Made by a program: the position numbers and the translations under genes
The notes under the pieces: generated by a model
Seen by the model: the letters and a program-made list of their open reading frames with translations, nothing else
Told to the model about the DNA's origin: nothing
The model's database searches: none
Part shown: one piece after another, positions 1 to 35,267 of the stretch
Layout: every line of letters begins with the position of its first letter
How positions within the stretch are numbered: position 1 is the stretch's first letter
Source of the DNA: Porphyromonas cangingivalis
GTDB taxonomy: Bacteria; Bacteroidota; Bacteroidia; Bacteroidales; Paludibacteraceae
NCBI GenBank assembly: GCA_945902955.1
Contig: CAMDNO010000023.1
Location: forward strand, 1 to 35,267
Direction: 5' to 3'
DNA length: 35,267 nucleotides

Positions 1-3000
1 TGGTTTATAATGCATTTTGGTTCGAAGCCTTGCTTGTAATACTCATTATTAATTTGATAGGAAGTGTAGTTCGATACGATATACTAAATACACGAAAACT
101 TTCCATTTTACTTTTTCACCTCGCGTTTATCGTTATCTTAATTGGTGCCGCCATTACCCGCTACATGGGCTCGGAGGGCATTATGCATATTCGCGAAGGA
201 GAAACTGTCTACGAAATTAGTTCCGATAAAACTTCAGTACGCTTAACCGCTACTGCCAATGGCGAAACCATTACAAAAACTACCGAAACTATTCTGAATG
301 AATCGACTACGGAGTTTGAAGAAAAGCTAAAAATTGCAGGAAAAGAAATAAGTTGCGAACTCGTTTCGTACATTCCTAACTCTATCGAAACCATTGTTCC
401 CGACCCAAACGGCGAAGCAGCTATCTCGCTTTTTACCATGAATAGCCAAAATGGCGGAATGGATTTTATCTTGCAAAAAGGCGAAACCAAAGAGTTTGAA
501 GGCATTCTGTTTGCGTTTGAAGACTCAACAAGCAATGCTAATATTATTTTTTACCGTAAAAATGACGAACTGTTTTTTAGCACCAATATTCCACTCAGCA
601 AAACAAGCATGATGGAACAAAAGCAGGAAATGATACTACCCGGCAAAGATATGCTAGCACAACAAAAAACCATTTTCAGAACCGAAAATCTGCTTTTTGT
701 GCTTAAAACTTTTTTACCAAACGCCCGAAAAAATATCACACAGGTTTCGCCCGAAATGAACAAAGCGGGAATTATGTTGGAGGGTAAAAATGCACTTATA
801 TTTAACGTAACTGATGGCAATGCTACGCAACGTGTTAATATGCTGGCAGGCGACAATCAACAATCAGCAAAGGCGGCTTGCACGCTAAACGGAACAACCG
901 TTGAAATTGAGTACGGTTCATTATCGCACCAGTTACCTTTTGGAATAAAACTCCGCGATTTTGTACTCGAACGTTATCCCGGCTCCAACAGTCCGTCGTC
1001 GTTTGCCAGCGAGATTACGGTTATCGACACCAACACAAAAACTGAAATGCCTTACCGCATTTTTATGAATAATATCTTGAAATACAAGGGCTACCGATTT
1101 TTTCAATCATCATACGACCAAGACGAACAAGGGACTGTGCTATCGGTTAGCAACGATTATTGGGGCACGACCATTACCTATATTGGTTATTTTATGTTGA
1201 TGTTGGGAATGTTGCTTACTATGTTTAATAAGAATAGTCGTTTCCGCAGTTTGCTCAAACTAAGTGGCGAATTACAAAACAAACGATTAAAAGGCAAAGC
1301 AGCGGTTCTTTTAGCCGGTTTGTTTCTCAGCACATCGGCTTTTGCCGCCACAGTTACTAAAAAATCGCATATCGAATCGCTGAATCATTTGCTTATTCAG
1401 GATGCTGCTCAGGGACGAATTGAACCTTTTAACACCTACACATCAGATGTATTTCGCAAAATAAACAAATCCACTTCGTACCGCGACATGTCGCCAACCG
1501 AAGTAGTTTTGGGCATGATAGCCAACCCCGAAAGCTGGCAAAACGAACCCATTATTAAAGTAGGTAACGACGAATTAGCCAAAGAATTGGGAGCTATTGA
1601 CAATTATGTTTCGTTCAATCAGTTGTTCGACTTCGACAATGGTGGTGTTTATCGTCTAAGCGAAAAAGTGGATATTGTGTATAAAAAAGAACAAACTGCC
1701 CGCAACAAATACGACAAAGAGCTAATCAATATCGACGAACGTATCAATATCTGCTATCAGATTTTTACAGGCGAAATGCTGCACCTTTTCCCAGACCCAA
1801 AAGATGCGAATGCCAAATGGTTGACAGCGGTAGTAAAAAAAGAAAATTTGCAATCACAAAGTGAAACTCCACCTCCGGGAATGGGAGGTATGAGCGAAGA
1901 GCAAATAAACGCAATGATGGGAATTTCACCTGTCGAAAAAATGGATGCAACTACAACACTATTTACGAACTACTTGCAAGCAGTAAATGCAGCCTATTCG
2001 TCGGGCGACTGGCTTACTGCCGAAAACCAATTGGCAGCAATCAAAAGCTATCAAAAAGCAAACGGCACCACCACCATTCCTTCCGATTCGCGCATACAAA
2101 TGGAGATTACATACAACAATCTCAACTTGTTTGGCAAACTCGGAATTTTGTATATTATTATCGGATTACTCCTATTGAGCCTGTATATGTACAGCATTTT
2201 TAATCCAAAATCGAAAATACAATTCCACCTCAAATGGTCAGTGTATGTATTTCTTTTTGCTTTTTTACTTTATACGCTTGGCATGGCAGCCCGTTGGTAC
2301 ATTTCCGACCATGCGCCTTGGAGCAATGGTTACGAAACCATGTTGTTTGTAGGTTGGGCAGCTGCACTTTCGGGATTGGTATTCTCGCGCCGCTCACCCA
2401 TTGCAATGGCTGTAACAGGCATTTTGGCGGCTATAGCATTGTTTGTAGCTGGTATGAGTTGGATGAATCCCGAAATTACGAATCTGGTACCCGTTCTCAA
2501 ATCGTATTGGCTCATCATTCACGTTGCGATTATCACCTCGAGCTACGGATTTTTGGCTATGGGCGCACTCCTTGGCTTACTCAACCTAATATTGATGATT
2601 GCCCGCAACAAAAAGAACGACAAGCAATTGCGCGATACCATCCAGGAAATAAGTTACATTATCGAACTCGCTTTGTACATCGGGTTGGTACTTATCACCT
2701 CGGGCTGTTTTATAGGTGGCGTTTGGGCCAACGAATCGTGGGGACGCTATTGGGGTTGGGACCCCAAAGAAACATGGGCATTGGTAAGTATTTTGGTTTA
2801 TTCGGCCATTTTGCACCTCCGCAATGTTCCAAAACTCAACAATCGTTTCACATTAAGCGCATTGGCGCTGTTAGGTTTCAGCAGCATTATTATGACATTT
2901 TTTGGCGTAAATTATTACCTTTCGGGCATGCACTCCTACGGTCAGGGTACACCACCACCCATTCCCACAGCCGTTTATTTTGTGTTGTTAGCACTGGCAG

Positions 3001-3044
3001 TAATAATTGGTTGGGCGTATAAAGCGGAAAAAAAGAATAAATAG
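1..3044 (+). CDS. ccsBA: Cytochrome c biogenesis protein, ResB-CcsA fusion (5' end outside window)
   Basis: This is a membrane protein of system II cytochrome c maturation, which carries haem across the membrane and attaches it to apocytochrome. The frame is open to the left edge, so the start is missing; about 1013 residues are present and perhaps 50 are lost. The N-terminal ResB-like part has membrane helices, a motif reading GSEGIMHIREGE and a long periplasmic domain. A further helix lies near bases 1170-1215. A second periplasmic stretch follows, with a Pro/Met-rich loop (PPPGMGGM, near base 1870). The C-terminal CcsA part from about base 2100 has several helices and the haem-handling tryptophan motif WGWDPKETWAL near bases 2750-2780. 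The fused form is usual in Bacteroidetes, where it often lies near cytochrome c nitrite reductase genes; that neighbourhood would be to the left and cannot be seen. Family assignment is firm. Confidence 0.92.
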   Translation, partial: VYNAFWFEALLVILIINLIGSVVRYDILNTRKLSILLFHLAFIVILIGAAITRYMGSEGIMHIREGETVYEISSDKTSVRLTATANGETITKTTETILNESTTEFEEKLKIAGKEISCELVSYIPNSIETIVPDPNGEAAISLFTMNSQNGGMDFILQKGETKEFEGILFAFEDSTSNANIIFYRKNDELFFSTNIPLSKTSMMEQKQEMILPGKDMLAQQKTIFRTENLLFVLKTFLPNARKNITQVSPEMNKAGIMLEGKNALIFNVTDGNATQRVNMLAGDNQQSAKAACTLNGTTVEIEYGSLSHQLPFGIKLRDFVLERYPGSNSPSSFASEITVIDTNTKTEMPYRIFMNNILKYKGYRFFQSSYDQDEQGTVLSVSNDYWGTTITYIGYFMLMLGMLLTMFNKNSRFRSLLKLSGELQNKRLKGKAAVLLAGLFLSTSAFAATVTKKSHIESLNHLLIQDAAQGRIEPFNTYTSDVFRKINKSTSYRDMSPTEVVLGMIANPESWQNEPIIKVGNDELAKELGAIDNYVSFNQLFDFDNGGVYRLSEKVDIVYKKEQTARNKYDKELINIDERINICYQIFTGEMLHLFPDPKDANAKWLTAVVKKENLQSQSETPPPGMGGMSEEQINAMMGISPVEKMDATTTLFTNYLQAVNAAYSSGDWLTAENQLAAIKSYQKANGTTTIPSDSRIQMEITYNNLNLFGKLGILYIIIGLLLLSLYMYSIFNPKSKIQFHLKWSVYVFLFAFLLYTLGMAARWYISDHAPWSNGYETMLFVGWAAALSGLVFSRRSPIAMAVTGILAAIALFVAGMSWMNPEITNLVPVLKSYWLIIHVAIITSSYGFLAMGALLGLLNLILMIARNKKNDKQLRDTIQEISYIIELALYIGLVLITSGCFIGGVWANESWGRYWGWDPKETWALVSILVYSAILHLRNVPKLNNRFTLSALALLGFSSIIMTFFGVNYYLSGMHSYGQGTPPPIPTAVYFVLLALAVIIGWAYKAEKKNK

Positions 3045-3120
3045 TGTAGGCTATCGAATTATTTAGTATTTCACTCACGCTACCGACAACAAATATATTT
3101 ATTTAACCAACAAATGAATT

Positions 3121-3157
3121 AGCAAACGTGAAATTTTAACATCACGCTCGCTTTTTT
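3121..3157 (+). terminator. Probable terminator after ccsBA
   Basis: The arms AGCAAACGTGA and TCACGCTCGCT pair as a 5-bp inner stem and a 3-bp outer stem around a 3x3 internal loop. Six T residues follow directly. It lies 77 bases after the ccsBA stop. The stem is imperfect, so this is moderate evidence. Confidence 0.45.
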
Positions 3158-3168
3158 GTATCTGCATT

Positions 3169-3198
3169 TTTGTATGCCGCAAATAATTGGTATTTTTG
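3169..3198 (+). promoter_or_regulatory. Candidate promoter for prfA
   Basis: TTTG at 3169-3172 is followed after 18 bases by TATTTTTG at 3191-3198, close to the Bacteroidetes consensus TTTG-N19-TAnnTTTG. The word TTTTTGTA occurs three times between 3153 and 3200, so the match could be partly chance in a T-rich stretch. Confidence 0.4.
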
Positions 3199-3226
3199 TA
3201 TCCATTTTCAGATTTCAAATTTCTAA

Positions 3227-3244
3227 TTCCGATAGCTATCGGAA
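3227..3244. repeat. 18-bp perfect palindrome upstream of prfA
   Basis: TTCCGATAG is followed directly by its reverse complement CTATCGGAA. It sits 24 bases before the prfA start, between AT-rich words resembling other spacer repeats in this window. It could be a protein-binding site, an RNA hairpin in the prfA leader, or one copy of a dispersed repeat. Confidence 0.7.
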
Positions 3245-3268
3245 AATTTCAAAATTCTAACTTTACGC

Positions 3269-4354
3269 ATGGCTGAACAAACGCTTTTAGAAAAACTCGA
3301 AGGATTACAACATAAGTTCGATGAGATATCTACCCTCATTACCGACCCATCAGTGATTACAGATCAGAAACGCTTTGTTAAACTAAACAAAGAATATCAC
3401 GATTTGGAACAAATATTAGTAGCCAAAAGCGAATACGAATTGGCTTTGAACCACTTAGCAGAGGCAAAGGAAATGTTGAATACCGAAAACGACCCCGAAA
3501 TGCGCGAAATGGCTAAAGCGGAAGTGGAAGACATTGAGCCGCGCATTCCCGACATGGAAGAAAATATCAAATTGCTTTTAATACCCGCCGACCCCGAAGA
3601 CAATAAAAATGCAATTGTGGAAATACGTGGAGGTACAGGTGGAGACGAAGCAGCTATTTTTGCAGGCGACTTGTTTAAAATGTATGTAAAGTATTGCGAA
3701 ACTAAACGTTGGAAACTTGAAATTACAAACATAAGCGAAGGCACCTCTGGCGGATACAAAGAAATTATTTTCACTGTGTCCGGCGAAAACGTTTATGGAA
3801 CGCTCAAATACGAATCGGGCGTACACCGGGTACAACGTGTGCCACAAACCGAAACGCAAGGACGCGTTCATACATCAGCATCTACCGTAGCAGTGCTCCC
3901 CGAAGCCGAAGAGTTTGATATTGACATGAAGGAATCGGACGTGCGCGTAGATACTTTTTGCTCGTCGGGTGCTGGTGGACAATCGGTTAATACTACTTAT
4001 TCTGCTATTCGATTGGTGCATATTCCTACCGGAATTACTGTACAATGTCAGGACGAAAAATCGCAACACAAAAACAAAGCAAAGGCAATGATTGAATTGC
4101 GTTCGCGTATTTATGCCATCGAACATCAAAAATACTTGGACGAAATAGGCTCAAAACGCAAAACAATGGTTTCGACAGGCGACCGTTCGGCAAAAATCCG
4201 CACCTACAATTATCCGCAAGGACGTATTACCGATCATCGTATAAACTTTACTATTTATAATTTGAATGCATTTATGAATGGTGATATTCAGGGTGTTATC
4301 GACCAACTGATAGTGGCTGAAAATACCGAACGTATGAAAGATAGCGAACTTTAA
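3269..4354 (+). CDS. prfA: Peptide chain release factor 1
   Basis: The protein recognises UAA and UAG stop codons in the ribosomal A site and triggers hydrolysis of peptidyl-tRNA. Its 361 residues match the usual RF1 length. The catalytic GGQ motif is at residues 236-238, within SSGAGGQSVNTTYSAIR. The codon-recognition P-x-T motif is P192-Q193-T194, in VPQTETQGRVHTSAS; E. coli RF1 has PAT there, so the middle residue differs but both flanking ones are kept. RF1 rather than RF2 is supported by this loop and by a frame without a programmed frameshift. The start at ATG 3269 gives a normal N-terminus. In Bacteroides relatives I recall prfA lying directly before pyrF; here a toxin-like pair separates them. 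Confidence 0.97.
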   Translation: MAEQTLLEKLEGLQHKFDEISTLITDPSVITDQKRFVKLNKEYHDLEQILVAKSEYELALNHLAEAKEMLNTENDPEMREMAKAEVEDIEPRIPDMEENIKLLLIPADPEDNKNAIVEIRGGTGGDEAAIFAGDLFKMYVKYCETKRWKLEITNISEGTSGGYKEIIFTVSGENVYGTLKYESGVHRVQRVPQTETQGRVHTSASTVAVLPEAEEFDIDMKESDVRVDTFCSSGAGGQSVNTTYSAIRLVHIPTGITVQCQDEKSQHKNKAKAMIELRSRIYAIEHQKYLDEIGSKRKTMVSTGDRSAKIRTYNYPQGRITDHRINFTIYNLNAFMNGDIQGVIDQLIVAENTERMKDSEL

Positions 4355-4360
4355 ACAAGG

Positions 4361-4388
4361 TAGAAATTAGAAGTCAGAAATTAGAAAG
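4361..4388 (+). repeat. AT-rich spacer repeat (TAGAAATTAGAAG type)
   Basis: The word AGAAATTAGAA occurs twice about 14 bases apart, ending nine bases before the next start codon. A very similar arrangement is at 22175-22194. It belongs to the set of short imperfect spacer repeats described in the findings. Confidence 0.5.
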
Positions 4389-4396
4389 ATAAGAGG

Positions 4397-4687
4397 ATGA
4401 AACCGATTTTTGAAAAACGCATATTTTGGGACGTTAATTTCGAAAAACTCGATATTGATGCGAAAGCTGATTTTGTTATTGCTCGTGTATTCGAACGGGG
4501 CGATATTGAGGACATTCGTCAGTGCAGAAGGTATTATGGAGATGAGAAAATTGAGAAAACTTTATTAAAAGTGAAATTTTTACCAGAACACACAATGTTT
4601 TTTGCTGCTGCAATTATTAATAAAGATATAACCGAATTTACATGTTACAAAAACAGACAGTTGAACCCAGGACTTTATCCATATTAA
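4397..4687 (+). CDS. DUF6922-like small protein, putative antitoxin partner of the AbiEii-type protein
   Basis: This 96-residue soluble protein has no signal peptide or membrane helix. It starts with the pattern FWDVNFEKLDID, has a central VIARVFERGDIEDIRQ helix, and ends with [14 protein letters not shown] recognise this as the small family (DUF6922-like) that sits just before AbiEii/AbiGii nucleotidyltransferases in Bacteroidetes; the family name is from memory. The 3' end overlaps the next gene by 46 bases in another frame, which implies tight translational coupling. By analogy with type IV AbiEi/AbiEii systems it is likely the antitoxin or regulator, but unlike AbiEi it shows no obvious winged-helix pattern. 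The function is inferred only from position. The DNA is more AT-rich than prfA, which fits acquisition from elsewhere. Confidence 0.75.
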   Translation: MKPIFEKRIFWDVNFEKLDIDAKADFVIARVFERGDIEDIRQCRRYYGDEKIEKTLLKVKFLPEHTMFFAAAIINKDITEFTCYKNRQLNPGLYPY

Positions 4688-5268
4688 ATAAATTGATGGA
4701 AATGCCTGAATTAAAGCAGTTTTGCCTTGTTGGTGGAACAGCTTTATCTTTAAAATACGGACATCGTAAATCGATTGATTTGGATTTGTTTTGTACAGAA
4801 TCTTTTAAAAATGAGACTATTGTAAAGTCGCTTGAAAATTTATTTGGCGATAAATTTTCGTATAGAGGAAATTTTTCTAAATGGGGCGTTTTTTGTTCTG
4901 TGGACGATGTAAAGGTTGATATAGTATATTATCCCCATGCAAAAATTGCCGAAATTACTGAAATTGAAGGAATAAGACTTTATGATGACAAAGATTTAAT
5001 AGCCATGAAAGTGCAAGCAGTTTTGGGACGAGGAAAAAAGAAAGACTTTTGGGATATTGCAGAATTACTAACTAAGTACTCAGTACAGAATTTTATCGAC
5101 TTTCATAAACAAAAATATCCCAGCCAAATGTTGGGAATTTCAGTGCCGCAAGCACTTACATATTATGTAGACGCCGATGATAGCGAAGACCCTGAAACAA
5201 TAAAAAAACAAAGCTGGAACGATATTAAAAAATTTATCAGCAAAAAAGTGCGTGATTTTCTGATATAA
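4642..5268 (+). CDS. AbiEii/AbiGii-type nucleotidyltransferase, putative toxin
   Basis: The protein (208 residues) has the nucleotidyltransferase signature of the DUF1814/AbiEii family: G31-G32-T33 followed by GHRKS and the metal-binding pair D46-L-D48 in SIDLDLF. A later acidic strand reads [11 protein letters not shown], and the C-terminal motif is [11 protein letters not shown]. AbiEii enzymes transfer nucleotides to tRNA or other targets and arrest growth when not neutralised; they act in phage defence. The start at ATG 4642, inside the previous gene, is chosen because the family usually opens with a T-V-E-P-x-T-L stretch, and here residues 6-12 read TVEPRTL. The gene pair lies between prfA and pyrF, both housekeeping. 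All catalytic residues I can check are present, so it looks intact. The actual target is unknown. Confidence 0.88.
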
Positions 5269-5320
5269 ATTTCGTATTAAATTTCCAATTTCTTATTTTC
5301 CAATTTTTTCAAAAAACAAT

Positions 5321-6157
5321 ATGACAAAACAAGAATTATTCGAAAATATCCAACGTAAAAAATCGTTTTTATGCGTTGGACTTGACACTGACGCGACTAA
5401 AATCCCTGAGTTTCTGTTCGATGAGTCGGAAGATCCGATTTTTGCTTTTAACAAAGCTATAATCGATGCTACTGCCGACCTTTGCGTGGCCTATAAACCC
5501 AATTTGGCATTTTACGAAAGTTTAGGTTTACAAGGTTGGGATGTTTTGGAGCGTACGGTGGACTATATCCGAACCAATTATCCCGATCAGTTTATAATTG
5601 CCGATGCCAAGCGTGGCGATATTGGAAACACTTCAGCCATGTATGCAAGCACGTTTTTTGGTGTAATGGATGTGGATTCGGTAACCGTAGCACCTTATAT
5701 GGGAGAGGATTCTGTTACACCATTTCTCACTTACGAAGGAAAATGGGTTACATTATTGGCATTAACTTCGAACAAAGGTGCTTTCGATTTTCAGTTTATG
5801 CGCGATGCCGAAACAGGCGAACGCTTATTCGAAAAAGTGCTGAAAACTTCACTCAATTGGGGTACCGTAGACAATATGATGTATGTAGTGGGAGCTACCA
5901 AAGCTGAAATGCTTACCGATGTACGTGCTATTATTCCAGAACATTTTCTACTTGTTCCCGGAGTTGGTGCTCAAGGAGGAAGCTTAGAAGAAGTTTGCAA
6001 ATACGGTTTAAACAGCTCATGCGGATTATTAGTGAACTCATCACGTCAAATAATTTACGCTTCGAGCGAAACAGATTATGCTCAAGCTGCCCGCAAAGAA
6101 GCTGCAAAAGTACAATCGGAAATGGAATTTATTCTAAAACAAAAAGAGTTGATTTAA
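5321..6157 (+). CDS. pyrF: Orotidine 5'-phosphate decarboxylase
   Basis: The enzyme converts orotidine monophosphate to UMP, the last step of de novo pyrimidine synthesis, in the cytoplasm. At 278 residues it belongs to the longer subfamily 2 type. The catalytic signature is [15 protein letters not shown], with K97 between D95 and D100 as the active-site lysine region. Other conserved parts are the N-terminal CVGLDTD strand and the phosphate-binding region [10 protein letters not shown] near residues 213-222, followed by [10 protein letters not shown]. The start at ATG 5321 follows an AT-rich spacer (5269-5320) of imperfect repeats without a clear promoter. It may be read through from prfA and the AbiEii pair. 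Confidence 0.96.
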
Positions 6158-6164
6158 TTTTAGC

Positions 6165-6172
6165 TATCTTTG
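6165..6172 (+). promoter_or_regulatory. Promoter -7 element for the DEAD-box helicase gene
   Basis: TATCTTTG matches TAnnTTTG exactly and lies 8 bases after the pyrF stop and 22 bases before ATG 6194. No TTG lies at the ideal distance upstream. The element overlaps a TTG codon at 6170 that could be taken for an upstream start, so it argues for ATG 6194. Confidence 0.55.
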
Positions 6173-6193
6173 TACAAATTCAACCCTCAATTT

Positions 6194-7426
6194 ATGCGAT
6201 TCGACGAATTACCTCTTTGCGATGAAGTTCAGCAAGGTCTACAAGCCATGAACTTTACCGAAGCAACTCCTATTCAAGCTGAAACAATACCTGTGATACT
6301 CGCAAAACGCGATGTAATAGCATGTGCACAAACCGGAACCGGAAAAACAGCTGCTTTTATTTTACCACTTTTGCACAACTTACAATCGGAGCTGCATGCC
6401 GAAAACAAGGTAAATGCTATTATAATGGCACCTACTCGCGAACTGGCGCAACAAATCGACCAACAAATGGAAGGTTTTTCGTATTTCACAAGCTTCTCAT
6501 CGGTAGCAGTTTATGGCGGAAACGATGCCACAGCTTGGGAAACGCAAAGACGTGGATTGCAAAACGGTGCTGATGTGGTAATAGCCACTCCTGGTCGATT
6601 ATTATCGCACCTCAACTTGTACGAAATTGACTTTTCGGAAGTAAAATATTTTATTTTAGACGAAGCCGATCGTATGTTGGATATGGGATTTTTTGACGAT
6701 ATCATGCAAGTTGTCAATCGGTTACCAAAAACACGACAAACCATTATGTTTTCGGCTACCATGCCGCCCAAAATTCGACAATTAGCCAAAACTATATTAA
6801 TTGACCCTGCGGAAGTAAAAATTGCTGTTTCGCGGCCACCCGAAAGTATTATGCAAACGGCTTATATTTGTCATGAAGCTCAAAAACATGCTATTGTACG
6901 CCATTTGTTTGTAGAACAAACGCCGAATAAGGTGATTATTTTTTCGGGTTCGAAGCTCAAAGTGAAGGAATTAACCAAAACATTCCGACAAATGGGGCTT
7001 TCGGTAGGCGAAATGCACTCCGACCTCGACCAATCGCAACGTGAACACATTATGCATGAGTTTCGCAACAACCGCGTTAGCATTTTGGTAGCAACCGATA
7101 TTGTTTCGCGAGGCATAGATATTGATGACATTTCGCTTGTTGTGAATTACGACGTGCCACACGATGCCGAAGATTATGTACACCGTATAGGCCGTACAGC
7201 TCGTGCAAGTGCCGAAGGAATGTCAATAACCTTTGTTTCATCCGAAGAACAATATAAGTTTAAACAAATAGAATCGTTTTTAGAAAAAGATATTTTTAAA
7301 ATTCCATTGCCAGCCGAATTAGGCGAAGCACCCGAATACAACCCTGAAAAAAATCGTTTTGGGCACAAAAAATTTGCAGCTGGAAAAGGCAATTTTAAAC
7401 GCCGTAAACCCGACGGAAGAAGATAA
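6194..7426 (+). CDS. DEAD-box ATP-dependent RNA helicase (RhlE-like)
   Basis: The protein unwinds RNA duplexes and probably acts in ribosome assembly or RNA turnover. All core motifs are visible. The Q-motif region is FTEATPIQ. Motif I is AQTGTGKT at residues 45-52, with K51. Motif Ia is PTRELAQQ, Ib is TPGRLL, and motif II is D156-E-A-D159. Motif III is SAT, and V and VI are ATDIVSRGIDID and HRIGRTARA. The C-terminal tail is short and basic (GHKKFAAGKGNFKRRK), as in RhlE-type proteins, for RNA contact. I start it at ATG 6194 (410 residues). A TTG eight codons earlier is in frame but lies inside the promoter element. The subgroup within DEAD-box proteins is not certain. Confidence 0.95.
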   Translation: MRFDELPLCDEVQQGLQAMNFTEATPIQAETIPVILAKRDVIACAQTGTGKTAAFILPLLHNLQSELHAENKVNAIIMAPTRELAQQIDQQMEGFSYFTSFSSVAVYGGNDATAWETQRRGLQNGADVVIATPGRLLSHLNLYEIDFSEVKYFILDEADRMLDMGFFDDIMQVVNRLPKTRQTIMFSATMPPKIRQLAKTILIDPAEVKIAVSRPPESIMQTAYICHEAQKHAIVRHLFVEQTPNKVIIFSGSKLKVKELTKTFRQMGLSVGEMHSDLDQSQREHIMHEFRNNRVSILVATDIVSRGIDIDDISLVVNYDVPHDAEDYVHRIGRTARASAEGMSITFVSSEEQYKFKQIESFLEKDIFKIPLPAELGEAPEYNPEKNRFGHKKFAAGKGNFKRRKPDGRR

Positions 7427-7428
7427 GA

Positions 7429-7480
7429 GTTTGCAGTTTATAGTTTGCAGTTTATAGTTTATATTTGATAATTGATAATT
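7429..7480 (+). repeat. Tandem spacer repeats (GTTTGCAGTTTATA x2, GATAATT x2)
   Basis: Two exact head-to-tail copies of the 14-mer GTTTGCAGTTTATA occupy 7429-7442 and 7443-7456. Two copies of GATAATT are at 7467-7473 and 7474-7480. The stretch fills the 58-base gap between the helicase and the next gene. Reverse-complement versions of the same words are at 25407-25460. Confidence 0.8.
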
Positions 7481-7484
7481 AAAT

Positions 7485-8099
7485 ATGCAATTAAATAAAT
7501 CTATTATTTACCATATTGGTAACCGGTTGTTTTTTTGGACAATGCTAAATTTTTCGCTCAACCTATTTGGCTTGTGGTTTAGTAAAATACTTTTGAAAGA
7601 AAATTTCATTTTCCTCGAAAGTGTTCGGAATGAATTTATTATACCCCTTGTAATTCAATCAGTGCTATTTGGAATTTGTTTTGGAATTGCTTATTTTATT
7701 CTTAAAAACAAAAAAATTAGCTGGTTGGCTTTTGGTGCATTTCAATTTTTGGCGCTTCACATAGCTTTTTTATCCGGACTTAAATTTGTAGGTGGTATTC
7801 ATTTCGAAACAACCATTTCGCATTTAGGATTACGCTACTTAGGCTATCAAGGACAATATTTAATAGATTTTTTATTTATATCTAAACCCTTGGATGGTAA
7901 CTTCGAAAATGGCATTTTTAAACCAGAAAATTCCTTCTTATTTTACACTATATGGGTATTTTCAATTAGTTTATATTTTGTTGGCATTTCGTGGGTTAGC
8001 GAAAAAATATCGGAATTCTTTGGTTTTGAAAAAATAAAAAAAGAGAACAAAAACAAAACAGAAGGCAATACGAAGGAGTTGATAATTAACGATAATTAA
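7485..8099 (+). CDS. Unknown integral membrane protein, four predicted helices
   Basis: I do not recognise this 204-residue protein. Four hydrophobic segments are visible: about residues 13-35, 50-73, 78-98 and 146-168. A polar loop of some 45 residues between helices 3 and 4 has the pattern GLRYLGYQGQYLIDFLF. The C-terminus is charged and lysine-rich (EKIKKENKNKTEG) and is probably cytoplasmic. There is no signal peptide cleavage site and no catalytic motif that I can name. It is AT-rich, like many lineage-restricted membrane proteins. It follows the helicase after a repeat-filled gap and precedes a DUF1573 gene that has its own promoter, so it is probably transcribed with the helicase. It may be a small Bacteroidetes-specific family. 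Confidence 0.7.
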   Translation: MQLNKSIIYHIGNRLFFWTMLNFSLNLFGLWFSKILLKENFIFLESVRNEFIIPLVIQSVLFGICFGIAYFILKNKKISWLAFGAFQFLALHIAFLSGLKFVGGIHFETTISHLGLRYLGYQGQYLIDFLFISKPLDGNFENGIFKPENSFLFYTIWVFSISLYFVGISWVSEKISEFFGFEKIKKENKNKTEGNTKELIINDN

Positions 8100-8153
8100 A
8101 CCATTTTTTCGGAAAAATTAATTCCTTTAATAGCTCATTTATAGCTTTTTCTT

Positions 8154-8161
8154 TACTTTTG
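8154..8161 (+). promoter_or_regulatory. Promoter -7 element for the DUF1573 gene
   Basis: TACTTTTG fits TAnnTTTG and lies 41 bases before ATG 8203, in the gap after the membrane-protein gene. No convincing -33 TTG is present at the usual spacing. Confidence 0.45.
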
Positions 8162-8202
8162 TAACTCCAACTAAAATTATTTATTTATTAAAATATTTCG
8201 TT

Positions 8203-9294
8203 ATGAGAAAATTCAGTTTTCTATTTATTGCATTGTTATCATTTACAATGCTTTCGGCTCAAAAGCCCGTCATTACTTTTGAAAAAAACAGCCACGACTT
8301 TGGCAAAATCAACGAAGAAGATGGCAAAGCTACTTTCATATTTAATTTTACAAATAAAGGGAATGCACCTATGGTTGTAAGCCGCGTGCAAGCATCTTGT
8401 GGTTGCACCACTCCTACTTGGACAAAGGAACCTATTGAGCCAGGCAAAAAAGGCTCTATTACTGTAACATATAACCCATTAGGTCGTCCGGGTGCTTTTA
8501 CCAAAACAATTACCGTTTACAGCAACTCCTCCGAAGAAGCTGTAAATCTGACAATTAGAGGCGAAGTAATTCCAAAGGAAAATCCTCAAAATAGCGCTTC
8601 AAGTCAGTATCCTGTTATAATGGGCGATTTACGTTTGAGCGCTAAAGCTATTCAAATGAACAATGTAGACAAAGGAAAATTACAATTGCGTAATATTCAA
8701 ATACAAAATTCAGGTACAAAAAGTGTTCGACCAACAATCGAAAACCTACCTGCTTACATCACAGCATCAGTTACGCCCGAAGTTCTGAGTCCAAATGCAG
8801 AAGGCAAAATTAGCTTTACACTCAACTCAAGTCAATGTAATCAATGGGGACCACTTTCCGACGAAGTATATGTAGCCGTAAATGGCGAAAAGAAATTCAC
8901 ACAAGAGTATCAGTTACAGGTTTATTCGAATATTATCGAGGATTTTAGCAAACTTACACCCGACCAAAAACGAAAAGCACCAATTTTTGAGTCGACAGGT
9001 AGAACAGTAAACTTTGGAGAAGTAAAAAAAGGCTCGAAAAAGAATGCACAATTCAAAATTAGCAACAAAGGTATTAGTCCTCTTGCCATTCGTAGAATAA
9101 TAAATAACAATAAAGAAATTGTCATTAACCAACCCAAATTAACAATCGGAAGTGGCAAAACAGGTCATATTAGTTTTGGTCTCAATACAACAAATTTGCT
9201 CGAGGGAGAATACAAAAAATCAATTACCATACAAACCAATGACCCCGATAATTCCTTTATAATATTGGTGCTTAACTGGAAAATAAAAAAATAA
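8203..9294 (+). CDS. Secreted DUF1573 protein with two immunoglobulin-like domains
   Basis: The 363-residue protein begins with a signal peptide (MRKFSFLFIALLSFTMLSAQ, cleavage near residue 19-20). The first DUF1573 domain is at about residues 23-125: it has FEKNSHDFGKI, an FNFTNKG strand, the ASCGCTTP turn and an IEPGKKGSITVTYNP strand. A second, weaker copy spans about 265-363, with NFGEVKKGSKKNAQFKISNKG and a closing TNDPDNSFIILVLNWKIKK. Such domains resemble the ASH/MSP immunoglobulin fold, are very common in Bacteroidetes, and are thought to act in the periplasm or on the cell surface. No enzyme activity is known. The gene has its own candidate promoter and terminator, so it appears to be a single transcription unit. 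Confidence 0.88.
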   Translation: MRKFSFLFIALLSFTMLSAQKPVITFEKNSHDFGKINEEDGKATFIFNFTNKGNAPMVVSRVQASCGCTTPTWTKEPIEPGKKGSITVTYNPLGRPGAFTKTITVYSNSSEEAVNLTIRGEVIPKENPQNSASSQYPVIMGDLRLSAKAIQMNNVDKGKLQLRNIQIQNSGTKSVRPTIENLPAYITASVTPEVLSPNAEGKISFTLNSSQCNQWGPLSDEVYVAVNGEKKFTQEYQLQVYSNIIEDFSKLTPDQKRKAPIFESTGRTVNFGEVKKGSKKNAQFKISNKGISPLAIRRIINNNKEIVINQPKLTIGSGKTGHISFGLNTTNLLEGEYKKSITIQTNDPDNSFIILVLNWKIKK

Positions 9295-9316
9295 TTATTT
9301 TTTATTAAAGCTGTAG

Positions 9317-9350
9317 AGCCGGGTCAAAGTTTGCCTGGCTTTTTATTTTT
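9317..9350 (+). terminator. Rho-independent terminator after the DUF1573 gene
   Basis: Arms AGCCGGGT (9317-9324) and GCCTGGCT (9333-9340) pair over eight positions, two of them G-U, around an eight-base loop. The tail TTTTATTTTT follows. It begins 22 bases after the stop codon. Confidence 0.8.
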
Positions 9351-9396
9351 CACACAAAACACCTCTTATTTTCACAATTATAGTTGATAAACTAAC

Positions 9397-10509
9397 GTGC
9401 AAAATCCACATCAACATCCCGAAAATAACCCGAGCTACAAAGGTCTTAGCGTAAACGAAGGCGTAGAATCGCTTCCTGCAGTAAATCCATATCGGCAAAC
9501 GCGCCACAAGCGCCAACAGCTAACTGCCGACGAGTTTGTTGCAGGCATTCGAAATGGCAATGTAGCCATTCTGAGTCAAGCAGTTACCTTAGTTGAAAGT
9601 TCACTAACCGAACACCAACAGTTAGCCCAAGAAGTAATAGAAAAGTGTTTACCCTTTACGGGAAAATCTGTTCGGCTGGGGATTACCGGCGTTCCGGGCG
9701 CTGGCAAAAGCACTTTTATCGAAGCACTTGGAATGTTGTTGATTAGAGGTGGGCATAAATTAGCAGTGTTGGCTATCGACCCAAGTAGCGAACGTTCTAA
9801 AGGAAGTATTTTAGGAGACAAAACGCGCATGGAAGAGCTTTCGGTTGCTAAAAATGCCTTTATACGTCCTTCTCCTTCAGCAGGTTCGCTGGGCGGTGTA
9901 GCACGTAAAACGCGTGAAAGTATTGTACTTTGTGAAGCAGCTGGTTTCGATACCATTTTTGTAGAAACAGTTGGAGTAGGTCAGTCCGAAACGGCTGTTC
10001 ATTCAATGGTCGATTTCTTTTTGCTTATTCAACTCACTGGTGGGGGCGACGAATTGCAAGGTATAAAACGTGGCATAATGGAAATGGCCGACGGCATAGC
10101 TATAAACAAATGCGATGGCAGTAACCGCGAAAGAGCAGATGTGGCAAGGGCGCAATTTCAGAATGCATTGCATCTTTTTCCGGCATCCGAATCGGGCTGG
10201 TTGCCCGAAGCTGTAACATGCTCATCTATTGAGGGTAATGGGATAGCCGAGGTTTGGCAAATGGTGCAAAATTTTGCTAAGTTTACAAAAGCAAATGGCT
10301 TTTTCGACAAAAAACGAAATTCGCAATCGAAATACTGGATGTACGAATCAATAAACGACCACTTAAAATCTAATTTTTATCAGAATGATACAATAAAAAA
10401 GTTATTAATTGAAGCTGAAAAAGATGTTTTAACGAACAAGAAAAGCTCATTTATAGCTGCTAAAGATTTATTAGACGAATACAATAAAAAGTTATTAAGT
10501 GGTTATTAA
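9397..10509 (+). CDS. meaB: Methylmalonyl-CoA mutase-associated GTPase MeaB
   Basis: This G3E-family P-loop GTPase guards methylmalonyl-CoA mutase, controlling cobalamin loading and protecting the enzyme from inactivation. The Walker A motif is G98-VPGAGKST with K104. Other signatures are AIDPSSERSKGSILGDKTRM, PSPSAGSLGGVARKTRE, VETVGVGQSE and the base-specificity motif NKCDGSN. Its 370 residues fit the family. Translation probably begins at GTG 9397: an in-frame TAA lies three codons upstream, and no ATG occurs for a long way into the conserved region. No mutase gene lies in the window, so the partner must be elsewhere. The last codons (LLSGY) and the stop lie in an 11-base tandem repeat that continues downstream. 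Confidence 0.93.
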   Translation: MQNPHQHPENNPSYKGLSVNEGVESLPAVNPYRQTRHKRQQLTADEFVAGIRNGNVAILSQAVTLVESSLTEHQQLAQEVIEKCLPFTGKSVRLGITGVPGAGKSTFIEALGMLLIRGGHKLAVLAIDPSSERSKGSILGDKTRMEELSVAKNAFIRPSPSAGSLGGVARKTRESIVLCEAAGFDTIFVETVGVGQSETAVHSMVDFFLLIQLTGGGDELQGIKRGIMEMADGIAINKCDGSNRERADVARAQFQNALHLFPASESGWLPEAVTCSSIEGNGIAEVWQMVQNFAKFTKANGFFDKKRNSQSKYWMYESINDHLKSNFYQNDTIKKLLIEAEKDVLTNKKSSFIAAKDLLDEYNKKLLSGY

Positions 10510-10550
10510 GTGGTTATTGGGTTATTAAGTGGTTATTAAGTGGTTATTAA
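10491..10550 (+). repeat. 11-bp tandem repeat across the 3' end of meaB
   Basis: The unit GTTATTAAGTG is perfect at 10491-10501, 10502-10512, 10521-10531 and 10532-10542. Partial copies are at 10513-10520 and from 10543. The meaB stop codon (10507-10509) is in the second unit, and the array ends 20 bases before the methyltransferase start. It probably arose by slippage or unequal crossing-over from the end of meaB. Confidence 0.9.
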
Positions 10551-10569
10551 ATTGATATTTAGGTAAAAA

Positions 10570-11310
10570 ATGCAAATCAACATTATACATAATCAATCGT
10601 GCCTCGACGGTTTGCGCGCCATGCCTGATGCTTGTGTCGATTTAATATTTACAGATCCTCCTTATTATCAGTATCGGGCTCAAAATGTGCAAGGGCTTAA
10701 AAATCATAAAGATGTGGTAACGGAGTTCGATTTCGATGGATTTGAATCGGAAGAAGCTTATTTACAGTTTTTAGAAGCTGTGTTGATAGAATGTTATCGC
10801 GTTTGTAAGCCGGGTGCGGTAGGTTATTTGTGGTGTGGCGACGATTTTGTTTCGTATCTCAACCGTATGGTCGAACGTGTTGGTTTTCAGTTTCGTAAAG
10901 TTATTCATTGGCACAAAACAAATCCTTTTCCGGCTATCTATACCCGCAAAATGTATGCAAATAGCATGGAAATGTTAGTTCATTTTTCCAAAGGTACACC
11001 CAAAACATGGAACCACAAACCAGTAAACGAAATGCACAATTTTATTCAATCGCCAATTTGCATGGGTAAAGAGCGCACAAAACACAAAACGCAAAAACCG
11101 CTTAAAGTGTGCGTACCTTTTATCGAAATCAGCAGCAACGAAGGCGATCTTGTTCTCGACCCATTTATGGGTTCGGGAAGTACAGCCGTAGCAGCTAAAA
11201 TGCTGAATCGTAATTTCATAGGTTTCGAACTGAGTGCCGAATTTTGCGAAATTGCTACGAATAGAATTTCTGAAACAAAAACAAAACAAAAAGAACTTTT
11301 TATAGACTGA
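10570..11310 (+). CDS. Orphan beta-class site-specific DNA methyltransferase
   Basis: The protein (246 residues) is an amino-methyltransferase using SAM, most likely adenine-N6 (cytosine-N4 is possible). The catalytic motif IV D29-P-P-Y32 comes before the SAM-binding motif I, D197-P-F-M-G-S-G-S-T, which is the motif order of the beta class that includes CcrM. A target-region-like segment in between reads HWHKTNPFPAIYTRK. It lacks the C-terminal DNA-binding extension of CcrM. No restriction endonuclease or specificity subunit lies nearby, so it is an orphan, possibly regulatory or a remnant of a lost restriction system. The stop and the next start share a base (TGATG), so it is translationally coupled to tcdA. 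The recognition sequence cannot be read from the protein. Confidence 0.9.
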   Translation: MQINIIHNQSCLDGLRAMPDACVDLIFTDPPYYQYRAQNVQGLKNHKDVVTEFDFDGFESEEAYLQFLEAVLIECYRVCKPGAVGYLWCGDDFVSYLNRMVERVGFQFRKVIHWHKTNPFPAIYTRKMYANSMEMLVHFSKGTPKTWNHKPVNEMHNFIQSPICMGKERTKHKTQKPLKVCVPFIEISSNEGDLVLDPFMGSGSTAVAAKMLNRNFIGFELSAEFCEIATNRISETKTKQKELFID

Positions 11311-12113
11311 TGGGAATTGAGAAAGGAATTTTCCAACGCACGCAACTGCTTCTTGGAAAAAGCTTTATAGAGCGAGCAGCCGAAAAACGTGTGATTATTT
11401 TTGGAATTGGTGGAGTGGGCAGCTGGTGTGCCGAAAGTTTGGTTCGGTCGGGTATCGGACATTTAACTATTGTAGACTCCGACCGTGTTTGTATAACCAA
11501 CATCAACCGCCAGTTGATGGCAACAACCAAAACGGTAGGCAAAGTAAAAACCGATGTGCTAAAAGCGCGTTTGTTAGAAATAAATCCAAAAGCTGAAATC
11601 GTTGATTTACAAATGATTTACTCACCCGAAAATTCCGATTCATTCAAATTGGATTCGTACGATTTTATCATTGATGGTATTGATAGTCTTTCGAACAAAA
11701 TTCATTTGATACAATCGGCTACTCAAACAAATGCGACCTTTTTTTCGTCGATGGGAGCAGCACTCAAAATGGATCCTACTCGAATAAAAGTAGCGGAATT
11801 TTGGAAAGTGGAGGGCTGTCCTTTAGGTGCAGTATTGCGTAAGCGAATAAAAAAAATGGGCGGAACGAGCAAAAAATTTATGTGCGTCTATAGCGATGAA
11901 TTTTTAATTAACAAAGGCGAAAACGATTCCTGTGGAATGGATAAATGTATGTGCCCAAAATCAACTCATGGGCCTGGAGACCCCGATTTAGTCGACCACG
12001 AATGGTGCAGCTTGAAAGCAAAAATAAACGGTACGACTTCCTACATGCCAGCAATGTTCGGCATGACCATAGCCGGATTGGTAGTTCAAGCTATTGAAAA
12101 AGAGGTTGGTTAA
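11310..12113 (+). CDS. tcdA: tRNA threonylcarbamoyladenosine dehydratase
   Basis: This E1-like (ThiF/MoeB superfamily) enzyme uses ATP to turn t6A at tRNA position 37 into cyclic t6A. The nucleotide-binding glycine motif is GIGGVGSW, starting at G32. It is followed by the E1 pattern VDSDRVCITNINRQ, which contains the conserved Asp and Arg, and by FIIDGIDSLSNK. Two cysteine-containing stretches, EGCPLGAV and DSCGMDKCMCP, lie in the C-terminal half. The length, 267 residues, matches CsdL/TcdA proteins. The ATG at 11310 overlaps the stop of the methyltransferase gene by one base. The gene ends 83 bases before a convergent gene, with no strong terminator between them. Confidence 0.93.
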   Translation: MGIEKGIFQRTQLLLGKSFIERAAEKRVIIFGIGGVGSWCAESLVRSGIGHLTIVDSDRVCITNINRQLMATTKTVGKVKTDVLKARLLEINPKAEIVDLQMIYSPENSDSFKLDSYDFIIDGIDSLSNKIHLIQSATQTNATFFSSMGAALKMDPTRIKVAEFWKVEGCPLGAVLRKRIKKMGGTSKKFMCVYSDEFLINKGENDSCGMDKCMCPKSTHGPGDPDLVDHEWCSLKAKINGTTSYMPAMFGMTIAGLVVQAIEKEVG

Positions 12114-12195
12114 AATATATCAAGGCCAATATTGATTGATTCATATTCAACAAAAAAACCAGATTTCATTCCAAAAACTTTCGGGACACATTTTC

Positions 12196-12855
12196 TCATC
12201 CTTCCATCAACCTCGATCTTCTTTCCGATTCTTCTTTGATGTTTTTGAGCATTTGCCTTATTCGCCACTCCAAAATGGTTTTATAGGTTTTTTGCGTAAC
12301 AAAAACATTAAAAAACCAAGCAAACTGAATATTTGTAGAAACCTGAAGATAACCATATCGGTGAGATGCTTTGGGTACAAAGTAAAAAGAACTCCTCAAA
12401 TTTCGTACAAAAGGATTAGGCGTAGCCAAATCTAAACGTACTTCACGTCGTCCGCCCTTAAAACTTCTTTGCGTCAGTTTGGTGTCCATGCTAAGGTCTT
12501 TGAAAGTGGTTACACCAGTTACATGCACATCGCCTGTTCCTTTTATAATACCAGTTTGTTTATTGTAACTCGTTTCTTTAAAATCGAAAACAATCAATTC
12601 ATCTTTCTCATTGGCCAATCCCATATCTTTTAATCCCCATTTAAAAAGTCCACGAATGTCGTTACACATTTGCTTAACAAATAAATTAATTACCTCATTT
12701 GTAATACTATCACTTGCAGAGTTACTTATTTGGCAAAATGTTACAAATTCGCCTTTTGCATATTTTGTCGATATGGAGTCGTTCGGATTTGCCTTGCTTT
12801 GTATGGTAATAATAATTAGGAAATAAAAAAGTAATAGATATTTTATTGACTTCAT
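12196..12855 (-). CDS. Secreted protein of unknown function
   Basis: I do not recognise this 219-residue protein. The first 22 residues (MKSIKYLLLFYFLIIITIQS and on) form a clear signal peptide, with cleavage near AN-PNDS. The mature part is mixed alpha/beta and has a lipid- or start-like pattern: FDFKETSYNKQTGIIKGTGD, then VTTFKDLSMDTKL, then GGRREVRLDLATPN. The C-terminus is strongly basic and helical (RQMLKNIKEESERRSRLMEG). Two cysteines sit in the N-terminal part of the mature protein. It is transcribed convergently with tcdA and divergently from the next gene, and has its own -7 promoter element at 12877-12884. The opposite strand also has a 99-codon frame, but it has no signal or recognisable features. 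Periplasmic or surface location is inferred. Confidence 0.75.
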   Translation of the reverse strand: MKSIKYLLLFYFLIIITIQSKANPNDSISTKYAKGEFVTFCQISNSASDSITNEVINLFVKQMCNDIRGLFKWGLKDMGLANEKDELIVFDFKETSYNKQTGIIKGTGDVHVTGVTTFKDLSMDTKLTQRSFKGGRREVRLDLATPNPFVRNLRSSFYFVPKASHRYGYLQVSTNIQFAWFFNVFVTQKTYKTILEWRIRQMLKNIKEESERRSRLMEG

Positions 12856-12876
12856 AAAATTATTTTAAAATGGTTA

Positions 12877-12884
12877 CAAAAATA
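12877..12884 (-). promoter_or_regulatory. Promoter -7 element for the minus-strand secreted protein
   Basis: On the minus strand this reads TATTTTTG, fitting TAnnTTTG, 21 bases before the ATG at 12855. No TTG lies at the ideal upstream distance, so support is moderate. Confidence 0.4.
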
Positions 12885-13052
12885 CCAATTATTTATATCA
12901 TAATGAAATATGGACTGACATTGGAATATACAAACTCATAGATTTTGACATTAAAAAGTAAAAAATTACTCTAAAATTACAAAAGGTTTACATTTATACT
13001 AATTATCAAAAAAGACTAAACTCTTGAAATAAAATATACGTATTTCATCGTA

Positions 13053-13083
13053 TTGTTTTCCATTTTTAAAATGAATAATTTTG
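13053..13083 (+). promoter_or_regulatory. Promoter for the 616-residue secreted protein
   Basis: TTG at 13053-13055 and TAATTTTG at 13076-13083 are separated by 20 bases, matching the Bacteroidetes promoter layout. The start codon is 61 bases further on. Apart from this and the divergent promoter element, the 289-base gap 12856-13144 shows only AT-rich sequence. Confidence 0.6.
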
Positions 13084-13144
13084 CATAATCTAAAATACTG
13101 CTCAAATTATTCACTTTTAATAATCCACAAAAAAAAAAGACATT

Positions 13145-14995
13145 ATGAAGTCAGAAATTAAAAAAATGTATTTTTACATGCTTAGAAAAAAAATCGCTTT
13201 CGTTATTCTTTTGCTAATTTATAGTTTAACTAATGAAACAGCTGCTCAGGTTGCCGTTTTAGAAAAATCATATCCAATTTCGCAGAAAGCAAAAAATGGC
13301 TATTTGGGTGGTATTGAAACCGATAACCTTAAAGAAACCGTCTCGATGGTTTATATTTTGCCTTCGGCTACAAAACGAAAAATAAAATACGAAATCTACA
13401 CCTACGACAAAGAGCTGAATTTGATAAACACCGAAAAAGAAGAAGAGTTAATTGAAAAAGCACGAACACGATGGACTTGGTTTAATTTTAAAGGTGAATC
13501 ATTTGTAATCAACAGCTTATCGGCTGGCTCCGATTTGCTTGGAAAATTAGTTTTTAGAAAAAAACAAACAAAAGGTACATGGATTTGGCTAACAGGTACG
13601 TATTATCGGAACATTAAACAACTCGAAAAAGTTAAACCCAAAACCGAAGATGGCTTAAAATACATATATACAAGCGCTTACGAAATAGAACGAGATAGTT
13701 CGGTATTGGTAATTGCTGGAAAACCACAGAAGAAAACACACAACGAAATGCAAAATTTTGAAATTATTAGCTGCGATAATCAAGTCAATTTGACGACTGT
13801 CGACAAAGTTGATTTTCAATATCCACAAAAAATTGTTTTCTCGGCTCCACTTCAGGATGAAAACGAATATGTAAGCAACGACGATTCGCCAAGAGATTGG
13901 ATTGTGATTTTTGCACCGAGTGGATTGTATAAAAAAGATGCCGATCCTTCGCCAACAAACTACACCTATATTCGAATTTCTACAAAGGGCAAAATAGTAG
14001 AAAAATTTAATTTCAATTCTCCTTCCAATGGCTGGCGCGTGCTTGGAGCTTACGAAAAAGAAAATTCAGTATATGTTTATGGTTCTGCTATTACCAAAAA
14101 TCCTACGAAAGAATATACCAACGATGTATTTAAAAACCTACCAATGGTAGCTACTACTTCCGCTTCAGCTCAAGAGAAAGAGGAGGCAAATAATGCTGGT
14201 TCAGGTTTGCTTGGAGGTGTTTCGGCCATTGCATCTATTGGTTCTGTCGATTTGGGTATGACGCAAGATGCTATTGATTTGCCTTTGGATGAATTGAAAT
14301 ATACCAATGTTCAGGTTGGAAAAATTACGAATGGTAAATTTGACTTTTTAGCAGCACCAAACATCGACGATTTTGAAGCAAAACAAGCAAAACCTATCGG
14401 ACAAAAGAAATTTATTACATTCGATGGTAAAAAATTTGTTATTAATGGAATTGAAGTTGCCTCTTCTGGCGATATATTTATTAATGGTCAGGATTTTAGC
14501 ACAAGCAAAAAAGGGCGAATATACAAAGGTGTGTATATGTTTCAGTTCGATGCCAATGGAAGTTTAAAACGAAACTATGGTGTTAAATTAGACCAATCGA
14601 GCAAATCAGGATTTTTCAACAACGCTCCTCTCACTGCTGACATGTATCTGGCTGGTAGCTCGGTAATTGAATCGGCTGATAGTAAATATTTGTTTTGGCT
14701 TTTAAAAGATGTCAAAAACATTCGTGAAGAGTCTCACACTTCCTCAATTTCACTAACTTCGAGTGTAAAAACAACAACTTGGACGCCATTATTTCAGTAC
14801 GAATATGGAAATATAAAAATAGCTGATGGCGAATTGAGTGATTTTAAAGGCTTTGGCGAATCGGAGAAAAAGGAGTATTATCTTTTCCCAAATACGGGTT
14901 CATATCAGGTCAATAATTATTTGTTTTTCTTTAGCGAAACATTGCGTGGCGACAAAATTCTTTTATCGAGAATTGATCTTTCTAAATTAAAATAA
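13145..14995 (+). CDS. Large secreted protein of unknown function
   Basis: I do not recognise this 616-residue protein. It has a signal peptide whose core (IAFVILLLIYSLTNETAA) ends near residue 35. Three ATGs are possible: 13145, 13166 and 13178. The last gives the most typical signal peptide (MLRKKIAFVILLLIYSL), the first the longest basic N-region. The mature protein is rich in short beta strands with Lys/Gly turns, such as NSLSAGSDLLGKLVF and YVYGSAITKNPT, resembling a beta-propeller or WD-like surface protein; that is only an impression. A small-residue region near 338-370 (SASAQEKEE, then GSGLLGGVSAIASIG) probably forms a flexible loop. The end has no sorting domain. It ends at a strong bidirectional terminator shared with metK. 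Confidence 0.75.
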   Translation: MKSEIKKMYFYMLRKKIAFVILLLIYSLTNETAAQVAVLEKSYPISQKAKNGYLGGIETDNLKETVSMVYILPSATKRKIKYEIYTYDKELNLINTEKEEELIEKARTRWTWFNFKGESFVINSLSAGSDLLGKLVFRKKQTKGTWIWLTGTYYRNIKQLEKVKPKTEDGLKYIYTSAYEIERDSSVLVIAGKPQKKTHNEMQNFEIISCDNQVNLTTVDKVDFQYPQKIVFSAPLQDENEYVSNDDSPRDWIVIFAPSGLYKKDADPSPTNYTYIRISTKGKIVEKFNFNSPSNGWRVLGAYEKENSVYVYGSAITKNPTKEYTNDVFKNLPMVATTSASAQEKEEANNAGSGLLGGVSAIASIGSVDLGMTQDAIDLPLDELKYTNVQVGKITNGKFDFLAAPNIDDFEAKQAKPIGQKKFITFDGKKFVINGIEVASSGDIFINGQDFSTSKKGRIYKGVYMFQFDANGSLKRNYGVKLDQSSKSGFFNNAPLTADMYLAGSSVIESADSKYLFWLLKDVKNIREESHTSSISLTSSVKTTTWTPLFQYEYGNIKIADGELSDFKGFGESEKKEYYLFPNTGSYQVNNYLFFFSETLRGDKILLSRIDLSKLK

Positions 14996-15019
14996 TTTGA
15001 TTTATTGCGTATTAATACA

Positions 15020-15060
15020 AAAAACAGGATTTTGAAATACTCAAAATCCTGTTTTTGTTT
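15020..15060. terminator. Bidirectional terminator between convergent genes
   Basis: A perfect 16-bp stem has arms AAAAACAGGATTTTGA (15020-15035) and its complement (15041-15056), with loop AATAC. T-rich tails lie on both strands (TTTTTGTTTT on plus, from A-rich sequence on minus). It lies between the plus-strand gene ending at 14995 and metK ending at 15092. Confidence 0.92.
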
Positions 15061-15091
15061 TATAAACCTATCGAAATAATTGCTGTATTTT

Positions 15092-16372
15092 TTACAACGA
15101 AAATTCCTCCCGAATAGCCGCTACTTTATCCGTTTTTTCCCAAGTAAAAAGTTCAACTTCGCGCGTAAACAGCTTACCATTACCATCTTTGAATGTTTTG
15201 AGCTTCATTTCTGATTTGCGACCAACATGACCGTAAGATGCTGTTTCTTCGTAAATTGGATTGCGAAGATTTAAATCTTTTTCTATGGCTTTGGGGCGCA
15301 AATCAAAAAGTTTATCAATTTTAGCTGCAATTTCGCCATCGCTAAGTTGCACTTGTGCTGTGCCGTAAGTATTTACATACAAATTCATTGGTTTTGCGAC
15401 GCCAATTGCGTAAGCTACTTGCACCAATACTTCTGTTGCCAAACCAGCTGCAACCATATTTTTGGCAATATAGCGAGCAGCATAGGCTGCCGAACGGTCG
15501 ACCTTCGAAGGATCTTTACCCGAAAATGCACCACCACCATGAGCACCTTTTCCACCGTAAGTATCTACAATAATTTTACGGCCTGTAAGCCCTGTGTCGC
15601 CATGTGGTCCTCCAATAACGAATTTGCCAGTTGGGTTTACATGTAACACGTAATCGTCGGAAAATAATTCGGCAAATTGCATATCCAATCCTTTTACTCG
15701 AGGAATTAAATACTCCTTTACATCCTCACGAATTTTGGCTAACATTTCGTTATCGGCTACTTCCTCAGTTTTATTTTCAGATGTTTTTACAAAATCGTCG
15801 TGTTGGGTTGATACAACAATTGTGTGTACTTTTACTGGCTTATTGTTATCGTCGTACTCAATGGTAACTTGCGATTTAGAGTCGGGACGAAGGTAAGTCA
15901 TAACCTTCCCTTCGCGGCGAATAGCAGCTAATTCCTGTACCAAAGCATGCGATAAATCCAATGCTATGGGCATCAGATTTTTAGTTTCGTTGGTGGCATA
16001 ACCAAACATCATTCCTTGGTCGCCAGCGCCTTGATCCATTGGTTCGGCGCGTTCCACACCCCTATTTATGTCGCCCGATTGTTCGTGCAACGCCGAAAGT
16101 ACGCCACACGAATTACCATCGAACATATACTCGCCTTTGGTGTAGCCTATTCTGTTGATTACACCGCGTGCAACCGACTGTACATCAATGTATGCACTCG
16201 ATTTTATTTCGCCTGCAAGTACCACTTGACCTGTAGTTACTAAAGTTTCGCAAGCCACTTTTGAGTTGGCATCTATTGCCAAAAAATAATCGAGAATAGC
16301 GTCTGAAATTTGATCGGCTACTTTGTCGGGATGACCTTCCGACACCGATTCGGATGAAAATAAATATCCCAT
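15092..16372 (-). CDS. metK: S-adenosylmethionine synthetase
   Basis: The enzyme makes S-adenosylmethionine from methionine and ATP, supplying among others the DNA methyltransferase in this window. The signatures are [19 protein letters not shown] at the N-terminus, the ATP-binding [13 protein letters not shown], and the glycine-rich phosphate loop [20 protein letters not shown] start it at the ATG ending at 16372 (426 residues), because [17 protein letters not shown] is where the family begins. A longer frame with 21 extra residues back to 16435 exists, but that part is translated AT-rich repeat. No SAM riboswitch is apparent in the leader. The protein is slightly longer than the 384 residues of the E. 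coli enzyme, and typical for Bacteroidetes. Confidence 0.96.
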
Positions 16373-16759
16373 TTTTAATTTACTATTATACCATTTACTA
16401 TTTAAAATTGCGCGTATCGCAAATTGAAATACCAAACAGTGCTGTTACTAAAATTGTTTTAAGAATTTTTGCAAAATATAAAAGGGGAAAGTAATAGAGG
16501 ACTTATTAAAGCGATGCAGAAAATATAGTTGCACTGAAATTGCAATTTAGCATTTTTTTCTGTGGTTGCAAGCAGTCCAAATCTCTCCACATTTTAAATT
16601 TCGAAAGGCAAAGGTATAAAACTAAAATGATAATCTGAATGTTTTTTGATAATTTTAACCCCGAAAGCACTATTTTATACCTAATAAATAAATTTTATCC
16701 CTATTTATTGGATGCAACTTACTTCTTTTGTTACTTTGCAGTAATTAACAAATTTAGCA
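16373..16759. other. Intergenic region between metK and the acyl-CoA synthetase gene
   Basis: These 387 bases separate divergent genes. They contain AT-rich repeats next to metK (TTTACTATT twice, 16381-16405) and a minus-strand TATATTTTGC at 16471-16480 that could be a -7 element with one base too many. On the plus side is a promoter near 16708-16738. The stretch between shows no open frame, tRNA or recognisable riboswitch. Confidence 0.5.
16708..16738 (+). promoter_or_regulatory. Promoter for the acyl-CoA synthetase gene
   Basis: TTG at 16708-16710 is followed after 20 bases by TTACTTTG at 16731-16738. The -7 element has one mismatch to TAnnTTTG, but the spacing is right. The ATG is 22 bases downstream. 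Confidence 0.5.
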
Positions 16760-18415
16760 ATGATTGAAAACTTTTTGAAACAAACAGAATTCACCGATTT
16801 GGAGGATTTTACAAAAAACTACCACCTTATAGTACCCGAAAATTTTAATTTTGGTTACGATATAGTGGATGAATGGGCGGCTAAAGAACCGAACAAAAAA
16901 GCTTTACTTTGGACAAATGACAAAGGAGAATGTCGCGAATTTACCTTTGCCGAAATGAAATATTATTCAGACCAAACTGCTTCTTATTTCATAAGTCTTG
17001 GAATTACGAAAGGCGATATTGTGATGGCAATTTTAAAACGTCGATTCGAATTTTGGTTTACAATTATAGCATTACATAAAATTGGTGCTATTATTATCCC
17101 AGCTACGCATTTACTTACAAAAAAAGATCTTATTTATCGTAATAATGCTGCTGATATCAAAGCTATTATTGCTGTGGGAGAAGATGTTATCCTGAATCAT
17201 ATAAACGATTCGCTCTCCGAATCGCCCACTGTGGAACTATGTATTTCGGTTGGTCCTAAAGTACCCGAAGGATGGCACGATTTCCAAAAAGGAATACAAA
17301 ATGCAGCTACATTTACTAAAATTGAAAATGTAAATAAAAACGATGATCCGCTTATTATAAGTTTTACGTCGGGTACTAACGGTAATCCCAAAATGGTTAT
17401 GCTCGATTGCATTTATCCATTGGCTCATATAGTTACAGCCAAATATTGGCACAATTTACATCCCAATAGCTTGCACCTAACCATTGCCGATACAGGTTGG
17501 CTCAAAGCTGTTTGGGGGAAATTATATGGCCAGTGGATAGCTGGCGCCTGTGTTTTTGTTTACGACCACGAAAAATTTACACCATCGGCTATTTTGCATA
17601 TTATTGATAAATACCGAATTACTTCACTTTGTGCGCCTCCAACGATATTCCGATTTTTAATTCGCGAAGATGTTTCGAACTATGATTTATCGTCGTTGGA
17701 ATATTGCACCATTGCTGGCGAGGCGCTTAATCCTGCTGTTTATGAGCAGTTTCTTAAACTCACGGGCATCGAACTCAAAGAAGGCTACGGACAAAGCGAA
17801 ACAACTCTTGCCATTTTCACTTCCCCTTGGACAACCCCAAAACCAGGCTCAATGGGACTTCCAAATCCGCATTACGAAATTGATTTACTCAACCATGAAG
17901 GAAAATCAGCAGCCGTTGGCGAGCACGGACAAATTGTGATTCGCACCGACAAGCAAACTCCTGTTGGCTTATTTAAAGGCTATTATCTAAACAAAGAATT
18001 AACAAACGAAGCTTGGCACGATGATATATACTATACCGGCGATATGGCAACTCGCGACGAAGATGGTTATTTTTGGTTCGTTGGCCGTGCCGACGATGTT
18101 ATTAAAAGTTCTGGTTATCGCATTGGCCCTTTTGAAGTTGAGAGTGCTATGATGACTCACCCTGCCGTAGTGGAATGTGCAATCACAGGTGTACCCGACG
18201 AAATTCGTGGACAAGTTGTAAAAGCTACTGTTATATTAGCTGCAGAGTATAAATCGCGTCATCACGAAAAACTGAAATTGGAAATTCAAGAGCATGTAAA
18301 ATCGGTTACTGCGCCATATAAATATCCCCGTATTATCGAATTTGTTGATGCTCTTCCAAAAACTATAAGTGGAAAAATTCGTCGAACTGAAATCCGAGAA
18401 AACGATTCGTTATAA
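16760..18415 (+). CDS. Acyl-CoA synthetase (AMP-forming), acetyl/medium-chain type
   Basis: This 551-residue ANL-superfamily enzyme activates a carboxylic acid to its acyl-CoA through an acyl-adenylate. The ATP-binding loop is T203-SGTNGNPK211, then GEALNP and YGQSETT. The hinge region is TGDMATRDEDGYFWFVGRADDVIKSSGYRIGP, and the catalytic lysine K539 lies in PKTISGKIRR; this lysine is a common acetylation target. The sequence resembles medium-chain ACSM-type synthetases more than the longer acetyl-CoA synthetase Acs. The ADTGWLKAVWGK stretch lies in the substrate region, and the exact acid cannot be read. It stands alone with its own promoter. Confidence 0.9.
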   Translation: MIENFLKQTEFTDLEDFTKNYHLIVPENFNFGYDIVDEWAAKEPNKKALLWTNDKGECREFTFAEMKYYSDQTASYFISLGITKGDIVMAILKRRFEFWFTIIALHKIGAIIIPATHLLTKKDLIYRNNAADIKAIIAVGEDVILNHINDSLSESPTVELCISVGPKVPEGWHDFQKGIQNAATFTKIENVNKNDDPLIISFTSGTNGNPKMVMLDCIYPLAHIVTAKYWHNLHPNSLHLTIADTGWLKAVWGKLYGQWIAGACVFVYDHEKFTPSAILHIIDKYRITSLCAPPTIFRFLIREDVSNYDLSSLEYCTIAGEALNPAVYEQFLKLTGIELKEGYGQSETTLAIFTSPWTTPKPGSMGLPNPHYEIDLLNHEGKSAAVGEHGQIVIRTDKQTPVGLFKGYYLNKELTNEAWHDDIYYTGDMATRDEDGYFWFVGRADDVIKSSGYRIGPFEVESAMMTHPAVVECAITGVPDEIRGQVVKATVILAAEYKSRHHEKLKLEIQEHVKSVTAPYKYPRIIEFVDALPKTISGKIRRTEIRENDSL

Positions 18416-18545
18416 ATCTACTTTGTTATAAATTAAAACCAGAAATAAATACGATATTGAAGTCGTATTTGTAATAGTTAAAACGTCAAGCCCAAATAAT
18501 TAATCAATTTAAAACGCACAATATAATCCAATCTTCGGAAACGAC

Positions 18546-18580
18546 TATTCATTTTCGAAGAGAATCTTCGAAAATGAATA
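18546..18580. repeat. Perfect 16-bp hairpin with three-base loop
   Basis: TATTCATTTTCGAAGA is followed by GAA and then by its exact reverse complement. It lies 130 bases after the acyl-CoA synthetase stop and 98 before the next gene. No T-run follows on either strand, so it is not a standard terminator. It could be an mRNA-stabilising hairpin or a dispersed palindromic repeat. Confidence 0.85.
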
Positions 18581-18677
18581 AGCATTAACTATTTATCAGT
18601 TGTTTTATAGTGATTTGTAAATTGGAATAGATTTTGATGTAAAATTAAAGAAAAAATTCATTAATGTTGCCCGAATC

Positions 18678-19055
18678 ATGAAATCAAAAGTTATATTCTT
18701 ATTTTTAATATTAATCATTCAATCGGTTAGTGCTCAACTTTTTGTTTCAAAAGCAGTTAAGTTTGCAAGTAGAAATGATGCTTATCCTTACGGTGAGGCT
18801 GTTGAGTCAAATTTAGATGTTGAAATGGATTTTGAAAATCATAAATTAAAATTATCAAATATTCCTGATTATTGTTTCGAATTAAAAATGATAAGTGAAA
18901 CTCCCCGAAATAATGGAAAAGTAGTACGTTTAAGCTCAATTTGCCCACAACATAAGCGTTGTTTTATAATTGCTTATGTCGAAAATAACCACATTATGAA
19001 TTTAGAAATCAAATTCGTTACAACCTCATATATGTATTTTTTAGCTACCACCTAA
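18678..19055 (+). CDS. Small secreted protein of unknown function
   Basis: This is a 125-residue protein I do not recognise. The signal peptide is convincing: MKSKVIFLFLILIIQSVSAQ, cleavage after residue 19 or 20. The mature part of about 105 residues is acidic in its first half (NLDVEMDFENHKLKLSN) and contains three cysteines (in DYCFEL, SSICPQ and KRCFII), two of which could form a disulphide. The gene is AT-rich. It stands alone, preceded by a hairpin and followed by a strong terminator, which suggests a real single-gene unit. No clean -7 element was found; TAGATTTTG at 18629-18637 has one base too many. Confidence 0.65.
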   Translation: MKSKVIFLFLILIIQSVSAQLFVSKAVKFASRNDAYPYGEAVESNLDVEMDFENHKLKLSNIPDYCFELKMISETPRNNGKVVRLSSICPQHKRCFIIAYVENNHIMNLEIKFVTTSYMYFLATT

Positions 19056-19084
19056 TAAAGTATATTAAAAAAAAAAATGATTTT

Positions 19085-19122
19085 ATGGACAATTTTCTTT
19101 AAAGAAAATTGTCCATTTTTTT
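19085..19122 (+). terminator. Terminator after the small secreted protein
   Basis: Two perfectly complementary 16-base arms, ATGGACAATTTTCTTT and its reverse complement, meet at 19100/19101, giving about 14 paired bases and a four-base loop in RNA. The run TTTTTTT begins at the end of the stem. It is a strong intrinsic terminator. Confidence 0.88.
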
Positions 19123-19134
19123 GTTTTATGCAAG

Positions 19135-19165
19135 TTGCTTTCGCAAAAAAAAGATAGTACCTTTG
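19135..19165 (+). promoter_or_regulatory. Promoter for the DUF4494 gene
   Basis: TTG (19135-19137), 20 bases, then TACCTTTG (19158-19165) matches the Bacteroidetes layout well. It begins just after the previous terminator and lies 46 bases before the ATG. Confidence 0.65.
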
Positions 19166-19210
19166 TAAAGGAAATGAAATTTAAAAAAAACAGTTTAAAA
19201 CAAACAAAAT

Positions 19211-19645
19211 ATGCACACTTGGTTCGAATGTAAGGTAAAATACGAAAAAACTGCCGACGATGGCAATATAGTAAAAGTTAGTCAGGGTTATTTAGTTGAT
19301 GCATTGTCGTTTACCGAAGCCGAAACACGAATTATTGACGAAATGAAACCATTTATCAGTGGCGAATTTCAAGTAGCTAATATAAAGCGCACCAAAATCA
19401 GCGAGATGTTTTTCGACGAAAATGGCGATAAATGGTATCGTGCAAGAGTTAATTTTATTACTATCGATGAGGAAAAAGGCGTTGAAAAACGTACTGCAAA
19501 TACCATGATGGTGCAAGCCACTGACATGAAAAATGCATTAGAAGGTCTTCTCAAAGGCATGAGTGGAACAATGGCAGACTACGAAATTGCTTCAATCACC
19601 GAAACACTCATTATGGATGTTTATAAATTTGAAAAATCGGAGTAG
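19211..19645 (+). CDS. DUF4494 domain protein
   Basis: This 144-residue soluble protein starts with MHTWFECKVKYEK, which I recognise as the Bacteroidetes-specific DUF4494 family. Further family features are the SQGYLVDALSFTEAE stretch, in which an acidic-aromatic helix follows a strand, and GDKWYRARVNFITIDEEKG in the centre. The function of the family is not known to me. There is no signal peptide or membrane helix, so it is cytoplasmic. The gene has its own promoter and precedes the YggS-type gene by 68 bases of AT-rich repeat, so the two may share a transcript. The family is conserved in many Bacteroidales, which suggests a general rather than accessory role. Confidence 0.8.
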   Translation: MHTWFECKVKYEKTADDGNIVKVSQGYLVDALSFTEAETRIIDEMKPFISGEFQVANIKRTKISEMFFDENGDKWYRARVNFITIDEEKGVEKRTANTMMVQATDMKNALEGLLKGMSGTMADYEIASITETLIMDVYKFEKSE

Positions 19646-19650
19646 GTTTT

Positions 19651-19700
19651 CAATTACAAATTTTCAATAACGAATTACGAGCATTTTTCAACTATTCACT
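19651..19700 (+). repeat. AT-rich spacer repeat before the YggS-type gene
   Basis: This stretch contains imperfect copies of the words TTTTCAATTAC, TTTTCAATAAC and TTTTTCAACTA. It resembles the spacer repeats at 4361, 7429, 16381, 22175 and 25407 in style, but shares no long exact word with them. Confidence 0.35.
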
Positions 19701-19713
19701 ATAAACTTAAAAA

Positions 19714-20382
19714 ATGTCTATTACAAGTAATCTTACATACATTCGAAATCAAATACCAATTGGGGTTAAATTGGTTTGTGTATCCAAATTTCATCCCGAT
19801 GAGGCTTTAATGGAAGCCTATCGGGTTGGCGAACGTGTTTTTGGCGAAAGTAAAGTACAGGAAATGACGGGTAAATACGAACGTTTACCCAAAGATATTG
19901 AATGGCATTTTATTGGTCATTTACAATCGAATAAGGTGAAATATATTATTCCTTATGTGAACCTAATTCATGGAGTTGATTCAGAAAAATTAGTAGCTGA
20001 AATTGATAGACAGGCTGCCAAAATAGGTCGAAAAGTAAATTGTTTGTTGCAAGTGCACATTGCCTCGGAAGAAACAAAGTTCGGATTTGATGAAATAGAA
20101 TTAATTCAGTTTTTCGAAAATGGTGGTTTAGAACGTTATTCGAACCTTCAGATTTGTGGATTAATGGGAATGGCTACTTTTACGGATGATAAAAATCAGG
20201 TGCAATGCGAATTTATGCATCTTAAATCAATTTTTGATAGATTAAAAAACAGATTTTTAAGTCAAAACTCTGAATTTAAAGAGCTCTCGATGGGTATGTC
20301 CGACGATTTCCCTATTGCTATTGCCTGCGGTAGCACGATGGTTCGTATCGGTAGTTCTATTTTTGGAACAAGACAATATTAA
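19714..20382 (+). CDS. YggS/PROSC-type pyridoxal phosphate homeostasis protein
   Basis: This single-domain PLP-binding protein of the alanine-racemase fold keeps free pyridoxal phosphate in balance. It has no proven catalytic reaction. The PLP-binding lysine is K25 in LVCVSKFHP. Other family motifs are GERVFGESKVQEM, the WHFIGHLQSNK signature, and LSMGMSDDFPIAIACGSTMVRIGSSIFG at the C-terminus, which contains the phosphate-binding residues. Its 222 residues are the usual length. The start at ATG 19714 fits the family's N-terminus. The gene follows the DUF4494 gene and is convergent with the outer-membrane gene, with only 24 bases between the two stops and no clear terminator. Confidence 0.93.
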   Translation: MSITSNLTYIRNQIPIGVKLVCVSKFHPDEALMEAYRVGERVFGESKVQEMTGKYERLPKDIEWHFIGHLQSNKVKYIIPYVNLIHGVDSEKLVAEIDRQAAKIGRKVNCLLQVHIASEETKFGFDEIELIQFFENGGLERYSNLQICGLMGMATFTDDKNQVQCEFMHLKSIFDRLKNRFLSQNSEFKELSMGMSDDFPIAIACGSTMVRIGSSIFGTRQY

Positions 20383-20406
20383 AATAGTGCTCAAAAAACT
20401 TTTTTT

Positions 20407-22164
20407 TCAAAACGAAAACGCTGCTCCAACCATTACATTCATTCCTTGTACCTCGTAGCCATAAAATTCATCATAGTTCGCATTTAGCAAGTTATTTACT
20501 TTGGCAAACATAGTAAACCAATTGAGGTAAGTGTACGAAGCACCCAAGTTTACATCCGTTACGGGTTTCATAGTCATGCTCATTGCACCTAATTTAGCTT
20601 GACGCTCGCCTTTAAAAAACAAACTTCCGTTAACATTCAAATTTCGCGAAATACGCACTTCGCTTGTTAAGTCGGCTTCGAATTTTGGTTTTTGCCAAGC
20701 TTGATCAATATCAAACGTTTTCCAACCATTATAAACGCCTTTAAGCTGTACATTTACGCTATTTCGGATATTATAATTTGCCCTAATTCCAACGTTTGTA
20801 AGCGATGCACTGCTATAAATGGCATTAAACTTATTGGTATAAATAGTACTTTCGGGGTCTACGGAAGGTATGTCTGACGTTTTATAATCTTTATTAATAA
20901 AGAAATATTGATTATCAATGTAACGGTAGCTTATATAAGCATCAATCAAAAGATTATAAACCGGTTTAATTTTAACACCTAAAAAAGCATTTACCGGTGT
21001 ATAAGTATCCTGAATTCGCAAATCGGAAAACATAAAACGATTTTCGGTCATGGTTACATCTAATGTGTTTACTTTGTAGTCGCCACTTACGCCACCATAA
21101 AATGACAACGATGTTGGAACAACTTTCCATTCGGCAAAAATATCGGGTGAAGGACTAAATGGTTTTCCATATACAAACGAAAACGCTGATTTTACTCCCA
21201 AGCGTACATTCCAATTGTCGCGTTCGAAACTATAATATGGGTTCATACTAAAAACGGAATAAGCATCCCACACATTAATTTCGGACGCTGAGAGATTAGA
21301 ACTGTAAAACATGTTTTTCAATTCAATATCTATACCCATACGATTTTTTCCATTTACGTTATTAAAGCCAGCTTTCGAATAAATAATATCTTCGGTAAGC
21401 CCATTTCGCGAACTAAATTTGTTGTAGTTTGCCACAGCTTCATAGCGCAAGCCCGATTTATTAGGTAATGATTTTGCTCCCAAATAAGTATTCAGACGCC
21501 ATAATCCATCATTATTCGTAGCATTTATCAAATTATCTAAAGTTATACTTTGAGCATTTCGGCTTACACGAACTAAGTTTTGTTCGGTGTAAGTGGCTGT
21601 TGGAACAGTTAATAGTAAATTTAAGTCAGTTTCCAATCCGGTAGCATTGAAATTTTTCCCAAAATAGTCAAAATACTCATAACCAGCATTTATACCAGCA
21701 AGCATTTCCATTTTTCCATAATAATTATTGAAAACAAGTGAAGTCGTTGAAGTGGAATGCGTTTTATTGCCAAAAGTAGCTAAATGATTGGCTTTGAGGT
21801 CGAGGCGCATATCGCCACGTTTGATAACAGGCAGCGCAAAATCGAGCATATTATTCAAATAATTTCCAGCTCCTATACGCACAAAACCTTGATTCGGATT
21901 TTTCCGTTTTTCGAGCTCCAGTTCGGCAGCACTAAGGGTTTGAATACTTTGCCCTACCTCAATCGGAAGATTGATATCGTTGTAGCTGGCTTCCGATTTT
22001 TGCACATTGGCTTCGGTTACGGTGGGTACTGAGGTTATTTTACCTGCATCCTGAATAAGCGGTTTGTATTCGCGTTCAACGGTTACGTTCCGGTCAACAT
22101 CCTGCGCCGAAACCGAAATTGCAAACAAAGTAAATGCAGCTATTATTTTGGATTTGATATTCAT
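20407..22164 (-). CDS. Outer-membrane beta-barrel protein (TonB-receptor-like, no plug seen)
   Basis: The 585-residue protein has a signal peptide (MNIKSKIIAAFTLFAISVSAQ). An N-terminal region of about 80 residues follows (DRNVTVEREYKPLIQDAGKI), then alternating beta strands with aromatic ends. It closes with VNNLLNANYDEFYGYEVQGMNVMVGAAFSF, whose last strand has the terminal phenylalanine used by the barrel-assembly machinery. The VNNLLNANYDE motif is typical of the last strands of TonB-dependent receptors. A separate plug domain or TonB box is not evident, and 585 residues is short for a full receptor. The TPR gene is directly upstream on the same strand, so the two probably work together in the envelope. 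The substrate is unknown. Confidence 0.75.
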   Translation of the reverse strand: MNIKSKIIAAFTLFAISVSAQDVDRNVTVEREYKPLIQDAGKITSVPTVTEANVQKSEASYNDINLPIEVGQSIQTLSAAELELEKRKNPNQGFVRIGAGNYLNNMLDFALPVIKRGDMRLDLKANHLATFGNKTHSTSTTSLVFNNYYGKMEMLAGINAGYEYFDYFGKNFNATGLETDLNLLLTVPTATYTEQNLVRVSRNAQSITLDNLINATNNDGLWRLNTYLGAKSLPNKSGLRYEAVANYNKFSSRNGLTEDIIYSKAGFNNVNGKNRMGIDIELKNMFYSSNLSASEINVWDAYSVFSMNPYYSFERDNWNVRLGVKSAFSFVYGKPFSPSPDIFAEWKVVPTSLSFYGGVSGDYKVNTLDVTMTENRFMFSDLRIQDTYTPVNAFLGVKIKPVYNLLIDAYISYRYIDNQYFFINKDYKTSDIPSVDPESTIYTNKFNAIYSSASLTNVGIRANYNIRNSVNVQLKGVYNGWKTFDIDQAWQKPKFEADLTSEVRISRNLNVNGSLFFKGERQAKLGAMSMTMKPVTDVNLGASYTYLNWFTMFAKVNNLLNANYDEFYGYEVQGMNVMVGAAFSF

Positions 22165-22174
22165 TTTCTTTAAA

Positions 22175-22194
22175 AATTAGAAGTTAGAAATTAG
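22175..22194 (-). repeat. AT-rich spacer repeat before the outer-membrane gene
   Basis: AATTAGAAGTTAGAAATTAG ends 11 bases before the start codon of the minus-strand gene. It differs only slightly from the repeat at 4361-4388. Confidence 0.55.
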
Positions 22195-22200
22195 TTAATT

Positions 22201-22261
22201 ATCATATCAACACATTCTTGGCTGCGCCAAGCGGCAAAGCCGAGCGATCATATCAACACAT
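22201..22261. repeat. GC-rich double hairpin between 15-bp direct repeats
   Basis: The word ATCATATCAACACAT occurs at 22201-22215 and again, exactly, at 22247-22261. Between them are CTTGGC-TGC-GCCAAG (22217-22231) and CGGC-AAA-GCCG (22232-22242), two adjacent hairpins in an otherwise AT-rich gap. This could be a small inserted palindromic element flanked by a duplication, or a duplicated regulatory site. Confidence 0.8.
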
Positions 22262-22263
22262 CA

Positions 22264-25200
22264 TCAATTATTCGTAGTATTTTGATTTTCGCGTGCCATA
22301 ATACCATTCAATCGCTCAGTTATCATTCCCTGTATTTCGTCGGCTGTTTTATAGTTTTTTTGCAAACTTAATAAATATTGTTTTGCCTGAAAATCATTAT
22401 TTTGCTTGATATAAATATCCGAGAGCAATACAAAACTACGCGCTAACCAAAATTGATGCGGTGTGTTTTTCTTTGCAAAATCCATAATTTCAGTTTCGGC
22501 TTCTTTCAAATTGTTTTGTTCGAAATAAATATTTGCCAACAAGTATTTCGACTCGGCACCATTCGAAGTACGTGTGTCGGTTGCCAATAATTTTAAATCG
22601 GCAATAGCAGCTGTAATCTGATTTTGAGCAATATATGCCTTGGCTCTGTTGTATCGTGCTTCGGCTTTTACATCGGCATCCGATTTGGCATCGGCAATTA
22701 TTTCACCTGCTATTGTTACCGTTGTGGTATTATCTTTCAAGTAATAACTGCAACGTAGAATTCCCAATCGGGCAACATTTCGCTTTTCGCTGGTTTGTGC
22801 TACCAATTGTAGCTGTTTGAAAAACTGCAAAGAAGCTGTATAATCTTTTTTGTCGTAGGTAATTTCGGCGCAACGAGTGTAAGCTTCCTGAATGTATTGA
22901 TTGCCCGGAATAACTGCCAATGCTTGATATGCCGACAATGCCTTTTCTTTATCGCCGGTTCGGTAATAGCTGTCGGCAAGGTAGTATTGTGCATTGGTGC
23001 AATAGCGTCCACCGGCGCAATAACTTTTTAAATATGAATTGAAACCACTGATTGCTTGCGGATAATTAGCATTCATATATTGTCTTTCGGCAGCTATATA
23101 CGAAATGGAATCCTCGCGCGAAGCCGAACTGTTCGAGATTTTTAACCCAAGTGTTTTTGTATAAGCTAAATACGAAGCAACATCGTTTTTCTCGATATAC
23201 ACGGCCTCAAGGCTTTCGAGCGCCGTTTGAGCCTCTTCGGAACTTGGGTAAAGTGTAATTACTTTTTTGTATGCTGTAATGGCTTCGTCGAAATTGTTGG
23301 CATTAAAATAAATCATTCCTATTTCGAGTGCACCTTTTCGAGCCGAAGCCGAAGCCGGATGATTACTCGATAATTGCTTGAAAGCCGCAATTGCTTTAGC
23401 ATCGTTTTCGAGCATTAGGAACGAACGACCAATTTCGTAAAGCGATTCGTCGGCATATTCCGATTTAGGATAAGTTTTTATTAAACTTTCAAGTCGGCTA
23501 ATTTTTGCTGTATAGTTTTTTTGTAAACCTGCCACATAGGCACTCTGAAACAGCGCATAATCGCCCGTGTTCGGACTAAGAGTAGCAGCTTTCGAGTAAT
23601 ATGTTTCAGCTTTACTAAAGTTGCGAGCGTTAAAATAACAGTCGCCAATTCGGTTAATGGCATCAGTGTAAGTTGTGGTACCAGTATTTTTTTCAATATC
23701 CACATATTTCAAAAACCAATTTAGCGCTTCGCTGTAATTTTTGCGCGAAAAGTGTGCATATCCCATACTATAATTAGCCGTTTTAAAATTAACACTCGAG
23801 CGCGAATTGGAGTTAGAAAAAAACTTATTTAGGTCGGCAATACTTTTATCTGGCTGATTATTTCGAAAATAGGCTTCGGAGCGCCAGTATAAGTTTTCGG
23901 CCGAATACTTACCCATCGAAGAACTTTCCAGCGAGAGCGTGAAATTATCAATGGCCTTTTGGTTGTTTTGCTGTGTAAAAGCCTCGGTACCAATTTGGTA
24001 TAAAATATACTGTTTAGCTTCTAAAATTTTAGCATTTGGATTTTTAATTTTTAGAATAGATTGGTACGCTGTTTCGTAATTTTTTGATGTAAAATACACC
24101 GTTGCTAAGTAGTTTTGAGCTTTGTCGGTATATTTCGAATTGGGAAATTCGGTAAAAAACTGTTCGAATGCAGTGATTGACTCACCAAAAGCCGATGTGG
24201 TTTCGTAGGTGGTAAGTGCATAATTAAACATCGCTTCCTCGCGCACAGTAGGATTAAACTTAGTGCGTAAAGCGGCTTCGAAAGCCAAGCGAGCATTCAC
24301 TTTATTACCAATTTTTATGTTCGAATTACCAATATGCAAATACGCATTTTCGGTCATTTCGTCCTTATCGGTTGTTGCTTTCGAAAGGTAAGTTATTGCT
24401 CCTTTATAATCTTTGGTATTGTAAAGCGAAAGACCAAGAATGTACAAATCGTTGCGTAAATCTTGTTTCGATAGTTTTTCGTATTGTTTGAGGTTCGAAA
24501 TGGTTTTGGCATAATCTTTTTTGCTGTAAGCTATTTCGCCCATTATACGGTAAATTTCAGCATTATTGGCGTTATTTGGATTATTTTTCAACAACAAACT
24601 GGCGCGTTCATTTAGTTTGTCAAAATCTTTTTGAGCGTAATAAATTTGTATAATATAATACGGTACAATATTTTTATATTTCGGGTTATTTTCTAATTTA
24701 AGAAATTCGGAAAGAGCCACAGGATAATTAGTAAGGGTATATTCGGTGTAAGCATAATAGTAAGTGGCTGCCAAATTATAGCGCGTATCCATTGCCTTTA
24801 ATTCTTTGAAAATAACGAGAGCTGCTTTATAGTTTTTAACTTGTAAGTTTGCAAATCCTTTGCTAAAAAGGTATTCCACAAGTTCGTATTTTCCTAATCG
24901 CTTGTCGTTTACCACATTAAAGTACTTCAAAGCATTAGCGTATTTTTTAGCCTGAAAATCCATTAACCCCAGCATAAAATTGGCCATATCCGAAAAAGGC
25001 GTATACGGGTGACGCGTCAGATACAATCGCATTTGCTCGGCAGCATCCTGTTGTTTTAAATAAAAAGCATTTGCAGCCTTATAATATTCGGCTTCTTGCA
25101 GTTGACCGGCATTTACGGTTTCGATTTTTTGTAAAAAAAGTTCAAAATTTCGGTAAGAAGCAGCATATTTTCGCTGATTAAAAAGCTCTTTCCCCTGATT

Positions 25201-25299
25201 AAATAACAAATCGGAATTGGTAAAAACCAATGTTTGTTGTGCATTTACAAACAAAATTGTAACACAATAAAATAAACTTAAAACTATTAATTTTCTCAT
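22264..25299 (-). CDS. Large secreted tetratricopeptide-repeat protein
   Basis: This 1011-residue protein starts with a signal peptide (MRKLIVLSLFYCVTILFVNA, cleavage before QQT) and then consists almost entirely of TPR-type helical pairs. Repeats are recognisable at, for example, KYAASYRNFELFLQKI, KYANALKYFNVV, DYAKTISNLKQYEKLS, NFSKAETYYSKAATLSPN and NFDEAITAYKKVITLYPSSEEA. I estimate more than fifteen. TPR arrays of this type serve as scaffolds for protein complexes in the periplasm or at the outer membrane. It is the first gene of a two-gene unit with the barrel protein; the gap between them is 99 bases. Neither catalytic motif nor membrane anchor is seen. It resembles YbgF-like and BamD-like TPR proteins but is far larger. 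Confidence 0.85.
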   Translation of the reverse strand: MRKLIVLSLFYCVTILFVNAQQTLVFTNSDLLFNQGKELFNQRKYAASYRNFELFLQKIETVNAGQLQEAEYYKAANAFYLKQQDAAEQMRLYLTRHPYTPFSDMANFMLGLMDFQAKKYANALKYFNVVNDKRLGKYELVEYLFSKGFANLQVKNYKAALVIFKELKAMDTRYNLAATYYYAYTEYTLTNYPVALSEFLKLENNPKYKNIVPYYIIQIYYAQKDFDKLNERASLLLKNNPNNANNAEIYRIMGEIAYSKKDYAKTISNLKQYEKLSKQDLRNDLYILGLSLYNTKDYKGAITYLSKATTDKDEMTENAYLHIGNSNIKIGNKVNARLAFEAALRTKFNPTVREEAMFNYALTTYETTSAFGESITAFEQFFTEFPNSKYTDKAQNYLATVYFTSKNYETAYQSILKIKNPNAKILEAKQYILYQIGTEAFTQQNNQKAIDNFTLSLESSSMGKYSAENLYWRSEAYFRNNQPDKSIADLNKFFSNSNSRSSVNFKTANYSMGYAHFSRKNYSEALNWFLKYVDIEKNTGTTTYTDAINRIGDCYFNARNFSKAETYYSKAATLSPNTGDYALFQSAYVAGLQKNYTAKISRLESLIKTYPKSEYADESLYEIGRSFLMLENDAKAIAAFKQLSSNHPASASARKGALEIGMIYFNANNFDEAITAYKKVITLYPSSEEAQTALESLEAVYIEKNDVASYLAYTKTLGLKISNSSASREDSISYIAAERQYMNANYPQAISGFNSYLKSYCAGGRYCTNAQYYLADSYYRTGDKEKALSAYQALAVIPGNQYIQEAYTRCAEITYDKKDYTASLQFFKQLQLVAQTSEKRNVARLGILRCSYYLKDNTTTVTIAGEIIADAKSDADVKAEARYNRAKAYIAQNQITAAIADLKLLATDTRTSNGAESKYLLANIYFEQNNLKEAETEIMDFAKKNTPHQFWLARSFVLLSDIYIKQNNDFQAKQYLLSLQKNYKTADEIQGMITERLNGIMARENQNTTNN

Positions 25300-25350
25300 T
25301 ATGAAATTGATAAGAGATAAAATTGATTTTTTAATATTTTTGACACAGAA

Positions 25351-25373
25351 AAAACCCCTAACCCCTAAAGGGG
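25351..25373 (-). terminator. Candidate terminator or C-rich dispersed repeat after the NUDIX gene
   Basis: On the minus strand CCCCTTTAGGGG (25362-25373) is followed by TTAGGGG and six Ts, so CCCC can pair with either GGGG run just before the T-tract. It lies 79 bases after the NUDIX stop. I recall closely similar CCCCTAA/TTAGGGG spacer words in other Bacteroidetes, so it may also be a dispersed repeat. Confidence 0.5.
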
Positions 25374-25406
25374 AACTAAATTAGTTCAGTCTCGTATTTT
25401 AGTTTT

Positions 25407-25460
25407 ACTATAAACTATTTACTGTAAACTATAAACTTGTTATACTGCAAACTATATACT
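25407..25460 (-). repeat. AT-rich spacer repeats (AGTTTATAGT / TTTGCAG type)
   Basis: ACTATAAACT occurs at 25408-25417 and at 25428-25437, followed by CTGCAAACTATA. Read on the minus strand, these are the same words as in the 7429-7456 repeat. It runs from the NUDIX stop into the gap before the TPR gene. Confidence 0.6.
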
Positions 25461-25973
25461 TCTTCTTATAAACTTCTCGATAGCTTTTTTTATAGAGTCC
25501 AAACCAAATTCAGCCGGATTTAATTCGTTTTTAGCTATAAATTCAAAACCCGCAACGTCGTCGGCTGCTATTAGTTGTTCGTAATTTTTCAATTTACATT
25601 CGAAAAACAAATCCAAGGTTGGAATTGTCAAACCACTGTACAAGTAATTATTTGGGAGTGAAAACAAGTATTTAACGCTGGTTGTATCAGCATCGAGTTC
25701 TTCTTTCAGTTCGCGTATTATTGCTTCCTCGGCCGTTTCACTATTGTCGACAAACCCACCCGGAAGGTCAAAAGTACCTTTTGCAGGTTCTTTGGCTCGT
25801 TTGCATACCAATAATCTACCTTCGTCGTTGGTAATAAAAGCCGCTACAGCAGCCGATGCATTCATATAAAAAGTAAACCCGCAATTATGGCAATGTTTCG
25901 ACTTTTCGTTATTTTCTGCAAAATTATCAGAGCCACAATGCGGGCAATTATTAAAGAATGGAATGAAATTCAT
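25452..25973 (-). CDS. NUDIX hydrolase with N-terminal zinc ribbon
   Basis: The protein cleaves nucleoside diphosphates linked to another moiety; its substrate is unknown. The N-terminal zinc ribbon has C10-x2-C13 and C28-x2-C31 (CPHCGSDNF, HCHNCGF). The NUDIX box starts at G73 with FVDNSE, then TAEEAII, R87-E88-L89 and E91-E92. The usual glycine near the end of the box is Asp94 here, while the catalytic Glu residues remain. I start at the ATG ending at 25973 (173 residues): a longer frame to 26018 would include the promoter -7 element TATCTTTG (25996-26003). The architecture resembles NudC-like and other zinc-ribbon NUDIX enzymes. It lies between lipA and the TPR gene, all on the same strand but with separate promoters. 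Confidence 0.92.
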   Translation of the reverse strand: MNFIPFFNNCPHCGSDNFAENNEKSKHCHNCGFTFYMNASAAVAAFITNDEGRLLVCKRAKEPAKGTFDLPGGFVDNSETAEEAIIRELKEELDADTTSVKYLFSLPNNYLYSGLTIPTLDLFFECKLKNYEQLIAADDVAGFEFIAKNELNPAEFGLDSIKKAIEKFIRRSI

Positions 25974-25995
25974 AAGCGTATAATTATCTTTAGTA

Positions 25996-26003
25996 CAAAG
26001 ATA
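25996..26003 (-). promoter_or_regulatory. Promoter -7 element for the NUDIX gene
   Basis: The minus strand reads TATCTTTG, exactly TAnnTTTG, 22 bases before the chosen ATG. A TTG lies 22 bases further upstream, slightly more than the ideal spacing. The element would be inside the coding region if the longer upstream start were used. Confidence 0.55.
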
Positions 26004-26123
26004 CAATTTTTGTTCCAAACTGTTTCAACCCAAATACCAACAACTTATTACTTCATCAACTTAACGAGTTTAATCGGTTTTTGTTGTAGGTAAATCCATT
26101 TAGATACCTAATTAATAGATTTT

Positions 26124-26966
26124 TCAGACATGATTTTCGGCATGGTACGAAGAGCGTACAAAAGGCCCACTTTCGCATTGACGAAAACCTTTTTCTAAGG
26201 CAATTTTTTTGTATTCGGCAAACTTATCAGGATGGATATATTCACTCACTTGTGCATGTTTTCGCGAAGGTTGCATGTATTGACCTATGGTTAAAACCTG
26301 GCAATTGTGGCTGATGGCATCGTCCATTAATTGCAAAACCTCTTCCTCTGTTTCGCCTAAGCCAAGCATAATGCCTGTTTTAGCCACAATGCCTTTTGAA
26401 GCAATGTATTCCAACACTTTAAGACTTGTATCGTATTTTGCTTTTGTGCGAATAAGCGGCGTAATGCGACGAACAGTTTCCAAATTATGCGAAATGATAT
26501 TTGGCTTTTCGTTTATAACATAATCTATTAATTCCGTTTTGCCATCAAAATCTGGAATGAGTACTTCAATTGTAGTTTCGGGATTCAATCTTTTGATTTC
26601 CGAAATTGTAGCCGCCCAATGTGCAGCGCCACCATCGGGCAAATCGTCGCGATCGACTGATGTGATAACTGCATGACGCAACTTCATCAATTGGATTGAT
26701 TTAGCAACATTAGTAGGTTCGTTTTTATCCAATGGCATCGGTCTACCTGTTTTAGTATTGCAAAATTTGCAAGCTCGTGTACAAATATCGCCACCAATCA
26801 TTAGTGTTGCTGTACCTCTACTCCAGCATTCGCTCTGATTTGGACAGCGACCACTGCTACAAATTGTGTGTAATCCATGTTCTTTGAGAACGGTGCTAAC
26901 ATGTGAATACGACGATTCACTATATATTTTTGTGCGTAACCAGTCTGGTTTTCGTATAAATTCCAT
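26124..26966 (-). CDS. lipA: Lipoyl synthase
   Basis: This radical-SAM enzyme inserts two sulphur atoms into octanoyl groups on carrier proteins to make lipoyl cofactors. The auxiliary iron-sulphur cluster ligands are C36, C41 and C47 (CSSGRCPNQSEC), and the radical-SAM cluster ligands are C62, C66 and C69 (CTRACKFC). The C-terminal R-S-S-Y motif (VRSSYHAENH) also contacts the auxiliary cluster. Its 280 residues are normal for the family. SAM is its cosubstrate, supplied by metK in the same window. The octanoyltransferase lipB is not nearby. The leader of about 90 bases carries a hairpin (27011-27039). Confidence 0.97.
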   Translation of the reverse strand: MEFIRKPDWLRTKIYSESSYSHVSTVLKEHGLHTICSSGRCPNQSECWSRGTATLMIGGDICTRACKFCNTKTGRPMPLDKNEPTNVAKSIQLMKLRHAVITSVDRDDLPDGGAAHWAATISEIKRLNPETTIEVLIPDFDGKTELIDYVINEKPNIISHNLETVRRITPLIRTKAKYDTSLKVLEYIASKGIVAKTGIMLGLGETEEEVLQLMDDAISHNCQVLTIGQYMQPSRKHAQVSEYIHPDKFAEYKKIALEKGFRQCESGPFVRSSYHAENHV

Positions 26967-27010
26967 ATTGTTTTAAATTGATTTGTATTTTTATATGCAA
27001 TGGATTATTT

Positions 27011-27039
27011 GAACAACTAAAAACGATTAATAGTTGTTC
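27011..27039 (-). promoter_or_regulatory. Hairpin in the lipA leader
   Basis: GAACAACTA (27011-27019) and TAGTTGTTC (27031-27039) pair over nine bases around an 11-base loop. It lies 45-73 bases before the lipA start, downstream of its -7 element and therefore in the leader RNA. No T-tract follows, so attenuation is not indicated. Confidence 0.55.
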
Positions 27040-27060
27040 GACTATAAAAATTATTTAATG

Positions 27061-27068
27061 CAAAGATA
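27061..27068 (-). promoter_or_regulatory. Promoter -7 element for lipA
   Basis: The minus strand reads TATCTTTG followed by C, an exact TAnnTTTG, 94 bases before the lipA start. A TTTG is 24 bases upstream, longer than ideal. Confidence 0.5.
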
Positions 27069-27334
27069 CTATTTCCAACTTATTTCTTAAAACAAAGAAA
27101 CAAACCTCCAAATTCACAAACTACTCATATCCAGTATTTTTGTGCAATATGAAAATATTTAAAACTTATTATTTATAACTTTTTACGGATTATTTGTTTT
27201 AAATAATCGCAAATTCTTTCTATTTCTAACAGTACAATTATTTATATATTATTTTACTTGCAATTTGTATTTTGACAAAAATATTTCAATAAAAAATATT
27301 ACGGAAAAATTTCTTTAATTAAAAATAAATGCAT

Positions 27335-27342
27335 TACTTTTG
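27335..27342 (+). promoter_or_regulatory. Promoter -7 element for the carboxyltransferase gene
   Basis: TACTTTTG fits TAnnTTTG, 51 bases before the ATG. The expected -33 position falls on the ATTTCTTTAATTAA half-site rather than on a TTG, as if the promoter needed or answered to a regulator. Confidence 0.5.
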
Positions 27343-27347
27343 CAGCG

Positions 27348-27371
27348 AATTAAAGAAATATTTCTTTAATT
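27348..27371. promoter_or_regulatory. 24-bp perfect palindrome, candidate operator
   Basis: AATTAAAGAAAT is followed directly by its reverse complement ATTTCTTTAATT. It begins five bases after the -7 element, so it covers the likely transcription start. A matching half, ATTTCTTTAATTAA, is at 27309-27322 over the -33 region. This arrangement is what a repressor or dual regulator site would look like; no regulator gene is adjacent. Confidence 0.7.
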
Positions 27372-27393
27372 AAACAATAAAATGTAGAAACAA

Positions 27394-29160
27394 ATGGAAG
27401 CTAAAAGAGAAATTAAATTCAGTCTTGTTTACAGAGACATGTGGCAAGCATCGGGCAAATACGTTCCCCGCAAAGATCAATTAGAAAAAATTGCACCCGT
27501 ATTGATTGAAATGGGTTGTTTCGCACGTATCGAAACAAATGGAGGCGCTTCGGAACAAGTCAATTTATTATTTGGCGAAAATCCGAATGATGCCGTACGC
27601 ACATTTACAAAGCCATTTAATGATGCTGGAATTCAGACACACATGCTCGACAGAGGATTGAATGGACTTCGAATGAATCCCGTTCCGGCTGATGTACGTG
27701 AGTTGATGTATAAAGTAAAAAAAGCACAGGGCGTTGATATTACACGCATTTTTTGTGGATTAAATGATGTTCGAAACATTATTCCAAGTATTCAATATGC
27801 AAAAGCTGCCGGAATGATTGCTCAAGCTACATTGTGTATCACATTTTCTGAAATTCATACTGCTGAGTATTATATAAATATGTCCGAAGAGTTAATTCAG
27901 GCAGGCGCCGACGAAATTTGTTTGAAAGATATGGCTGGAATTGGTCGCCCGGATATGTTGGGAAAAATTGTAAAAGCAATAAAAACTGAGCACCCAGAAA
28001 TTATCGTTCAATATCATGGACATTCGGGACCGGGCTTGTCGATGGCTTCGATGCTCGAAGTGGCCAAAGCAGGTGTCGACTATATAGATGTAGCAATGGA
28101 GCCGCTTTCGTGGGGAATGGTGCACCCTGATGTTATTTCCGTGCAAGCCATGCTCAAAGATGCTGGATTTATTGTACCCGAAATAAATATGAGTGCTTAT
28201 ATGGAAGCTCGCCGATTAACACAAAGCTTTATCGACGACTTCTTGGGATATTTTATGGACGATAGAAATAAATTAATGTCTTCACTTTTAGTAGGTTGTG
28301 GTTTGCCAGGTGGCATGATGGGCTCGTTGATGGCTGATTTGAAAGGTGTTCATTCTAATATTAATAGTTTTCTAAAAGAAAAAGGCAGAAAAGAATTATC
28401 TACCGACAACCTACTTGTAATGCTTTTCGACGAAGTGAAATATATATGGCCAAAACTTGGTTATCCACCATTGGTAACTCCTTTTAGCCAATATGTTAAA
28501 AATATAGCATTACTTAATGTCATGTTTTTAATAAAAGACCAAGCTCGCTGGACAATGATTGACAAAAACTCGTGGGATATGATTTTGGGTAAAGCAGGAA
28601 AGCTGCCCGGAAAACTTGATGACGAAATTATAGCATTAGCAAAAAAGAATAAATACGAATTTTACGAAGGTAATCCACAGGATAATTATCCAAACGAATT
28701 GGATAAATTTATAGCCGAAATGGAAGAAAAGGGTTGGAGTCGTGGCAAAGATGATGAAGAACTTTTTGAATTTGCGATGCACGAGAAACAATATCGCGAC
28801 TTTAAATCGGGCGAAGCTAAGAAGCGATTTGATGTAGAGTTGGAAGCAGCCATTAAAGAAAAATACACCAAACACAGTATTGAAATACCAAACATCAGAT
28901 TGCTTAAATACCCTAATGCTGAGCCAATTGTTGCACCATCAACAGGGCGTGTAATTTGGGAACTCGACTACAACGAAGGTTCGAAAGAACCCGTTTATGG
29001 AAAACTTTTTAGAGAATTAGATCCCGTTTGTACAATTCAAACGCGCTACGGTATTGAACAGATTGGTAGTTTCTGTACGGGTCGATTGGTTGGAATTGAA
29101 AAAAAACAGGGTGAAATTGTTCGTAAAGGTGAAATAATTGCATTTATAGAGCAAAAATAA
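27394..29160 (+). CDS. Oxaloacetate decarboxylase/pyruvate carboxylase-like carboxyltransferase with degenerate carrier domain
   Basis: The first 300 residues form an HMGL-like TIM barrel: R14-D15-M-W-Q18, the lysine stretch CLKDMAGI with K178, and the metal ligands H208-G-H210 (canonical HTHD). A conserved carboxyltransferase C-domain follows (PGGMMGSLMADL, YPPLVTPFSQYVKN, EGNPQDNYP). The last 75 residues look like a biotinyl/lipoyl carrier fold (APSTGRVIWEL, later FCTGRLVGIEKKQGEIVRKGE). However, where AMKM should be the sequence is T550-R-Y-G, so there is no lysine to biotinylate. Bacteroidetes have many such homologues of unclear reaction; oxaloacetate or a related keto acid is likely. 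There is no adjacent membrane decarboxylase subunit or biotin carboxylase. It probably acts with a separate carrier, or no longer as a biotin enzyme. Confidence 0.85.
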   Translation: MEAKREIKFSLVYRDMWQASGKYVPRKDQLEKIAPVLIEMGCFARIETNGGASEQVNLLFGENPNDAVRTFTKPFNDAGIQTHMLDRGLNGLRMNPVPADVRELMYKVKKAQGVDITRIFCGLNDVRNIIPSIQYAKAAGMIAQATLCITFSEIHTAEYYINMSEELIQAGADEICLKDMAGIGRPDMLGKIVKAIKTEHPEIIVQYHGHSGPGLSMASMLEVAKAGVDYIDVAMEPLSWGMVHPDVISVQAMLKDAGFIVPEINMSAYMEARRLTQSFIDDFLGYFMDDRNKLMSSLLVGCGLPGGMMGSLMADLKGVHSNINSFLKEKGRKELSTDNLLVMLFDEVKYIWPKLGYPPLVTPFSQYVKNIALLNVMFLIKDQARWTMIDKNSWDMILGKAGKLPGKLDDEIIALAKKNKYEFYEGNPQDNYPNELDKFIAEMEEKGWSRGKDDEELFEFAMHEKQYRDFKSGEAKKRFDVELEAAIKEKYTKHSIEIPNIRLLKYPNAEPIVAPSTGRVIWELDYNEGSKEPVYGKLFRELDPVCTIQTRYGIEQIGSFCTGRLVGIEKKQGEIVRKGEIIAFIEQK

Positions 29161-29182
29161 AACTCTAAATTTGTACTAATTA

Positions 29183-29227
29183 GCGGCTGTATCAAAAGTA
29201 AAATTCCTTTTGATGCAGCCGCCTTTT
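29183..29227 (+). terminator. Terminator after the carboxyltransferase gene
   Basis: A 16-bp stem with one G-U pair joins GCGGCTGTATCAAAAG (29183-29198) and 29207-29222, loop of eight bases. The tail CTTTTA is short. It begins 23 bases after the stop. Its 3' arm also holds the -33 element of the next promoter. Confidence 0.8.
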
Positions 29228-29239
29228 ATCGTACCTTTG
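29209..29239 (+). promoter_or_regulatory. Promoter for the U32 peptidase-family gene
   Basis: TTTG (29209-29212), 19 bases, then TACCTTTG (29232-29239) is a full match to the Bacteroidetes consensus, the best in this window. The -33 TTTG lies in the terminator's 3' arm. The start codon is 29 bases after the -7 element. Confidence 0.75.
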
Positions 29240-29267
29240 TCAATATTATTCAAAAAAAAAATGTTTA

Positions 29268-31136
29268 ATGGAAACTGATAAATTAATTTTTACGGAATTA
29301 TTATCACCAGCCAAGAATTTAGAATGTGGATTGGCTGCTATCAATCATGGCGCAGATGCAGTGTATATTGGAGCTTCGCAATTTGGAGCACGCGCTGCTG
29401 CTGGCAACTCAATCGAAGACATTGAAAAACTTGCAAACTATGCACATCGTTTCCGTTCAAAAGTTTTTGTAGCATTAAATACTATTCTAACCGACAACCA
29501 GTTAGCCGATGCCGAACTATTAATACAGCAAATTTATAATGCCGGTGCCGACGCACTCATAGTACAAGATATGGGTATTTTGAAAATGAACCTCCCTCCT
29601 ATCCCACTACATGCTAGTACGCAAACTGACAATAGAACAGCCGAAAAAGTAAAATTTTTGGAACAAACAGGATTTTCGCGCGTGGTATTGGCTCGCGAGC
29701 TTACTTTACAACAAATTGCCGACATAAAATCGCAAACAAATGTGGAACTCGAAGCATTTGTTCACGGTGCGTTGTGTGTTAGTTATAGCGGACAATGCTA
29801 CATGAGTCAAGCAATGTGTGGACGAAGCGCCAATCGAGGACAGTGTGCGCAATACTGCCGGCTGCCTTATCAATTAATTGACGCTGAAGATAATATTTTG
29901 GTTAAAAACAAGCATTTACTCTCACTCAAAGATTTAGATTTATCGGAACATCTCGAAGAAATGATTCAAGCCGGTGTAAGGTCTTTCAAAATTGAAGGAA
30001 GGCTGAAAGAGGTTGATTATGTGAAAAATATTACAGCTTATTATCGAAAAAAACTAGATAGAATTCTGGATGGAAATAAAAATTTAAATAAATCTTCAGT
30101 TGGCAAAACGTCATTCTTTTTTGAACCTAACCCCGAAAAAAGTTTTCGACGCAACTCAACGGATTATTTTCTAAACGGACGTCATGCAGCTATTTTTCAA
30201 GCAGAAACGCCAAAATCATTGGGCGAACCAATAGGAAAAGTTAGCTATATTGGCCGTAATTTTTTTGAATTGCATATCGATAAAATACTAAATAATGGTG
30301 ATGGACTTTGTTTTATCAACAAACAGGGCGATTTAACTGGTTTTAGAGTGAATAGAGTAGAAACTACCTCGCACAATGGAAAGCAGTGGGGTGAGTTTTC
30401 AAAATCACAAATTTACCCTGCCGATATGCCCCGCATGGAAATTGGCGCATTTCTGTACAGAAATCAAGACCAAGCCTTTGATAAAATTATAAATAGCAAA
30501 ACAGCTGAACGTAAAATACTTGTTAATCTGATTTTTAAAGAGAATAAAAATGGTTTTGAATTACAAATTAGGGATGAAGAAGGTATTTCGATAAACTACG
30601 AAATATATGTAGAAAAACAACCCGCACAAAAACCCGAAGCCGTTGTCGAAAACATTAAAAATCAGCTTTCGAAACTAGGAAATACCATTTATGAAGCTCA
30701 AAGTATCGACATTCAATTAGAAACACCATGGTTTTTTCCCACTTCAAAACTAAGCGATTGGCGAAGAATAGCTATTGAAAAATTGGATGAGAAACGTGAT
30801 GCGATGTATCAGCGCGAATTGCCTGCTATTGCACAAAATATAAATTTCCCCACCCAAAAACTTAGCTATCTGGGAAACGTTACAAATAAATTAGCCGAAA
30901 CCTTTTACCGTGAACATGGCGTTACCGATATTCAAGCAGGCTTCGAAATTAAGGCAGAAGAGGGCGTAACACTCATGTTTACAAAACATTGTATAAAATA
31001 CGAAATGGGATGGTGCCCTCGCGAAGGCAAAAAATCAGAGTTAAAAGAACCTCTCTTTTTAAAAAACAACGACCAACGATATAAATTGACATTCGACTGC
31101 AAAAAGTGTGAGATGCAAATTTCACTCGAAAAATAA
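29268..31136 (+). CDS. U32 peptidase-family protein, RlhA-like
   Basis: The 622-residue protein belongs to the U32 family, members of which hydroxylate RNA (RlhA on 23S rRNA, TrhP on tRNA) rather than cut peptides. The U32 signature is EAFVHGALCVSYSGQCYMS, then MCGRSANRGQCAQYCRLPY. The N-terminal barrel opens with ELLSPAKNLECGLAAINHGADAVYIG. The C-terminal part carries more cysteines (KHCIKYEMGWCP, DCKKCEM) that could hold an iron-sulphur cluster. The length and the C-terminal extension fit RlhA more than the shorter TrhP. Which RNA it acts on cannot be decided here. An out-of-frame ATG six bases earlier stops after five codons, so ATG 29268 is used. It has its own strong promoter. Confidence 0.88.
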   Translation: METDKLIFTELLSPAKNLECGLAAINHGADAVYIGASQFGARAAAGNSIEDIEKLANYAHRFRSKVFVALNTILTDNQLADAELLIQQIYNAGADALIVQDMGILKMNLPPIPLHASTQTDNRTAEKVKFLEQTGFSRVVLARELTLQQIADIKSQTNVELEAFVHGALCVSYSGQCYMSQAMCGRSANRGQCAQYCRLPYQLIDAEDNILVKNKHLLSLKDLDLSEHLEEMIQAGVRSFKIEGRLKEVDYVKNITAYYRKKLDRILDGNKNLNKSSVGKTSFFFEPNPEKSFRRNSTDYFLNGRHAAIFQAETPKSLGEPIGKVSYIGRNFFELHIDKILNNGDGLCFINKQGDLTGFRVNRVETTSHNGKQWGEFSKSQIYPADMPRMEIGAFLYRNQDQAFDKIINSKTAERKILVNLIFKENKNGFELQIRDEEGISINYEIYVEKQPAQKPEAVVENIKNQLSKLGNTIYEAQSIDIQLETPWFFPTSKLSDWRRIAIEKLDEKRDAMYQRELPAIAQNINFPTQKLSYLGNVTNKLAETFYREHGVTDIQAGFEIKAEEGVTLMFTKHCIKYEMGWCPREGKKSELKEPLFLKNNDQRYKLTFDCKKCEMQISLEK

Positions 31137-31152
31137 ACAAGAAATCAAAAAA

Positions 31153-31170
31153 TTGTCATATTTTTGTAAC
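31153..31170 (+). promoter_or_regulatory. Pho-box-like direct repeat before the two-component genes
   Basis: TTGTCAT (31153-31159), four bases, then TTGTAAC (31164-31170) has the 7+4+7 layout of an E. coli Pho box, with two mismatches between the copies. It lies 68 bases before the response regulator start. It also overlaps a TATTTTTG word, so it could be chance or a promoter instead. Confidence 0.3.
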
Positions 31171-31202
31171 AGTTATTACATGTCATAGAAATAACAATGT
31201 AG

Positions 31203-31210
31203 TTACTTTG
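31203..31210 (+). promoter_or_regulatory. Weak promoter -7 element for the response regulator gene
   Basis: TTACTTTG differs from TAnnTTTG at one base and is identical to the element before the acyl-CoA synthetase. It lies 28 bases before the ATG. No TTG is at the usual upstream distance. Confidence 0.4.
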
Positions 31211-31238
31211 TCGCATAAATTAAAAAAATCAACTCATT

Positions 31239-31928
31239 ATGAAGCAGTATCGAATTTTAGTAGTCGACGACGAAGAAGATTTATGCGAAATCCTCCAGTT
31301 TAACTTGGAATCAGATGGATTTACAGTAGATGTAGCCTATTCAGCTGAAGAAGCTTTGAAAAAAGATTTAACAATTTATAATTTACTGTTGTTAGACGTG
31401 ATGATGGGCGAAACCTCGGGTTTTAAAATGGCGCGTATTGTACGCGAAAATCCACTAACGGCTACTATACCTATTATATTTCTGACTGCCAAAGACACAG
31501 AAAACGATAAATTAACTGGATTTACCATTGGAGCCGATGATTACATTTCGAAACCATTTTCTATTCGCGAAGTGGTAGCACGAGTAAAAGCTTTACTTCG
31601 CAGAATAAACATCAATAAACAACCTGAAAGTGCTTCCGAAGACCTAAGCTACCTGGGACTTACCATGCAACTTAAGAACAAAAAAGTGATGCTTAATGGC
31701 AAAGAAATAGCTTTTACAAAAAAAGAATTTGAAATACTCAAATTATTTTTAGAAAACCGCAACCGTGTTTTTACACGCGACGAAATGCTTACGCGAGTTT
31801 GGTCTGATGAAGTTATTGTACTCGACCGTACTATCGATGTGAATATTACTCGTTTACGCAAAAAAATTGGTGATTATGGAAAAAATATCGTAACTCGCTT
31901 AGGATATGGCTATTGCTTCGAAGAATAA
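31239..31928 (+). CDS. OmpR/PhoB-family response regulator
   Basis: The 229-residue protein has an N-terminal receiver domain (about 1-120) with acidic residues D10-D11, phosphoacceptor D53 in LLLLDVMMG, and the conserved lysine in YISKPFS. A C-terminal winged-helix DNA-binding domain spans about 135-229 and includes FTKKEFEILKLFLENRNRVFTRDEML, VDVNITRLRKKIG and a closing GYGYCFEE. It is a transcription regulator switched on by the histidine kinase encoded 17 bases downstream. The sequence resembles PhoB-type regulators of Bacteroidetes more than RprY, from memory. The signal is unknown; phosphate is a possibility because of the Pho-box-like repeat upstream. Confidence 0.93.
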   Translation: MKQYRILVVDDEEDLCEILQFNLESDGFTVDVAYSAEEALKKDLTIYNLLLLDVMMGETSGFKMARIVRENPLTATIPIIFLTAKDTENDKLTGFTIGADDYISKPFSIREVVARVKALLRRININKQPESASEDLSYLGLTMQLKNKKVMLNGKEIAFTKKEFEILKLFLENRNRVFTRDEMLTRVWSDEVIVLDRTIDVNITRLRKKIGDYGKNIVTRLGYGYCFEE

Positions 31929-31945
31929 AATGAAATTTAGTTCTA

Positions 31946-33673
31946 ATGACTTTAAATAAACGTCTATTTCTATACTTTTTTGGTACGTTTTTTATGCTTA
32001 CTGCTGCCATCACTTTTTTTCAATACCAACGCGAAAAAGATTTTAGGACGGAGCAGTTAGACCAACTTTTAAGTACCTACAACAACACTATTTACAAATA
32101 CATTCAGGAAAATAAAAACTCAATTTCTAATTTAGACAAATTGATTAAATATTTTCCTGACTCCACGTTAAGGGTTACTTTAATTGACATGACTGGAAAA
32201 GTGCTCTACGAAAACTCTGTAAAACAAGGCACAATTCTCGAAAATCATGGGCACCGCCCCGAAATAATTAATGCTACCAAATTAAAAACTGGCAAAGCTA
32301 TACGTTTATCTACCACAACAAATATTAACTATTATTATTTGGCTCACAAACACGATCAGTTTTTTGTTCGAACTGCTCTACCATACAATTTAAGTTTAGC
32401 AAACACTCTGAAAGCCAATACATTATTTTTGTATTTTATAGCTTTTATATTGTTGATAGCGGTAATTGTTTTATTTTTTATCACAAAAAGTTTTACTAAT
32501 TCGATTGATCGACTTTGGAAATTTACAGATAGAGTAGAAAATGGCGAAAAAATTGATACATCAATAAAATTTCCAAAAGATGAATTGGGCGATTTAAGTC
32601 GAAATATCGTTCACTTGTATCGAAAAATGGAAGAGGCAAAAGATGACGTTAATCATGAACGCGAAAAATTAAGTAAACATATTTTAATTTCGCAAGAAGG
32701 TTTGGGATTTTTCTCAGCCGACAAAAAAGAAATACTTACAAATCGTTATTTTGTACAATACGCCAGCGTGCTTACCGATTCGCAATTCGATAGTTCGGAA
32801 AAAATATTTGACTTGCTAGAGTTTGCTCAAATAAATAATTTTATAAACGAAAGTTTGCAACAAGAGAACTTATCTCGAAAGCGGATTTTAGTCGAAAAAA
32901 ACGGAAGGGTTTTCAACATCAGATGCATTGTTTTTCAGGATAATACCTTCGAAATATCTATAAATGACATTACTGCTCAAGAGCGCGAAAACGAATTGAA
33001 ACGACAGCTAACTCAAAACATTTCGCATGAGCTAAAAACACCTGTAAGCAGTATTATGGGCTATATGGAATCGATTTTGGAAAATCCCAATATTGATCCA
33101 AACAGACAGCGATTTTATATTGAGCGCTCGTTTATTCAAGCACAGCGCCTCTCGGCACTATTGCAGGATATTTCTATTTTAAATAAAATTGAAGAGTCGA
33201 ATCAACTTTTCGAAAAAGAAAATTGCGATGTAGCGCAAACAATTGAAGATGTACTGAATGACGTGCAATTAGAAATTGAAGAAAAAAATTGCACAATAGT
33301 TAGAAACTTCACACATCCATTGCAGTTAATTGGAAATAGATCGTTACTATATTCAATTTTTAGAAACTTTATTGACAATGCGTTGACTTATGCAGGTGAA
33401 AATTTAACAATTGATATAAATTGTTATCGTGAAGATGAATACTTCTTCTATTTCTCTTTTACCGACAATGGTGTAGGAATCCCCGAAAATCATTTAAGTA
33501 AAATTTTTGAACGTTTTTATCGCATCGACAAAGGGCGTAGCCGTAAACTTGGAGGCACAGGTCTTGGGCTATCGATTGTTAAAAATGCCGTACATTTTCA
33601 TAGGGGAAATATCTCAGCTAAAAATATACCTTCCGGAGGTTTAAGTTTTATCTTTTCGCTTCGTAAGTTGTAG
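31946..33673 (+). CDS. Membrane sensor histidine kinase
   Basis: This 575-residue kinase has one membrane helix at about residues 7-25, a periplasmic sensor domain of about 135 residues, a second helix at about 160-180 and a HAMP region to about 235. A PAS-like domain at about 245-340 (ILISQEGLGFFSADKKEILTN) lies before the kinase core. The H-box is NISHELKTP with phosphoacceptor H361. The ATP-binding boxes are NFIDNAL (N), DNGVGIP (G1), FERFYRIDKG (F) and GGTGLGLSI (G2), all intact. It is the cognate kinase of the upstream regulator, with PhoR-like architecture. The start at ATG 31946 leaves a short gap to the regulator's stop, so they are co-transcribed. Confidence 0.93.
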   Translation: MTLNKRLFLYFFGTFFMLTAAITFFQYQREKDFRTEQLDQLLSTYNNTIYKYIQENKNSISNLDKLIKYFPDSTLRVTLIDMTGKVLYENSVKQGTILENHGHRPEIINATKLKTGKAIRLSTTTNINYYYLAHKHDQFFVRTALPYNLSLANTLKANTLFLYFIAFILLIAVIVLFFITKSFTNSIDRLWKFTDRVENGEKIDTSIKFPKDELGDLSRNIVHLYRKMEEAKDDVNHEREKLSKHILISQEGLGFFSADKKEILTNRYFVQYASVLTDSQFDSSEKIFDLLEFAQINNFINESLQQENLSRKRILVEKNGRVFNIRCIVFQDNTFEISINDITAQERENELKRQLTQNISHELKTPVSSIMGYMESILENPNIDPNRQRFYIERSFIQAQRLSALLQDISILNKIEESNQLFEKENCDVAQTIEDVLNDVQLEIEEKNCTIVRNFTHPLQLIGNRSLLYSIFRNFIDNALTYAGENLTIDINCYREDEYFFYFSFTDNGVGIPENHLSKIFERFYRIDKGRSRKLGGTGLGLSIVKNAVHFHRGNISAKNIPSGGLSFIFSLRKL

Positions 33674-33693
33674 AAAAATATAAATACAAATCG

Positions 33694-33701
33694 TATCTTT
33701 G
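33694..33701 (+). promoter_or_regulatory. Promoter -7 element for mfd
   Basis: TATCTTTG followed by C matches TAnnTTTG exactly. A TTG at 33668-33670 is 23 bases upstream, a little long. It lies 25 bases before the chosen mfd start. Confidence 0.5.
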
Positions 33702-33726
33702 CAGCCTCAAAAAAGAAAATGATATT

Positions 33727-35267
33727 TTGAACCTTTCCGATTTGCAACAACGATTTGCTCAACATCCGCAGATAACTGCACTAACCCGTTGGGCTGACAC
33801 TGACGAATTAAACCTAAAAATTTCGGGTTTAAGTGGTTCGTCGTGTGCACTTGTGGCTACTTCATTGTTTTGGCTCCGACCTCATACGCAATTGATTGTA
33901 ATGAATGATGCCGACGAAGCCGGTTATCTGTACAACGATATTAAGCAAATTCTACCAGCCGACGAGGTATTTTATTATCCTTCGTCCTACAAAAAAGCTA
34001 TAAAACTGTCGCAACTCGATACTTCGAATGATATATTGCGTACCGAAGTACTTAATCGCCTGACAAACAATTTCATGCCTTGCATAGTGATTACCTATCC
34101 CGAAGCATTGATGCAAAAAGTAGTTTCGGCTTATGGTATAAAAACGCATACTCTCCGACTGAAAACTGGCGAAAGTTTGAGTATCGACTTTTTGACCGAA
34201 ATGCTCACAGAATATGGTTTTGAACGGGTAGATTTTGTTTACGAACCCGGACAATTTTCAGTTCGTGGTAGCATTGTGGATATATTTTCTTTTTCATACG
34301 AAATGCCTTTTCGCTGCGACTTTTTTGGTGATGAAGTAGAATCTATACGCGTATTTGATATCGAAACGCAGCTTTCGAAAGAAAAACGTTCGGAAGTGGA
34401 AATTATTCCGGATTTGAATCTGAATAAAAAATTAGATCAGGTTTCAATATTGGAATTTATACCCAATGAGACCTGGATAACTTTCAATACAGCTTCGTTT
34501 GTGCGTGAACGTATTAATATTTTGTACGATGAGGCACTTGTAAAAGCAAACGAAGGTGTTAATTCCACACCCGATTTGCACAAAAACCGCATTACCGGCG
34601 ATGAGTTTATACAACAAGCCATGACATTTCGTAAAATAGAATGGAACGTAACTTCGTATTTTAAAACAAAAGTCGAGATTAATTTCAATACGTCACCGCA
34701 ACCTATTTTTCATAAAAACTTTGACCTTGTTGCTAATAATTTGAAGCAAGGTGTAGCCGAAGGTTACGAACTTTATATACTGAGCGACAGCGTTAAGCAA
34801 ACCGACCGCATCAAATCTATTTTCGAAGACCGTGGCGATAATATCACATTTCAACCCATAAAAAACACCTTGCACGAGGGTTTTATCGACCACGATTTAT
34901 CCATTTATTGCTATACCGACCATCAGATTTTCGACCGTTTTCATAAATACCAATTACGCACCGACCGCACCCGTTTAGGAAAGGTTGTTTTAACACTCAA
35001 AGAGTTAAATCAATTCCGAGTGGGCGATTACATGGTTCACGTAGATCATGGTGTGGGAACTTTTGGTGGCTTGGTTCGTACCAATGTGAATGGTAAGATG
35101 CAGGAAATGGTGAAATTGATTTACAAAGATGATGATATTATTTTTGTAAGTATTCATTCGCTGCATCGCATATCAAAATACAAAGGCAAAGAAGGCGAAG
35201 CGCCACGCATTAATAAACTGGGTACAGGCGCTTGGGAGAGACTGAAAGAGCGCACCAAATCGAAGGT
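33727..35267 (+). CDS. mfd: Transcription-repair coupling factor Mfd (3' end outside window)
   Basis: Mfd releases RNA polymerase stalled at DNA damage and recruits UvrA. The reading frame has no stop from 33727 to the window edge, giving about 513 residues of an expected 1100 or so. The UvrB-like N-terminal part is recognisable from YGFERVDFVYEPGQFSVRG, SIVDIFSFSYEMPFRCDFFGDEVESIR and the later stretch RFHKYQLRTDRTRLGK. The RNA-polymerase-interacting domain starts at VGDYMVHVDHGVGTFGGL and continues to the edge (SIHSLHRISKYKG). The helicase motor is outside the window. I choose TTG 33727 as start because it fits the family's N-terminus (LNLSDLQQRFAQHPQI). The nearest ATG, 33719, is out of frame and stops after three codons. 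Confidence 0.92.
   Translation, partial: MNLSDLQQRFAQHPQITALTRWADTDELNLKISGLSGSSCALVATSLFWLRPHTQLIVMNDADEAGYLYNDIKQILPADEVFYYPSSYKKAIKLSQLDTSNDILRTEVLNRLTNNFMPCIVITYPEALMQKVVSAYGIKTHTLRLKTGESLSIDFLTEMLTEYGFERVDFVYEPGQFSVRGSIVDIFSFSYEMPFRCDFFGDEVESIRVFDIETQLSKEKRSEVEIIPDLNLNKKLDQVSILEFIPNETWITFNTASFVRERINILYDEALVKANEGVNSTPDLHKNRITGDEFIQQAMTFRKIEWNVTSYFKTKVEINFNTSPQPIFHKNFDLVANNLKQGVAEGYELYILSDSVKQTDRIKSIFEDRGDNITFQPIKNTLHEGFIDHDLSIYCYTDHQIFDRFHKYQLRTDRTRLGKVVLTLKELNQFRVGDYMVHVDHGVGTFGGLVRTNVNGKMQEMVKLIYKDDDIIFVSIHSLHRISKYKGKEGEAPRINKLGTGAWERLKERTKSK

Follow-up and report, generated by a model that had tools for sequence, protein, structure and literature searches.

Paired operators at a Bacteroidales carboxyltransferase gene are part of a conserved regulon of NADH-linked genes, whose most likely reader is a Rex clade with altered DNA-reading residues

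The closest described systems are the regulons of Rex, a known NADH sensor. In its abstract, the main comparative paper on this regulator, by Ravcheev in 2012, reportedly does not mention Bacteroidetes. The canonical Rex operator is given as TTGTGAANNNNTTCACAA in three papers (PMC6391272, PMC2883068, PMC5317091). According to the T. maritima Rex-DNA structure report, Arg48 reads G5 (-7), Lys49 reads G7 and A8 (-5, -4), and Arg60 and Gly61 touch T4 and T3 (-8, -9) (PMC8836258). Among the matches listed from the open-access literature, no paper dealt with Rex in Bacteroidales or with the regulon described below (an earlier RegPrecise prediction is possible): PMC12596196, PMC10994844 and PMC12632263 do not name Rex as a regulator anywhere in their text, and the word appears just in a reference in PMC3878776 and just as an author's name in PMC12578642.

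The window, that is, the whole stretch of 35,267 nucleotides that was analyzed, carries two operators at the promoter of a carboxyltransferase gene. We put at roughly 0.8 the probability that both belong to a global redox regulon whose regulator is most likely the organism's own single-copy Rex. The system shares with described Rex regulons a Rex family protein, palindromes near promoters with GAA at -5 to -3 from the dyad, and targets in NADH-linked fermentation, including malate dehydrogenase and hydrogenase. It differs from them in the outer arm of the operator (AATTAnn for TTGT), in the length of the site (24 bp versus 18), in three residues of the DNA-reading parts of the protein (Ala for Arg48, Thr for Arg60 and Arg for Gly61) and in its targets, which here form the succinate-propionate pathway. 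The features on which the argument draws are as follows.

27297-27320, unstranded: operator O1, TATTACGGAAAAATTTCTTTAATT, a full imperfect palindrome, one mismatch from the degenerate motif
27310-27313, plus strand: TTTC within O1, in place of the -33 TTTG, placed by its spacing to 27335
27335-27342, plus strand: putative -7 promoter element TACTTTTG, TAnnTTTG type
27348-27371, unstranded: operator O2, AATTAAAGAAATATTTCTTTAATT, an exact 24-bp palindrome over the likely transcription start
27394-29160, plus strand: the presumed regulated gene, a 588-aa biotin-type carboxyltransferase (PycB/OadA/transcarboxylase-5S-like; Pfam PYC_OADA and HMGL-like)
18643-18666, unstranded: a weaker match to the motif, with 2 mismatches; an orphan ORF of 125 aa, unmatched in NCBIfam, begins 11 bp further on
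G000:C28:31415-32089, minus strand, outside the window: Rex, single copy in the same genome, of a Bacteroidales clade with changed DNA-reading residues

O2 begins five bases 3' of TACTTTTG, an element of the consensus type TAnnTTTG for the -7 position, and is an exact palindrome at 27348-27371, as the original prediction had it. Its 24-mer has no further match in the window at up to 3 mismatches and had none in 100 shuffles. When the 427-bp intergenic stretch was simulated 20,000 times (Markov-1, same dinucleotide make-up), 26 runs produced a perfect palindrome of at least 24 bp, and simulated whole windows contained 0.017 such palindromes each (60 runs). The earlier proposal of a half-site upstream stood in part: the arm ATTTCTTTAATTAA does recur, at 27309-27322 and 27360-27373, 51 bp apart, but the upstream copy is the right arm of the full operator O1. 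The two operators are likewise 51 bp apart, close to five helical turns; it is this spacing that bears on the earlier idea that a bound regulator might bridge the promoter. The start of O1 precedes the TA of the -7 element by 38 bp, which puts it in the class of positions seen most often at mdh and at the promoters of other carboxyltransferase genes. The usual -33 element had been noted as missing, and indeed there is no TTTG at that place, only the TTTC of O1. The two sites flank the promoter as proposed, O1 lying on the -33 region and O2 on the likely start.

Both operators are kept in the nearest named relative, a Paludibacter MAG with 96% protein identity. At locus L039 O1 and O2 are kept, O2 as far from the -7 element as in the window, and the flanks have diverged; in another relative (L041, 85%) O2 lies at an unchanged distance from the -7 element, O1 has decayed and the flanks differ. 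Within 320 bp upstream of the gene, 29 of the 80 named relatives fetched have a site with at most 3 mismatches. Among those that have upstream DNA and share 79% protein identity or more, the site is found in 25/27 at up to 3 mismatches and in 27/27 at up to 5, the pattern that a functional palindrome was expected to give where gene and promoter persist. The remaining 53 relatives include four with a site at up to 3 mismatches, with L040 and a few others having little or no upstream DNA. Several species have two operators at the carboxyltransferase gene, spaced 51-64 or 23 bp. This conservation and the non-random spread of the site across genomes support the operator reading: the palindrome at 27348-27371 is real, conserved and far above chance, and is a predicted regulator-binding site.

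The site also defines a regulon, as had been suggested. At up to 3 mismatches the 24-mer occurs in 35/35 same-genus genomes (177 matches versus 7 for the reversed control), and in the organism's own genome (assembly of 4.52 Mb, 87% complete) it gives 5 matches versus 0, which is not a random scatter. The shared degenerate motif, AATTAnnGAAAWWTTTCnnTAATT, gave 126 matches versus 26 control at 2 mismatches in nine genomes of the genus. In Paludibacter-like bacteria it precedes pckA, mdh, fumarase, frdC, mutA, epimerase/mmdA, CoA-transferase, PPi-phosphofructokinase, nqrA and hydrogenase genes. The anticipated link to genes of related metabolism was therefore found, for most genes of the succinate-propionate pathway; the proposed restriction to keto-acid metabolism was too narrow, with the regulon covering this pathway and NADH-linked enzymes.

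The clearest case is G015, a single contig of 3,685,504 bases that is probably P. propionicigenes WB4, where all but one of 11 sites are followed by genes of the pathway or of NADH metabolism: succinate CoA-transferase, mdh, PPi-phosphofructokinase, carboxyltransferase, fumarase, methylmalonyl-CoA epimerase with mmdA, a probable NDH-2, mutA, pckA and frdC. These names come from NCBIfam, with fumarase and mmdA under the cut-offs and NDH-2 without a fitting model. Names resting on weaker matches or on the N-terminus read by eye are those of fumarase, mmdA, NDH-2, the NuoE/F-like subunits and the window carboxyltransferase (best NCBIfam model PycB, 245.6 bits, under the cut-off of 402); those of gap, GTP-PEPCK and orthologues in other genomes were unscanned and have the same basis. 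In other species the targets also include nqrA, hydrogenase subunits of NuoE/F-like type and a monomeric [FeFe] hydrogenase. The organism's own genome has 10 sites at up to 2 mismatches to the degenerate motif, seven of them before the carboxyltransferase (two), mdh, CoA-transferase, fumarase, pckA and frdC; the other three lie in a HisB-antiporter gap, 473 bp from NDH-2, and before the orphan at 18678, the last of which may be a chance match. At 3 mismatches there are 32 matches versus 9 control, so the additional ones are mixed with chance. Ten Rex-bearing genomes of more distant relatives, outside the genus-like set, have 25 of 27 sites before core genes, and in one of the ten, Bacteroides luti, all three precede frdC, mdh and pckA.

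The targets point to a role in NADH balance, and NADH is what Rex is known to sense; mdh, frdC, nqrA, the hydrogenases and related genes are of the kinds that balance NADH/NAD+. The organism's own Rex matches NCBIfam NF003994 with 296.5 bits (cut-off 130) and eight PDB Rex sequences with E values of 1e-31 to 1e-22. In alignment with these, Arg48 is replaced by Ala54, Lys49 is retained as Lys55, Arg60 is replaced by Thr66 and Gly61 by Arg67; the four PDB alignments listed have Arg at the Arg48 position. Among 46 Rex proteins (those readable by a simple pattern among 58 loci, with some genomes counted twice), 38 have AKD with a [KR]TR[VI] wing and 8 have R[KR]D. Across 137 target-linked sites, position -7 is A in 66%, C in 16%, G in 15% and T in 4%. 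G(-5), A(-4) and A(-3) are kept, at positions fixed by the motif selection; because this selection left just -7 and -6 free, no other position is without bias. Loss of Arg48 would thus go with loss of G(-7), and the retained Lys with the retained G(-5)A(-4), a match that we count in favor of Rex.

The shared motif lacks TTGT and so does not match the canonical TTGTGAANNNNTTCACAA. A search for the latter (2 mismatches) in 30 genomes gave 1141 matches versus 902 control, higher in 24/30, and 45 versus 50 in the organism's own genome; this modest excess counts against the present reading but is much below that of the new motif, and the canonical pattern was set aside as the real signal. Somewhat better than even, in our estimate, are the chances of a fuller account, in which this Rex clade lost the guanine-reading Arg and rebuilt its wing as its operator went from TTGT to AATTAnn, so that NADH would directly control almost all of the succinate-propionate fermentation together with NADH dehydrogenases and hydrogenases, possibly with position-dependent action, that is, a block over the promoter and perhaps activation from upstream places stepped by 12 bp.

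The distribution of the protein argues for Rex as well. This clade of Rex is present in 33/35 same-genus genomes; the two genomes in which it was not found, 87% and 82% complete, nevertheless carry 8 and 3 sites. Co-occurrence with sites was compared for two regulators, this Rex clade and a CRP-type protein, in 50 genomes from among the 80 named ones that have the carboxyltransferase, with net sites meaning at least one match above control. Net sites were found in 23/23 genomes with this Rex versus 6/27 without (Fisher 5e-9), and in 16/16 versus 6/27 after seven genus-like genomes had been removed; in total, genomes with this Rex had 93 matches versus 3 control, and those without it 15 versus 7. 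Order-wide, in 294 Bacteroidales genomes (own genome excluded, this-clade Rex called at 200 bits or more), the 52 with this Rex had 223 matches versus 75 control and the 242 others 835 versus 733 (Mann-Whitney 3.5e-9). A site with at most 2 mismatches stands upstream of mdh in 7/10 Rex-bearing versus 0/8 Rex-less genomes (Fisher 0.004). In two of the eight, the closest match differs at 5 positions and may be a relic. Five genomes with another, Arg-keeping Rex (VRKDL) had no sites. In Rex-less genomes, none of eight inspected sites (L230-L237) precedes a core gene; one adjoins pepD, which is a neighbor of CoA-transferase in G015.

These comparisons have a limit that leaves room for a different transcription factor, one that went unnoticed and disappeared from the lineages that lost Rex, as the protein that binds the motif: the Rex-site co-occurrence follows lineages, so the genomes are not independent, and co-occurrence cannot separate genes that were lost together. 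Several counts weigh against Rex, and two of them, the site-rich genomes without this Rex and the rarity of a site before rex, also favor such a factor. At least 4 matches above control were found, by counts alone, in 26/242 genomes without this Rex, for example in G090 (20 versus 3), G274 (9 versus 1), and G254 and G205 (6 versus 0 each), and 4/52 Rex-bearing genomes have fewer matches than control. Three Rex-bearing genomes have no mdh site, two of them also no CRP-type protein. A site (at most 3 mismatches) precedes rex itself in just 2/23 clade members and in 0/21 of a second set, and autoregulation of rex was dropped as a proof of Rex for this reason. With such a factor, however, both the residue-to-base match of Rex and the NADH-centered target list would be coincidences, and we consider it unlikely.

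Site geometry bears on a different proposal, that a CRP/FNR-type activator rather than Rex binds the operator and switches on the propionate pathway. A TAnnTTTG element was found near 103 of the 137 sites, and the distances from site start to TA cluster at discrete values, 35-38 (n=34), 47-52 (n=37) and 60-61 (n=10), with the rest at 19 (n=5), at -22 to -12 (n=11) and elsewhere (n=6); these counts are not independent because orthologues share ancestry. Many sites lie 5' of the -33 element, at 37, 49 and 61, and such activator-like distances, together with GA at -5/-4, recall CRP/FNR operators, the motifs of that family being palindromes with GA at those positions. The upstream sites at 49 and 61 could mean activation, with the 12-bp steps having no explanation. 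The -33 place is covered by sites at 37 and the start by those at -12 to -22, with sites at 19 falling between the two boxes, and such positions suit a repressor; sites between -33 and -7 (fumarase, PPi-phosphofructokinase) or 3' of -7 (window gene, epimerase) are unfit for an activator. The CRP-type protein is present in 31/50 genomes and its association with net sites (26/31 with versus 3/19 without, Fisher 3e-6) is weaker than that of Rex. It persists where the mdh site is gone, with 0/8 mdh sites at up to 2 mismatches in the eight genomes that have it and lack this Rex, its reading helix looks alike in genomes with and without sites, and the outer arm of the operator differs from that of CRP/FNR sites. 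A CRP/FNR gene does adjoin one site in G001 (L161), but close relatives of its product (63-79% identity) occur in just 3/50 genomes, and it was set aside as the regulator. On balance, a CRP/FNR-type activator appears quite improbable.

The reading of the palindrome as a product of chance or of DNA or RNA structure, with no regulator involved (short palindromes are common in intergenic DNA that is 80% AT, and an RNA hairpin might look similar) is refuted by the simulations, the excess in the genus, the recurrence before the same genes across species and the conservation of the palindrome amid diverged flanks, and a hairpin is at odds with most sites being upstream of their promoter and hence untranscribed from it.

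If Rex is the regulator, its action can be pictured by analogy with known Rex proteins. Rex with NAD+ would sit on the operators and keep the promoters low; a rise in NADH would make it leave, turning on target genes that would spend NADH through the formation of malate, fumarate, succinate and propionate, quinone reduction and hydrogen evolution. At the window gene, Rex would sit both on the -33 region, at O1, and on the start site, at O2. In sediments, digesters and guts, anaerobic Bacteroidales make propionate and succinate as main products, and flux through the pathway would then be set by one NADH sensor. Targets in species not yet cultured could be predicted from the operator, and the clade would show in nature, residue by residue, how a regulator changes along with its DNA code.

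Some further observations concern neighboring genes and proteins. A second kind of Rex-like protein (VRRD) occurs in other Bacteroidales families (L192-L197), adjoining a ribF-like gene, named by eye, in at least three of these loci. In G001 a TetR gene stands beside a hydrogenase site (L154); this was seen once, and TetR was set aside as a regulator. The antiporter next to HisB in the organism's own genome (L264, G000:C109, site 1812-1835) is of the AspT/YidE type, a family that includes succinate exporters. Besides O2, the window has one perfect palindrome of at least 20 bp, at 19085-19116; it is 32 bp long, lies directly past the ORF at 18678-19055, is followed by a T run, and looks like an intrinsic terminator.
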